Shown here one piece after another: positions 1 through 49,453 of a stretch of DNA of 49,453 nucleotides. Position 1 is the first letter of the stretch. Each line of letters opens with the position of its first letter. Position numbers and translations under genes: made by a program. The stretch is from a virus: IMG/VR virus record IMGVR_UViG_3300025728_000014, positions 1 to 49,453 of that record. One strand, 5' to 3'. Below the pieces are notes generated by a model that worked only from the letters and a program-made list of their open reading frames with translations, did not search any database and was not told the origin of the DNA.

Positions 1-177
1 ATCGAGAGAATGCTCAACCTCGGGGAGACAATCAGTCCAGAGTATTTAAGTAACGAGACAGAGAATACCCTTGACGGTTTTGAGCCTGATTATGTTATCA
101 ATAACAATGGAACGTCTGATGACTTAGCTAGTGAGATAACTGAGCTGGTCTACAGGATACAAGGAGGAACCCTGTAA
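1..177 (+). CDS. dNMP-kinase-like protein, C-terminal fragment (cut by window edge)
   Basis: The open frame enters at base 1 and encodes 58 residues ending in RIQGGTL. It matches the last 58 residues of the P-loop kinase-like protein at 48385-48972, with a few conservative changes (INNN for IDNN, DDLA for DELA). The P-loop half is missing only because the window starts here; if the molecule is circular this is the end of the same gene. The stop overlaps the start of the next gene (TAATG). Confidence 0.85.
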   Translation: MERMLNLGETISPEYLSNETENTLDGFEPDYVINNNGTSDDLASEITELVYRIQGGTL

Positions 178-551
178 TGTGGAAATGGCTGGAGAATTTA
201 TTTTATAACAAAGCACTTATCACTACTGAGCTTGTCGAAAAAGATGAGGCACTTAGACAGTGTTATGATGCTTGGATGGAAGACAGGAGCCTCCTCAATG
301 GTGCACGCCTTGAGCTGAAAACTTCAAGGGATAAAATTGAGGAGCTTGATAAACTTTTGCGGGTTAAAAAAGCTGAAATATGGACTCAAGATAATCAACT
401 AAAAGCCTTTGTTCACTTAAAAGAACAAGGTGACTTACAAAGAAAAGAAATGCAAGAAAGAATTGACGAGCTAGAAAACGGGGTCTATGAACTTACAGTT
501 GAACGAAACGAATACAAAACACGTTTAAACAATTTGCTCAACCAACTATAG
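177..551 (+). CDS. Coiled-coil protein of unknown function (left allele)
   Basis: A 124-residue protein with no recognised domain. After an aromatic N-terminus (MWKWLENLFYNKAL) almost the whole length is charged heptad-like sequence (ELVEKDEALRQ, KEMQERIDELEN), so an extended coiled coil is likely. It overlaps the upstream kinase-like gene by one base and is followed directly by a terminator, so it is the last gene of that operon. A second, clearly diverged version lies at 48972-49322. The two differ by scattered substitutions and have unrelated C-termini, so this is real allelic divergence, not sequencing error. Confidence 0.75.
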   Translation: MWKWLENLFYNKALITTELVEKDEALRQCYDAWMEDRSLLNGARLELKTSRDKIEELDKLLRVKKAEIWTQDNQLKAFVHLKEQGDLQRKEMQERIDELENGVYELTVERNEYKTRLNNLLNQL

Positions 552-580
552 TGCACCCCTTCTGGGGTGTATTTTTTTTG
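552..580 (+). terminator. Rho-independent terminator
   Basis: CACCCC-TTCT-GGGGTG hairpin followed by eight T residues, directly after the coiled-coil gene. It ends the long rightward replication/nucleotide operon if the molecule is circular. Confidence 0.85.
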
Positions 581-614
581 TCGAAAATAAATTGGTATAT
601 TTTTAAGAAAAGTG

Positions 615-665
615 TTGCACTCTGGACAGGCTTCATCTATACTATGTATTAACAAGGTAATACCA
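615..665 (+). promoter_or_regulatory. Sigma-A-type promoter with palindromic operator
   Basis: The -35 box TTGCAC is at 615-620 and the -10 box TATACT at 638-643, with a 17-bp spacer. The 18-bp operator GTATTAACAAGGTAATAC (646-663) starts just after the -10 box. It belongs to the operator family found at many promoters in this window. It probably drives the operon from the kinase-like gene to 3901. The same sequence recurs at 49385-49435. Confidence 0.8.
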
Positions 666-698
666 CAGCATTACCAACACGAAAGGGGAATGAGAAAC

Positions 699-1496
699 AT
701 GGCGAAACATTGGGAGACAATTTGTATTGGTGACTTTAACGTACTTGAGGTAGAAGTATTAGAAGGTTTTAACTTCACACAAGATCAACTTATTGAAGAC
801 TACTATGAGTCACTGGACAGTCAAGAGGATCGAGACAGATTCATCATGAAACACAAGTTAACTTACATTGGTGAGGGTCACTTTGGAGAAGTATTCGGAC
901 TCGGTGACAATCTGGTTATCAAGCTATTACACAACCTTGGTGAGGAAATGCCTGATGGCTACATCTTAAGCCAGCTCAACCATTCAGATATGACTCCAAA
1001 CGTTTACGCTTACTCTGACCAAGTTGACGCAGGATTCATGATAGTCGATAGAGTGGTAGGGGAAAACGTATGTGACATCCATAGTAAATCCCTTTTAGGG
1101 TTCGACCTTGAGAAACAACTCAAAAGAATTTCACAATTCTTAGAAGACTGTAAACGTGCCGAGGTGTTGCCGTCAGACCTCCATCAAGCAAACGTTATGT
1201 GTACTTACGAGGGAGACCTCATGATAGTTGATGTAGGATGCTTCGAGTATGGGAGCTTTGACCCTCACAGTCTTGAAACTAAATGGTGCTACGAGAACAC
1301 TAAATGGGAGTTACTGTACCAAGCATACCTCTTAGACCACATTATAAATAATCAACCTATGAAGCACATCCCAGACTACATCCCTCGTGGTTTCCGCTGG
1401 GAAGCAGAAACATCAGGAAACTTGGATGGACACATTGCAGAGTTTTTAAAGGATTTTAGAGATCATGACAAGGTGGTGCTTCCTCAATGTCAGTAA
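699..1496 (+). CDS. Protein-kinase-like fold protein
   Basis: A 265-residue protein with the landmarks of a compact kinase or aminoglycoside-phosphotransferase fold. There is a glycine-rich loop GEGHFGEVF (about residues 58-66), a lysine in VIKLL (K75), a catalytic-loop-like SDLHQAN (159-165; D160, N165) and a metal-binding-like IVDVG (D178). It may phosphorylate host proteins early in infection, as the T7 kinase does, but the substrate is unknown. The ATG at 699 is preferred because GAAAGGGG lies about 10 bases upstream; longer in-frame starts would begin inside the promoter. It is the first gene after the promoter at 615 and overlaps the next gene. Confidence 0.7.
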   Translation: MAKHWETICIGDFNVLEVEVLEGFNFTQDQLIEDYYESLDSQEDRDRFIMKHKLTYIGEGHFGEVFGLGDNLVIKLLHNLGEEMPDGYILSQLNHSDMTPNVYAYSDQVDAGFMIVDRVVGENVCDIHSKSLLGFDLEKQLKRISQFLEDCKRAEVLPSDLHQANVMCTYEGDLMIVDVGCFEYGSFDPHSLETKWCYENTKWELLYQAYLLDHIINNQPMKHIPDYIPRGFRWEAETSGNLDGHIAEFLKDFRDHDKVVLPQCQ

Positions 1497-1918
1497 GCAA
1501 AACAGTCATCAAACGAGGTCAACTCACAGAGGAAGCGGAATACTTTTTGCACGATTGGTTCAGGGGTGCACACCCTTTAGATTACACCTTTGCCAAGCAC
1601 GCCGAGGAGAGGCTCAAAACTAGGAAGATTAGTAAAGAGCTATTCTGGGAGGCATTCACTGGAAGGGTCGAACTCATAAAGCTATGCATCACTGACAGTA
1701 ATGAGCCAAGAGTCATCATGAGATCAATCAAGAAGTTTAAAGGCAAGCGTATTACCGCTGTGTTCAACCCAACAACCAAAAGAGTTATTACTGTGTTTTA
1801 CATCAAGGAAATACCAGACCCAAAAGGTAAGTCAATTGAATTTGACGTTATAGGATTCATCAAGAGATACGAGAGGAGAATGAAACGACATGAACAGAAG
1901 ACAAAAAATCCTGCATGA
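1487..1918 (+). CDS. DUF4258-like protein
   Basis: A 143-residue basic protein. The segment KHAEERLKTRKISKELFWEA, a following G-x-V-E element, a central arginine-containing strand and the strand RVITVFYI match the general pattern of DUF4258 (H..eR...R.Is....e....G.vi......R.....vv.......ivTv). DUF4258 is thought to be distantly related to BrnT/RelE-like RNase toxins, but no catalytic residues can be assigned here and no antitoxin neighbour is evident. The gene overlaps the kinase-like gene by ten bases and the next gene by 29 bases, so co-expression is likely. Confidence 0.6.
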   Translation: MSVSKTVIKRGQLTEEAEYFLHDWFRGAHPLDYTFAKHAEERLKTRKISKELFWEAFTGRVELIKLCITDSNEPRVIMRSIKKFKGKRITAVFNPTTKRVITVFYIKEIPDPKGKSIEFDVIGFIKRYERRMKRHEQKTKNPA

Positions 1919-2306
1919 GATCACACTATTGGAGGAAAAGCACGAACTTACTTGTACACTTCCTGAAAGGGAATGCCTTGAGAGTTGCGCCATCTCTAAG
2001 CAAATCAAAGAGCTAGGGGAACAACTCAAGAGAAAGTATGAGCCAAGCAACCTAGATAAGGTATTTAGCATCCTTGAAAAGTGTCGCACCGAGAAGGCAC
2101 CGTACAAAGATAATGGTGAGGACATGATATTCTTGAGATATTGTGGGTTTAACCTCGAAGAGTTTGTCGCCCCATTGTTCAAATGCTCAGTGGCTACAGC
2201 TAGAAGGGAACAAGAAAAAGCATACAACAAAAAGTTGTTGACAAGTAAACTAGAAGAATGGTACGATACAAGCAAGCACTCAGAGGGGAGCGAATTATCT
2301 TTATGA
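1890..2306 (+). CDS. Small cysteine-containing protein, possible zinc-binding
   Basis: A 138-residue protein of unknown function. A helical N-terminus is followed by C22, C29 and C33, which could hold a metal, and by an RREQEKAYNKK segment late in the protein. The ATG follows GAGAGGAGAA by about ten bases and lies inside the DUF4258 gene. Its stop overlaps the start of the next membrane peptide, so the block is tightly coupled. Confidence 0.6.
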   Translation: MNRRQKILHEITLLEEKHELTCTLPERECLESCAISKQIKELGEQLKRKYEPSNLDKVFSILEKCRTEKAPYKDNGEDMIFLRYCGFNLEEFVAPLFKCSVATARREQEKAYNKKLLTSKLEEWYDTSKHSEGSELSL

Positions 2307-2428
2307 GTCATACTGTAGCAATACTCATAATACTGATTGTTGTTGTAAATACACTTTGGTGGGGCTCAAGAGTTATCGACTCACTCTTTGCCAAGATTGA
2401 AAACCGAGGAGGAAAAGAAAATGAATAA
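2303..2428 (+). CDS. Membrane microprotein, 41 aa
   Basis: A short frame starting at ATG 2303 inside the end of the upstream gene. It encodes an N-terminal hydrophobic segment (AILIILIVVVNTLWW) followed by a charged tail, so a single-pass membrane peptide. It overlaps the next gene start by eight bases. GAGGGGAG at 2283-2290 serves as its ribosome binding site. Confidence 0.6.
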   Translation: MSHTVAILIILIVVVNTLWWGSRVIDSLFAKIENRGGKENE

Positions 2429-2768
2429 ACCAAGAACGATTGTATTGACCTATGAACAAGGAAAGGCTCTTAATATGATGTTTGATAAGGCTAATAGATA
2501 TAGTGGTGACCCCCTACATTTAAGAGAGTACATGGTAAACTGTGTTATTTCAGGTCATAAAGATTGGAAAGATGATTACAAACATCTCAACAAGATACAC
2601 TTAAATGACTTGCTGTATATCGTCACTGGTGGAGCTTGGGAGGTTCAAAAAACCGTTAAGGACGTTCTGGAAGAGATTCACGATGTCTATGAATTTAACG
2701 GCGTGGAAAACGCTAGGGCGGCTATTGAGGAGGCATTAACGAGACTTAAAAAGGAGGGGCTTATCTAA
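2421..2768 (+). CDS. Conserved phage protein, paralogue of 3002-3316
   Basis: A 115-residue protein of unknown function. The ATG at 2421 is chosen because GAGGAGG lies about nine bases upstream. Its central and C-terminal parts (YKHLNKIHLNDLLYIVTG, LTRLKKEGLI) align with the product of 3002-3316 (YNHLSKLHKYDVLGAVLTG, YNELKENGFI), so the two are diverged duplicates in one operon. The sequence is mostly helical and lacks catalytic motifs. The stop overlaps the next start (TAATG). Confidence 0.65.
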   Translation: MNKPRTIVLTYEQGKALNMMFDKANRYSGDPLHLREYMVNCVISGHKDWKDDYKHLNKIHLNDLLYIVTGGAWEVQKTVKDVLEEIHDVYEFNGVENARAAIEEALTRLKKEGLI

Positions 2769-3001
2769 TGAGTAAACACTTCGAGGACAGACTCAAAATT
2801 GTTGGCACTGATGTTTACGGAAATGTAATGTTTGTAAGTAACCTTGGTCAGATTATCACGTCAAACATTCCTTCTGAGAAGGTTGACTATGCTCAAGATT
2901 CTATATACGTCACAGGAAGAATGCTTGGAGGAAGCCACCTCATGGGTACAACCTTCGAGTCATGGAACGATCAAGTATTAACTATTGAGGAGGCAAACTA
3001 A
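2768..3001 (+). CDS. Hypothetical protein, 77 aa
   Basis: A small soluble, probably beta-rich protein (VYGNVMFVSNLGQIITSN). No family recognised. It has a strong AAGGAGGGG site and sits between the two paralogues at 2421 and 3002 with a one-base overlap on the left and none on the right, so it is part of the same early operon. Confidence 0.6.
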   Translation: MSKHFEDRLKIVGTDVYGNVMFVSNLGQIITSNIPSEKVDYAQDSIYVTGRMLGGSHLMGTTFESWNDQVLTIEEAN

Positions 3002-3316
3002 ATGCTATATCTAAGTCAAAAAGAATTTGAAGATATGGAAAACTTATGTTATATCTGTAATGGAAAACCTCACAAGGATGTAATTCATTTAATTTTACAT
3101 TCTGGGGCGATTGCAAGCCAGTACAATCACCTTAGTAAACTACACAAGTATGACGTTCTTGGAGCCGTGCTAACTGGAGAATATAAACTAAGAGCATCAG
3201 CCGAGAATATATATAACAAGTATTCTGCTAATGCACTTACCCCAAAAGAGCTTCACATTTTAACGGCTATGTATAACGAGTTAAAAGAAAACGGATTTAT
3301 CAAGGAGGAAAACTAA
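3002..3316 (+). CDS. Conserved phage protein, paralogue of 2421-2768
   Basis: A 104-residue, mainly helical protein related to the product of 2421-2768 through its middle and C-terminal segments. It has two cysteines near the start (C16, C19) that the paralogue lacks. The start follows TTGAGGAGG directly upstream. Function unknown. Confidence 0.65.
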   Translation: MLYLSQKEFEDMENLCYICNGKPHKDVIHLILHSGAIASQYNHLSKLHKYDVLGAVLTGEYKLRASAENIYNKYSANALTPKELHILTAMYNELKENGFIKEEN

Positions 3317-3317
3317 A

Positions 3318-3749
3318 ATGAAAAAACTTATGATGATTGTTGGTATTACCCTAGTAGTATTATTCACAAGTATCGCCACTCCAGCACAAGCCGCATGGGG
3401 TGGATGGAGTACATCTGATAAGGGTGTAACCGCCAGAGTTTACGTTGATGCTTATACCTATACAACCAAAGCCACTACAGTTGACTTTAAAGCCGAGAAG
3501 AAAGGCTCCAAGAAGTATTACTACGAGGCAATTATCTACAAGAGCACATCTTCTAAGATCATCCCGACGGCAACCTTTACAGGTTCATTCACAGGGTCTA
3601 CGCCTCTCAAGAGTGCCAAGCTATATCAGTTGAGAAAGCATGGCTCTGGAGTTTACTTTGTAAGATTTAAGTTGTACAGCAAATCAAACTACACTGGTCT
3701 TGTTGGTTTGTATGACTCACACAACTTTACGATCACGAGTGGTGCTTGA
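3318..3749 (+). CDS. Secreted protein with Sec signal peptide
   Basis: A 143-residue precursor. The N-terminus is a textbook signal peptide: MKK, a hydrophobic core, and AQA-A at residues 23-26, giving a mature protein of about 118 residues rich in Y, T, S and K with alternating beta-strand pattern. No cysteine, lipobox or sortase motif is seen. A secreted early phage protein could act at the cell surface, for example in superinfection exclusion, but that is inference. The stop overlaps the next start (TGATG). Confidence 0.75.
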   Translation: MKKLMMIVGITLVVLFTSIATPAQAAWGGWSTSDKGVTARVYVDAYTYTTKATTVDFKAEKKGSKKYYYEAIIYKSTSSKIIPTATFTGSFTGSTPLKSAKLYQLRKHGSGVYFVRFKLYSKSNYTGLVGLYDSHNFTITSGA

Positions 3750-3901
3750 TGGCTACATTGTTCATGATAGTTGCGTGTGTCTTCCTTGGTGTATGGGGTG
3801 TGGTGGGTATGCTAACTCATGGTACCAAAAACGAGAACTCCTTATTCCTTGTTGGCTTTATATTCAGTGTGATAATTCTCTTGTTTGTCTTAACAAGTTG
3901 A
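3749..3901 (+). CDS. Two-pass membrane microprotein, 50 aa
   Basis: A short gene coupled to the secreted protein by a TGATG overlap. The product has two hydrophobic stretches (about residues 3-22 and 31-49) separated by a short polar loop (HGTKNENS). It lies directly before a terminator and is the last gene of the early operon. It could help the secreted protein at the membrane; no family recognised. Confidence 0.65.
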   Translation: MATLFMIVACVFLGVWGVVGMLTHGTKNENSLFLVGFIFSVIILLFVLTS

Positions 3902-3931
3902 ACCCCTTTCGAGGGGTTTTTATTTTTTTTT
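3901..3931 (+). terminator. Rho-independent terminator
   Basis: AACCCC-TTTCGA-GGGGTT hairpin followed by a long T-rich run. It closes the operon 699-3901. Confidence 0.9.
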
Positions 3932-3941
3932 ATCAGAAGTG

Positions 3942-3982
3942 TTGACAGTAGTCTTACTATGGTATATACTAAAGTCATACCA
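3942..3982 (+). promoter_or_regulatory. Sigma-A-type promoter with operator variant
   Basis: TTGACA at 3942-3947, a 17-bp spacer, and TATACT at 3965-3970. An operator variant with a 3-bp centre (GTATATAC-TAA-AGTCATAC, 3962-3980) covers the -10 box. The leader down to the start codon is nearly identical to the one at 4331-4391. Confidence 0.85.
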
Positions 3983-4005
3983 ATAAGGAAACGGAGAGAT
4001 TAAAA

Positions 4006-4290
4006 ATGACAAACATTCAAACATTAGCTAACAACATTCAAGAGCAAGCGGTAAAAACATTCGGAGATATCAAGAAGGTTGACGACACAACTTACACCTT
4101 GCCAATCTTCACAGCAGAAACAAGAAAAGAAGACACTGAGGCACTTGTAGAAGTCAAAGGAGAGCACCTTGTAAAGGTAACTCACAGACACACCAACAAA
4201 GAAAACCCTAACCCAGCTTACATGTACTTTAATACAACTGGCGAAGTGATTGAGCACTTAACTAAATTGAAAAAATTCTTAGGTAACTAA
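4006..4290 (+). CDS. Small early protein, 94 aa
   Basis: A single-gene transcription unit between its own consensus promoter and its own terminator, a layout typical of highly expressed early host-takeover proteins. The product is soluble and mixed alpha/beta (EALVEVKGEHLVKVTH, VIEHLTKLKKFLGN). No motif or family recognised. The ribosome binding site is ACGGAGAG, nine bases upstream. Confidence 0.7.
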   Translation: MTNIQTLANNIQEQAVKTFGDIKKVDDTTYTLPIFTAETRKEDTEALVEVKGEHLVKVTHRHTNKENPNPAYMYFNTTGEVIEHLTKLKKFLGN

Positions 4291-4291
4291 G

Positions 4292-4320
4292 CGGACTCCG
4301 AAAGGAGTTCTTTTTTTTTG
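4292..4320 (+). terminator. Rho-independent terminator
   Basis: GGACTCC-GAAA-GGAGTTC hairpin followed by nine T residues. Confidence 0.9.
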
Positions 4321-4330
4321 TATAAAATGT

Positions 4331-4371
4331 TTGACAAGGGTCACACTATGGTATATACTAGAGTCATACCA
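4331..4371 (+). promoter_or_regulatory. Sigma-A-type promoter with operator variant
   Basis: TTGACA at 4331-4336, a 17-bp spacer, TATACT at 4354-4359, and the operator variant GTATATAC-TAG-AGTCATAC at 4351-4369. It is a near copy of the promoter-leader at 3942. Confidence 0.85.
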
Positions 4372-4391
4372 AAGGAAACGGAGAGATTAAA

Positions 4392-4775
4392 ATGACTGAA
4401 TTAGAATACGCATTGCAATCAGGAGTAAAAGTCGAAGCCATCAAATTAGAAAATAACGAGGTCTCTGTATCATGGATGAACGGAAAATGCACCGAGGTTA
4501 TCAGCCTTCAAGAAGCTATCCAACTTGGTGTTGTTCGTGAAGTATCCCTTACAGCAAAAGAGGTTTCTGTACTGAATGCGATTATCGAAGATACTTTTGA
4601 GTTTGGTCTTCCAGTTGATACCAACACAATTAAAAATAGCACTGGTTTTTCTAAAAGGTCTATTGCTGGTATCCTTAGTAGCCTTTACTCAAAGGGGATC
4701 GTTGAGGACTACGGAAACGATGAAAAAGACGAATTTGTGCTTTGCAAATGGGTTTTTGAAAAGGGAGGAATTTAA
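4392..4775 (+). CDS. Winged-helix-like DNA-binding protein
   Basis: A 127-residue protein. After a beta-rich N-terminal third, residues about 52-115 look like a winged helix-turn-helix: VSLTAKEVSVLNAIIEDT, a middle helix, then the recognition-like FSKRSIAGILSSLYSKGIVEDYG and a wing-like EFVLCKWVFE strand. This is reminiscent of MarR-type domains. It is the first gene behind one of the operator-bearing promoters and is one candidate for the protein that binds the shared operator. Family assignment is tentative. Confidence 0.55.
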   Translation: MTELEYALQSGVKVEAIKLENNEVSVSWMNGKCTEVISLQEAIQLGVVREVSLTAKEVSVLNAIIEDTFEFGLPVDTNTIKNSTGFSKRSIAGILSSLYSKGIVEDYGNDEKDEFVLCKWVFEKGGI

Positions 4776-4776
4776 A

Positions 4777-5196
4777 ATGACTGTTATGAAACGCTTTGAG
4801 ATACGCAACTTTACTTATCAAGATACCTGTGAGACTGAGGTCGAGATCATTGAGATGACCCACCCAGAGGGATTGCTAGACCCTGTTTATCTAATATCAG
4901 AAGAAAGATTAATCGGGAATCCCAAATTTTATTCATCCATTGAGGAAGCTCACGATGAGATCATTGCTTGTTATCAAAATTGCGGTATCATCCAAGAGGC
5001 TGACCTTGATGATGTAGGTTTCGGAACGATGGTAATCAACGAACACAACAAGGCTGTATTCTACAGATACAGAACGGGATACACTTGGTACGTAAAACAC
5101 AGTAGTGGAAATACCAGACAACCACATGATCCAAACACAACAAATTACGAAACACTTGAGGAAGCTAAGCGAGTGGCAGCAGAGATTTATAATTAA
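4777..5196 (+). CDS. Hypothetical protein, 139 aa
   Basis: The start at 4777 is chosen because AAGGGAGGA lies about nine bases upstream; the longer in-frame extension overlaps the preceding gene and has no such site. The protein is soluble and acidic in its first half, with two segments of the form SIEEAHDEI and TLEEAKRVAAEI, suggesting an internal duplication of an alpha/beta unit. Second gene of a two-gene unit ending at the terminator at 5201. Function unknown. Confidence 0.65.
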   Translation: MTVMKRFEIRNFTYQDTCETEVEIIEMTHPEGLLDPVYLISEERLIGNPKFYSSIEEAHDEIIACYQNCGIIQEADLDDVGFGTMVINEHNKAVFYRYRTGYTWYVKHSSGNTRQPHDPNTTNYETLEEAKRVAAEIYN

Positions 5197-5200
5197 TCAG

Positions 5201-5227
5201 GAACCCCTCCGAGGGTTCTTTTTTTTG
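5201..5227 (+). terminator. Rho-independent terminator
   Basis: GAACCC-CTCCGA-GGGTTC hairpin followed by an eight-base T run. Confidence 0.85.
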
Positions 5228-5358
5228 TTCCCGATTGGAATAACGTACAAGTACCACATAGTATACTATATCAAAGACCAGCGCACCCCACATATCAGGA
5301 ACCACGGAAAGCCAGCAGGATCAACCCTTCAAGGCTTACTCTGATGGTTCTCGATCTC

Positions 5359-5370
5359 TTAAACTCTTTA
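5359..5370 (+). promoter_or_regulatory. TTAAACTCTTTA motif, candidate late promoter element
   Basis: One of six occurrences of TTAAACTCTTTA-like sequence in leaders, here 46 bases before the FtsK-like gene. It partly overlaps a small hairpin (CTTTAC-TCC-GTAAAG, 5366-5380). The rest of the 5228-5415 leader has a TATACT at 5262-5267 without a well-spaced -35 box. Confidence 0.4.
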
Positions 5371-5415
5371 CTCCGTAAAGACCAATGAGGTGGCGGCTTC
5401 AAAGGAGGAATAAAA

Positions 5416-6705
5416 ATGATCATTGAGTTGCTCACTTGTTCAGCTTTCGGAGGGTTAGCCGCCACAGCTTTTTTAAAGAAGAATGCCGTGACAAATGATT
5501 CTCAAAAGATCAACAAGATATTTACCCTGTCAGGATTAAACGTCAAGGATGGTGACCGAGTTCTCACTCCCCAGCTTGTCCGTAAAGTGAACCACCCTTG
5601 GGGAACTGAATACAAATACCGCCTCCCCCTTGGTCGATCCTTCCAAGACTTTGAGCAGAAACAACATGTTATCCAAGATGGTTTAAACAACCGTAGGAGC
5701 CATTTTAAGCCGTCTGACCTCAAGGGGGTATCATTGGATAGGAACTTCATCCAAAGCCTCAGAGAGGTCACTAGAAAGCGTCTGAGTGCCACTAAGGAGG
5801 TTGAGCTATCATTTGACGGACTTCTCTCACTCAAGGTATACAATGAGGCGCTTCCATCCCATGTTGAATACTGTGAAAGTGGTAAAGAATGGTCAGTACC
5901 TATGGGGATCACTCGGAGTTCAGGGTCAATCAATCACAACTTTGAAGCCATTCCCCATATGGTGATCGGAGGAGCCACTCGATACGGGAAGTCAAACCTC
6001 ATCAATGGTATTATAACCAGCTTAACAAGAAATAATCCTGACCATGTTCATTTTCATCTGATCGACTTAAAGGGAGGAATAGAGCTTGGAGCATATGAGA
6101 ATATGTCTCAGACCTCCTCTATTGCGTTTGAACCAGAGGAAGCACTAAATACATTGAAGAATGCTTACGAAGCAATGAGGGCTATGCAAAGGACTCTCAG
6201 AGGCAAAGGCAAAAAGAGCGTTCAAGAGGCTGGCATCAAAGACCGACACTTTGTGATCATTGACGAGGTGGGAGAACTTAACCCCTCTGAGGCTGTCTCT
6301 AAGGAAGAGCGTAAAATCAAGGAGGAGTGTCAGAAGTATATGTCACAGATCGCAAGGCTTGGAGCTGGCTTGGGGTTCCGACAAATATTAGCCACTCAGT
6401 ACACCACAGGAGATGTCATCCCCCGTCAGTGCAAACAGAACAGTGATGCAAAAGTATGCTTTAGGGTACAAAGTGAGGTAGCCAGCAGGGTTACGCTTGA
6501 CAGTTCTGGAGCCGAGAAGTTGCCAGAAATAAGAGGGCGTGCTCTGTATCAGACAGCAGACAAGAGACGTACTATCCAGACCTATCTCGTTAAGCCAGAC
6601 CAGATTAAAATAACCATTGACAAACACTACAAAGAAAAGGTGGTTGATTCAATTGAGGTTAAGCCAGAGACAAGAGAACATCCTGTTATCATTGAAGAAG
6701 TTTGA
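5416..6705 (+). CDS. FtsK/SpoIIIE-like DNA-translocating ATPase
   Basis: A 429-residue ATPase of the FtsK-HerA superfamily. It has a short hydrophobic N-terminus, a Walker A GGATRYGKS (about residues 185-193) preceded by PHMVIGG, and a Walker B VIIDEVGEL near residue 281, followed by a region like the sensor and arginine-finger segments of conjugation coupling proteins (LGFRQILATQYTTGDVIPRQ). Related proteins occur in Bacillus plasmids, ICEs and phages (TcpA/YdcQ-like). The gene starts a rightward operon with a replication-relaxation protein and a pilin-like membrane protein. It may pump phage or plasmid-form DNA; its role in a lytic phage is unclear. Confidence 0.85.
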   Translation: MIIELLTCSAFGGLAATAFLKKNAVTNDSQKINKIFTLSGLNVKDGDRVLTPQLVRKVNHPWGTEYKYRLPLGRSFQDFEQKQHVIQDGLNNRRSHFKPSDLKGVSLDRNFIQSLREVTRKRLSATKEVELSFDGLLSLKVYNEALPSHVEYCESGKEWSVPMGITRSSGSINHNFEAIPHMVIGGATRYGKSNLINGIITSLTRNNPDHVHFHLIDLKGGIELGAYENMSQTSSIAFEPEEALNTLKNAYEAMRAMQRTLRGKGKKSVQEAGIKDRHFVIIDEVGELNPSEAVSKEERKIKEECQKYMSQIARLGAGLGFRQILATQYTTGDVIPRQCKQNSDAKVCFRVQSEVASRVTLDSSGAEKLPEIRGRALYQTADKRRTIQTYLVKPDQIKITIDKHYKEKVVDSIEVKPETREHPVIIEEV

Positions 6706-7243
6706 TTTCCTCACAAGGGAACATCTAAGACGTTTGCACCATTTAGGAAGTATCCGCAATAGTAACAAAGTCCTTTTATCACTCAAACCGTATTTAAACT
6801 CTTTTCGTGAGGGCTATGATAGTGTATATTACTTGAGTAAACTTGGGAGAGAATATGTTGGGTGTGACAAGATCAGGAAGAAAAGCTCAAGTGTCAACCA
6901 CATATTGGCACGTAACAGCTTCTATATCCATGCTGGATGTCCTGCTCAGTGGAAAAATGAAGTAAAGATGTCTGATGGAGAAAATACAATCGTCATGGAT
7001 GCATGGTTCAAGAGTCAGGACAATTGGAGTGCTCTGGAGGTTGACCTGACCCAACCCATGAAGGAAAACCGCAAGAAGGCTAAAGCATATGAAGGACTTT
7101 ACCAACGAGGAAGAGTCTCCAAGCAATTGGGTCACTTTCCAGTTATCACCTTCATTACTACTACAGAGTACAGAAGAAAACAACTCAGGGATGCTTGCAA
7201 GAACTTCCCTAGTGTGATTTACACCTTAGAGGACATCAAATAG
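6653..7243 (+). CDS. Replication-relaxation family protein
   Basis: About 196 residues. The N-terminal winged-helix segment (LSQRQENILLSLKKFDFLTREHLRRLHHLG) and the later core with MDAWF and LEVDLTQP match the general pattern of the replication-relaxation family (PF13814) found with FtsK-like proteins on Gram-positive mobile elements. The frame is open upstream to a TTG at 6617. A TTG at 6653 is preferred because AAAGGTGG lies about nine bases upstream and homologues begin near this point. The gene overlaps the FtsK-like gene by about 50 bases, so translation is probably coupled. It is likely a DNA-binding partner of the ATPase. Confidence 0.7.
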   Translation: MRLSQRQENILLSLKKFDFLTREHLRRLHHLGSIRNSNKVLLSLKPYLNSFREGYDSVYYLSKLGREYVGCDKIRKKSSSVNHILARNSFYIHAGCPAQWKNEVKMSDGENTIVMDAWFKSQDNWSALEVDLTQPMKENRKKAKAYEGLYQRGRVSKQLGHFPVITFITTTEYRRKQLRDACKNFPSVIYTLEDIK

Positions 7244-7255
7244 GAGGTTTTTCAA

Positions 7256-7669
7256 ATGAAAACAGAGGTAATCCCTTTTCGTGACTTCATGGCTGGAAAC
7301 AATCGACAGGTGAAACCAAGGAAAGATCGTGGTATGATTAAGAAGACCTTAACGGCGGCGATCCCTTTTGCGGTTGTAACTAAGGGGGCGTTTGCTCAAG
7401 AGGTTCAACAAGCTGGAGTGGGTGAATACGTTGGCAAAAAGTCAATGGAGCTAATTGCTCATGCGTTTGACCCTTTGATCGATCTTCTGGTTGCTCTCTC
7501 GTTGCCTGTCTGTTCAGTGATGCTTGTAGGTGCCTGCTTCATGTTTATGTTTAACTCAGAAAGAGCATGGGGCACCATCATGAAAACTGGATTGAGTTAC
7601 GTTCTTATCCAGATGTCTCCAATATTCCTCGTGATCCTCAAGAACATTGGAACCGCTGTGACAGGATAA
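7256..7669 (+). CDS. Pilin-like two-TM membrane protein
   Basis: A 137-residue protein. A basic N-terminal region is followed by a signal-peptide-like stretch with a possible AFA-QE cleavage site (residues 45-49), then two hydrophobic segments (about 72-100 and 107-133). A leader plus two membrane helices is the architecture of VirB2/TrbC pilins and of small Gram-positive conjugation membrane proteins. No sequence-family match can be claimed. It follows the coupling-ATPase-like gene at 5416, which supports a DNA-transfer-like module. Confidence 0.5.
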   Translation: MKTEVIPFRDFMAGNNRQVKPRKDRGMIKKTLTAAIPFAVVTKGAFAQEVQQAGVGEYVGKKSMELIAHAFDPLIDLLVALSLPVCSVMLVGACFMFMFNSERAWGTIMKTGLSYVLIQMSPIFLVILKNIGTAVTG

Positions 7670-7691
7670 TTTAAAAAAGTATGTATAAAAG

Positions 7692-7709
7692 GTATCACCT
7701 TGGTCATAC
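7692..7709 (+). promoter_or_regulatory. Palindromic operator GTATCACCTTGGTCATAC
   Basis: A near-perfect member of the operator family, with eight-base arms and one mismatch, directly upstream of the ribbon-helix-helix gene. A -10-like CATACT lies at 7705-7710 but no good -35 box is seen, so the promoter itself is weak or activator dependent. Confidence 0.6.
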
Positions 7710-7739
7710 TATGTAATAACAACAAAAGGAGTGATTCTA

Positions 7740-7943
7740 ATGAAGAAGGTAAAATCTGTAGCATTTAACGTAAGTGATCCAATGGAGCTAGCTCTGTATG
7801 AGTACGCTTTGAGTCATAAGTATTTTTCAACTTACATCAAACGCCTTATCCAACGTGATTTTGAACAGGGTAAGCGCCAAGATATGAGCATATATGAGGA
7901 AGCAAGTCGCCTTTACCGTGAAACAGAAAAAGAGGAGCTCTAA
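7740..7943 (+). CDS. Ribbon-helix-helix-like small DNA-binding protein
   Basis: A 67-residue protein. A short N-terminal strand (VKSVAFNVSD) followed by two helices (PMELALYEYALSH and FSTYIKRLIQRDFEQ) fits the ribbon-helix-helix architecture of small plasmid regulators of Gram-positive bacteria. The ATG at 7740 is preferred over GTG 7731 because AAAGGAG lies eight bases upstream. Its leader carries a strong 18-bp operator, so it is the best candidate for an autoregulated repressor of the dispersed operator regulon. That link is inference. Confidence 0.6.
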   Translation: MKKVKSVAFNVSDPMELALYEYALSHKYFSTYIKRLIQRDFEQGKRQDMSIYEEASRLYRETEKEEL

Positions 7944-7959
7944 GGCTCCTCCTTGTTTT
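7932..7959. terminator. Terminator between convergent genes
   Basis: GAGGAGC-TCTAAG-GCTCCTC hairpin followed by CTTGTTTTA. It overlaps the 3' end of the ribbon-helix-helix gene and lies just before the end of the leftward gene at 7962. Confidence 0.65.
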
Positions 7960-7961
7960 AC

Positions 7962-8450
7962 TTATAAGCCACGCTCGATAAGAAACTCATCAAGTTCGTT
8001 AATTCGGAAAGGGAAAATATGAACGTACTCATATTCCTTGCCCTCTTCGATGAACTGCTCTGGATAGTCATATACTTCGCCTTGTTCGTTTACAAAGATA
8101 TACTTTTCATCCAAAATAGGATGATCGTAGTTGGCTCCGAAAAACTTATTTGCATTTCTCAAACCAATTATGTATGAGGCAAACTTTTGCACGATAGGGT
8201 CTCCACCTAGATATAACGAGCTCATCAAAATTTCATGTTGTTCGAACTTGCTGTAAACTACTTTGTATTCTTTCGTGACGATAACTGTAATGATATCATC
8301 CATTGATAAGTCATTTAAAAATGCCAGATCACCCTCAAAGGAACCATGATTAGTTACCGCTTTTGAGATTCTCTTCTGTAGAGATAACTCCTCCACCTCT
8401 TCAAGAAATGCTCGAATAGCTCTACCTTGTTTTGAATTTACTTCTATCAT
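7962..8450 (-). CDS. Hypothetical protein, 162 aa
   Basis: A leftward single gene with an AAGGAGG site before its ATG. The product is an acidic soluble protein with a helical first half and a beta-rich C-terminal part (YIFVNEQGEVYDYPEQF). No family recognised. Its promoter region holds an 18-bp operator (8552-8569), so it is part of the shared regulon. Confidence 0.65.
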   Translation of the reverse strand: MIEVNSKQGRAIRAFLEEVEELSLQKRISKAVTNHGSFEGDLAFLNDLSMDDIITVIVTKEYKVVYSKFEQHEILMSSLYLGGDPIVQKFASYIIGLRNANKFFGANYDHPILDEKYIFVNEQGEVYDYPEQFIEEGKEYEYVHIFPFRINELDEFLIERGL

Positions 8451-8551
8451 TTTTTCCTCCTTGGAGGCTCAACCCTGATCAGATGGACGGTCGTCACAGA
8501 GCCAGCCTCATGTGTATTTGTTGATGAATAACGAATTGATCAACACTTATA

Positions 8552-8569
8552 ATACTACCACAGTAATAC
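8552..8569. promoter_or_regulatory. Operator ATACTACCACAGTAATAC
   Basis: A member of the operator family with weaker left arm, in the 150-base gap between two leftward genes. On the minus strand, TATAAT (8572-8577) precedes it but lacks a clear -35 box. It probably controls the gene at 7962-8450. Confidence 0.6.
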
Positions 8570-8600
8570 CAATTATACAAGACCTATTTTACTAATGAGT

Positions 8601-9191
8601 CTAAAGTTTGATAACGTTAGCTCCTCGTGGTACAAAACGCAGGGGTCTGTCTTCTTTCTCGGTCATGACGTTCAGGAAATGGCTTACAAGCTCGCCTCTC
8701 TTGTTAGCTTCCTCGGTAAGCATGTTTAACAGATCGAGGGTCATAACCACATCGTTCAAAGCTCTGTGAGCATCTACATATTCAAACCCGTAGAACTCCA
8801 TACAGTTTTTAAGGCTGGCTGGTTCGTTGGGGTGAAGCATCTGGAACATCGAACGAGTGCACAAGAAGAATGTAGCCTCGATGCCATGCTTATGAGCATA
8901 ACCAAGATCGAAAGATGCAAAGTGTGCTACCACAATATCATCTCCAATAAACTCCGCTAAACCCTGCATAGCTGTTTCCTCTGGGACACCAAATATGAAC
9001 AGTGTTTCCTCAGTAATACCAGTGAGCTCAACAATTTTGGGATCAAGCTGTCTCCCTTTACTGAGTCGGACATACTTATGGTATGTGTCCATGATATAAC
9101 CAGTTGAGTCAATCTTCATAGCTCCAATCTCAATTACTTGGTTCTCATTGTGGTCAAGCCCCGTGGTTTCAAAATCAATAATTGTGTACAT
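8601..9191 (-). CDS. DnaQ-like 3'-5' exonuclease (DEDDh)
   Basis: A 196-residue member of the DnaQ/PolC epsilon exonuclease superfamily. Exo I is visible as DFETTG (residues 6-11), Exo II in the VAHFASFDLG region, and Exo III as DAHRALNDV. All expected acidic residues and the histidine are present, so it should be active. The DnaE-type polymerase at 40805 normally relies on a separate proofreading subunit, so this could serve that role, although the genes lie in different operons. It overlaps the ImmA-like gene upstream by one base. Confidence 0.88.
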   Translation of the reverse strand: MYTIIDFETTGLDHNENQVIEIGAMKIDSTGYIMDTYHKYVRLSKGRQLDPKIVELTGITEETLFIFGVPEETAMQGLAEFIGDDIVVAHFASFDLGYAHKHGIEATFFLCTRSMFQMLHPNEPASLKNCMEFYGFEYVDAHRALNDVVMTLDLLNMLTEEANKRGELVSHFLNVMTEKEDRPLRFVPRGANVIKL

Positions 9192-9814
9192 TAGTTTTCC
9201 TCCTTGAATGGTACTACTTTTGATACATTCGTGATGGATGAAACAGGAATATCAAAGTATGATGAAGTAAGGTGGTCATAAAACTGAAAAATATGCGTGC
9301 TTTCTAACAAACAGCCATATTGGTAAGCAGATATTTTAAATAGTCTCTGTGCTGTTTCAACATAGTAAAAGTCTTTATCATCAGTGTCTTGTTTTGGCTT
9401 ATCCTTAAAGAGCTTTGGCAACTTGAATAATGGTTGTGGCTTAGTGTATTGCTCTTCTCCGTTAATCTCCATACTTTCAACACTGTCAAGCTCTAATGTC
9501 AGGTGACCTGTGTGGATCATGTCATACATAAGCAGAGACAGCGAATTTACAATCTGCTCTTCTTGCTGTTCGTTTTCGAATATATGCCCAGACTCAAAGA
9601 ACATTACATGTAGCAACTCATGGATGAATGTCTGGTATGCTCGGTCATCATTCATCGTCTCACATAAGTAAATTTTTGAATCCTTATATGATGCACATCC
9701 GAATACTTCTTGACCTGCTTTTTGGTAAATCTCCACCTCTGGTAGAACCTCGATAGTATATTCAACGTTGCGGACTGTGATATGCTTCCCGTTTACCTCT
9801 TCAAGATACGTCAT
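9191..9814 (-). CDS. ImmA/IrrE-like zinc metallopeptidase with C-terminal extension
   Basis: A 207-residue protein. Residues 65-69 are HELLH, a zincin HExxH motif, with a possible third ligand glutamate in EEQIVNSLS about 17 residues later; this fits the short ImmA/IrrE family. In ICEBs1, ImmA cleaves the ImmR repressor. Here no ImmR/CI-type helix-turn-helix repressor is next to it. The last hundred residues form a separate unknown domain (FYYVETAQRLFKISAYQYG). It lies in a leftward three-gene operon. A role in cleaving a host or phage regulator is plausible but not shown. Confidence 0.72.
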   Translation of the reverse strand: MTYLEEVNGKHITVRNVEYTIEVLPEVEIYQKAGQEVFGCASYKDSKIYLCETMNDDRAYQTFIHELLHVMFFESGHIFENEQQEEQIVNSLSLLMYDMIHTGHLTLELDSVESMEINGEEQYTKPQPLFKLPKLFKDKPKQDTDDKDFYYVETAQRLFKISAYQYGCLLESTHIFQFYDHLTSSYFDIPVSSITNVSKVVPFKEEN

Positions 9815-10012
9815 TTACAGTTCCCCTCTCTTGTACTGATGGTGTTTAAGCTCAATGTCCATCTCATGCCATTCACTTTTTAGGTCATCAATACGCTTAT
9901 TGATTCTACCGAGCGTTTCCTCTGCTCTATTTTTGAGCTTTGTCTGGAATTGTACCTCTTCGCTAATCTCAGCGATACGGTCTTCAATGAGTGATTCTCG
10001 GAGTGTTTTCAT
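9815..10012 (-). CDS. Small coiled-coil protein, 65 aa
   Basis: First gene of the leftward exonuclease/peptidase operon. The product is almost entirely charged helix (IEDRIAEISEEVQFQTKLK and onwards), consistent with a dimeric coiled coil. Function unknown. Only two bases separate its stop from the next start, so translation is coupled. Confidence 0.65.
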   Translation of the reverse strand: MKTLRESLIEDRIAEISEEVQFQTKLKNRAEETLGRINKRIDDLKSEWHEMDIELKHHQYKRGEL

Positions 10013-10028
10013 TGTGGTATGCTCCCTT

Positions 10029-10098
10029 CTATGACCTGAGTCATACTTTCTAGTTTTGAATCTATCAATATACTAACATGTTATTTTATGCATGTCAA
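10029..10098 (-). promoter_or_regulatory. Leftward promoter with operator CTATGACCTGAGTCATAC
   Basis: On the minus strand there is TTGACA (10093-10098), a 17-bp spacer, and an extended -10 TGTTAGTAT with hexamer at 10070-10075. The 18-bp operator at 10029-10046 lies between the start site and the gene. It drives the operon 10012 to 8601. Confidence 0.75.
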
Positions 10099-10391
10099 CA
10101 CCAAATTGTTCACCATTTTTAGAATATATGGTATATACGTTCAAAGGACAAACACCCCTCAAAGTATTGGTGCATCAAGGTTTACGACCATCTATACCAT
10201 ATGTAAGGCGTTTACTTTTGATAACAGTACTAATAGATAAACCAAAAAGGAAAAAATATAGTCAAACCAAGAGTACTATAAGTACTTAACTCTTTAAGTT
10301 ATTCCTTTTAGGTTTTCTACTAGATTAAACTTAATTAAATAATTAGTTATGTAATAGTTTATCTATTAGTTAACTATTGAGGTGTACCTTA
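10099..10391. other. AT-rich intergenic region with inverted and dispersed repeats
   Basis: No convincing gene. A perfect 10-bp inverted repeat (ATATGGTATA at 10126-10135, TATACCATAT at 10193-10202) is separated by 57 bases. CGTTTACTTTTGATAACA (10209-10226) is an 18-bp exact repeat of 20348-20365. A TTAACTCTTTA motif lies at 10286-10296. The stretch from 10300 to 10378 is very AT-rich (ATTAGTTAAC-type words), similar to the region before the protease gene. It may hold an origin or late promoter. Confidence 0.55.
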
Positions 10392-10874
10392 ATGGATTAT
10401 AAACATATTAAACGAGTTGGCAAGAAGTATTACCTCAGTGGTTCCTCTGAGGAGTTCAACTCTTTTAGGGAGGCAATCAAAAGAGCCAAGGAACTTAACA
10501 GAGTCAGCAAAAAGGAATCAACCAATGAATATCACAAGTATTGGAGTCACACCCTCCAAGAGTCATTCAGGTCTAATTGGGAGATCGAACTTGCTGAGAT
10601 GCTAACTGAGTTAGGGATCACTTATGAGTATGAGCCAGAAAGGTTATACTTCCCAGAGGGTGAGTCTTACTTACCTGATTTTTGGCTTCCTGACTTTGAT
10701 TGTTGGATAGAAGTCAAAGGGTGGCTTGATCCATTGAGCCAGAAGCGTATGAGTTTATACAGACGGCATTACAAAGAGCCATTACTCATGTGGATGAAAG
10801 AAGAGAGGGAACTCTGTAAGGAGAACCCAAAAATGTTGCTTAGTTTAATCTTGGGTACAATCGAGGGAGGATGA
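10392..10874 (+). CDS. PD-(D/E)XK-type nuclease
   Basis: A 160-residue protein whose C-terminal part shows a PD-(D/E)XK active site: FRSNWEIELAEMLTELGI (possible E66), YLPDFWLP (D96) and CWIEVKGW (E107, K109). The N-terminal 45 residues look like a small DNA-binding module. The ATG at 10392 is preferred because GAGGTG lies seven bases upstream. Such stand-alone nucleases in phages may be homing-type or packaging-associated; the location close to the terminase genes favours a packaging or DNA-processing role. This is an inference. Confidence 0.72.
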   Translation: MDYKHIKRVGKKYYLSGSSEEFNSFREAIKRAKELNRVSKKESTNEYHKYWSHTLQESFRSNWEIELAEMLTELGITYEYEPERLYFPEGESYLPDFWLPDFDCWIEVKGWLDPLSQKRMSLYRRHYKEPLLMWMKEERELCKENPKMLLSLILGTIEGG

Positions 10875-10879
10875 ATTGA

Positions 10880-11044
10880 ATGGATAAACTACAAATGTTT
10901 GCTAATGAGGTTACAGCTCTTGAGAAGAAATATGGAGTGTATCTTGATTTTGACTATGAAGATAAAGTGATCGAGGTTGTTGAAAGGGAAACTGGAAAGT
11001 CAATTTACTTTGATGGAACAGGTATTTTCGAGGAGGATAACTAA
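10880..11044 (+). CDS. Hypothetical protein, 54 aa
   Basis: A small acidic soluble protein (YLDFDYEDKVIEVVERETGK) behind a GGGAGGATG site that overlaps the stop of the nuclease gene. No family recognised. The tight spacing and good ribosome binding site argue that it is real. Confidence 0.6.
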   Translation: MDKLQMFANEVTALEKKYGVYLDFDYEDKVIEVVERETGKSIYFDGTGIFEEDN

Positions 11045-11068
11045 TGAGTTCAACTAAGGAGGTGCAAC

Positions 11069-11221
11069 ATGTTAAGATGTCCAGATTGTCAGTCCATTTT
11101 AGGGGATGTAAAGCAATCCAAAGAGTTTGACGCTATTGGGGAGCTTCTTGTAAAGATCAAATGTGATAACTGTAAGGCATACAAAAATGTATCCATAATT
11201 GAATATAAAGAGCAAAAATAA
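11069..11221 (+). CDS. Com-like zinc-ribbon protein, 50 aa
   Basis: A 50-residue zinc ribbon: LRCPDCQSIL at the N-terminus and KCDNCKAYK after a short beta hairpin (C4, C7, C32, C35). This is the size and pattern of Mu Com-like proteins, small zinc fingers; Mu Com activates translation of the mom DNA-modification gene. No modification gene is adjacent, so its target is unknown. The AAGGAGGTG site lies five bases upstream. Confidence 0.7.
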   Translation: MLRCPDCQSILGDVKQSKEFDAIGELLVKIKCDNCKAYKNVSIIEYKEQK

Positions 11222-11325
11222 GGTGTGTAACTGGTCAACCAAAAGAGTTAAAATTTTAAGGTTTATTTTTGGTTTGAACTTGAAAGTAAGAACTTACGAG
11301 ACAGCCAAAAAGGAAACCTCAAAAG

Positions 11326-11379
11326 TTAAACTTTATAGTAGAGCTGAGAAAGCAATCCCTAGAAGTTAAACTCTATAAT
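11326..11379 (+). promoter_or_regulatory. Tandem late-promoter-like motifs upstream of terminase
   Basis: Two copies of AGTTAAACT(T/C)TATA(G/A)T, at 11325-11339 and 11365-11379, 40 bases apart. Each ends in a -10-like TATAGT or TATAAT, without a consensus -35 box. They belong to the TTAAACTCTTTA family seen before other late operons, and may drive the gene at 11553. Confidence 0.45.
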
Positions 11380-11390
11380 GTATTGAGTAG

Positions 11391-11490
11391 CAAGGGTTTA
11401 GACTCAAAAGGGTGGTTGCTCAAAAGGGATAATACTCAAAGGGTTGGCTAAGAGGGTTGACTACAAGGGTTGGTACTCTAAGGGATCACC
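11391..11490. repeat. Iteron-like array upstream of the small terminase gene
   Basis: About seven degenerate 13-16-bp units built on CTCAAAAGGGTTGG. Three clear 16-bp units occupy 11403-11418, 11419-11434 and 11435-11450. Shorter units follow at 11451, 11464 and 11477. The array ends in a C-rich tract (ATCACCCCCACCCCG). A repeat array directly before a small terminase gene fits a packaging recognition site; an origin is the alternative. Confidence 0.65.
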
Positions 11491-11552
11491 CCCACCCCGA
11501 TGAGGTCGCTTCCTCGCTACCATACACCAGTTACAAATAAGGAGGAATACAA

Positions 11553-12227
11553 ATGAGTAAAAGCTGGAAAGATAAAGACTATGAAGCCAAACATGAGGCG
11601 GAACACATTCGTCACTACATAAGGAAAGCCAAGCAAGACCCCGAGGCGGCTATCCAAGAGTTAAACGACATGAAGTATGACAAGGCAAGGATTAAGAAGT
11701 ATGAGCTCATCAAGGATTTGCTCAAAGATGTAGACATTATCTGTGGAGCCAGAATCAAGAATGGTCGTATTTGTAGCAAGCCCCCTGTAGAGGGACGCAC
11801 TAGATGTGAAGCTCATGGAGGTAACTCACCACACCCTATGTCAGAGGAAGCCAAGCAGAGACAGCTAGCTCACCTCAACCCACGAGCACACTTTGTGTAT
11901 GGACTATATGGGGGCTTCACCATGACGGAACACGAGGACGCATTCTATATCCAGATGATGAACCACTACATACCCGAGCTAGACCTAGACCCTATCAATG
12001 TGCTGACTCTAGACAGGGCACTGCGTAACTTCATCCTTAACCAACGTAAGGAACATGCTGATGCAGGGGAAGCTATCAATGGTGTACAGTTTGACATTGA
12101 CTATGATAGTAAGTTCCTCAAGTTCGTTCAGTCTCTTGGTATGGATCGTAAGTTTAATATCTCTAAGGATCATAAGGACAATGGAGCAACACTAAGCATT
12201 ACTGATCTGTTTGCTGGTGAGGAGTAA
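11553..12227 (+). CDS. Putative terminase small subunit with CxHGG motif
   Basis: A 224-residue protein. A helical N-terminus is followed by ICGARIKNGRICSKPPVEGR and RCEAHGG (C64, C74, C85, H88), the HGG-type cysteine/histidine motif seen in some phage small-terminase-like proteins, and then by an ARAHFVYGLYG-like region and an acidic C-terminus. The identification rests on this motif, on the upstream iteron array, and on its place before the large terminase. Unusually, a 3-kb block of leftward genes separates it from the large subunit. It should bind the packaging site. Strong AAGGAGG site. Confidence 0.62.
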   Translation: MSKSWKDKDYEAKHEAEHIRHYIRKAKQDPEAAIQELNDMKYDKARIKKYELIKDLLKDVDIICGARIKNGRICSKPPVEGRTRCEAHGGNSPHPMSEEAKQRQLAHLNPRAHFVYGLYGGFTMTEHEDAFYIQMMNHYIPELDLDPINVLTLDRALRNFILNQRKEHADAGEAINGVQFDIDYDSKFLKFVQSLGMDRKFNISKDHKDNGATLSITDLFAGEE

Positions 12228-12500
12228 CTTCCGAGAACAACCATTATGTAAACTCGGTGGGAATGCGGAAACGAACAAAAAGGAAAAGCCGCCGAGAATC
12301 ATGAAGGCAGGGGAGGGGTCGAACGGGCGGTGGGTGTGGTTTACAGATTAGTATAAACACTAATTGGCTTTTCCCCTCCGAGTATATACATCCGAGTATC
12401 ACCCTCCCTGTCACATTTTTTTTAAATTAGTTTTACTCTATAGGAAATTCTCAGGGGGTGCCCTCTCAAGTATAACACAGAGGGTCAACTCAGTCAACGA
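12228..12500. other. Non-coding region after the small terminase; candidate packaging site
   Basis: No gene seen. A G-rich block (about 12306-12340) sits in otherwise AT-rich DNA. The word CCGAG recurs on both strands (12233, 12293, 12378, 12392 and its complement near 12264), with TCCGAGTAT twice at 12377-12385 and 12391-12399. A small inverted repeat ATTAGT/ACTAAT lies at about 12346-12363. Base composition and position suggest a cos or pac-associated element. Confidence 0.4.
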
Positions 12501-12531
12501 ATAAAAGAGCCGCCTCGTGGGAGGCAAGCTC
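12501..12531 (-). terminator. Leftward terminator of the small-gene island
   Basis: On the minus strand, GAGC-TT-GCCTC-CCAC-GAGGC-G-GCTC forms a hairpin followed by TTTTAT. It ends the leftward island 15353-12530. Confidence 0.75.
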
Positions 12532-12730
12532 AATAGATACCGTGAATATCATCGTAACTAATTTCGTAAGTCATAGTGTCCTCAATTGTATCATAACGGC
12601 TAAAAATCAAGTCTTCACTGTCAACCATAATGGGAATGGGTCTATCGAGACGCTCCTTGCGGTTTGAACAATAAATAATATTCGATTCACTGTCTATGTC
12701 ACTCATTTCAGCAAACATACGGACAATCAT
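12530..12730 (-). CDS. Hypothetical protein, 66 aa
   Basis: Last gene of the leftward island. Start 12730 is chosen because CGGGAGGT lies about seven bases upstream and the codon overlaps the stop region of the gene before it. The product is acidic (YDTIEDTMTYEISYDDIHGIY). No family recognised. Confidence 0.6.
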   Translation of the reverse strand: MIVRMFAEMSDIDSESNIIYCSNRKERLDRPIPIMVDSEDLIFSRYDTIEDTMTYEISYDDIHGIY

Positions 12731-12731
12731 A

Positions 12732-13010
12732 TTAGTGTACCTCCCGAGGGTGATAAATAAAGATTCCTTTCTGGATGATCTTGGCTTCAATGCCTGTTAG
12801 AGTCGATGCTCGCTGGCGAACCAATTCGAGAGCCTCCTCTTTGATGTTCATAGGGTGCCAATCACAGTTCAAAGCAGGGTCAACTAAAAAGAATGCATAA
12901 TAAGTGGAGTCTTCCTCTGCGTCCTTTAGTCTGACTCTAAGAGATGTATGACCGTATTTTTCGTAAATGGCATGATTCAAATAATCAGCTAACTCGTGTG
13001 GTTTGTGCAT
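12732..13010 (-). CDS. Hypothetical protein, 92 aa
   Basis: First gene behind the leftward promoter at 13030-13068. A soluble alpha/beta protein (LRVRLKDAEEDSTYYAFFLVD, ALELVRQRASTLTG). Function unknown. It has an AAGGAGG site. Confidence 0.65.
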   Translation of the reverse strand: MHKPHELADYLNHAIYEKYGHTSLRVRLKDAEEDSTYYAFFLVDPALNCDWHPMNIKEEALELVRQRASTLTGIEAKIIQKGIFIYHPREVH

Positions 13011-13029
13011 GATATTGCCTCCTTAAGTG

Positions 13030-13068
13030 GTATGACCTTAGTATAACCTGTTACGCACCTTATGTCAA
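13030..13068 (-). promoter_or_regulatory. Leftward promoter with operator
   Basis: On the minus strand there is TTGACA (13063-13068), a 17-bp spacer, and TATACT (13040-13045). The operator-family sequence GTATGACCTTAGTATAAC (13030-13047) overlaps the -10 box; its left arm is perfect and its right arm is degenerate where it must serve as -10. Confidence 0.8.
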
Positions 13069-13071
13069 CAA

Positions 13072-13302
13072 TTATTTTTGTCTAACGAGGTGGAGCCCTT
13101 TTAGGTCTTCATCATTGTATATAATATAGTTAAACTCAGGGCTAACGATCACAGGAACACGGCTGATCAGCTCGATATCAGGTCTACTCATGAGGTGAAT
13201 CTGTTCAAGGTTTGCTTTAAGCGTCTTGTCAATCATATGAGCTGGATAACCTGCTTGGTATTTCTCCAAGTCTTCATGAGTGGTGTACAGCATTTCAGTC
13301 AT
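13072..13302 (-). CDS. Hypothetical protein, 76 aa
   Basis: The start at 13302 is chosen because GGGGAGAG lies seven bases upstream; the longer in-frame version overlaps the neighbour heavily. Soluble, with a beta-rich C-terminal half (VPVIVSPEFNYIIYNDEDL). It overlaps the end of the upstream gene by eight bases. Function unknown. Confidence 0.6.
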   Translation of the reverse strand: MTEMLYTTHEDLEKYQAGYPAHMIDKTLKANLEQIHLMSRPDIELISRVPVIVSPEFNYIIYNDEDLKGLHLVRQK

Positions 13303-13609
13303 TATTGTCTCTCCCCTTGTAGAGACCGAGGTCGTACATACCTTTGAGGTAGCTCTCCTCGACCCAATTAGTGTCATTGCACTTGGTACAAGCTACATAG
13401 TACAAATCTTTCATGTCGTATTCGTCGCATATCCACTTGTAGTCACAAACTATAAGTTCATGCTGGCATGGCGGCTTTCTCAATGGTTGCTGGCGGCACC
13501 ACATGATAGTGAACCTGATTCCAGAAAAGACTAAGAGGAAGCACAGCGTTAGTATGGTAACCGAGATGCCTCCCAAGATGAGAGACTCATAAAGTCGCCC
13601 AATACTCAT
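13295..13609 (-). CDS. Membrane protein with cytoplasmic zinc-ribbon-like tail
   Basis: A 104-residue protein with one N-terminal membrane segment (SLILGGISVTILTLCFLLVF) and a C-terminal half with C-x-H (CQHE), VCDYKWIC and CTKCN, a spacing that fits a small zinc-binding domain. No family recognised. It overlaps genes on both sides by four to eight bases, so it is part of the coupled leftward island. Confidence 0.62.
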   Translation of the reverse strand: MSIGRLYESLILGGISVTILTLCFLLVFSGIRFTIMWCRQQPLRKPPCQHELIVCDYKWICDEYDMKDLYYVACTKCNDTNWVEESYLKGMYDLGLYKGRDNND

Positions 13610-13851
13610 AGCTTAACCTCCGTGCCGTGCTCAAAGAAATATACTGTCCAAGAATCGTCTCCATGCCTGTGAGAGGTAGTGCTACAGGCTTTGGATAGAT
13701 CAACCCATATAGGTACATCATTCGGAATTAGCTTCTCGGTGCTGGCTCCGAGTTCTTCGATGTAAGGATAATTAGAAAGGTCAATCTTTCCAGTCTTACC
13801 ATTGATTTTTGGTAGGCAATCTGACAGGATATACAGTTTAGTCATACTCAT
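13606..13851 (-). CDS. Hypothetical protein, soluble paralogue of 13848-14282
   Basis: An 81-residue soluble protein. The order KLYILSDCLPKINGKTGKID, ELGAST, DVPIWVDLSKA and VYFFEHGTEVKL matches the C-terminal half of the neighbouring protein (KMYISRDCYEKINKETGKVD, ELGAST, DVPILIDPTRA, IYWFKDGVEAKIL). A tandem duplication in the island is therefore clear. Function unknown. Confidence 0.68.
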   Translation of the reverse strand: MSMTKLYILSDCLPKINGKTGKIDLSNYPYIEELGASTEKLIPNDVPIWVDLSKACSTTSHRHGDDSWTVYFFEHGTEVKL

Positions 13852-14282
13852 AAGATTTTAGCCTCTACGCCGTCTTTAAACCAGTAAATTTTATAAGGTG
13901 TGCCGTCATAGTCGTCTGTCTCTTCGTCAATATCGTATGCTCTTGTAGGGTCAATCAAAATGGGTACGTCATCATGGAACATTTGAATTGTGGACGCACC
14001 TAGCTCGGTGTCAAACTCGCTAACCCCTAGCTTTTTCGTATCTCGGAAGGCGGCACAATCAACCTTGCCAGTTTCCTTATTTATTTTTTCGTAACAGTCT
14101 CTTGAGATATACATCTTATCAAGTATAGTCATTTTTTTAGCTCCTTTGTATTTTTCTTTAGTGTATGAAGACATTGCGAGTCCGACCATGCACAAAACAA
14201 ACATGGCATAAACAGCTAGGCAAATGATCCCTAGTGTCAGTAAAGATAAAAATATTGTAGCAATAGTTTCTAAGAATCCCAT
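13848..14282 (-). CDS. Membrane-anchored paralogue of 13606-13851
   Basis: A 144-residue protein with an N-terminal membrane helix (about residues 2-37, FLETIATIFLSLLTLGIICL) fused in frame to a copy of the soluble domain encoded by 13606-13851. The start at 14282 follows AAGGAG by eight bases. Inside the frame, ATG 14132 also has its own AAAGGAG site at the right distance and starts exactly where the soluble paralogue starts. Two products, membrane-bound and soluble, are therefore possible. Function unknown. Confidence 0.65.
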   Translation of the reverse strand: MGFLETIATIFLSLLTLGIICLAVYAMFVLCMVGLAMSSYTKEKYKGAKKMTILDKMYISRDCYEKINKETGKVDCAAFRDTKKLGVSEFDTELGASTIQMFHDDVPILIDPTRAYDIDEETDDYDGTPYKIYWFKDGVEAKIL

Positions 14283-14287
14283 TGCGG

Positions 14288-14440
14288 TCACTCCTTGTTT
14301 AGCTTGCCTTGTTTGAACCTTCTCAGCTCTTCAATTGCGAACCTGATCATCATAAGAGTGAGAATAAACAAAACAGAAGATACCATAATGATAAAACATA
14401 ACAGCATCAAGCATATAAGAATAGTTTGTAAGATTTCCAT
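14288..14440 (-). CDS. Membrane microprotein, 50 aa
   Basis: A small frame with an N-terminal hydrophobic stretch of about 30 residues (ILICLMLLCFIIMVSSVLFI) and a basic tail. Its initiation region AAGGAGTGACCGCAATGG is repeated exactly at the next gene (14281-14296). The stop of each upstream gene lies inside this sequence, so the genes are translationally chained. Confidence 0.6.
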   Translation of the reverse strand: MEILQTILICLMLLCFIIMVSSVLFILTLMMIRFAIEELRRFKQGKLNKE

Positions 14441-14445
14441 TGCGG

Positions 14446-14523
14446 TCACTCCTTATTTTTACTTTCAATATCGACAATATGAACAATGATGAGTAAGACT
14501 AACAGGGTAGCACCTATAATCAT
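14446..14523 (-). CDS. Membrane microprotein, 25 aa
   Basis: A very short frame, MIIGATLLVLLIIVHIVDIE and five more residues. The start ATG overlaps the stop of the upstream gene (ATGA), and its own stop lies inside the repeated initiation cassette of the next gene. The hydrophobic sequence and tight coupling argue for a real microprotein, but the size limits confidence. Confidence 0.4.
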   Translation of the reverse strand: MIIGATLLVLLIIVHIVDIESKNKE

Positions 14524-14753
14524 TTCACTTGACCCACATTGGTCATGCTCATAAGGGAGTGAAAGCGTGCGTTTGCATGGATATACTCGGTATATGGCAT
14601 ATTCCCATAGTGAGTTATATCATCTGTGTGAACCATAACAGAGTAAGTCTCGACACCGTACCTTTCAAGGTCACTTTTCCTGTGACCAAAACACCATTCG
14701 CCATTAAGGAGATCGCGAACATTTACATCTTTCATATAAACTTGCTTGTACAT
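14520..14753 (-). CDS. Hypothetical protein, 77 aa
   Basis: A soluble protein with mixed charge (DLLNGEWCFGHRKSDLERYG). The ATG at 14753 follows GAAAGGA by about eight bases. Function unknown. The 113-base gap upstream holds a half operator GGTCATAC (14796-14803) and a TAGAAT, but no -35 box at proper spacing. Confidence 0.6.
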   Translation of the reverse strand: MYKQVYMKDVNVRDLLNGEWCFGHRKSDLERYGVETYSVMVHTDDITHYGNMPYTEYIHANARFHSLMSMTNVGQVK

Positions 14754-14866
14754 GGTATCATCCTTTCGAGGAACACCCTCAGAGTCATTCTAAGGGGTCA
14801 TACAGCCTTTTGAGAGCGTTCCAAGTAGTTTAATATTCAAATAGGTTAAAAACGCTTAGAAAGCCT

Positions 14867-15124
14867 TTAAATGTTGCTTGTTGGTAACTTGGTCAATCGC
14901 TTATAACCTTTGATAAAGGCATCTCTTCCAGCCTCAAAGTCTTTAAACTCTTTTTCACGGGGCTGGCTAATTGTGCTAAAGTGCTTGTAATAGAATTGAA
15001 CCTTATGAGTATCACCTTTGCGGCGTTTCTTCCAAACGGAAAACGTCTTACCGTCCCAACCAACATCGTCCATTTCTTCCTGAGTAGTATAACCGACAAA
15101 TTCTTTATACTGATCTACAGCCAT
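14867..15124 (-). CDS. Hypothetical protein, 85 aa
   Basis: A basic soluble protein. The segment GWDGKTFSVWKKRRKGDTHK followed by FYYKHFSTISQPREKEF suggests a small beta-sheet nucleic-acid-binding fold, but no family is recognised. One base separates it from the upstream gene. The ribosome binding site is AAGGAGGA. Confidence 0.62.
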   Translation of the reverse strand: MAVDQYKEFVGYTTQEEMDDVGWDGKTFSVWKKRRKGDTHKVQFYYKHFSTISQPREKEFKDFEAGRDAFIKGYKRLTKLPTSNI

Positions 15125-15125
15125 G

Positions 15126-15353
15126 TTATTTGTCCTCCTTAGTGAAGTTTGTAACCATTATAGTGAGATCAAACTCGTGAAAGTTTTCGAGTTCTTCACT
15201 TAAGGTTGTGAGAGATGATACCTCTACATCTAGTTCTGTAAAAGAAACTTTCTCGGTGAATACTTCCCATGCTTCTTTCTTTACTCGAATAAAGCCGTCA
15301 TATTCGAACTCACGAAGATCACTTGGAACTGTGTAGCCAATCAATTTTTTCAT
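15126..15353 (-). CDS. Hypothetical protein, 75 aa
   Basis: First gene of the leftward island. Start 15353 is preferred since CTTGGAGGT lies about six bases upstream; a longer in-frame start would lie in the promoter. Its N-terminus (GYTVPSDLREFEYDGFIRVKKEAW) resembles that of the next gene (GYTTQEEMDDVGWDGKTFSVWKKR), so the two may share an ancestor. Function unknown. Confidence 0.62.
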   Translation of the reverse strand: MKKLIGYTVPSDLREFEYDGFIRVKKEAWEVFTEKVSFTELDVEVSSLTTLSEELENFHEFDLTIMVTNFTKEDK

Positions 15354-15390
15354 GGGTGTACCTCCAAGGTTTATTTTGTTGCTTAACTCT

Positions 15391-15419
15391 ATATTACTCT
15401 GGTAATACCAATATGTCAA
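15391..15419 (-). promoter_or_regulatory. Leftward promoter with operator ATATTACTCTGGTAATAC
   Basis: On the minus strand there is TTGACA (15414-15419), a 17-bp spacer, and TAATAT (15391-15396). The 18-bp operator at 15391-15408 spans the -10 box and spacer. On the plus strand, a TTAACTCTATA late-type motif (15383-15393) overlaps it and points towards the large terminase gene, so control may be divergent. Confidence 0.78.
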
Positions 15420-15453
15420 CAGTTTTTCTAAAAAAAGTTAAGGAGTTGTTAAA

Positions 15454-17139
15454 ATGCGAGACATGACAGCAGAAGAAATAAAGAAAATGAGGAACGTCTT
15501 ACGTGATCCTGTAGGCTTTACCGAGAAGACGGGAACCGTTAAGGGTAAGCCGTTTAGATTCGACCATCGAGAGCACTTGTACGATGTATACCGAGATATG
15601 CACCCTCGAATAGTGATCGTGGCAGGTCGTCAGGTTGAGAAATCCGAGACAGTCGCAAGAAAGATGCTTTTTCATGGATACACAAGAGGTCATACAACTA
15701 TTACATACACGGCACCTCGTAATGAGCAGACAACCCGTTTTGTCAACGACCGTTTCAGAAAATCAATTGCAAACTCTAATGGTGCCATACTTGAGGGAGA
15801 TGTCAAGAAGGATCGAGACGCAAAGACAGCTATCGGGTTAAGAAACAGTACAATGTATTACTTTGGCTCCTCATGGGCTGATGGTGATGCCCTTCGAGGT
15901 ATCTCTGGTGATATGGTGTTCTTTGACGAGGTTCAGGACATCGGTCAGACAGCCATCGAGTCAATTGAGAAGAGTATCTCCCACTCAGAGATACAAGACC
16001 CCGCAACTGAGATAAACGGACGATGCTTTTACACAGGGACACCAAAACAGAAGGGCTCCTATTATGACAAAGTCCTCTGGGGTAACTCTGATCAGAAGAA
16101 ATGGTCAGTGTGCTGTGAACAATGCGGTCATGAGCAATTCCTGTCAATGAAAAACATCATGGTACAGAACGAGAAAGAAGAAAACGAGCGGAGATACTTT
16201 GGGTGCCTTGAGTGTGAAGCCGAGTTAAACCGTGAGAATGGCAAATGGATCAAAACACGACCAAACAACAAGCGATACAGTGGCTACCTGTTCAACCAGC
16301 TCAACATGGTTTGGATCAGTGCCAACCAAGTCTGGCATGATTACAACAACATGGATGACATGACATTTCACAATGAGGTGCTTGGTGAGTTTTACTCAGG
16401 TGATGAACAGCCTCTTTCCTATGAGGATGTACTGGCATGTACAGACAAGAAGCTGTCCCTTCAAGATAAATGCGACATCCCGACCGTCATGGGCATTGAC
16501 TATGGATCAGGTGGTCAATCTAAGACGATTATCACAATTGGTCATGAAACAATGCACAAAGGCAAGAAAAAGCTATTGATCGTCCACATGGAGAGCGCTC
16601 CTAACATGGACACGGATACTCGTATCGCTTATATAAACTCATTGAAACACAAGTACAACGTTCAGAAAATCAATGGGGATATTGGGTTCGGTCAATACGA
16701 GGGAGAGACCTTCTACTCAATGTACGGAAGAGAGGCTATCTCTACAAGGTACGTTACATACCAGACTAACCCCAAAAAGCGTGAAATCAAAGATAAATTC
16801 GTCCTACAAGTGGATAGAACCTTCTCAATGGACTCTCTTATCATGTCATTCAAGCGTGGAGAGATCGTTATCCCTTACAGTGACCCAGAAAAGGTAGAAA
16901 TGTTCTTTGATCATTACACAGCTATTGAGGCGGTCTTCTCAGAGTCCACTCAAGGAGCTGGGCGGAAGAGATACGACCACAGAACACCAGACGATGCATT
17001 CCACTCCTTGAACTATGTCCGTGAGGGCATCTTCGAGATCAACAATAAATTCGAATGGGATGGCGCTCAGAGAGATAGCTGGGGAGAAGATAAACTTTTA
17101 AGCCACGACATCGATTTACCGTCAGAAAACGAGTGGTAG
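15454..17139 (+). CDS. terL: Terminase large subunit, GpA-like
   Basis: A 561-residue packaging motor ATPase and nuclease. Walker A GRQVEKS is at 58-64 and Walker B MVFFDEVQD is near 152-160. A zinc-binding insertion with CCEQCGHEQF (about 218) and CLECEAEL (about 250) is typical of the lambda GpA family. The nuclease domain begins with GIDYGSG near 346. All motor and nuclease landmarks are present and length is normal. It cuts concatemers and pumps DNA into the prohead through the portal encoded next. The gene has an AAGGAG site and is separated from the small subunit by the leftward island. Confidence 0.92.
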   Translation: MRDMTAEEIKKMRNVLRDPVGFTEKTGTVKGKPFRFDHREHLYDVYRDMHPRIVIVAGRQVEKSETVARKMLFHGYTRGHTTITYTAPRNEQTTRFVNDRFRKSIANSNGAILEGDVKKDRDAKTAIGLRNSTMYYFGSSWADGDALRGISGDMVFFDEVQDIGQTAIESIEKSISHSEIQDPATEINGRCFYTGTPKQKGSYYDKVLWGNSDQKKWSVCCEQCGHEQFLSMKNIMVQNEKEENERRYFGCLECEAELNRENGKWIKTRPNNKRYSGYLFNQLNMVWISANQVWHDYNNMDDMTFHNEVLGEFYSGDEQPLSYEDVLACTDKKLSLQDKCDIPTVMGIDYGSGGQSKTIITIGHETMHKGKKKLLIVHMESAPNMDTDTRIAYINSLKHKYNVQKINGDIGFGQYEGETFYSMYGREAISTRYVTYQTNPKKREIKDKFVLQVDRTFSMDSLIMSFKRGEIVIPYSDPEKVEMFFDHYTAIEAVFSESTQGAGRKRYDHRTPDDAFHSLNYVREGIFEINNKFEWDGAQRDSWGEDKLLSHDIDLPSENEW

Positions 17140-17221
17140 TGTTTACTTTCAGTGACAATATAGTGAGTCAAAATAAAGCTGGATTCTCCCAAGGGAGATC
17201 GGAAGGCAGGAGGCAAAATAC

Positions 17222-18538
17222 ATGGGATTTTTAGATAAGTTCAAACGTAAGAAAGAAAGCAACGTGGAGAAGTACGCCGAGGAGTTAACCGACTTGGCAA
17301 ATACAATGTTTAAAGAGATCGCACTCATGAAAGATACAACTGGAGAGCGTGCAGACCAAGAGGACTTTAATCCGACAGACTTCTCACTTGAAGTATACGA
17401 AAAGATGCTTACAGATGGACAAGTTAAGTCCGCACTCGATATGATTAAGCTGTCAGCAACCGCCAAAGGGTTTACCGTGACTGGTGACGATGAGGAATCT
17501 AAGAAGTACGCCGACTTTATTAACGAAAACTTTGAAATGATCAGGGGTAATATGGAGGACGTACTCAAAGAGATCATGACAGCCCTTGAATATGGATATA
17601 GCTGTACAGAGAAAGTCTTCGAGTATAAAGATGGCAAGATCATGCTCAAGAAGCTCAAAACACTTGACCCATACACTGTAGCTGGCAAAACTGATCGCTT
17701 TGGTGACCTCATGCATGTCAAACAACGAGTCGGAACAAAGACAATCAAGATTCCAGCAGATAAAGTATTGTGGTACGCTCACCAGAAGCGTTTTGGTAAC
17801 ATCTATGGTCAATCCAGATTGAGAACGGTGTATAAGCATTGGTTCATCAAGGACAAGATGTATAGATTCGCTAACATTGCATATGAGCGCTATGGTACAC
17901 CCCTCTTAGTCGGATCAGTAGAGGACAAAAACGATGTACCTGAGATCACAAAGCTATTGAGAAACATCAATGGTATGACTGGACTAGGACTATCTGGCGG
18001 AGCCAAAGTGGAAGCCATTCAGACAACAAACGCAGACTTCATTGGTTACATTGAGCACCACGACAGAAAGATCATGGAGGCTTTACTGGTTCCGCCATCC
18101 CTTCTAGGTCTATCTCGTGGTCAGTCTGGCTCTTATGCTTTGTCATCTAATCAGTTTGATATCTTTATGATTCACCTTGAAAGCATCCAGCGTGACATCA
18201 AATCACTGATCGAGGAAGAAATAATCAGACCCCTAGTTGATCTGAACTTCCCGAACGTCACAAAGTACCCTTCTTTCACATTCAAGCCTTTGGCGGATCG
18301 AGACATCGACAAGCTGTCAACCGTATTCGAGAAACTGATCAATGCATCTGTTATTGCCCCAGAGGAAGACTGGTTAAGAGAAGAGCTCGGCTTCCCTGTA
18401 ATGTCTAAAGAAGTTCGCCAGTCTATCGAGGAGCGCAGAGAGAAAGCACTTGAGGCATTTACCCCTAAAGCTGATTCAGAAGGCTCAAACGAAGAGGAAA
18501 GCGGCTCTCAGGAGGAAACAATCCCAGAGGGAAAGTAA
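17222..18538 (+). CDS. Portal protein, Mu gp29-like (DUF935)
   Basis: A 438-residue portal protein. Recognisable parts include KSALDMIKLSATAKGFTVTG, the EIMTALEYGYSCTEKVFEYKDGKI segment and the PADKVLWYAH region, matching the DUF935 family of Mu-like portals. It forms the twelve-subunit ring at one head vertex that docks the terminase and the tail. The C-terminus is acidic and low complexity (about the last 25 residues), as often seen in these proteins. It follows the large terminase by 82 bases, as expected for this module. Confidence 0.88.
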   Translation: MGFLDKFKRKKESNVEKYAEELTDLANTMFKEIALMKDTTGERADQEDFNPTDFSLEVYEKMLTDGQVKSALDMIKLSATAKGFTVTGDDEESKKYADFINENFEMIRGNMEDVLKEIMTALEYGYSCTEKVFEYKDGKIMLKKLKTLDPYTVAGKTDRFGDLMHVKQRVGTKTIKIPADKVLWYAHQKRFGNIYGQSRLRTVYKHWFIKDKMYRFANIAYERYGTPLLVGSVEDKNDVPEITKLLRNINGMTGLGLSGGAKVEAIQTTNADFIGYIEHHDRKIMEALLVPPSLLGLSRGQSGSYALSSNQFDIFMIHLESIQRDIKSLIEEEIIRPLVDLNFPNVTKYPSFTFKPLADRDIDKLSTVFEKLINASVIAPEEDWLREELGFPVMSKEVRQSIEERREKALEAFTPKADSEGSNEEESGSQEETIPEGK

Positions 18539-18552
18539 ACACCTCTGAGGTT

Positions 18553-19494
18553 TTGACTCCTAAAGTCATTACCTTTGGAGAACGGCGCAAGATGGCTGAC
18601 GCTAAGAAGTCCATAGACGATATGGAGGCTCTAGAGTCAGCTTTTCTTGATAAGTCTCAGAGGTTAAACAAAAAGCGCCAAGAGCAAATGATCAAACGAG
18701 TTGAGCAAGTCCAAGAACAGTTAGAGTACGCTTTCGAGCATGGAAACGTTGACCAGATAAACTCAATCATAAATGGCTTGAAGATTCCGTCCTCCAAAGA
18801 GTGGCATAAGCTCTTGAAGAATCTCGTATTGAAGTCAATCGAGGGTGGAGCCGTAAGAGCGCAACTTGAGTATGAAAAGCTGGCTCAACGTACTAACTTC
18901 AATGAGTCAATAGATGTATCCTTTTCGGTTGACTGGTCGCTATCCCTTGGGAGCCAAGCTCTTGAGTACGTCCTTCAATATGCTTATGAAATTGGTGTAA
19001 TCACTGAGGAAACTGTACGGGAGCAGATCAGACAAACCCTTATGGGCGGTCTGGAGAGGGGAGACCGAGGAAGGGACTTGATAGCTAGTGTCATTGAGTC
19101 AGTGGGATTCTGGATGGGTCAGAAGCACGCAGAAACAATTGCCAGAACAGAGACAACCAAGTTTTACAACGCTGGCAAACTAGCCAGATGGCTAGACCCT
19201 GAGTTAGATGGCTTTGTAGTTGCCTTGCAATATGACGCTATCACAGATAGTAGGACTACAGACCTATGTAACCAACTAAATGGTAAAATAATCAATGTAT
19301 ACAATCAAGATGCCATCCAGCAGTACACACCACCAAACCACTTTAATTGTCGTTCACAGTGGCTACCAGTTTCGAAGTATGAAGATTATCAAGAAGACTG
19401 GATCGTATCAGAAACACCACCAGAAGGATTCAAACACACAGTGAATTTACCTAGCTTGCTTTCCTCAACGGAATCAATCATCAAGAAAAACTAA
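18553..19494 (+). CDS. Head morphogenesis protein, Mu gpF / SPP1 gp7-like
   Basis: About 313 residues. The C-terminal domain carries the family pattern: ARTETTKFYNAGK, DAITDSRTTDLCNQLNGKI and TPPNHFNCRSQW, matching Mu F-like minor head proteins. The N-terminal half is helical with a charged stretch. The start is uncertain: TTG 18553 lies very close to CTGAGG, while ATG 18592 has a more distant GGAG. It acts in head assembly or DNA ejection next to the portal. It is the last gene before the leftward cargo unit. Confidence 0.85.
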   Translation: MTPKVITFGERRKMADAKKSIDDMEALESAFLDKSQRLNKKRQEQMIKRVEQVQEQLEYAFEHGNVDQINSIINGLKIPSSKEWHKLLKNLVLKSIEGGAVRAQLEYEKLAQRTNFNESIDVSFSVDWSLSLGSQALEYVLQYAYEIGVITEETVREQIRQTLMGGLERGDRGRDLIASVIESVGFWMGQKHAETIARTETTKFYNAGKLARWLDPELDGFVVALQYDAITDSRTTDLCNQLNGKIINVYNQDAIQQYTPPNHFNCRSQWLPVSKYEDYQEDWIVSETPPEGFKHTVNLPSLLSSTESIIKKN

Positions 19495-19495
19495 A

Positions 19496-19528
19496 AGGGC
19501 TCCCTCAGTGGGAACCCTCTTTTTTTTA
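19496..19528. terminator. Bidirectional terminator between head genes and cargo unit
   Basis: AGGG-C-TCCC-TCAGT-GGGA-A-CCCT hairpin with T-run on the right and A-rich sequence on the left, so it can end transcripts from both directions. Confidence 0.85.
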
Positions 19529-20008
19529 TCGTTTGATTTTAAAGTTATCACCATATAGTTTTTTCTCAGCAAGTAAGTCTCCTGACTCGTTAACAAACTT
19601 AGTGAGTACGCTGTCTTTTGGCTTAATCACGTTGGCACCACTCATTGACATCTTCACTCGTTGGTGAACCCCAGCAAGGAAACTTTTCTTCTCTGAATCG
19701 TCAGCCAAAGCCCATACAGATTCTTTGACGGTTACGTAAACAAATCCGCTGTCTTTCAGGTCAATGCTTGAGATGACACCCTCTGAGTCATTTACTATTC
19801 TGGAAAAGCTCTCGTTCATGATTTTGAGTTCATCCTCAGTAGGCTCACTCTTAGTTGTGGCTGGCTCTGGTTTTTCTTCTTTCTGCTCGACCTTTGCTGG
19901 TTCCTCTTTTGGTTTGGCTGGCTCGTTGTTTACTCCAAACAATTTTGATATAGCTCCCAAAGTCAAACAAACAACAAAGATAATTGCGATCACTTTAAAT
20001 TTATTCAT
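19526..20008 (-). CDS. Membrane-anchored extracytoplasmic protein (cargo gene)
   Basis: A 160-residue protein. An N-terminal hydrophobic segment (VIAIIFVVCLTLGAISKLFG) is followed by a proline/glutamate/lysine-rich linker (about residues 29-58) and a globular domain of about 100 residues (GVISSIDLKDSGFVYVTVKE, WALADDSEKKSFLAGVHQRV). No lipobox is clear. This resembles small surface proteins of Bacillus. It lies on the opposite strand inside the head gene cluster, with its own terminator, so it looks like a moron expressed apart from the late genes; effects on the host surface are plausible. Confidence 0.7.
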   Translation of the reverse strand: MNKFKVIAIIFVVCLTLGAISKLFGVNNEPAKPKEEPAKVEQKEEKPEPATTKSEPTEDELKIMNESFSRIVNDSEGVISSIDLKDSGFVYVTVKESVWALADDSEKKSFLAGVHQRVKMSMSGANVIKPKDSVLTKFVNESGDLLAEKKLYGDNFKIKR

Positions 20009-20130
20009 CTCTTTTTAGCTCCCCTTTTGTTTTTGGCATACCTGAGTAATACTGGTAAGCCTACTTTGATACCCTTTATAGCAACTCTCTTGGTGGTTTC
20101 TGACTTGATTATACTCTTAAGTAAACTCAT
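20005..20130 (-). CDS. Small basic protein, 41 aa (cargo gene)
   Basis: Start ATG 20130 follows AGGAGG by about eight bases, and its stop overlaps the start of the membrane-anchored protein gene (ATGA). The product is MSLLKSIIKS followed by a basic amphipathic sequence with net charge of about +12. Size and charge resemble a small DNA- or membrane-binding peptide. It is the first gene of the two-gene leftward unit. Confidence 0.62.
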   Translation of the reverse strand: MSLLKSIIKSETTKRVAIKGIKVGLPVLLRYAKNKRGAKKR

Positions 20131-20515
20131 TTGTCAATACCTCCTAGTAATATTTTTAAAAATATATGAGTTAGCTAAAGAGTTTAGAACTAATTAGTTA
20201 CCCTTATAGTATTACCTATATAGGAACCTAGTTTTCTTTTATGTTTTACTGAATGGTTTATCTTAATAGAAAACCTATTAGTTAACCCAATAAAGAATGT
20301 AACACATAAAAATATTTAACACAAGTACCATATGTTCGAACCAAAAACGTTTACTTTTGATAACAATAAGTGTGAGGGAGCAAGAGAAGCCCTCTAATAA
20401 AACGAACAAACAACACACATCCTTCAACCCGTTCTGTCATGGCTTGGTGTGCACATGGCAGGACACATTTTTTTAATGCTTGAGGCTTCGAAGAATCATA
20501 GAGGTGGTGACAAAC
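20131..20515. other. AT-rich intergenic region before the protease gene
   Basis: No gene seen. It contains a minus-strand CTAAACTCTTTA motif (20176-20187) facing the cargo unit, a half operator GTATTACC (20209-20216), and ATTAGTTAAC-type AT-rich words shared with 10300-10378. It also has TACCATATGT (20326-20335) and the 18-bp exact repeat CGTTTACTTTTGATAACA (20348-20365). Near the end a hairpin TGTCATG/CATGGCA (20435-20460) is followed seven bases later by a T run and may act as an attenuator. Confidence 0.5.
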
Positions 20516-21346
20516 TTGAAAGAATTCGAGATCGGACGTTTTTCCGAGTCAGACCCTTTAGAGGGTGACGAATATATCAAAGAAGGTATTTTGATTGAAG
20601 AAGGAGTTCACAGGGGTATCACGTTCAACACGGAAGATTTAGAGGTGTTGGCAAAATCCTTTGATCCTGAAAATCCAGTACCACTACAATTAGATCATTC
20701 AGAGTCAGCAAAAGACACAGCAGGCTATCTCCAAGACGTTTACGTTAAAGAGGGCAAGCTACTAGGTAAGTTTAAAATCATTGATGATACCGTCAAAGAG
20801 CGGATCACTAAAGGTTTAATGAAAAAGTTGTCTCTAGGATTCTATTCCAAGAAAGACCAGCAAGGCAATGTAAAGCCCTCTAGGATTAGAGAAGTTTCAA
20901 TCGTTGCTTTCCCACAAGTTCAAGGCGCTACCCTGTTTAAACAGGAAGAGCCAGCAAAGGAGGAGAAAAAACAAATGAGCCACGAAAACAAAGAGCTTAG
21001 CCAAGAAATGATTGTTAAGTTTGAAGAAATGAACGCAATGCTTGCTAAACAACAAGAACAAATCCAGAAACTTTCTCAAGATAAACTAGATGGACAAGTT
21101 GTCAAGTTTACCGAAAGTAAGCACATTGTTCCTGCTCAAGCTGAACCACTTAAAGAATTACTCTCAAGCATGACTGATGAGCAAATCGAAAAGTTCAACG
21201 AGTTCATGAAACATTCTGCGGTTGTTAACTTCGAGGAACAAGGCGAGTTCGAAGACTCTGACGCTAAAAAAGAAGATGGACTAAGCAAGGAAGAAGAAGA
21301 GGCTAACAAGTTCTACGAAGAGCATGTGAAACAATTCGGGCTTTAA
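20516..21346 (+). CDS. Prohead protease-scaffold fusion
   Basis: A 276-residue protein starting at TTG 20516 (GAGGTG lies nine bases upstream). The N-terminal part (residues 1-145) resembles Mu I / phage head serine proteases, with VPLQLDHSES containing a likely catalytic histidine, and LMKKLSLGFYSK and RIREVSIVAFPQV around the serine. The C-terminal 120 residues are a charged coiled coil (SQEMIVKFEEMNAMLAKQQEQ) typical of scaffolds. An internal start for the scaffold alone is at 20975. It acts in capsid assembly and maturation. Confidence 0.82.
   Translation: MKEFEIGRFSESDPLEGDEYIKEGILIEEGVHRGITFNTEDLEVLAKSFDPENPVPLQLDHSESAKDTAGYLQDVYVKEGKLLGKFKIIDDTVKERITKGLMKKLSLGFYSKKDQQGNVKPSRIREVSIVAFPQVQGATLFKQEEPAKEEKKQMSHENKELSQEMIVKFEEMNAMLAKQQEQIQKLSQDKLDGQVVKFTESKHIVPAQAEPLKELLSSMTDEQIEKFNEFMKHSAVVNFEEQGEFEDSDAKKEDGLSKEEEEANKFYEEHVKQFGL
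20956..21346 (+). other. Internal start for a separate scaffold protein
   Basis: Within the protease frame, AAAGGAGGAG at 20956-20965 lies about 11 bases before ATG 20975. Initiation here would give a 123-residue scaffold identical to the C-terminus of the fusion, the arrangement known for lambda C/Nu3. The strength of the site suggests real use. Confidence 0.6.
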
Positions 21347-21366
21347 GCCACCAAGGAGGGTAAATA

Positions 21367-21789
21367 ATGGCACAAAATAGAGTAGAAGTACATATTCCAC
21401 ATACAGCGAACTTCACTTTCAAGGTTCAAGCTGGTCAAAACGTCAAGATTGGCGACTTTGTTGAGCTATCAGGAGACCGTGAGGTAAAGCCAGCGGCGTC
21501 AGGTTCTAAGAAAGTTATCGGTATGGTTTATTCTGGCTCAGTCGGAATTGATGGTGTAAACGATGGTTACAGCGGAGATAAAGGACAAGTGGCAACAGTC
21601 GTTGTTAATAAACCTTTAGTATATGCAACGGTAACAGACTCCGCACCTGTGGCGGCTGGAGATGCACTTAAAGTGACATCCGCTAAGCGAGTTGCAACAC
21701 TTGGTGAAGCTGACACATTAGATATGAAAGTCGGCACAGCGGTTACGGCTGGTGGAACAGGACAAAAAATCGTTATCCTTTTAGGGTAA
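21367..21789 (+). CDS. Head decoration protein (DUF2190-like)
   Basis: A 140-residue beta-rich, glycine- and alanine-rich protein. KVQAGQNVKIGDFVELSG, KVIGMVYSG and VAAGDALKVTSAK match the repeated short-strand pattern of DUF2190 capsid cement proteins. It lies directly before the major capsid gene in the usual position. It probably trims and stabilises the capsid surface. AAGGAGG site. Confidence 0.8.
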   Translation: MAQNRVEVHIPHTANFTFKVQAGQNVKIGDFVELSGDREVKPAASGSKKVIGMVYSGSVGIDGVNDGYSGDKGQVATVVVNKPLVYATVTDSAPVAAGDALKVTSAKRVATLGEADTLDMKVGTAVTAGGTGQKIVILLG

Positions 21790-21807
21790 TTGGGAGGTAT
21801 ATGACAA

Positions 21808-22695
21808 ATGGCTGATATCGTACTAGGTCAACATCCATTGTTGAAAAAAGTATTTTTAGACAGACGAGTTAGAGACTTTACAGCAAACGGCTTCGTAGCT
21901 GACCAACTATTCACACAAATTTCAGTTGACGCTCTAGCAATCAAATATGCACAATACGACCCAGAAACTAATCAAGATGGCTCAATGAAACTTGATGACG
22001 TTCCAGAAGTCGGAGAAGGTTCAAACTATGATCGCATTGGATTAAGTGAAGAAGAAAAGACTGAGCTTATCAAAAAGTATGGTCTTGAATTTGCTGTCAC
22101 TTACGAGATGCAAAAGTTTGGTCAAGCTGGTCAAATTGAGCGTGGTCTTCGCCGCCTTAGTACAAACATCCTTGGTATGGTCAACGAGATGGCTTACAAA
22201 GTTGCAACTCAAAACTATACAATCACTGGTGGAATCCAAGGTAAGACTAAGACTGATAAGCCATGGAATGATCCTACTGATGGCGCTGAAAACATGATCT
22301 CTGACCTTGTTTACGCAAAGAAAGCACTTAAAGATTATGGCTACTTCGCCGACACTGTGGTTATCAACCCAGAGCAAGAAGCACAGCTAATCACTAACAA
22401 AAACATCCGTGACGCATTCCGCCAGAACAACACTGACGTTGCTTTACTACGTGGATACATTGGCGACTTCATGGGATTGAGCTTCATCGTTGATTCTCAC
22501 TTCCAAGAAGATAACGCTTTGATTCTACAAAAGAAAGTAATCGGTGATATTGCTGATGCAGAAGCGCTACGCACATACACTTACAACGAGGAAAGCAACG
22601 ACCGTACAATTGTCCGTGCAACTCGTTTCACAAATGCTTACTTAACAGACCCTAAAGCGGTTTACTTACTTAAGAATTTGAACGCTCAAGCATAA
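21808..22695 (+). CDS. Major capsid protein
   Basis: A 295-residue protein in the canonical place after protease, scaffold and decoration genes. It shows an acidic helical N-terminal arm, a central DLVYAKKALKDYGYFADTVVINPEQEAQL region and a C-terminal AVYLLKNLNAQA segment, in line with HK97-fold capsid proteins of this type. A terminator-like hairpin follows immediately, as often seen after a highly expressed capsid gene. ATG 21808 is used, with GGGAGG upstream. Confidence 0.85.
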   Translation: MADIVLGQHPLLKKVFLDRRVRDFTANGFVADQLFTQISVDALAIKYAQYDPETNQDGSMKLDDVPEVGEGSNYDRIGLSEEEKTELIKKYGLEFAVTYEMQKFGQAGQIERGLRRLSTNILGMVNEMAYKVATQNYTITGGIQGKTKTDKPWNDPTDGAENMISDLVYAKKALKDYGYFADTVVINPEQEAQLITNKNIRDAFRQNNTDVALLRGYIGDFMGLSFIVDSHFQEDNALILQKKVIGDIADAEALRTYTYNEESNDRTIVRATRFTNAYLTDPKAVYLLKNLNAQA

Positions 22696-22704
22696 AACTA
22701 AAAG

Positions 22705-22744
22705 AAGGGGAGGCACTTGCTACGTCAGGGGTCTTCCCTTTTTC
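22705..22744 (+). terminator. Post-capsid terminator or attenuator
   Basis: AAGGGGAG (22705-22712) pairs with CTTCCCTT (22733-22740) and is followed by T residues. Being inside the structural operon, it may reduce rather than stop transcription and so favour capsid expression. Confidence 0.65.
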
Positions 22745-22765
22745 TGAACAAAAGGAGGCAAACCA

Positions 22766-22987
22766 ATGAAGTATGAAGCATTAGAGAATAATGTCGGCAA
22801 GGTTGGTGTAAAGGTCGGCGATCATATCGAGATCGAATCAAAAAAGGTTGCTGATAAGCTAATCAAGCTAGGCTCAATCAAAGCAGTTAAAGAAGCTCCA
22901 AAGGAAGAGCCTCAAGAGGAAACCAAGGAAGAAGCTCCAAAGAAGCAAGCTCCTAAAAAGAGTGCCAAGAAAAAAGAGGACAAGTAA
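22766..22987 (+). CDS. Small head-associated protein with basic/acidic tail
   Basis: A 73-residue protein. The first 42 residues form a small domain (GKVGVKVGDHIEIESKKVADKLIKLG), and the rest is a low-complexity tail of K, E, P and A (EAPKEEPQEETKEE, KKQAPKKSAKKK). Similar short proteins lie between capsid and connector genes in other Firmicute phages. Exact role unknown. Confidence 0.65.
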   Translation: MKYEALENNVGKVGVKVGDHIEIESKKVADKLIKLGSIKAVKEAPKEEPQEETKEEAPKKQAPKKSAKKKEDK

Positions 22988-23000
22988 GGAGGGGTAAACC

Positions 23001-23393
23001 ATGTATGCAACTCCAGAAGATTTAAGGCTAGTGATGAATAACCTCTCAAAGCAAGTCACAGACGAGTTACTGACAAAGTACATCCAAGAGGCTTCCAACT
23101 ATATTGATGCACGGCTGGGGGTTGCATACAAGACACCCTTTCTAGTCATTCCCCCAATCATTCACGATATAACAGTTGACCTTGCTCGTTTCTTCTTTGC
23201 AGAGGATGCCTACACTTCTCAGAAACCAAACCTTGATGAGTATTATATCAAGATGAAAGAACGAATCGAGAAACTCTTTGATGATATTATCAACGGGGTT
23301 CTTGTCATTGATCCTGACACAAAGCTCCCAGCAGGGTTTGCAACCACAACTGACGGTGATCAAATCTTCACTCTTGATCAACCTGAGTGGTGA
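23001..23393 (+). CDS. Head-tail connector, Mu gp36-like (DUF1320)
   Basis: A 130-residue protein starting MYATPEDLRLV, followed by SNYIDARLGVAYKTPF and a long helix with DLARFFFAED, the hallmarks of the DUF1320 family of gp36-like head-completion proteins. It should form the ring below the portal. Order and spacing fit the module. Confidence 0.82.
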   Translation: MYATPEDLRLVMNNLSKQVTDELLTKYIQEASNYIDARLGVAYKTPFLVIPPIIHDITVDLARFFFAEDAYTSQKPNLDEYYIKMKERIEKLFDDIINGVLVIDPDTKLPAGFATTTDGDQIFTLDQPEW

Positions 23394-23399
23394 TCTAAA

Positions 23400-23858
23400 A
23401 TGTCAGAAGTAAACATGATGATCAGTGTAGACCTCAACAACGTTCCAGAAAATCTTATGCAAGCCGCCAAGAAGATAAAAGACTTTAGAGTTCCTCTGAG
23501 ACAATCTGCGGTGTACCTTGAGGGTTCTATATCTCGGAGGTTCTCCAATGGTGGAGGCTCACAAGGAATGTGGAAGAGGTTATCACCAGCAACAATAAGG
23601 AGGCATCCTCACAGGTCTGGAGGTACCCCACTTAGTGACACAGGTCGTTTAAAACAATCTGTCACATCTGGTGCGGTTAAGCAATACACCCCAAAACAAC
23701 TAAGGTATACTCTTGGAACAAACGTAAAGTATGCTAGGGTTCATAACTCTGGAGGCGGCAGGATTCCAGCTCGACCATTTATGTATACAGATGCGAAAGA
23801 CAGACAAGAAGTTATCAAAATATTTACCGAGTTTATAAGAGGGGTTGCTAACCAATGA
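23400..23858 (+). CDS. Virion morphogenesis / tail completion protein (Mu gpG-like)
   Basis: A 152-residue basic protein. AVYLEGSISRRFSNGG, WKRLSPATIRR, GGTPLSDTGRLKQSVTSG and NVKYARVHNSGGGRIPARPFMY form the conserved pattern of phage virion morphogenesis proteins. It joins the head connector to the tail. It overlaps the next gene by four bases (ATGA). Confidence 0.85.
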   Translation: MSEVNMMISVDLNNVPENLMQAAKKIKDFRVPLRQSAVYLEGSISRRFSNGGGSQGMWKRLSPATIRRHPHRSGGTPLSDTGRLKQSVTSGAVKQYTPKQLRYTLGTNVKYARVHNSGGGRIPARPFMYTDAKDRQEVIKIFTEFIRGVANQ

Positions 23859-24289
23859 GTACACTATCTATTTACACAGACATAAAGAACGCTTTGAGGG
23901 ATCAAGTCAGCTTACACCTAGAGGATACGGAGTACAACAATATTGACGTATTCGGTGAAGCTTATCAGGATTTAACGCATTTCCCTGCTATAACATTAGA
24001 GATCAAAAGACGGAGAAAACCCATTCGAGGGATTGGAGTCCGAGAGCTTCAAATGGATATAGACTTATGGGTATATACAAACATTCTTGACAGCCGAGAA
24101 GCAGAGGAAGAGTGTCTCTCACTTGTTGACATAGTTGAACAAGCTATCGAGAAAGACAAGTCTCTCGGCGGTGTCGTTAATCGAATAGACATAAATACTG
24201 ACCTGAACTTTGGAACGGTTGAGTACGGAGAGAACAACTTTTTACAAGGGGCACAAATTCAGTTGACAGCTTTTAAGCGTGTTCCATAG
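23855..24289 (+). CDS. Tail terminator-like protein
   Basis: A 144-residue protein (LSIYTDIKNALRDQVSLHL, FPAITLEIKRRRKPIRGIG, MDIDLWVYTN). Size, position after the tail-completion gene, and alternating helix/strand pattern fit a tail terminator that caps the tail tube. The family assignment is mainly by position. Confidence 0.65.
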   Translation: MSTLSIYTDIKNALRDQVSLHLEDTEYNNIDVFGEAYQDLTHFPAITLEIKRRRKPIRGIGVRELQMDIDLWVYTNILDSREAEEECLSLVDIVEQAIEKDKSLGGVVNRIDINTDLNFGTVEYGENNFLQGAQIQLTAFKRVP

Positions 24290-24300
24290 GAGGAAGCAAC

Positions 24301-24477
24301 ATGACAGAACTAATTTATAGAGGAAAAGAAGAGAAAGAGCTTATTCTCCCTCCGCTTGGTCGGATTAGATATGGCTCGCAAGTCACTGTATACGGGAAAG
24401 AACATATTGAGTATTTAAAAAATCTTGGCTTCGAGGAAGTAAGAAAGCCCAAGAAGAAAAAGGGGGAAGATAAGTAA
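24301..24477 (+). CDS. Small structural-module protein, 58 aa
   Basis: A short gene with TAGGAGGA ten bases upstream, overlapping the tail tube gene by one base. The product has a small beta-rich part (ELILPPLGRIRYGSQVTVYG), then a helix (HIEYLKNLGFEEV) and a lysine-rich tail. It resembles the small protein at 22766 in layout (ordered part plus charged tail). Role unknown. Confidence 0.62.
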   Translation: MTELIYRGKEEKELILPPLGRIRYGSQVTVYGKEHIEYLKNLGFEEVRKPKKKKGEDK

Positions 24478-25415
24478 TGGCTAGTCAATCACATGGTTTT
24501 GATAATACTATAGTTTTCGGTAAAGAGACAGAGTTTGGTGTACCAGCTCCGAATAGTTCATATGGCTCCATTGGTGTTATCGAGGAATTCTCACCAGAAG
24601 AAAACAGAAACATCGTATCTCGTAATAGTCTTGGATTGAGAGCACCTTTCATGTTGCGACAAGGTACGAACGAGACAGACGCTTCACTCTCGCTAGCTGT
24701 ACAAAATGGTAAGCCTTTTGCGTTTGCCCTTGGTCATGTTGAAACTGTAGAGAATCCAGATGTAGAAGGCGGATACATCCACACAATTAGACCAACTAGA
24801 GCAGGAGAGCAACTACCAAGTTTCACAGCTCAAAACCACAATGCGTTGCTAAACTGGACTCGTAACTATGTAGGCGGCAAGATGGATTCCGCAACGATTA
24901 CAGCCTCCTCTGATGACGCAGTTACATTCGAGTCAGACATCTTATTTGCTACTGTAGAGGACAGCACAGAAACACCTGTACCAGTTGTACTCGACACAGA
25001 GAACTTCTTCATGTTCTACGAGGGATTCGCTGAGTTAAACAACCAGCCATTTGCAGACGTAACGCAGTTTGAATGTGAAATTTCAAATAACCTCGAAAGA
25101 CGATACACTCTAAACGGTAAAAACCGTGCCGACCGTGTTCAAGAGGGTAACCTAGAGATCACAGCTTCACTGACTGTAGACTTGACAAACAAGGAAGTTT
25201 ATTCTCAATTTGCAAACGGTGAAGACTTGAATATGAAACTTACTCTACAAGACCAGTACGATGAGAACCACCGAATTGTTCTCGAACTACTAGGCGGTAA
25301 GTATGACTCAAACTCTATCAGCTTGACAGCGGACGCACTTCAAGAGCAAGAACTCGAAGCAGTCTTTACTGATGTAGTTGTCACAGCTTATGACACACGT
25401 CCAAACTTAATCTAA
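24477..25415 (+). CDS. Major tail tube protein
   Basis: A 312-residue beta-rich protein starting MASQSHGFDNTIVFGKETEFG, with internal segments such as ENRNIVSRNSLGLRAPF, LEITASLTVDLTN and MKLTLQDQYDENHRIVLELLG. Its place before the frameshifted chaperones and tape measure is diagnostic. It polymerises into the tail tube. No sheath gene is seen, which supports a siphovirus-like tail. Confidence 0.8.
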   Translation: MASQSHGFDNTIVFGKETEFGVPAPNSSYGSIGVIEEFSPEENRNIVSRNSLGLRAPFMLRQGTNETDASLSLAVQNGKPFAFALGHVETVENPDVEGGYIHTIRPTRAGEQLPSFTAQNHNALLNWTRNYVGGKMDSATITASSDDAVTFESDILFATVEDSTETPVPVVLDTENFFMFYEGFAELNNQPFADVTQFECEISNNLERRYTLNGKNRADRVQEGNLEITASLTVDLTNKEVYSQFANGEDLNMKLTLQDQYDENHRIVLELLGGKYDSNSISLTADALQEQELEAVFTDVVVTAYDTRPNLI

Positions 25416-25440
25416 TTTAAAATGAAGGGAAGTTTTATAA

Positions 25441-25791
25441 ATGGAATACTTACGTAAACAGAGCGCTCAAGAGGTAACTATTCTCGGAAGAAAGATGACT
25501 ATTGAAAAGCCGTCATTCGGAGAAAACAGAAAAATTATCAACCAATCTATGAAGTTCGACATGGAGACAAAGCAACCTGAGATCGACGCATCCCTGCTTG
25601 GAACCCTAAGAGCTATCAGCATCGTAAAAGATTGGGACTTGACAGATGAATCAGGTAAGAAGTTGCCTATCACGCTTGACACCTTTGACAACGTTCTTGA
25701 CCCTGAATTCGCATCTATGCTAGTTGACGAGCTTGGCAGAATTGAAGAAGCTGGCTTCACTCATGTAAGTGAAGATGAAAAAAAGCAATAA
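25441..25791 (+). CDS. Tail assembly chaperone, upstream frame (G-like)
   Basis: A 116-residue protein between tail tube and tape measure, the invariant position of the G/GT chaperone pair. Near its end it carries the slippery heptamer A-AAA-AAG (25779-25785), two codons before the stop. In-frame reading gives this short product; a -1 shift continues into the next frame to give a longer fusion. The protein is acidic and mixed alpha/beta. It helps assemble tail tube around the tape measure. Confidence 0.82.
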   Translation: MEYLRKQSAQEVTILGRKMTIEKPSFGENRKIINQSMKFDMETKQPEIDASLLGTLRAISIVKDWDLTDESGKKLPITLDTFDNVLDPEFASMLVDELGRIEEAGFTHVSEDEKKQ

Positions 25792-25851
25792 GGAATAGTG
25801 TCCTAAAGGGTTTGGATGGGAAAGCCGTTGAGAGCCCTCATCCAGCCCTTT
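25779..25851 (+). promoter_or_regulatory. Programmed -1 frameshift site with downstream hairpin
   Basis: The slippery A-AAA-AAG at 25779-25785 is in register with the codons of the upstream frame. Downstream, AAAGGG (25805-25810) pairs with CCCTTT (25846-25851) and TGGATG (25813-25818) with CATCCA (25839-25844), a strong stem. The spacer of about 19 bases is longer than usual. Confidence 0.75.
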
Positions 25852-26036
25852 TAGAATACGAACTTTGCAAACACTTTGGGTGGACAGTTCAAGAGCTATA
25901 CGACACACCCAATCATACAATTGAGTCTTTTGTCGAGATCATAAACTCTATAGCTGAACACGACAAGAAAGAAAGCAAGAAACAAAGACGAGAGCAAGTC
26001 AAACAAAAATTCGGTAACCCAGCAGGAGGGAGGTAG
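25785..26036 (+). CDS. Tail assembly chaperone, -1 frame extension (T-like)
   Basis: The frame is open from the slippery site through 26036 (83 codons, including HPALLEYELCKHFGWTVQEL and a basic helical C-terminus KKESKKQRREQVKQKFG). Read through the frameshift with the upstream gene it gives a fusion of about 198 residues. A TTG at 25812 lacks a good ribosome binding site, so separate initiation is unlikely. The pattern L-x-x-Y-x-x-x-x-W-x-V-x-E-x-x-x-x-P is common in T domains. Confidence 0.78.
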   Translation, partial: AIRNSVLKGLDGKAVESPHPALLEYELCKHFGWTVQELYDTPNHTIESFVEIINSIAEHDKKESKKQRREQVKQKFGNPAGGR

Positions 26037-26040
26037 TCAA

Positions 26041-28530
26041 ATGGCGCTAGGAGGAAATAGTATTGATATCCTTGTCAGAGCAACCGACAGGGCATCTCAG
26101 GTGTTGAATAGCGTGAGTAACGCTAGTAAATCACTAGGGGATAAAATGAAGAATGCACAAACTGGATCGATGATCTTCTTAGGTGGTTTGACCGCCCTTG
26201 CTGGTGGAGCCTTGGCGTTGACTGGTGGACTTGTCAAAACTGGTATCGGGTTTAAAGCCTTCAAGCAAAACTCACTTGTGGCATTTACCACGATGCTCGG
26301 TTCAGCAGAGAAAGCGCAAAAGCACTTAGATGATATGATGACCTTTGCAAAGTCAACCCCGTTCGCTTACCCTGACTTGGTTACTTCGAGTCGTAACTTG
26401 GTGGCATTCGGGTTTGAAGCCAAGAGCACTATTCCACTAATGAAAACACTCGGTGACGTGGTCGCAGGTATCGGGGGAGGAAACCAAGAGCTTTTAAACA
26501 TTGTTGACATCTTTGGTAAGATGAAAGCAGGAGGAAGGCTATCTCTTGAGGAAATTAACCGATTATCAGATATGGGTGTTCCAGCTTTAGCGATCCTCGG
26601 GAACCAGATGAACCTCACAGGAGCAGAACTGAGGGATTCAATCTCTGATGGAGCAATCGAAGCTGATGACGCTATCAAGATGCTTGTAGATGGAATGAAG
26701 AACGGAACAAAGGGTATCGCTGGAGAGACAGCCAAGTATGGCGGAATGATGGCAGGTTTAAAAGGTACATTCACTGGAGCAATGGATTCCATGAAAGGTG
26801 CTTGGAGACGTGCTGGTGATGCTATGTTGGATGATGCTCTTTTTGAAAAGCTCATTGACGGTGTAAACTGGCTTACTCAACAAATCAACAAATTACCTGC
26901 GGTTATGACTCCAGTATTCTCAGCAATAAACTCAGGGCTAAACGCACTCATTCCTATGTTTGTAAAAGCTGGAGAAGCGCTCTCCAACATGACAAATGAT
27001 CAAGTGGCGGCTACAATGTTTATCATTGCTGGTGCAATCGCTGGTGCAATTGTCCCTGCTTTAGTTGCGATGGCTACCGCCGCATGGTCTGCTATGGCTC
27101 CACTCTTACCGTTTATCGCAGTAGGGGCGGCAGTTGGTGCTATCGCTCTTGTGATATATAAGAACTGGTCGAAGATCGCTCCAGTGTTCTCCTCAATGTG
27201 GTCAGTCATACAACCAGTCCTACAAGGATTATGGGAAGGATTAAAGCAGTCTGGAGAGCTTTTAATCTCTTGGCTTATTCCTGCTTATGAGTCATTCAAG
27301 AGTGCGATTACTTCAATTATGCCAGTTGTCATTGCAGTGATAGCTGTATTCGGAATCTTCCTTGCAACAACTATCGCCATCTTTAACGGAGTGGTAGCCG
27401 CAATCGGTCCCGTTCTTACAGCAATTGGCAATATACTTAACGTGTTCACTAATATGGTAATGGGTGTAGTTGCCCTCTTCACTGGTGACTTCTCTGGAGC
27501 CATGACATATTTCCAAGCCGCATTCGATAACATGGTTCAAGCTGTAATAAACATCTTCAAGGGGTTGGCAAACTTCTTCGCTGGAATCTGGAATACCATC
27601 TCAGGGATATTCTCTAGCTTTGGAATTTCGATCACCTCCGTTGTTGCTGGATGGGTAGCTAATACGATTACCTTTTTCAGAAACCTTGGAAGTAATGCTA
27701 AATCAATATTCAATGCCATGAAGTCAGTTATCATCTCAACAGTCGCTAACTTTGTAGCAAATGTAATCTCCAAGATAGCCAGCTTTGTTGCCAAGGTTGT
27801 AAGCAACTTTGTAAAACTAGCAAGTAATTCACAAAACAAGTTCAACCAGATGGTGACAAAAATCATCTCGATAGTTGTCAAGTTTGTATCAACACTGGTC
27901 AGGAACTTCTTACAACTACCAAGCAAGATCGGAAGCGCACTATCAAGCCTCGGAGGTAAACTGTCAAGCGTCTTCACGTCAGCGATGAGCAGGGGAAGAA
28001 GCGCAGTAACCAAGGGAGTTAGCAACATTATCAGTGCCGTCAAAGGTTTCCTCGGTACATTTACCTCGGCTGGTAAAGGCTTACTAGATGCATTCACTAA
28101 AGGTATCAGAAGTGGTATCTCTAACGCAGTCGGAGCAGTTAAAAAGGGTATGAGTTCTATTCGTAAATTCCTCCCGTTCTCTCCAGCCAAAGAGGGTCCT
28201 TTGAGCGATCTTGACAAATCAGGAGAGTCATTCTTCCCAACTTGGTACGAGGCGGCACTCAAAAAGGTTCGCCCTATGGAGAAGGCAGTCTCAGGGGCAA
28301 TGGGAAGGGTTAACAGTGCTTTAAACTCTGAGCAAAGCGGAATGTCATTGAGTGCATTCTCTGGAGGTAGAACAAGCATAACAGTTGTTCACCGACATGA
28401 ACATGATGGAGAGATTACCGTCAACGGAGACAGCGGAAGAGAATCTCTACAGCTTGCAGGTCAGGAGATCATGACAAGAACTGAGAATGACATCTTCTCA
28501 GGCTTACGCTCTACAGTAAGAAAACTATAA
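26041..28530 (+). CDS. Tape measure protein
   Basis: An 829-residue protein, the longest in the tail module together with its neighbour. N-terminal helices are followed by a hydrophobic, glycine-rich stretch (MIFLGGLTALAGGALALTGG), a conserved phage TMP core (TPFAYPDLVTSSRNLVAFGF), long alternating hydrophobic helices with several membrane-like segments (about residues 320-540), and a basic C-terminus. Length implies a tail of roughly 120 nm by the usual 0.15 nm per residue rule. It sets tail length and is ejected with DNA. Confidence 0.9.
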   Translation: MALGGNSIDILVRATDRASQVLNSVSNASKSLGDKMKNAQTGSMIFLGGLTALAGGALALTGGLVKTGIGFKAFKQNSLVAFTTMLGSAEKAQKHLDDMMTFAKSTPFAYPDLVTSSRNLVAFGFEAKSTIPLMKTLGDVVAGIGGGNQELLNIVDIFGKMKAGGRLSLEEINRLSDMGVPALAILGNQMNLTGAELRDSISDGAIEADDAIKMLVDGMKNGTKGIAGETAKYGGMMAGLKGTFTGAMDSMKGAWRRAGDAMLDDALFEKLIDGVNWLTQQINKLPAVMTPVFSAINSGLNALIPMFVKAGEALSNMTNDQVAATMFIIAGAIAGAIVPALVAMATAAWSAMAPLLPFIAVGAAVGAIALVIYKNWSKIAPVFSSMWSVIQPVLQGLWEGLKQSGELLISWLIPAYESFKSAITSIMPVVIAVIAVFGIFLATTIAIFNGVVAAIGPVLTAIGNILNVFTNMVMGVVALFTGDFSGAMTYFQAAFDNMVQAVINIFKGLANFFAGIWNTISGIFSSFGISITSVVAGWVANTITFFRNLGSNAKSIFNAMKSVIISTVANFVANVISKIASFVAKVVSNFVKLASNSQNKFNQMVTKIISIVVKFVSTLVRNFLQLPSKIGSALSSLGGKLSSVFTSAMSRGRSAVTKGVSNIISAVKGFLGTFTSAGKGLLDAFTKGIRSGISNAVGAVKKGMSSIRKFLPFSPAKEGPLSDLDKSGESFFPTWYEAALKKVRPMEKAVSGAMGRVNSALNSEQSGMSLSAFSGGRTSITVVHRHEHDGEITVNGDSGRESLQLAGQEIMTRTENDIFSGLRSTVRKL

Positions 28531-28545
28531 GGGAGGCTTTATAAA

Positions 28546-31041
28546 ATGGCAGTAAAGAAATTTCCTATCTCGTGGATTGGCGTTTATAGAGCCGACCGTA
28601 ATAGTTATGTTGGGGGGAACAATATTCGAGTTGGTGGTTCTGCGGACTATCAATCCTATATTGGTATCCCCTCCGCAGTAAGAACAGCGATTACAACTTC
28701 TAGGACTTCACCAAAGTTACGCTTTGTCATGAACGTCACAAGTGGAGCTGAGTTCGACTTTGGTGCTCACAAGGAGACATCTAACAAGGCTGGCGGCACC
28801 ATGCCATATTACAACTATATAGGGCTACATCCTATATACGGAACTGGCTGGAGAACCACAGACCTTACTAGCGCTTTCATGTCGAGCTATCGTTCGGGAT
28901 CACGACAAGGTATTGTTCTCTATGGAGCAAGAAGCAACTCAGGGCAAGCATATGGTAAAACAGGTAACTCCAATGAGGCATACTTTGAAGTAGAAGGAAC
29001 TTGGAATGATCCACCGACAGCACCAAAGATCACGGCTCCTACAAGCACCACGATAGCTAATACAAGTGTTCAGGTCAAATGGGATGCGTCAACCGACAAG
29101 GAGAAGCCATCAAACCAGTTGACATACCAAGTTCAAATCTATAATGGATCATCTTGGAGCTCATCTAGTAATACTGGAGCTGGAGTAACTAACTTTTCGT
29201 ATGACACATCTAAAATGGCTGAAACATCGAGTGCACAAATCAGGGTAAGAGCATACGATGGTGAGGATTACTCTGGATGGTCAAACTCACCTAAGTTCAA
29301 AATCGTCAAGAATGTTGCCCCGAGTAAACCGACACAGACAGTCCCTAACGGTGGTCGAACAGTTGACCGTACGGAATCAATTCGTTTCACTTGGAAGCAT
29401 AATGATGATGGAGTACAAGCAGGGTTCAGAATTGCTTGGAGAACTGTCAATAACAGTGGAGATGTCGGCTCGTGGAATTATGTCAACGCTAGTGGGTACC
29501 GACAAAGTACAAACCAGTTTTTCGATTTTGCACCTAACACGTTCCCAGCAGGTAAAATTGAATGGCGTGTTAGCACAATGGATCAACAATCGCTCACATC
29601 GCCTTGGTCTGACATTCAAATATTCACAGCGGGTATACCTTCAAATGCTCCTATCATTTTAACACCAGAGCCAGATGAGATTGTCCCATCATCAAGTATT
29701 GTGGTCACTTGGTCGAGTATCAACCAGAGGCGCTATGAGATACAGCTATATGATGGAAGCACACAGGTTTACAGGAAAGCAGAGACGACAACAGCAAAGA
29801 ACGCACCTATTAGTTTTGACTTGGAGAACAACAAGACATACAGATTGCGTCTTCGTGTTGCTGATACAGAGTTTGACATCTGGAGTGATTGGACAGAAGT
29901 CACATTTCAAACCAATTTTGTTCCACCCGTCAAGCCTGAAATATTTGTAGAGTCAGACACAGAAGGAAACACAATCATAGTTTCTTGGACGAATGATCCA
30001 CCAGTTGTAACCGAGCCAATTCATGGAGTACCTACAAGTGGTATTGTACAGAACATCCAGTTCACTATTAATACTAACTATAGCGGTGATCAAGATGCTG
30101 GAGAGATTAGAACCATTTATGCATCAAACGCCAAGGTTGTTGCTCCTAGTGGTATAGTTTATGATTACAACCCAGAAGTAAAACAAATAAGCACAGGCTT
30201 AGAAGGTACAGTGGAAACAAGTACCGTAGATGAAGCATACCTCATGTTTACAGGAGCCGACCCTTCAAGATTTTCAAGTGCGGTTTTCAACGATACATAT
30301 TACTTCCGAGTTGTCAAGTTTGAGAACGATCAGTGGTATTACAATGACAACAGCCAAACATGGAAAGCATTCGACATCTATAGTGACGACTTCATCATAG
30401 GAAACCTTAAGAGGACTTCTACAGAGATTGACGGCATCGAGGAGTTAAACATCACTGGTGATACTTCGACGCCAGTAACAAGCAGGGTTGAGCTATACAG
30501 AAGACGTTACAACAGTACAACCGAGGCTGACTGGAATCTTATCAACACTGGAGATTCGAACTCTTCTTACACTGATTATACTCCTGCATCTGGTGTGACT
30601 TACGAGTATTACGTCAAAGCATGGGGAGACAACCAATCATTTTCCGACTCAGAGGTTAAAGAGGGAGAGGTCGAGTTCATTCACGCTTTTCTTCATAGAG
30701 CCTTGGTTCAGAGTGATTTTACCGTGTTTAGATACTCAGATGATCGCTCAGAGTCAAGAGGTCGCTCTGGTAGGTTTATGAGTTTTTCTGGTCGGGAGAA
30801 ACCAATATATGAGTATGGGTTCAATACCAATCAAACGGTTGATGTCTCATGGGATGTTGATACAAATGAAGAGTACCTCAACACAATTGACTTCCTCACA
30901 AGAAAAGAAACGTTCTTGTATAGAGATGGAGTCGGTCGGAGAATGTTCTGTATCATAGATGGCAACATCGAGGTAACTGACCAAATCCTCTCGGGTTGTA
31001 CTTTTTCAATAAGTCTAAGAGAGGTCGACTTCGAGGAGTGA
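28546..31041 (+). CDS. Large tail protein with fibronectin type III repeats
   Basis: An 831-residue protein after the tape measure. The N-terminal 150 residues form a beta-rich glycine-containing domain (a possible carbohydrate-binding jelly roll). About four FN3-like domains follow, each with the P-x-x-P...V-x-W-x-x pattern: PPTAPKIT (about 155), APSKPTQT (about 260), PSNAPIIL (about 365) and PPVKPEIF (about 462). A C-terminal tail domain has FRYSDDRSESRGRSGRFMSF. This suggests a distal tail or fibre-like component that binds the host wall. Confidence 0.75.
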   Translation: MAVKKFPISWIGVYRADRNSYVGGNNIRVGGSADYQSYIGIPSAVRTAITTSRTSPKLRFVMNVTSGAEFDFGAHKETSNKAGGTMPYYNYIGLHPIYGTGWRTTDLTSAFMSSYRSGSRQGIVLYGARSNSGQAYGKTGNSNEAYFEVEGTWNDPPTAPKITAPTSTTIANTSVQVKWDASTDKEKPSNQLTYQVQIYNGSSWSSSSNTGAGVTNFSYDTSKMAETSSAQIRVRAYDGEDYSGWSNSPKFKIVKNVAPSKPTQTVPNGGRTVDRTESIRFTWKHNDDGVQAGFRIAWRTVNNSGDVGSWNYVNASGYRQSTNQFFDFAPNTFPAGKIEWRVSTMDQQSLTSPWSDIQIFTAGIPSNAPIILTPEPDEIVPSSSIVVTWSSINQRRYEIQLYDGSTQVYRKAETTTAKNAPISFDLENNKTYRLRLRVADTEFDIWSDWTEVTFQTNFVPPVKPEIFVESDTEGNTIIVSWTNDPPVVTEPIHGVPTSGIVQNIQFTINTNYSGDQDAGEIRTIYASNAKVVAPSGIVYDYNPEVKQISTGLEGTVETSTVDEAYLMFTGADPSRFSSAVFNDTYYFRVVKFENDQWYYNDNSQTWKAFDIYSDDFIIGNLKRTSTEIDGIEELNITGDTSTPVTSRVELYRRRYNSTTEADWNLINTGDSNSSYTDYTPASGVTYEYYVKAWGDNQSFSDSEVKEGEVEFIHAFLHRALVQSDFTVFRYSDDRSESRGRSGRFMSFSGREKPIYEYGFNTNQTVDVSWDVDTNEEYLNTIDFLTRKETFLYRDGVGRRMFCIIDGNIEVTDQILSGCTFSISLREVDFEE

Positions 31042-31047
31042 TAACAA

Positions 31048-31347
31048 ATGCAAGATATAGCAAGAAATGGATACAGTGAATCAGAAATCAAAAAGATGCT
31101 ACACGGGGCGTATGGTAATAGGGCTATACGCTTCCGTTATGATGTAATTAACGCAGACGACCAAAAGAAGGACGAACTCACGAGAGTTGTATCTGGCTCG
31201 GTTAACATGAGTGCATTTTCAACCATTAAGCGTACAGCCAAGTTTACCCTTCAAGATGAGGGTATGGTCGTTCGTGATAAGCAGAGACCTGCAATCTGGG
31301 ATGACTATGCAGATAAGACGTGGGATCAATTAGAGGAGGGCATTTAA
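31048..31347 (+). CDS. N-terminal part of a DUF5048-like tail protein (split gene)
   Basis: A 99-residue protein. RAIRFRYDVINADDQKKDEL, VVSGSVNMSAFSTIKRTAKF and TLQDEG match the N-terminal DUF5048 region of large Firmicute phage tail proteins. In those proteins the sequence normally continues with (I/D)WLxDxIxPxxxxxMPDGG. Here the frame ends after a W-rich segment (AIWDDYADKTWDQLEEGI) and a beta-helix gene follows at once. The normal continuation appears at 33034. It probably still acts in the tail tip with the C-terminal half. Confidence 0.65.
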   Translation: MQDIARNGYSESEIKKMLHGAYGNRAIRFRYDVINADDQKKDELTRVVSGSVNMSAFSTIKRTAKFTLQDEGMVVRDKQRPAIWDDYADKTWDQLEEGI

Positions 31348-33021
31348 ATGGGTAACGCTACTAGATCAGACAATCTGGGTTTATATAGTTGGGAGTCACA
31401 AGACAAACTTTCTGAGTCTATCCCACAGATAAGCGCAAACTTTCAAGCATTAGATGAGATATTGAGCCGTGCATGGATCGACATAAAATCATATGGTTAT
31501 GGCGCAAAGGGTAACTACAACTTGAGTACTGGGACTGGTACAGATGACGCTCCAGCATTCCAAAAGGCTTTAGACAGAGCACAGAATAGATCGAGTAGCG
31601 TCACTATCTTTGTTCCAGATGGTACATACCGACTAGGAAACGAACTTAGGGTGTACAGTAATACAACTATCATTTTGAGCCCTAACGCTACCCTAGTAAG
31701 AGACCACTCAAAATATCTCTTGTTCAACGGAGTAAGAGCCGCAGATGGTGGATCACCTATCAGTGGATACAACGGAGATGGCAACATTCTTATCCAAGGT
31801 GGAACCCTAACAGGTCAAGGAAACAAGCAGACAGCCAAAGCTAGTATTGTCCACTTTGGTCACGCTCAAAATATCACCTTCGACAACGTAACCCTTAAGG
31901 ATTGTTCTAACTCGCATCACATCGAGTTCAACGCTTGTAAAGATGTATACGTAAAAAATTGTAACTTCCTCGGTTGGTACGGAGATGTTGATACATACAA
32001 TGAAGCTATCCAGTTAGACTTAGCAACTCCAGAGTTGACAACTGTAGCAGGCGGAGACTATACACCTTGTAAGAACGTCTACATTGATAACACATACTTT
32101 GGTAAGTCAACAACAGCAGGATCGAAACCAATTGGTCGAGGTGTTGGGTCTCACTCAGGGGCTATTAATCGTTTCCATGAGAACATTCATGTCACTAACT
32201 GTACATTCGATAGCACCGTAGAGTGGGCTTGTCGTGCTTATGCTTACAAGGACTTCTACTTTACTAATAACCAGATTATCAACTGTGGTCGTGGTGTCAA
32301 CGTGAGGTCGAATATCTCCACAGATGATAAAGATACTATTGATGCAAACACAGGAGCACAAACAGGTAAATCTCAAAACATTTCCAGATTCGTTATCGCC
32401 AATAACAAGTTTGGAGGTACTATGACAAATGGTCGTGCTATCGAGGTTTACGGAGAGGAAACTGGACGAATTTACTACACAGAAGTCACAGGAAACACAA
32501 TCAACTGTACTGGTCTTACAGTAGGAGAGGTAGTCTACCTGAACTATGTGAGATATGCAACAGTCACAGGTAACAACGTTGGCGGAGATAACACAGGTGC
32601 TTGCATTGCTCTAAACGGAATTACCACAGAGGTTACAATCGGAAACAACGTATGTGCCTTTGGAAATCGTGGAATCGCCGTATATGGTGCAGGTGTTGTA
32701 ATGCAGAATATCAGCATCACAGGTAACACTATTCGAGGAATGCAATTGAGCGGAATACACCTCGATAGTATTGATGGTTTCTCCTGCGTTGGTAACACCG
32801 TTTTCGATTGCAACAAAAAAGCTGGCGGAGATGAAAACCATATCAGAATCGTTGTCGGTAACAAAAATGGTACGGTCAGTGGTAACCTCTGTACAGTAGC
32901 TTGCCCAACAAGTATTTATGTTTCTAATACTAACTCTCGTATTAACGTCAGCGGAAACGTGCTATCAGGAGGACTTACCAATAATTCATCTGGAGGAGTG
33001 TCCGCAAACAATATCATCTAA
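31348..33021 (+). CDS. Right-handed beta-helix tailspike (pectate-lyase-like)
   Basis: A 557-residue protein. N-terminal about 60 residues (NLGLYSWESQDKLSESIPQISANF) look like a virion-attachment region. SYGYGAKGNYNLSTGTGTDD with APAFQKALDRAQ is the classic start of pectate-lyase-3-type phage tailspikes. Repeated N-x-I/V-x-x-N-x-F coils follow (YVKNCNF, VYIDNTYFG, FVIANNKFGG, TVTGNNVGG, VSGNVLSGG). It likely binds or degrades host surface polysaccharide. It sits between the two halves of another tail gene and is in the same reading frame as both. Confidence 0.85.
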   Translation: MGNATRSDNLGLYSWESQDKLSESIPQISANFQALDEILSRAWIDIKSYGYGAKGNYNLSTGTGTDDAPAFQKALDRAQNRSSSVTIFVPDGTYRLGNELRVYSNTTIILSPNATLVRDHSKYLLFNGVRAADGGSPISGYNGDGNILIQGGTLTGQGNKQTAKASIVHFGHAQNITFDNVTLKDCSNSHHIEFNACKDVYVKNCNFLGWYGDVDTYNEAIQLDLATPELTTVAGGDYTPCKNVYIDNTYFGKSTTAGSKPIGRGVGSHSGAINRFHENIHVTNCTFDSTVEWACRAYAYKDFYFTNNQIINCGRGVNVRSNISTDDKDTIDANTGAQTGKSQNISRFVIANNKFGGTMTNGRAIEVYGEETGRIYYTEVTGNTINCTGLTVGEVVYLNYVRYATVTGNNVGGDNTGACIALNGITTEVTIGNNVCAFGNRGIAVYGAGVVMQNISITGNTIRGMQLSGIHLDSIDGFSCVGNTVFDCNKKAGGDENHIRIVVGNKNGTVSGNLCTVACPTSIYVSNTNSRINVSGNVLSGGLTNNSSGGVSANNII

Positions 33022-33033
33022 GGAGGTATGACC

Positions 33034-33984
33034 ATGGCAACACTTGAAGATTACTTTATCTTCACTGAGACAGTAGTCGAAAACAAAATAGATTGGCTGG
33101 TCGATAAGATACAACCTTGGGTCATATTTCAGATGCCTGATGGGGGAGAGATCGAGTTCCCCCTCGGTATCTTCTACCTGAGTACGCCAACAAGGAATGA
33201 CCAAAATGGGAATATCTATAGAGAGGTAGAGGCTTATGATGGTCTTATCGTTCTGGATCAAGACAAGTTCACCGACCGTTATACTATCAAGAAAGGTACA
33301 ACCTACGAGAAAGCTGTCAGGGATATTCTTAAAAGTGCTGGCATCTCGAAAATAAACATCGAATTTACAGGTAACCTCAACTTGACAAACGATAAAGAGT
33401 TTGATCTCGGAGTCAGCAAACTCGAAGCAATTAACGAACTTCTAACGATGACGAACAACACCCCTTTATGGGTTGATGCTTACGGGTATTACATTACGAC
33501 TCCTTATCGTCCGCCAAGTAGTAAGACTTTTGATTACACTTACGATGATAGAGAGCTCTCAATTGTCATGGAAGATGTCGAAGAGGAATTTGATGTATAC
33601 GATGTAGCCAACACTTGGGTAATTACAGCAAGTAACCCTGAGAGTCCGCCTCTTGTGGCAAGACGGGTAAACAATAGCCCTGACAGTCCGACCTCGACAA
33701 TCAACAGACGGAGAACCATTGTAGACTTTCGAGAAATCGAGGACATAAGCTCTCAAGCGACACTGGACGGGATGGCAGATCGTATCGCCTTTGAAGCATC
33801 CCAAGTTTATGGAAAGGTAAGGTTCGAAACACCTATCATGCCATTCCATGAGTATTATGATTCTATAAAGTTCGTTTATACACCTCTGGGTATCGAAGCA
33901 GTATTTTCAGAGTCAAGCTGGGAGATACCGCTAGAAGCAGGGGCAACGATGAAGCATGAAGCCAGAAGGGTGATTGATATATGA
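33034..33984 (+). CDS. C-terminal part of a DUF5048-like tail protein (split gene)
   Basis: A 316-residue protein. ATG 33034 is chosen because AGGAGG lies seven bases upstream. After about 20 new residues the sequence KIDWLVDKIQPWVIFQMPDGG, EFPLGIFYLSTPTR, REVEAYDGLIVLDQDKFTDRY and KLEAINELLTMTNNTPLWVDAYGYY matches the main body of the tail proteins whose N-terminus is encoded at 31048. It therefore seems to be the rest of a formerly single tail-tip gene, now carrying its own start. It probably forms part of the tail hub. Confidence 0.72.
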   Translation: MATLEDYFIFTETVVENKIDWLVDKIQPWVIFQMPDGGEIEFPLGIFYLSTPTRNDQNGNIYREVEAYDGLIVLDQDKFTDRYTIKKGTTYEKAVRDILKSAGISKINIEFTGNLNLTNDKEFDLGVSKLEAINELLTMTNNTPLWVDAYGYYITTPYRPPSSKTFDYTYDDRELSIVMEDVEEEFDVYDVANTWVITASNPESPPLVARRVNNSPDSPTSTINRRRTIVDFREIEDISSQATLDGMADRIAFEASQVYGKVRFETPIMPFHEYYDSIKFVYTPLGIEAVFSESSWEIPLEAGATMKHEARRVIDI

Positions 33985-34232
33985 TGAATAGCCAAGAATT
34001 TGTGAGCATTGTTAACGAGCTTATTGAGAAGAACAAAGACAAGGGAGCATACAAGATTGGTAGTATACCCTCTGGTTACTCTGGAGGGGAGCCAGCCATT
34101 TTGTTTGACGGTGAAGACACTCCATCTGGAAAGACATATAAGCGCCTTGGGAGCTATACTCCTGTAGCTGGCGATCGTGTTTTACTGGCGAGGGTTGCTG
34201 GAACGTACGTTATTCTCGGCTCAATTAAATAA
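33981..34232 (+). CDS. Small tail-tip protein, 83 aa
   Basis: Overlaps the preceding gene by four bases (ATGATG over TGA). A beta-rich small protein (KIGSIPSGYSGGEPAILFDG, LGSYTPVAGDRVLLARVAGTYVILGSIK) with an OB-fold-like strand pattern, similar to short baseplate or tail-hub proteins in Gram-positive phages. Its position at the end of the tail genes fits that role. Confidence 0.65.
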   Translation: MMNSQEFVSIVNELIEKNKDKGAYKIGSIPSGYSGGEPAILFDGEDTPSGKTYKRLGSYTPVAGDRVLLARVAGTYVILGSIK

Positions 34233-34247
34233 AGGTGGGTAAGCATT

Positions 34248-34664
34248 ATGGATGTAAACGCCGTAATGAGTATAGCCAGTAAAGAGACTGTTTTCGCTAT
34301 ACTCTTCATAATCCTCGGTGCGGCTGTGATTCGATGGGTGAAAGCCTTCATTGACCAGCAGAGGGAGCACTCTCAAGAGAGAGAGCAATATATAATGGAG
34401 ATGCACAAGAAGCAACTCGAAGAGCTCAAAGAACAAGCCATGCACCAGAGGAATGACAATAGAGAATTGCTGGTCGAACAACGGCAGAGTTTTGATCGAA
34501 GGGAAAAGGACTTACTAGGACACCTCAAGCAGAACACCCACCAATTAGAAAACATTTCCGAAACCCTTAAAGATATGAAGTCCGACATTGTAGGTCTGGA
34601 GGACAATCTACAAACGATCTGGTCAGAGCTCGAAAGAAAGGCAGACCGAGAAAGAATAAACTAG
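34248..34664 (+). CDS. BhlA/UviB-like holin-type protein with long coiled coil
   Basis: A 138-residue protein. One N-terminal membrane segment (KETVFAILFIILGAAVIRWV) is followed by a long charged coiled coil (EREQYIMEMHKKQLEELKEQ and on to the end). Position before the amidase and topology resemble BhlA/UviB holin-like proteins, but it is about twice the usual length. It could act with the second holin at 35661, or it may be an XhlA-like partner. Confidence 0.65.
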   Translation: MDVNAVMSIASKETVFAILFIILGAAVIRWVKAFIDQQREHSQEREQYIMEMHKKQLEELKEQAMHQRNDNRELLVEQRQSFDRREKDLLGHLKQNTHQLENISETLKDMKSDIVGLEDNLQTIWSELERKADRERIN

Positions 34665-34675
34665 GAGGCGATACA

Positions 34676-35575
34676 ATGAAGAAAGTCACAATTGATGCGG
34701 GACACGGTGGTAAAGACCCGGGGGCAGTAGGCAACGGTCTCAAAGAAAAGGACTTGACACTTGAGATAGCTAAGCAAACCAAGTCTTACCTTGAGAGTAA
34801 TTACTCTGATGTAAGTGTCCAGCTCACGAGAAGCACTGATAAATTTATCGAGTTACCTGAACGTGCCGCCATTGCTAACAGAAATAAATCAGACCTATTT
34901 GTATCTGTTCATATCAACTCAGCAGGTGGCACAAATGGTACAGGTTTTGAGACACTCACTTACAATAAACTGTCTACAAAATCATCAACGAAGAATGACC
35001 AAAAAGTATTACACGCTTCGATCCTTAACGAGATCGCCTCTTTTGGGGTGGCAAACCGTAAGGAAAAAGCTGATGACCTATCCGTATTACGGAACACCTC
35101 AATGAGTGCTGTACTCACGGAGTCAATGTTTATCAACAACCCAGCAGATGCCAAGCTACTAAAGGACGCATCATTTATCAAGGCGCTCTCCGCAGGTCAT
35201 GCAAAAGGTATTGCCAAGGTGTTAGGTCTCAAAGCGAAGAAACCCACTGAGAGTCCATCTAAGGCACCTTCTAAGCCTTCTGAACCAAAGGGTGATACTT
35301 ACAAGGTGCAAAAGGGGGATACCCTCTACAAGATCGCTAAACAGCATGGAATGAGTGTGGATGATCTCAAGAAGCTCAACGGGCTCAAGAGTGACATTAT
35401 CCGTGTTGGACAAACCCTAAAGGTGAAGAAGACAAGTACAACTTATAAGGTAAAGAAAGGCGACACACTATACAGTATCGCTAAAGCACACGGCACCACA
35501 GTAGCAAACATCAAGAAACTGAACAATCTTAAATCTGATTTAATCAACATTGGAGATACGCTGAGAGTAAAATAA
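34676..35575 (+). CDS. N-acetylmuramoyl-L-alanine amidase (Amidase_3) with two LysM domains
   Basis: A 299-residue endolysin. The Amidase_3 catalytic domain (residues 1-180) shows zinc ligands in DAGHGG (H10), GLKEKDLTLE (E24) and FVSVHINS (H79), and the catalytic glutamate in VLTESMFI (about 148). A lysine/proline-rich linker is followed by two LysM repeats (about 206-248 and 256-299) that bind peptidoglycan, each starting TYKV-x-KGDTLY. All key residues are present. It cleaves the amide between muramic acid and L-alanine and lyses the host. Confidence 0.93.
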   Translation: MKKVTIDAGHGGKDPGAVGNGLKEKDLTLEIAKQTKSYLESNYSDVSVQLTRSTDKFIELPERAAIANRNKSDLFVSVHINSAGGTNGTGFETLTYNKLSTKSSTKNDQKVLHASILNEIASFGVANRKEKADDLSVLRNTSMSAVLTESMFINNPADAKLLKDASFIKALSAGHAKGIAKVLGLKAKKPTESPSKAPSKPSEPKGDTYKVQKGDTLYKIAKQHGMSVDDLKKLNGLKSDIIRVGQTLKVKKTSTTYKVKKGDTLYSIAKAHGTTVANIKKLNNLKSDLINIGDTLRVK

Positions 35576-35660
35576 TCTCTCGGCTCCTCATATATTCGTA
35601 AGTCCTCCTCACTTGGAGGCTGACCAAAATACGCTAGAAAGGGCGAAAAGGTGATAACAA

Positions 35661-35870
35661 ATGAAAAAAGACTGGTGGAAGTCCAAGAAGTTAGGTACAG
35701 CGTTAGGTGCTCTTGTATTCGTGATCTTAACAGATGTACTTGCAGTTCCGATTGATGAGCAAACTTTCTGGGCATTGGTAGCTGTCCTGTCCAGTTACAT
35801 CCTCGGTCAAGGTGCTGTAGATGTAGCGAAGGAGAAAAAGAAAGACGAGCCAGACGAAACACAAGAGTAA
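35661..35870 (+). CDS. Holin
   Basis: A 69-residue protein with two hydrophobic segments (about residues 13-29 and 36-52, KLGTALGALVFVILTDVLA and FWALVAVLSSYILGQG) and a charged C-terminus (KEKKKDEPDETQE). This is typical of small phage holins. It follows the amidase and comes directly before a terminator. Confidence 0.75.
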   Translation: MKKDWWKSKKLGTALGALVFVILTDVLAVPIDEQTFWALVAVLSSYILGQGAVDVAKEKKKDEPDETQE

Positions 35871-35874
35871 AACT

Positions 35875-35909
35875 AAAAGGGTGCATCCTCATGGGTGTGC
35901 CTTTTTTTT
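35875..35909 (+). terminator. Rho-independent terminator of the late operon
   Basis: AAAAGGGTGCATCC pairs with GGGTGTGCCTTTTT across a TCAT loop (three G-U pairs) and runs into eight T residues. It closes the structural-lysis operon. Confidence 0.85.
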
Positions 35910-35983
35910 ATGTTGCAATTGTGTTACAAAACTGTTAATATACCATTATACATAAGACGGGGGAAATTTATGCAAAGTTTTTC

Positions 35984-36020
35984 TTGTCAAGGTGTCACAA
36001 AGGTGTTACTCTGGTAATAC
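35984..36020 (+). promoter_or_regulatory. Promoter region with operator GTGTTACTCTGGTAATAC
   Basis: TTGTCA at 35984-35989 is followed by a poor -10 (TTACTC, 36006-36011). The 18-bp operator at 36003-36020 overlaps this area. It drives the gene at 36047 and probably the replication operon. Confidence 0.65.
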
Positions 36021-36046
36021 CATATAACAAAGGAGGATGAACAAAT

Positions 36047-36424
36047 ATGGAATTCAAACAGGGTAAGGGCTTTAAAAAGTTGAAAACGGTCAGGGACTTC
36101 CAGACAGGAGAAGCCGAGGAGAGTTTCAAAAAGGTAAACGAAGAGGCAATCAACCAATATGCCGAGGAAGTTGAGCAAGCAATCGAGGCGGAAATGGTCA
36201 GGATCGCTAGAGAGTATGGATACAACATTCCTGATAATCCTACCATAGAGGAATCCCAAAGGCTCATCGAAGTAATGAAAGAAGACGGCTTTGAGATTGT
36301 ACTTGAGCAGGAAACCAAGCTCATCCCACAGGAAGACAAATGTGTATACTCAGTCACCATCTCAGTAAAACAGGTTCACACAACAATTGATTTCGACATC
36401 GAGGAAGAACCAGAAGAAGAGTAA
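36047..36424 (+). CDS. Hypothetical early protein, 125 aa
   Basis: An acidic soluble protein. A helical first half (FKKVNEEAINQYAEEVEQ) is followed by strands (CVYSVTISVKQVHTTIDFDI) and a very acidic end (EEEPEEE). No family recognised. The gene lies alone between two operator-bearing promoter regions. Strong AAAGGAGGA site. Confidence 0.68.
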   Translation: MEFKQGKGFKKLKTVRDFQTGEAEESFKKVNEEAINQYAEEVEQAIEAEMVRIAREYGYNIPDNPTIEESQRLIEVMKEDGFEIVLEQETKLIPQEDKCVYSVTISVKQVHTTIDFDIEEEPEEE

Positions 36425-36461
36425 CGAGCCTGTGATCTCACAGGTGTTTCACTGGTCAGGA

Positions 36462-36555
36462 TTATGACTCTAGTAATACTCAAAAAAAATGATAGAAAAG
36501 TATTGACATTTGATAGACTAGCATGTTACTATCAAGTAGTACCGAGGTCATACCA
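36462..36555 (+). promoter_or_regulatory. Promoter with two operators upstream of the ssDNA-binding gene
   Basis: Operator TTATGACTCTAGTAATAC at 36462-36479 lies upstream of TTGACA (36503-36508). The -10 is weak (TACTAT at 36527-36532). Operator GTAGTACCGAGGTCATAC (36536-36553) follows. Two operators on one promoter suggest tight or looped control of the replication operon. A 7-bp palindrome (CCTGTGA/TCACAGG, 36429-36444) lies just upstream, without a T run. Confidence 0.7.
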
Positions 36556-36588
36556 CGGTAAAACAACTTTCGAAAGGATGATTTATAA

Positions 36589-37482
36589 ATGACTAACGCA
36601 TGGGGTAACGTAAACTTTGAAGAGGAAAACAACGGAGGTTCACGCCGAGACATTCCGCCATTCATGGATATCAAACTAGGAGACAACAAACTTAGAATCT
36701 TGGATGCGGCTCCACATACTTATAGTGAATGGTACGCTGTAGGAGGTAACGGAGGTAAAGGCTGTGGCATCTCAGCATTCAAAGAAGGCGACCTACTAGA
36801 CCAAGCTAACAGAGACTTTATGCAAGGGAAGTTTAAAGAGGCTGACGCAAAAGGTCTTACAGAAGCAAACGGAAAGAAGAAGGAACGATCCGAGTTCTTA
36901 AAAACTGAGGGGTACCAAAAGCAACCATTCGGACGCAAGAAAGATAAAGCCGTCATCCATGTTCTTGACCGTAATGATGGCAAGGTTAAACTATTAGATC
37001 GTACAGGCGGCATCTTCAAACAAATTCAAGACTTAGCTCTTAACCCTGAGTACGGTGACCCAAGAGAGTATGATATCACAATCACCAAGACAGATGAAAA
37101 AGGTAAAGGTAACTTCCAAGACATTAAATACAAAGTGGTGGCGGCACGCTCTAACGTTCCTTTGACAGATGCAGAGAAGGCGGCTTACGAGAGTGCCAAG
37201 GTTGACCTTGTTGAGCTTAAAACTCCAAACTATACACCAGAGCAGGCTCTATTGATTGCTAACGGTAAAACCTTTGCAGAAGTCCTTGGTAATGGTTCTG
37301 AGACTGCACAGGATGTCACAGCAAGTTCAAACCCTGACTACTTACCATCAAGCGAAGAGGACTCACAGGTAGAGCCAGCTCCAGAGGTAAAAGAGAAGCA
37401 AACACCACGACAAGATGAGCAAGCGGACATCGGAGATGAAATCTCTCAAGAGGAAATCGACGCTATGTTCGATGAGGAGTAA
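36589..37482 (+). CDS. ssDNA-binding protein (gp32-like)
   Basis: A 297-residue protein at the head of the replication operon. An OB-fold-like core contains LGDNKLRILDAAPHTYSEWY, KAVIHVLDRNDGKVKLLDRTGG and EYDITITKTDEKGKGNFQDI, a pattern seen in T4 gp32-like proteins. The last 60 residues are a disordered acidic tail (ISQEEIDAMFDEE), typical of ssDNA-binding proteins that recruit replication partners. No zinc motif is clear. Identification is by layout and tail; function as the main replication SSB is likely. Confidence 0.7.
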   Translation: MTNAWGNVNFEEENNGGSRRDIPPFMDIKLGDNKLRILDAAPHTYSEWYAVGGNGGKGCGISAFKEGDLLDQANRDFMQGKFKEADAKGLTEANGKKKERSEFLKTEGYQKQPFGRKKDKAVIHVLDRNDGKVKLLDRTGGIFKQIQDLALNPEYGDPREYDITITKTDEKGKGNFQDIKYKVVAARSNVPLTDAEKAAYESAKVDLVELKTPNYTPEQALLIANGKTFAEVLGNGSETAQDVTASSNPDYLPSSEEDSQVEPAPEVKEKQTPRQDEQADIGDEISQEEIDAMFDEE

Positions 37483-37487
37483 TCCAG

Positions 37488-37841
37488 ATGAAAGACGTTT
37501 TAAGACTGAGGGAGCACTACAAGAATACCGTTAATGTTTGTCACCTTCAAGATGACGATATAGACAATTGCTTGTGGATGCTACGGAAGTCGGGGCTCAC
37601 CTTTGAGCAAATATACTTTGGGATAAACTATCTAGGGTTTTCTAAAATGGAAGCCCTAGAGGAAAGCCCCGAAAATGTCGGAGCGAATTGGCAATACATC
37701 AAGGCATACTTTGATTTAGCAAAAACCAAGAGGGGTCAAACTCAAAAGGATGGTGTACAGTATGACCCAAAAAACAAACCTGAAAGAAGAGATTCACCGT
37801 CATGGTTCAGAGAGGGCATTGATAAGCATTATTTTGAGTGA
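37488..37841 (+). CDS. Hypothetical replication-operon protein, possible helicase loader
   Basis: A 117-residue helical protein between the ssDNA-binding and helicase genes (LREHYKNTVNVCHLQDDDID, LWMLRKSGLTFEQIYFGINYLG). Its position is where phages often encode a helicase loader, but no ATPase motif is present. It overlaps the helicase gene by about 80 bases. Confidence 0.6.
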   Translation: MKDVLRLREHYKNTVNVCHLQDDDIDNCLWMLRKSGLTFEQIYFGINYLGFSKMEALEESPENVGANWQYIKAYFDLAKTKRGQTQKDGVQYDPKNKPERRDSPSWFREGIDKHYFE

Positions 37842-39111
37842 CCCTTCTCAGCTTATCATGACAAAGTCAATGGGGTTGGTTCCTGATATGTTCGCCGTTG
37901 ACGGTCATCGCTTTATCTATATGGCTTTAGTCTATCTATATGACAAGCAAGCAGAATTAGACCCAATAGCCATAACAAATGTTTTCACTGACGAGAAAGC
38001 CAATGAAGCAATAAATGAAATTGGCGGAATTGATTATCTGGAACAACTAGCGAGGGTTGACATAGCACCCAATACAAAGATGCTTGTTGAGCAAATCATT
38101 CAGGCTTCTGCTAGACGTGACATTAGAGCTAAAGCCCTTGAGGTAGCTAATAGGGCTCTTCACGATCATGACACCCCACTAGATGAATACCTTTCAGGGG
38201 TAGAGACTCAATTCAGGAATATCGGGCTCGATTACTCAGTGGGTCAAGCGGTCAAGAAACTTGGTGAGGGTATCAAGGAAAGAATAAAGCAAAGAGCCAA
38301 AGCCCCAAAAGATGTAATAGGAATCAAGACGGGATGGGGAGCATTCGACTTAGCGGCAAGGGGTTTGGTTGATGGAGAACTTACCATAGTAGGAGCTAGA
38401 CCAAAGGTCGGTAAATCAACGGTTCTTGTTAATTGGTGTAAAAAGATATGTCATGATGATGGCATCCCCGTTTTGTATATCGACACGGAGAATTACTCCC
38501 ATGAACAAGAAGACAGACTCCTCTCATTGATATCTGGGGTTGACCACACTGAGATCGAAAACGGTCAATTCGCAAAGGATACATTCAATGGTACAGCTAA
38601 ACAGAAAATGAAAGCTGTAGCGGAAGCATCAAGAATTATCGAGTCAGGAAACTTCTATCATATTTATTTACCATTCTTCACCCCTGAGAAGATTGAACAC
38701 ATCGTCAGAGAGTACCAGATCAACCACGGAATTAAACTGGTATGCTTTGACTATATCAAGCTACCTTCAAGTGACAGCAAGCTCGGTGACAAAGAGTGGC
38801 AACAACTAGGGTACTTGACAAGCAAACTTAAAGACTTGGCAGGAACCACACAGCTTCCGATAATATCCGCTGTACAGCTTAACAGAAGTGGAAACAGTGA
38901 CGAAGCAAACTCAGATAATATTGGTGGGTCAGACCGTATCTTACAACTTGCGAACAGGGTATGTATTTTCAGAAGAACAACACCAGATGAGTTTACATCA
39001 ACAGGAGCAACTCACATGTTTAAAATATCAGATCAACGGACAGGGAAACCCCTTGACTGGACTCCTGTAAAATCAGACGGTAAGACATGGAGGCTTGAGA
39101 TGATTGGCTAA
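37762..39111 (+). CDS. dnaB: Replicative DNA helicase, DnaB family
   Basis: A 449-residue RecA-fold helicase. The N-terminal domain (ERALISIILSDPSQL, HRFIYMALVYLYDKQAELDP, GGIDYLEQLA) is followed by a linker and the C-terminal ATPase domain with Walker A GARPKVGKST (about 210-219), a Walker B-like LVCFDYIKLP, and the Q/R motif region (LQLANRVCIFRR). Length is normal. It unwinds DNA at the fork with the primase encoded next. ATG 37762 is preferred; ATG 37750 touches the AAAAGGA site. Confidence 0.9.
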   Translation: MTQKTNLKEEIHRHGSERALISIILSDPSQLIMTKSMGLVPDMFAVDGHRFIYMALVYLYDKQAELDPIAITNVFTDEKANEAINEIGGIDYLEQLARVDIAPNTKMLVEQIIQASARRDIRAKALEVANRALHDHDTPLDEYLSGVETQFRNIGLDYSVGQAVKKLGEGIKERIKQRAKAPKDVIGIKTGWGAFDLAARGLVDGELTIVGARPKVGKSTVLVNWCKKICHDDGIPVLYIDTENYSHEQEDRLLSLISGVDHTEIENGQFAKDTFNGTAKQKMKAVAEASRIIESGNFYHIYLPFFTPEKIEHIVREYQINHGIKLVCFDYIKLPSSDSKLGDKEWQQLGYLTSKLKDLAGTTQLPIISAVQLNRSGNSDEANSDNIGGSDRILQLANRVCIFRRTTPDEFTSTGATHMFKISDQRTGKPLDWTPVKSDGKTWRLEMIG

Positions 39112-40114
39112 AATAGCGACAGACCGCATACTAAAAGCCGTTGACATGAGGGAGCTGATTTCTCACTACGGAGGCAAGCCAACAGGTCGAGGAGAATTGC
39201 GCTCCTCGTGTGTTTGCCACGGTGGAGACAACCCGACGGCAATGGTTAGTAATGAAAAAGACAAACTATTCTATTGTCACACTCAGGGATGCTCTGGAGA
39301 TGCGTTTGACCTCGTTATGAAAGCAGATGATTGCACCTTCAAAGAGGCGGCTTACAAGCTGGCTGAATTGTTCGATGTCTCGGTTGACTGGAATAGTGAA
39401 ACCATCGAGGAGCGTCCTCACTCAGAGGAAGCCAGAAAGTTTATTGAACGGATGATGAGGAAGCAAGACAAAAAAGAACTACCTACATTCAAGATGCCAA
39501 GAATGAAACTTGCAAAGGTAAGCTCATACAGAGACTACTCACCAGAAACCATTGCACATTGGAAGTTCTTCCTTGCAAAAGATGGAGAGCTAAAAGACAG
39601 GATCATCATTCCCTTTGAGGATGTAGACAACCGCCTTGTTGGTATAACTGGCAGAGCAACCAAAGCAGATCAACCAGAAAAGTTCATGCATCGACCGAGG
39701 AACTTACACACAGGGTTCTTCCTCACAGGGCTGGGGAGAAATAAGAAGTTTCTCGAAGAGTACGGCTACACGGTTAAGATTGTTGAGGGTGTCTTTGATT
39801 GTGCACGCTGGTATGACTCAGGACATAAAAACGTTTGCGCTCCTATCGGGGTATTCTTCACAGAGGAGCACATCGAGCAACTATACAAAGCTGGTGTGAT
39901 CGGTCTCGATTTTGGGTTTGACAATGACCCAGCAGGGCGGAACGGAATCAGGAGAGCTATCAAGAGGGCTAAGTACAAGTTCGACATTCATGTTCTTGTT
40001 TACCCTGATGGTAAAGATGCTGATGACTGTACCAAAGAAGAGCTTGATGAAGTAGACAGAAACAAGATGCCATACAAAGAGTGGTTAAAACGGTTTGGGG
40101 AGGAACAAGAATGA
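39104..40114 (+). CDS. dnaG: DnaG-like primase
   Basis: A 336-residue primase. The N-terminal zinc motif is C36-x-C38-H39 ... C58-x4-C63 (SSCVCHGGDNPT, FYCHTQGCSGD), followed by a TOPRIM domain with VKIVEGVFDCARW and LDFGFDNDPAGRNG. It lacks the long C-terminal helicase-binding domain of cellular DnaG. The TTG start at 39104 overlaps the helicase stop. It makes RNA primers at the phage fork. Confidence 0.88.
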   Translation: MAKIATDRILKAVDMRELISHYGGKPTGRGELRSSCVCHGGDNPTAMVSNEKDKLFYCHTQGCSGDAFDLVMKADDCTFKEAAYKLAELFDVSVDWNSETIEERPHSEEARKFIERMMRKQDKKELPTFKMPRMKLAKVSSYRDYSPETIAHWKFFLAKDGELKDRIIIPFEDVDNRLVGITGRATKADQPEKFMHRPRNLHTGFFLTGLGRNKKFLEEYGYTVKIVEGVFDCARWYDSGHKNVCAPIGVFFTEEHIEQLYKAGVIGLDFGFDNDPAGRNGIRRAIKRAKYKFDIHVLVYPDGKDADDCTKEELDEVDRNKMPYKEWLKRFGEEQE

Positions 40115-40464
40115 TTGTTGATAAAAGAACGTATGAGGAGCTTGGCAAACTATATGAAGAAGGCGGAAAAGAGGAAGTCATCAAGCAGATAACAGAGGTG
40201 GTCGAACATTCTGAGGATCACCCTTTAATGCTACTTTTAGAGTTACTACCAGACAACAAAGGAAATATCGCAAAAGTAGCCTCAACAGATGACCTGATCG
40301 CTCATGCTAATCTGTACATCAAGGATGCTGGCAAAACTGATTATATTCACATCAAAGAAATAACAAATCATAAAGACCAGATCGAGTCATTAGAGGCATT
40401 TCACAATAAATCAATTGACGAAATTCTCGCAGACTTTCAAAAAGAGGTCGAAGAAGATGAGTAA
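40111..40464 (+). CDS. Hypothetical protein, 117 aa
   Basis: The start at 40111 follows GGGGAGGAA and overlaps the primase stop (ATGA). The product is acidic and helical (YEELGKLYEEGGKEEVIKQI, KSIDEILADFQKEVEEDE). No family recognised. Coupled between primase and a helix-turn-helix protein. Confidence 0.65.
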   Translation: MIVDKRTYEELGKLYEEGGKEEVIKQITEVVEHSEDHPLMLLLELLPDNKGNIAKVASTDDLIAHANLYIKDAGKTDYIHIKEITNHKDQIESLEAFHNKSIDEILADFQKEVEEDE

Positions 40465-40792
40465 GCGAAAAGCTCCTATTCACTTTGGTCGCCTAGGAGA
40501 CAATATCTCGTTTGAGCACTACGCATTAGATAAGATCGGAGAGATGCCATCCATTTATGAGAACACATACAAGAACCCTTTGCTATTAGCTTACATGTAC
40601 TACACAGAGGGGTTATCCACAATCGAGATAGCTAACATGCTTGGATGTGAACAGAGAACTATCAGGCGGTACATGAACAAGTACGGACTCAGAAGGTTTA
40701 CTAAAGACTTTAGCTTGCTGGTCATGTACCACGGAGTTGAGGGAGCTTTGAAGATTCAAGACCCGACCTTCTATGATATAACAGGGAAATAA
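40457..40792 (+). CDS. Helix-turn-helix protein
   Basis: A 111-residue protein. The segment YYTEGLSTIEIANMLGCEQR and TIRRYMNKYGLR (about residues 46-77) forms a resolvase/sigma-like helix-turn-helix, as in small phage DNA-binding proteins and in some homing-nuclease tails. No nuclease motif is present. It is a candidate regulator or replication-site binding protein. It overlaps the preceding gene by eight bases. Confidence 0.65.
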   Translation: MSKRKAPIHFGRLGDNISFEHYALDKIGEMPSIYENTYKNPLLLAYMYYTEGLSTIEIANMLGCEQRTIRRYMNKYGLRRFTKDFSLLVMYHGVEGALKIQDPTFYDITGK

Positions 40793-40804
40793 GGAGGACG
40801 CAAA

Positions 40805-43800
40805 ATGTGTAAAGTTTGTTTCGTTCAGTTGCACAACCACAGTTGTTACTCGGAAAGGGATGCACACTCCCGAATAGATAAACTAATTGACCGAGCAATA
40901 GAGAATAAACAAAAAGCCATCGGGCTCACAGATCATGGAGCCATGCATGGTATTCCTGAGTTCATGAATCTCGCAAAGCAAAAAGGCATTAAGGGTATCG
41001 CTGGCTTTGAAGGTTACATGACAATGGGAGACAGAGCTGATAAAACCGAGAAGCATTACCACCAGTTGCTACTTGCTAAAAATGAAACAGGGTTTAGAAA
41101 CCTGATGAAGTTGTCCTCAATAGGATTCATTGACGGGTTTCATGGTAGACCACGCTTTAGCTTTAATGACCTCGTAAAACACTCTGAGGGTGTCGTAGTA
41201 ACGAGTTCTTGCTTGGCTGGTGTTATCCCTCAAGCTATCCTTAATGGCGAACACAAGCAAGCTATTAAGCTAATTAGACAGTTCGATGCATTGGGAGACT
41301 TTTACCTTGAGGTGCAACCAACTCCAATGTCTGAACAAAAGATGGTTAACGATTTTCTTTTCAAGGCTTCACTTGAGGAAGATGTACCCCTTCTAGCCAC
41401 CTGTGACGTTCACTATGTAGACCAGCAGGACATGACGGCTCATATGGGGATGCTTTGCCTAGCAAGGAAAGCAACAATGGATGATCCACCAATGTATCCT
41501 AGCGAGGAAAGCTACTGGCTCAAAGGTAGCAAGCAAGTATTCTTGGACTTTATCAATCAAGGTTACCCAAAAGACCAAGTTATCGAGGCAATGAATAACA
41601 CTGGCAAGGTTGCCGACAAGGTTGACTTTGATCTCAAGAAGGACAAAGACCTATTACCTGTTTTCCCTTTGGAGGGAGACACAACGAGTTTGAAACACAT
41701 TCAAGCTATGATCAAGGACGGTCTCAAGAGGAAGATACCAAAGATCACAACCACTTACATTGAACGTGTCAAGTTTGAGCTAGGAGTCATTTCTCAAAAG
41801 GGTTACATTGACTATTTCCTTATTGTGGCTGATGCCATCAAGTGGTGCAAGGAACAGGGAATTTTGATCAACTTTGGTCGAGGCTCTGGAGCTGGCTCTC
41901 TTGTGGCTTACCTACTGGATATCACAGAGGTTGACCCTATCAAGCATGGTCTCTTCTTTGAAAGATTCCTAGATATCACTAGACAGAAGATGCCCGATAT
42001 TGATACAGACATTCAGTCAGAGCGCCGCCACGAGTTGTTCACTTACCTTAAAGAGAAGTACGGATACAACCGAGTTGCTCAAGTGACTAACTATACAAAG
42101 ATGTCTGCTAAGTCAGCCTTTAAGAATGCCTTGATGATTTATGACGTACCATTCGGAAAGTCTCAAGAGATCACAAATTTGATCCCTGACAACATGCTCA
42201 TCGAGGAAGTATACAATGTGGTACCAAAGCTGGCAAAGATGAGAAAAGAAACAGTCGAGACAAAGCAAGGTAAGAGGATTCCTCTGGAGGATGTTTTCAA
42301 GATGGCAGAAGCCTTTGAGGGTGTTATCAGTAATACATCAATCCATGCTGGCGGCATTCTTATTACACCTGATGACTTGACAAACCATTTCCCTTTACAC
42401 GGAACCAAAGAGGAGACGGCTGTCCAGTGGAACAAAGATGACGTAGAAGAAATGGGCGGAGTCAAGTTTGACTTCCTCGGTTTGAAAACATTGTCAATCG
42501 TTGGATCATGCCTAGAGTCAATTCACATAGAAACAGGAGAGTATCTGGATATTTACGAGATCGCCAGAAGAGCAGACGATCCAGCGGTGTATGAGCGCAT
42601 CTCAAAAGGATTGACAAGCAACTCCTTTCAGTTTAACTCAAGTGGAATGCGTGACTTGTGTAAGCAAGTTCAACCTACTGAGTTTAAACACATCGTGGCG
42701 ATCAATGCTTTGTACCGTCCACCAGCTTTAGCCTCTGGAGATACTTGGAGATATGCCAACATCAAGAATGGCAGAGAGGAAGAGCGATACAGCCATCCAG
42801 AAGAGGTAGAGATCACGGGTGAAACTTACGGGGTTATAACTTATCAGGAACACGTTATGCAACTTGTTCATCATTTTGCTGGCTGGGATTACGGACGAGG
42901 TGATAAACTCCGCAAGATGAGTGCTGAGCAACTTGAGGGCTTGAGAGATGAATTTGTAAGAGATTGTTTTGGAAATGGTTATGGTTCATACTCTGAGGAA
43001 ATGAGCCAGCTTTGGGATCGAATCGTCCAGTATATGGGTTACGGGTTCAACAAGTCTCACGGAGTAGCGTACTCCATGCTTACTTACCTGACAGTATACC
43101 TTGAGCATTACTATCCAGAACACTATATGTCTGCGATTCTAACAAGTAAAATGTCAGATCAAGAAACCCTCGCCAAAGTATTCCAAGACATTAAGAGAGA
43201 AAACTTTGAAGTCATTGCACCAGATGTGAACAAGTCAGAGCTTTCATTCGTTGCCTCTCAAGGTCGTATCATCTTCCCAATGGGGATGATAAACGGAGTT
43301 GGTGAAAAAGCTGTAATCGAACTATTGGAGAACAGACCATTCACATCACTAGATGACTTGTTTGATAGAGTCAATAAAAGAGTTGTAACTAAACGAGCTA
43401 TGAAGCCATTAATCTTTGCAGGAGCATTTGACAGTTTGCACCCTGAGTTGACTCGTAAAGAAATATATGTTAAGTACCTCGAACTCAAGAAAGACCCAAA
43501 GAAGACAATCGAGGAAGCTAGAAACATGGAGTGGAACGAAAACATTATGGCTGATGAGGAAAAAGAACTCTTAGGTGTTTATGTAACTCACAACCCAATG
43601 GATAAATACCATCTCAAACCTTGGAGCTCATTCCCTGATGGAGTTAAGGGAGCATTCACAGCAGGGCAAATCTCAAAGATAAAAGCATTTAACGACAAAA
43701 ACGGTAACCGCATGGCTTTTGCTACTTTGGATACCCAAGAGGGTGTAAGAGAGCTTGTCATCTTTAGCCACATCTACGGTTCAAATAGTGACACCATCAA

Positions 43801-43879
43801 GAAAAATAAAAAGGTAATGGCAGAAGGCAAACGAGACGGAGAAAAGCTGATTGTCGATACCATCAAGGAGCTGGACTAA
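40805..43879 (+). CDS. dnaE: DNA polymerase III alpha subunit, DnaE type
   Basis: A 1024-residue family C polymerase. The PHP domain starts VQLHNHSCYSERDAHSRI and includes GLTDHGAMHG. The palm has GRGSGAGSLVAYLL and the catalytic MPDIDTDIQSERR (about residues 396-408), followed by the fingers region with YGFNKSHGVAYSMLTYLT. An OB-fold-like C-terminus is present (KIKAFNDKNGNRMAFATL). It is shorter than cellular DnaE (about 1100-1160 residues), so the extreme C-terminal tau-binding part is probably missing. It should be the main phage replicase. Confidence 0.93.
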   Translation: MCKVCFVQLHNHSCYSERDAHSRIDKLIDRAIENKQKAIGLTDHGAMHGIPEFMNLAKQKGIKGIAGFEGYMTMGDRADKTEKHYHQLLLAKNETGFRNLMKLSSIGFIDGFHGRPRFSFNDLVKHSEGVVVTSSCLAGVIPQAILNGEHKQAIKLIRQFDALGDFYLEVQPTPMSEQKMVNDFLFKASLEEDVPLLATCDVHYVDQQDMTAHMGMLCLARKATMDDPPMYPSEESYWLKGSKQVFLDFINQGYPKDQVIEAMNNTGKVADKVDFDLKKDKDLLPVFPLEGDTTSLKHIQAMIKDGLKRKIPKITTTYIERVKFELGVISQKGYIDYFLIVADAIKWCKEQGILINFGRGSGAGSLVAYLLDITEVDPIKHGLFFERFLDITRQKMPDIDTDIQSERRHELFTYLKEKYGYNRVAQVTNYTKMSAKSAFKNALMIYDVPFGKSQEITNLIPDNMLIEEVYNVVPKLAKMRKETVETKQGKRIPLEDVFKMAEAFEGVISNTSIHAGGILITPDDLTNHFPLHGTKEETAVQWNKDDVEEMGGVKFDFLGLKTLSIVGSCLESIHIETGEYLDIYEIARRADDPAVYERISKGLTSNSFQFNSSGMRDLCKQVQPTEFKHIVAINALYRPPALASGDTWRYANIKNGREEERYSHPEEVEITGETYGVITYQEHVMQLVHHFAGWDYGRGDKLRKMSAEQLEGLRDEFVRDCFGNGYGSYSEEMSQLWDRIVQYMGYGFNKSHGVAYSMLTYLTVYLEHYYPEHYMSAILTSKMSDQETLAKVFQDIKRENFEVIAPDVNKSELSFVASQGRIIFPMGMINGVGEKAVIELLENRPFTSLDDLFDRVNKRVVTKRAMKPLIFAGAFDSLHPELTRKEIYVKYLELKKDPKKTIEEARNMEWNENIMADEEKELLGVYVTHNPMDKYHLKPWSSFPDGVKGAFTAGQISKIKAFNDKNGNRMAFATLDTQEGVRELVIFSHIYGSNSDTIKKNKKVMAEGKRDGEKLIVDTIKELD

Positions 43880-44725
43880 TTGGCAAGAGCAGACTACCCA
43901 CTAAAGAGGGCATCTTATTCACAATTAAACACCTTCATGAGTTGCCCTCATGAGTTTTACCTCACTTATATTGATGGTCAGAGATCAAACGGAAACAAGT
44001 ACACCATTGCAGGAAGCAACCTCCATGAAGTCTTCGAGGCACACAGCAGGGCTCAAAAGAATGATACTGAGCTAACCAGAAGAGACCTCATGAAAATGTA
44101 CAACCAAGGTGTAAGGCAATACGATAAGAAAATGTTTATCGACAAGGAAGACTTCCACAAGATGTACGAGAAGGGTGTCAGCGCTTTAGATAACTTCTTG
44201 GAGACCTACTCCAACGAGGCGGCACCATGTTTTGTAGAACGTGAATTTGTCGCAGACATTGGAGAGGGCATCCCTCTTATGAAATCCTTTGTGGACAGAA
44301 TAGATGGAGATAAGGATGACCCATCTAGTTGGATCGTGACAGATTATAAAACAGGATCAAACCCTAAGAGTAAGAAATACTTACAAGATGATTTACAACT
44401 AGGTTTGTACGTTGCTCAGATTCACTCCGAGTTTGGAGCATACCCAAAAGCTGTACAATTTTATCACCCTGTTATAGATAAATTCCAGACAGCAATCCAT
44501 CAAGGTGAAGGAGTATATAGGTTCACCAATCAGCGTGCTCCAGTGGTTGAGTTCTCTGTCTCAGATATCCTAGTGAGAACCAAGGGTGTTGTCGATGATA
44601 TTATTAAAGCTGTAGAGACAAACAATTTCCCTAAAAACATTAGAGCGTTTGAATGTAAATTCTGTTTCAAGTTTCAGGATGGTTCATGCAAACCATTTGA
44701 GCAAACTGGATGGGGTGCGCTATGA
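43880..44725 (+). CDS. Cas4/RecB-like PD-(D/E)XK nuclease with Fe-S cysteines
   Basis: A 281-residue protein from TTG 43880. SYSQLNTFMSCPHEFYLTYI and GSNLHEVFEAH are the typical RecB-nuclease start. WIVTDYKTGSNPKS supplies the catalytic D and K, and QLGLYVAQ is motif V-like. Four cysteines (C22, C259, C262, C270) fit the Fe-S cluster spacing of Cas4/AddB nucleases. It may process ends in phage recombination or replication. It follows the polymerase without a gap. Confidence 0.85.
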   Translation: MARADYPLKRASYSQLNTFMSCPHEFYLTYIDGQRSNGNKYTIAGSNLHEVFEAHSRAQKNDTELTRRDLMKMYNQGVRQYDKKMFIDKEDFHKMYEKGVSALDNFLETYSNEAAPCFVEREFVADIGEGIPLMKSFVDRIDGDKDDPSSWIVTDYKTGSNPKSKKYLQDDLQLGLYVAQIHSEFGAYPKAVQFYHPVIDKFQTAIHQGEGVYRFTNQRAPVVEFSVSDILVRTKGVVDDIIKAVETNNFPKNIRAFECKFCFKFQDGSCKPFEQTGWGAL

Positions 44726-45228
44726 AGAAGCGTAACGGTAAGTTCAATGCCACCAAAACAGAGATTGACGGAATAGTATTTGATAGCAAAGCAGAGGGAG
44801 AATTTTACTTATGGCTCCAAGATGTGCAACCATTCTTTGGTTTTACTTACGAGTTGCAACCTGAATACGTCCTTCTTAGAAAAACTGTCAAGCATGGTCG
44901 AACATTCAACCCAATCAAGTACAAGTCGGACTTTCTTCTCACATTCCCTTGCGGAACAAAGTTGGTCATAGATGTCAAGGGGATGCTTACTCCAGAGTTT
45001 AAGTTAAAAGAAAAACTATTCTTCGCAAACTTCGATGAGGAACTGATCTGTGTCTCTAAGAGTAATATAGATGGTGGATGGATCAGGGAGCCAAACCTTA
45101 AGCATAACCGCAAGATCAGGAAAGCTCAAAAGGAAGGCGATCTCAAGAAGGTCGAGAGATTGGGCGATCCATTACCAGATTTTAAAACTGAATTAGTTGC
45201 TAGGTTCCTATCAAAAAGTATTGACTAA
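44722..45228 (+). CDS. DUF1064-family endonuclease-like protein
   Basis: A 168-residue protein. NATKTEIDGIVFDSKAEGEFY (E25), KYKSDFLL (D70) and LVIDVKGM (D84, K86) form a PD-(D/E)XK core as in DUF1064, and the C-terminus is basic. DUF1064 proteins are phage-borne, with a suggested role in DNA processing or junction cleavage. ATG 44722 overlaps the previous stop and is preferred to 44710. Confidence 0.8.
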   Translation: MKKRNGKFNATKTEIDGIVFDSKAEGEFYLWLQDVQPFFGFTYELQPEYVLLRKTVKHGRTFNPIKYKSDFLLTFPCGTKLVIDVKGMLTPEFKLKEKLFFANFDEELICVSKSNIDGGWIREPNLKHNRKIRKAQKEGDLKKVERLGDPLPDFKTELVARFLSKSID

Positions 45229-45261
45229 AAGTATGACCAAGGTTATACTAGAGACACACCA
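45221..45261 (+). promoter_or_regulatory. Promoter with operator GTATGACCAAGGTTATAC
   Basis: TTGACT at 45221-45226, a 17-bp spacer, and TATACT at 45244-45249. The 18-bp operator at 45231-45248, with eight-base arms and one mismatch, covers spacer and -10. A degenerate copy of the downstream GTCATACCA element (GACACACCA) follows. It drives the sigma-like gene. Confidence 0.82.
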
Positions 45262-45273
45262 AGGAGGAAAAAC

Positions 45274-45954
45274 ATGAATAGTTTAAGAGAGTTAGACCAG
45301 TTCCGAGCGAAGATATCCAAGAAGGTTCAACCCATCACGAGAGACCAAAGCGAAGATCGTTTTCTAGTCGGTGGCTTCATTAGAGGCGATGAAGAGTGCG
45401 GCTTCAAGTTATTGAAGAGATATGCTGATGTGGTTTCGTACATCTACAATGTACCCCACAAGCCAAAGAACCGAGCAGGCTCAACCATTACAATTGATTG
45501 GACAGCCCAAGACAAAGAGGATTTATTCCAAGAAATTATGATGCACTTCTTCCAGCTATGTTATGAGTATGATGTCACCCAAGGAACCTTTGCGGCTCTG
45601 ATCATCGGTAAGCTACATAACAGAGTATACAATACATTCTTCAATGCTGTAGCTGACACGAAGATCAACGAGAAAGCACTACCAGAGGGTGTAGACTTCA
45701 TTGATGAGGTTCGCTCCATCTTGAACACTGAGGAAGACGAAAAAGAGATCACAGCAGAGACAGCCAACTTGTACGCCGCCTTTAATAGCTTGACAGATTT
45801 ACAAAAGCAAGTTATCAACCTCATCGTTATTCGAGGGTGGTCTCTCAAGGAATCATCTGATGAGCTTGGAATGTCAAAGCAAGCAACACGGCAGGCAAAA
45901 GAACGAGCAATTAAAAATATGAGGGATTACCTCGAAGGGATGGAGATCAAATGA
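45274..45954 (+). CDS. RNA polymerase sigma-like factor
   Basis: A 226-residue protein with ECF-type layout. A region 2-like part (DKEDLFQEIMMHFFQLCYEY, DVTQGTFAALIIGKLHNRVYN) is followed by an acidic linker and a region 4 helix-turn-helix (LTDLQKQVINLIVIRGW and LKESSDELGMSKQATRQAKE). Sigma factors of this kind direct host polymerase to phage late promoters in several Bacillus phages. It has its own operator-controlled promoter, which fits a switch from early to late expression. Target promoters are not proved. Confidence 0.78.
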   Translation: MNSLRELDQFRAKISKKVQPITRDQSEDRFLVGGFIRGDEECGFKLLKRYADVVSYIYNVPHKPKNRAGSTITIDWTAQDKEDLFQEIMMHFFQLCYEYDVTQGTFAALIIGKLHNRVYNTFFNAVADTKINEKALPEGVDFIDEVRSILNTEEDEKEITAETANLYAAFNSLTDLQKQVINLIVIRGWSLKESSDELGMSKQATRQAKERAIKNMRDYLEGMEIK

Positions 45955-46190
45955 TGGAGTTTCCTCACTTACAGCAACAAGGAAAATACCTGAGAAGTGT
46001 TACCGTCAACGATGTCAACTCAGGGCAATTGCCAATTGGCTATATGCACTATGAGATTAGACGAGACAAAATGAAAGATATAGAACTCGTCATAGAGTGT
46101 ATGGAAAGTGAGGAGGTTTTTATCCTCGATAAAAAACACATCCCATTTCTGGAGCAACTTATCAGCGATCTCAAGGAGGTAACAAAGTAA
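45951..46190 (+). CDS. Hypothetical protein, 79 aa
   Basis: Overlaps the sigma-like gene by four bases and ThyX by one base, so it belongs to the same operon. A small soluble protein with a long charged helical middle and the strand EVFILDKKHI. No family recognised. Confidence 0.65.
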   Translation: MMEFPHLQQQGKYLRSVTVNDVNSGQLPIGYMHYEIRRDKMKDIELVIECMESEEVFILDKKHIPFLEQLISDLKEVTK

Positions 46191-46900
46191 TGGCAGAAAA
46201 ATATGAGCGTCACATCAAAGTATTAGACAAAGGGTATGTACGGTACAAAGATCACATGGGGAGCGATCTCACAGTAGCAAACGCCGCTAGGGTTTCATAC
46301 CACAATGAGTCCTTAGAGTTAACCGAGGCAGATGCACGACTAATCAGGTTCCTAGCCAGAGAGGGTCATACTTCACCGTTTAGACACGCTACATTGCAAC
46401 TCGAAATGTATGCACCTCTTATGGTTGCACGCCAGCATTGGAAGTACGTTGTCGGCTCTGACCACACAATGGACGCATGGAACGAAGGCTCTCGAAGATA
46501 TGTAAACGATGATGTAGAGTTTTACCTTCCTTTACCTCACCAATGGAGAAGTGCTCCAGAGAACTCTAAGCAGGGATCAGGAGAGCCACTCGAAAGAAAA
46601 GTAGGAGAAAGACTTTCAGTGTTCTTATATGAGCACCAGCTCGAAGGGATTGAACTTTATGAGGATGCCTTGAAAATGGGAGTATGCACCGAGCAAGCAA
46701 GGCTATTCTTACCAGCTTACGGATTGTACGTTCGCTACTGGTGGACTGGAAGCCTACAAAGTATCTGTCATTTCCTAGCCCAACGACTTGAGGAAGATAG
46801 TCAGGTAGAAATTCAAGAGTATGCCAAGGCGGTTCTTGTTATTGCTAAAGAGCTTTTCCCTACAGCGGTTGAGCAATTCGTCAAGGCGGAAGAATCATGA
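46190..46900 (+). CDS. thyX: Flavin-dependent thymidylate synthase
   Basis: A 236-residue ThyX. HTSPFRHATLQLEM is the family start, and the ThyX motif region reads RQHWKYVVGS followed by WNEGSRRYV. The C-terminus has EQARLFLPAYGLYVRYWWTG and LQSICHFLAQRL with substrate-binding residues. The signature RHRx7S is slightly changed (RQHWKYVVGS), but spacing and the downstream NE-x-S-x-RY are kept. It makes dTMP from dUMP with FAD and methylene-folate and supplies phage DNA synthesis. Confidence 0.9.
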   Translation: MAEKYERHIKVLDKGYVRYKDHMGSDLTVANAARVSYHNESLELTEADARLIRFLAREGHTSPFRHATLQLEMYAPLMVARQHWKYVVGSDHTMDAWNEGSRRYVNDDVEFYLPLPHQWRSAPENSKQGSGEPLERKVGERLSVFLYEHQLEGIELYEDALKMGVCTEQARLFLPAYGLYVRYWWTGSLQSICHFLAQRLEEDSQVEIQEYAKAVLVIAKELFPTAVEQFVKAEES

Positions 46901-46989
46901 CGAGGCGGCTTAAGGAGTTGCCTCTCTGGATATACGTCTGGTGGGTTCTGAAAAGGCAAGACCTGATTGACAAATATACGAAACTATAA
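46897..46989 (+). CDS. Tiny basic protein, 30 aa
   Basis: A frame coupled to ThyX by ATGA, coding for MTRRLKELPLWIYVWWVLKR and ten more residues, a short basic peptide with a tryptophan-rich hydrophobic centre. It could touch the membrane. There is no gap in the operon without it, but the size keeps confidence low. Confidence 0.4.
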   Translation: MTRRLKELPLWIYVWWVLKRQDLIDKYTKL

Positions 46990-47002
46990 GGAGGCAATAC
47001 TC

Positions 47003-47356
47003 ATGAGTTGTTACCATTGCAAATTTGCCAAAGACTTTAAAGACATGCCCCGTACAGGAGAACAAGCAAGATGCGCCAAGGCAGAGGAGATGTTCGGTGG
47101 AGAACGCTGGGTTGATGTAAGACGCTCGGAGAAAACTGGCAAGCTATTGAAACCAAAGTGTGGACAATATGAGAGCGCCGCCGAGGAAATTCTCAGCATG
47201 AAGAGATCAGATATTCTTAAGTTGTCAACTAAGAAGGTTCCACTCATCAAATGCGCTAGTTGTCATGGCAAAGGAAAATTAGTTGTCAACATTGGTGGCA
47301 CTCGTGAGTATACCACTTGTGATCGTTGTCACGGTAGAGGAGGGTTCGACAAATGA
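47003..47356 (+). CDS. Zinc-finger protein with DnaJ-type CxxCxGxG motifs
   Basis: A 117-residue protein. The N-terminus has CYHCKFAK with further cysteines (C24, C54), as in small zinc domains. The C-terminal half carries two DnaJ-like motifs, CASCHGKGK and CDRCHGRGG. No J domain is present. Such zinc proteins are common in phages and may bind RNA or protein. ATG 47003 is chosen because AAGGAGG lies ten bases upstream. Confidence 0.75.
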   Translation: MSCYHCKFAKDFKDMPRTGEQARCAKAEEMFGGERWVDVRRSEKTGKLLKPKCGQYESAAEEILSMKRSDILKLSTKKVPLIKCASCHGKGKLVVNIGGTREYTTCDRCHGRGGFDK

Positions 47357-47517
47357 CATTGCTGACTGTGATCTTAGTATCCCTCTACTTTATAGTTTCA
47401 GTTTCTGGATTTGTACTTGCTAGGGTTCTCGATGAGGATAAATTCGAGTTCAATGTTCACCTTGTTGTCTCTATATTGTTAGTTGTATTCATGCTTTATA
47501 CACTAGGAGGAAACTAA
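47353..47517 (+). CDS. Two-pass membrane microprotein, 54 aa
   Basis: Starts inside the previous stop (ATGA). Hydrophobic segments at about residues 3-24 and 36-50 flank a charged loop (RVLDEDKFEF). The first of three consecutive membrane microprotein genes. Confidence 0.62.
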   Translation: MTLLTVILVSLYFIVSVSGFVLARVLDEDKFEFNVHLVVSILLVVFMLYTLGGN

Positions 47518-47700
47518 ATGACTTTATTCGTAATGTGGATAGTATTCATTGTCGGAATACTTGCTTGTATTTCAACCGTGATCGAAATTATAAACTCTAA
47601 GGGCATCAAGACGGTCGTCTGTATGGTTGCTTTGTTCCTCAATGTTATTACCACAGTCATTCTATACCACATAGTTATTCACGGCGGCTTTAACTTATGA
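47518..47700 (+). CDS. Two-pass membrane microprotein, 60 aa
   Basis: Begins immediately after the preceding stop with CTAGGAGGA upstream. Two hydrophobic stretches (about 2-25 and 31-54) are separated by NSKGIK. No family recognised. Confidence 0.65.
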   Translation: MTLFVMWIVFIVGILACISTVIEIINSKGIKTVVCMVALFLNVITTVILYHIVIHGGFNL

Positions 47701-47861
47701 CATTCTTTTTAACTTTCCTAGCTGGGCTTGCGGTTGTGGCATTCCTGTTTGTATATGTCACACTGCTTGCCTTGGCAGGCAAACTCATTAGCATACTACT
47801 AAGTAAAGGAGCGATACTGTATGACAAGTGGCGCTGGGGAAGAAAAGACGATCTCGGTTAG
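47697..47861 (+). CDS. Membrane microprotein with basic tail, 54 aa
   Basis: Coupled to the preceding gene by ATGA. A long N-terminal hydrophobic region (about residues 2-36) is followed by a basic, tryptophan-containing tail (YDKWRWGRKDDLG). Its 3' end overlaps the next gene by 41 bases in another frame, which is unusual but supported by strong start sites for both. Confidence 0.55.
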   Translation: MTFFLTFLAGLAVVAFLFVYVTLLALAGKLISILLSKGAILYDKWRWGRKDDLG

Positions 47862-48084
47862 AAATAAACTCTTTGAGTTATATGACTATATAGAAGCAAG
47901 TGCAGATATACCAGCAGATGTAAAAGCAATGTTAAAAGAAAAAACATCAAAGTTAGCCCATCAAGTATCACGTATTCACGATAACCTTGAGGAAGCAGAA
48001 AAAAACCAGTGGGGTATTGATGTTGCAATGGATGAAATAGGTGACGAGCTTTATTTTAATGGAGTGTATACCCATGAAGTATAA
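47821..48084 (+). CDS. Hypothetical helical protein, 87 aa
   Basis: A soluble, largely helical acidic protein (KLFELYDYIEASADIPADVK and a coiled-coil-like SKLAHQVSRIHDNLEEAEKN). AAAGGAG lies about eight bases upstream. It overlaps genes on both sides. Function unknown. Confidence 0.65.
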   Translation: MTSGAGEEKTISVRNKLFELYDYIEASADIPADVKAMLKEKTSKLAHQVSRIHDNLEEAEKNQWGIDVAMDEIGDELYFNGVYTHEV

Positions 48085-48388
48085 CCTCTACAGCATCCAA
48101 CAATGGAGATGGACAGCTTACTCAAAGAAGCTAAAGGAAGACATCTCCAGAGAGCTAGACCTTGGAGAGGCATCGCCTCGGAGGACTTCTTCTGAGCACA
48201 TCTGTTTGTACGGTGCCCCGATGCTTATGGACTTTAATGTTAACACTGGAGAGCTTTCTGTCTGGTCAGCCAGCAAAACAAAGAACGCCAATGGAAGAAC
48301 GTTCACAATAAAAGAATTGACGGTCATTGAGTTTTTCTTTCAACAATGGGTATTAAACAACCTTAGTGACTTCAAGGAGGAGAAATGA
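48074..48388 (+). CDS. Hypothetical protein, 104 aa
   Basis: Start ATG 48074 (GGAG about ten bases upstream) overlaps the end of the previous gene. A soluble protein rich in aromatic residues (YSIQQWRWTAYSKKLKED, FTIKELTVIEFFFQQWVLNN). No family recognised. It overlaps the kinase-like gene by four bases. Confidence 0.65.
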   Translation: MKYNLYSIQQWRWTAYSKKLKEDISRELDLGEASPRRTSSEHICLYGAPMLMDFNVNTGELSVWSASKTKNANGRTFTIKELTVIEFFFQQWVLNNLSDFKEEK

Positions 48389-48972
48389 TGTCGATACCTT
48401 TAGATATGTTTTATAAGCAACTTCCTGATATAGCTTTCTATGGCAAGCGCAGAAGCGGAAAAGACGAGGCGGCAAGGATCATCAACAAGATGGGGTTCCT
48501 CACCTACCAAGTGTCGTTCGGTAAACATTTAAAGCACCATTTCCACTCAACCTTTCCAGATATTCCAATGGAGCCAAAGCCAGTAGAAAAACTGATTGAG
48601 TACGGTCAAGATATGCGGAAGATTGATCCTGATGTGTGGGTCAAGAAAGCGAAACTAGAAATGGAAAACGTTAGAGCTTTTAACAATCCAAGACGCTCAC
48701 TCGTTAATACTGATTGCAGGCAACAAAATGAGTACGACTTCTTAAAGTCACAGGGGTTTATCTTTGTGAGGATAGACTCTTTAAAGACAATCAGAATCGA
48801 GAGAATGCTCAACCTCGGGGAGACAATCAGTCCAGAGTATTTAAGTAACGAGACAGAGAATACCCTTGACGGTTTTGAGCCTGATTATGTTATCGATAAT
48901 AATGGAACGTCTGATGAATTAGCTAGTGAGATAACTGAACTGGTCTACAGGATACAAGGAGGAACCCTGTAA
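48385..48972 (+). CDS. Deoxynucleoside monophosphate kinase-like protein
   Basis: A 195-residue P-loop protein. DIAFYGKRRSGKDEAAR holds the P-loop (about G20-D27), followed by VSFGKHLKHHFH, YGQDMRKIDPDVWVKKA and VNTDCRQQNEYDFLKSQGFIFVRID with the LID-like and base-binding segments seen in phage dNMP kinases. It likely phosphorylates dNMPs to dNDPs for DNA synthesis, next to ThyX in the same operon. The C-terminal 58 residues are repeated at the left window end. Confidence 0.82.
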   Translation: MMSIPLDMFYKQLPDIAFYGKRRSGKDEAARIINKMGFLTYQVSFGKHLKHHFHSTFPDIPMEPKPVEKLIEYGQDMRKIDPDVWVKKAKLEMENVRAFNNPRRSLVNTDCRQQNEYDFLKSQGFIFVRIDSLKTIRIERMLNLGETISPEYLSNETENTLDGFEPDYVIDNNGTSDELASEITELVYRIQGGTL

Positions 48973-49322
48973 TGTGGAAATGGCTGGAGAGTTTATTTTA
49001 CAACAAAGCACTTATCACCACTGAGCTTGTCGAAAAAGATGAGGCACTAAGACAGGTCTATGATGCTTGGATGCATGACAGGAGCCTCCTCAATGGTGCG
49101 CAACTTGAGCTGAAAACTTCAAGGGATAAAATCGAGGAGCTTGATAAACTTTTGCGGGTTAAAAAAGTTGAGATATGGACAAAAGAGAATCAACTAAAAG
49201 CCTTTGTTCACTTAAAAGAACAAGGTGACCTACAAAGAAAAGAAATGCAGGAAAGAATAGACGAGTTGGAAAACGAGGTTTATGACCTTACAGTAAAACT
49301 AAAGCAAGCAGACCAAGTTTAG
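48972..49322 (+). CDS. Coiled-coil protein of unknown function (right allele)
   Basis: A 116-residue version of the protein encoded at 177-551. The first 100 residues are close (KEMQERIDELEN is shared; EWTQDNQ-type changes elsewhere), and the C-terminus differs (YDLTVKLKQADQV) and is eight residues shorter. It overlaps the kinase-like gene by one base and precedes the terminator. Confidence 0.75.
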   Translation: MWKWLESLFYNKALITTELVEKDEALRQVYDAWMHDRSLLNGAQLELKTSRDKIEELDKLLRVKKVEIWTKENQLKAFVHLKEQGDLQRKEMQERIDELENEVYDLTVKLKQADQV

Positions 49323-49350
49323 TGCACCCTTCTGGGGTGTATTTTTTTTG
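49322..49350 (+). terminator. Rho-independent terminator, right copy
   Basis: Same hairpin as at 552-580 with one fewer C in the left arm, followed by eight T residues. Confidence 0.8.
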
Positions 49351-49384
49351 TCGAAAATAAATTGGTATATTTTTAAGAAAAGTG

Positions 49385-49435
49385 TTGCACTCTGGACAGG
49401 CTTCATCTATACTATGTATTAACAAGGTAATACCA
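49385..49435 (+). promoter_or_regulatory. Promoter and operator, right copy
   Basis: Identical to 615-665: TTGCAC, 17-bp spacer, TATACT and the operator at 49416-49433. If the molecule is circular, this is the same promoter as at the left end. Confidence 0.8.
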
Positions 49436-49453
49436 CAGCATTACCAACACGAA

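Follow-up and report, generated by a model that had tools for sequence, protein, structure and literature searches.

In the phage genome analyzed here, the gene for the tail hub is carried in two pieces, with a whole tailspike gene between them. The window, i.e., the entire 49,453-nt stretch of DNA that was analyzed, is a near-complete genome of an Andromedavirus (a siphophage of Bacillus pumilus), and its hub C-fragment shares ~95% identity with those of Glittering, Andromeda, Curly, and Bolokhovo. We found that the genes starting at positions 31048 and 33034 encode the N- and C-terminal portions, respectively, of a single gp27/Tal-like tail hub (phrog_1887/phrog_26795). The genes run in the order virion structural protein, hub N-fragment, spike, hub C-fragment, and a small downstream gene. 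The coordinates that a first-pass annotation of the bare sequence had given for the three central genes (31048-31347, 31348-33021, and 33034-33984) were confirmed. The features of the window that are used below are as follows:

22766..22987, plus strand: 73-aa ORF behind the major capsid gene, at the position of a receptor-binding gene in 056SW001B and vB_BpsS-36
28546..31041, plus strand: upstream neighbor, 831-aa virion structural protein (phrog_10519) with an Ig-like domain; conserved hub context
31033..31038, plus strand: Shine-Dalgarno sequence GAGGAG of the hub N-fragment, 9 nt before the ATG at 31048
31048..31347, plus strand: hub N-fragment gene, 99 aa, phrog_11128 (profile match, alignment, AlphaFold2)
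31264..31344, plus strand: N-side half of the W-rich hub linker, IWDDYADKTWDQLEEGI (aligned with the linkers of unsplit hubs; predicted to be disordered in the unsplit AlphaFold2 model)
31334..31339, plus strand: Shine-Dalgarno sequence AGGAGG of the spike, inside the 3' coding end of the N-fragment; conserved in relatives
31348..33021, plus strand: beta-helix tailspike/depolymerase gene, 557 aa, phrog_2234 (Pfam Pect-lyase_RHGA_epim, Beta_helix)
31348..31461, plus strand: N-terminal anchor motif of the spike (TRSxNLGLYSW...NFQALDE), of a type found in receptor-binding proteins elsewhere in the genomes
33021..33026, plus strand: Shine-Dalgarno sequence AGGAGG of the hub C-fragment, overlapping the spike stop codon; conserved in relatives
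33034..33984, plus strand: hub C-fragment gene, 316 aa, comprising the C-side linker residues and then the rest of the hub
33981..34232, plus strand: downstream neighbor, 83-aa protein (phrog_12764), overlapping the C-fragment stop codon

Against phrog_26795 (728 aa), the N-fragment matched positions 8 to 60 (E = 3.9e-12) and the C-fragment positions 414 to 728 (E = 5.7e-86); the C-fragment also matched phrog_1887 (E = 6e-72). The two fragments together amount to 415 aa, compared with 409 to 412 aa for the single hub gene of 056SW001B, Jayan, vB_BpsS-36, and the locus L026, and they aligned end to end with unsplit hubs, joining without a gap. After the remaining linker residues, the C-fragment continues with a conserved IDWL..RIQP motif, and unsplit relatives read straight through the linker without a break. 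An uninterrupted hub gene was present in 056SW001B and other Bacillus subtilis phages, vB_BpsS-36, Jayan, PS1, and L026, the closest unsplit phages being 056SW001B, vB_BpsS-36, and Jayan. The majority of hubs in ~120 distinct loci (IMG/VR, GenBank phages, and bacterial genomes) were single ORFs of ~370 aa with hub position 72 directly abutting the C part, indicating that the linker itself is an addition and the site of the break. The central claim of the first-pass annotation, that a hub gene had been split by a whole spike gene, was thus borne out: the alignment and the unsplit model place the fragments as adjacent parts of one hub, and relatives lacking the spike have one uninterrupted gene. 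The same N-spike-C architecture was found in all 20 Andromedavirus records of the phage collection and in IMG/VR loci, including L025, a metagenomic relative with a homologous spike, and because of this recurrence we do not regard the split as chance or an artifact. A search of the window for a second hub found none. When the genome collection was scanned with a single hub protein, no loci were recovered; the scan with hub alignment A5 recovered six, including Bacillaceae (Peribacillus, B. methanolicus, Salirhabdus, and Oceanobacillus).

The fragments had at first been described as DUF5048-like, an identity that we rejected in favor of the gp27/Tal type, as neither fragment nor any of five unsplit hubs gave a Pfam profile match to DUF5048; DUF5047/DUF5048 appeared only as structural neighbors in BFVD. 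The AlphaFold2 model of the unsplit L026 hub (pLDDT 88, pTM 0.84) retrieved Mu gp44, T4 gp27, Listeria Tal (3gs9), 80alpha, and VgrG hubs in Foldseek (best E = 1e-18, probability 1.00); a search of hub sequences against solved structures gave no match. In this model, the N part contributes one helix and four strands to the hub, corresponding to residues 1 to 72 of the N-fragment (the hub core), while residues 73 to 99 form the W-rich linker. Residues 76 to 105 of the L026 model (the linker) had a pLDDT below 50, so that the break coincides with a linker predicted to be disordered in the unsplit hub. Hub models were single-chain only, and the fold of the window hub was approached through homology and a lower-confidence model in which the two TAA codons were read through. 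The one fold that the first-pass annotation had suggested examining was only partly recovered in this read-through model: it reproduced the helix and strands of both the N and the C part with mostly high local confidence, but its overall pTM was low (0.47), and Foldseek matched it mainly over the C part. It therefore supports compatibility with a single fold, short of proof that the N and C parts pack together. The unsplit homologue is predicted to share the fold of the gp27/Tal/VgrG hubs (T4 gp27, Mu gp44, Listeria gp18 3gs9, and 80alpha), but those are single chains, whereas the chain of the window hub is broken inside the first beta-rich domain.

As the first-pass annotation had noticed, each of the two downstream genes has its own AGGAGG. 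For the C-fragment, an in-frame ATG at 33028 lies only 1 nt from the Shine-Dalgarno sequence and the one at 33034 lies 7 nt away, making 33034 the better start. The three genes do share one phase in the window, as had also been reported, but we consider this a coincidence without meaning, because the phase differs in Novomoskovsk (spike start offset 299 nt), L014, and L096. As a separate observation, the tail assembly chaperone position (25441-26036) holds two adjacent ORFs, one of 116 aa and a second of 74 aa that starts with TTG; the 056SW001B annotation joins the corresponding pair by a frameshift.

The window spike matched phrog_2234 (E = 1.1e-166) and Pfam Pect-lyase_RHGA_epim (E = 5.6e-10) and is 91% identical to Bolokhovo Gp28, a depolymerase that lyses B. 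pumilus lawns when purified; purified Novomoskovsk Gp31, a diverged protein encoded at the same position, does so too (PMC9658697). These are orthologous spike genes in the same place, and neither "hub" nor "split" is mentioned in the main text of that report. The window spike, judged by its sequence, belongs to this proven depolymerase family and would by homology have the same activity. Two spike alleles that are 30% identical occur in Andromedavirus between hub fragments that are ~90% identical in protein, and DNA identity drops sharply at the spike boundaries when these alleles are compared. Moreover, the window spike is 41% identical to that of L025 and 30% to that of Novomoskovsk, and the hubs show the reverse order. 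The sharp boundaries and the conflict between spike and hub relationships are the signature of an exchange of the spike as a unit. The 83-aa gene behind the hub corresponds to a 197-aa gene in Novomoskovsk (L003:6948-7541), annotated as a receptor-binding protein, which is another variable receptor-binding position.

Relatives with an intact hub carry the same receptor-binding families elsewhere. vB_BpsS-36 encodes a homologue of the window spike (29% identity) just behind the major capsid gene, and 056SW001B has, at the same place, a homologue of the beta-propeller protein of L096 (33%); Jayan has a different spike, encoded immediately after its hub gene. Behind the capsid gene of the window and of Bolokhovo, there was only the 73-aa ORF, with no receptor-binding gene. 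Two further observations concern 056SW001B: an annotated tail spike (L181:1-335, gene 11) is encoded ahead of the scaffold and capsid genes, and the beta-propeller fiber behind the capsid gene (L181:4300-5844, gene 20) is likewise far from the intact hub. Receptor-binding proteins at these various places have a related N-terminal anchor and differ in the remainder. The anchor is clearest as YTxxLGLYKPNRxD...NFxxID and is more diverged in the window spike. Since the same families occur elsewhere in relatives with an unsplit hub, the spike would dock through its own anchor regardless of where its gene lies. The first-pass annotation had described a receptor-binding or depolymerase module slotted into a hub gene; the spike gene does sit inside the hub gene, but rather than a domain, the module was probably a complete gene that relocated together with its own anchor. 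In Anath, a relative, the gp10 "tail fiber" was detected in virions (PMC7368026).

The linker also serves as an insertion site in other phages. In L096 (6277-9005), a distant IMG/VR phage, the hub is split at the same linker by a 464-aa beta-propeller protein of the phi11 class (PF21311), with a TAG/GTG stop-start overlap at the junction. GBK1, L029, L030, and PcaP2EGY carry in-frame inserts of ~320 to 326 aa at this linker, and other hubs have F5/8-type, laminin-G-like, or CBM-like domains at this or neighboring loops. Inserts at the linker and nearby loops of several hubs mark a region where binding modules tend to sit. Alongside these, L068, L071, L095, L138, and L145 have in-frame F5/8-type, laminin-G-like, and CBM_4_9-like inserts in a second loop ~20 residues further on, and Zuko and L173 have inserts in yet another hub loop. 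Split ORFs in L005, L087, L114, L116, and L157 were left out of the gene-insertion count, being frameshifts or single stops seen in one or two records. Among these, L114:2340-3443 has a single in-frame stop between RIRP and the C part, which may reflect a sequencing error or, alternatively, a different route to a broken hub. L005:4733-6897 (Staphylococcus phage MVC_VPHSA1) has a frameshifted hub closest to the GBK1/PcaP2EGY type with an in-frame insert; VPHSA2 also matches, and the stated Staphylococcus aureus host of MVC_VPHSA1 is odd beside Geobacillus-type relatives.

On the hub tree, fused hubs occupied nearly all deeper branches and split hubs were nested among them; as fused is the outgroup state, the split is derived. 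The Andromedavirus clade (support 100/100) fell inside a well-supported 11-row clade that also held four unsplit hubs and L025. A single split, spread by recombination or followed by re-fusion, would account for what L025 and the Andromedaviruses have in common, namely, the spike (41% identity), a C-fragment starting MAxxxDYF, and a linker three residues longer. In AU tests, uniting these two as one clade was borderline and not clearly rejected (p = 0.0506), and L096 could group with the W-linker hubs (p = 0.53). However, placing all three split lineages (Andromedavirus, L025, and L096) together was rejected on the N+C tree (p = 0.0106), though not on an earlier C-only tree (p = 0.437), and L096 differs in having an unrelated receptor-binding class and different stop/start junctions. 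We therefore regard a single event as a serious contender that is somewhat on the doubtful side, and slightly favor two or more independent insertions into this linker; given the AU results on the three-lineage and the Andromedavirus/L025 groupings and the shared C-fragment start, two origins of the split seem likely.

Both hub fragments are under strong purifying selection: dN/dS between Andromedaviruses was 0.03 to 0.08 for the N-fragment and 0.02 to 0.04 for the C-fragment. Annotators label only the C-fragment "baseplate hub" (in Bolokhovo, "baseplate hub protein") and the N-fragment "hypothetical," as would suit a C-fragment that works alone as the hub beside a dead N-terminal remnant. This is very unlikely, for the N-fragment retains its start, Shine-Dalgarno sequence, and length in 20 of 20 Andromedavirus records at 90 to 97% identity, has the low dN/dS just given, corresponds to the part that gives the helix and four strands of the hub model, and is also kept in the distant split hubs of L025 and L096. 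Covariation across 98 hubs (Meff 71, too few sequences) gave top couplings that were not enriched for N-C pairs. Purifying selection on both fragments, the single fold of the unsplit model, and the lack of another hub in the window lend indirect support to interacting fragments, and we infer that the N- and C-fragments co-assemble into a trimeric hub.

Two other readings fared worse. That two genes were ancestral and became the single hub gene of the relatives by fusion might be suggested by the W-linker clade, which mixes split and fused members, and by a tree that needs three state changes; this is highly improbable, as nearly all deeper branches and the nearest outgroups are fused (GBK1, L029, L030, the Peribacillus locus L175, and dozens more) and ~370-aa hubs join exactly at the break. 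That stop read-through, frameshifting, or splicing makes the spike an in-frame insert of a single hub chain is hardly credible: the shared phase in the window and L025 would fit, as would the genuine in-frame inserts that GBK1 and others carry at this linker, but the phase is lost in Novomoskovsk, L014, and L096, tandem TAATAA stops occur in L025, every gene comes with a Shine-Dalgarno sequence and start of its own, the junctions gave no Rfam match to an intron or other RNA, and recombinant spike made from its own start was of the expected size and active (PMC9658697).

The explanation that we consider highly probable is that a relocatable spike gene landed in a tolerant loop of the hub, giving a "genes-in-pieces" hub and three proteins from the mRNA. 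A whole spike gene, with its own start, stop, Shine-Dalgarno sequence, and N-terminal tail-docking motif, would have entered the gene of a presumably trimeric gp27/Tal-like hub at the linker, a segment predicted to be disordered and already variable in length. In the linker, a stop codon would have arisen ahead of the spike, and a start with its ribosome-binding site behind it. A search for flanking repeats as an insertion trace found none that was convincing. From three ribosome-binding sites, the mRNA would yield the 99-aa hub N-fragment, the 557-aa spike, and the 316-aa hub C-fragment, and the two hub fragments would associate to rebuild the first beta-rich domain in the virion. The position of the spike gene inside the hub may be tolerated rather than required, and it would let spike alleles swap between conserved hub flanks. 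A broader proposal, in which the linker is a recurrent landing site where unrelated receptor-binding genes have settled more than once, and in which the halves still assemble and act as homology arms for the exchange of spike alleles, strikes us as nearly an even call, falling just short.

The nearest genetic precedent is provided by the genes-in-pieces enzymes of T4-like phages, which are split by homing endonucleases yet still functional: Aeh1 nrdA split by mobE, a T4 topoisomerase gene split by mobA, and the Aeromonas phage 43A/43B polymerase (PMC2988022). As in those cases, a free-standing gene lies inside an essential phage gene that is uninterrupted in close relatives, both parts are under selection, and there is no other copy. 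The two polypeptides of these enzymes must reassemble, as the hub parts presumably do. In those systems, the insert is a selfish homing endonuclease and the target a soluble enzyme; here, the insert is a pectate-lyase-like spike, so that a homing endonuclease was ruled out, and the phage's own depolymerase/receptor-binding gene interrupts a structural component of the virion, the hub. On the structural side, the closest parallel is "evolved" Dit and Tal, in which carbohydrate-binding modules are inserted in loops of tail-tip proteins, including the gp27-like domain of Tal (PMC7291167); GBK1-type relatives resemble these in carrying their inserts in frame. Evolved Dit and Tal have in-frame domains of one polypeptide, whereas here a separate gene breaks the chain, and an evolved Tal was rejected for the window because stop and start codons lie on both sides and the phase is not conserved. 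The window combines both precedents. The phi11 receptor-binding protein (PF21311; PMC4901313) represents the class of the L096 break protein and of the 056SW001B protein behind the capsid gene; its binding domain is unrelated to the beta-helix spike of the window, and in 056SW001B the hub is intact. In the literature searched, from which most subscription journals fell outside, we found no description of a hub split by a receptor-binding gene.

Among essential phage genes, splits are familiar chiefly as the marks that homing endonucleases leave. Here, the interrupter is a host-recognition gene belonging to the phage itself, and the protein that it interrupts is the central tail hub, presumably a trimer, which forms the passage for DNA. 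This suggests that two chains can make up a hub and that an exposed hub linker accepts anything from nothing up to a whole gene. It further suggests that receptor-binding genes move among several places while a common docking motif is kept, so that these phages may offer a natural map of the sites that tolerate receptor-binding modules.
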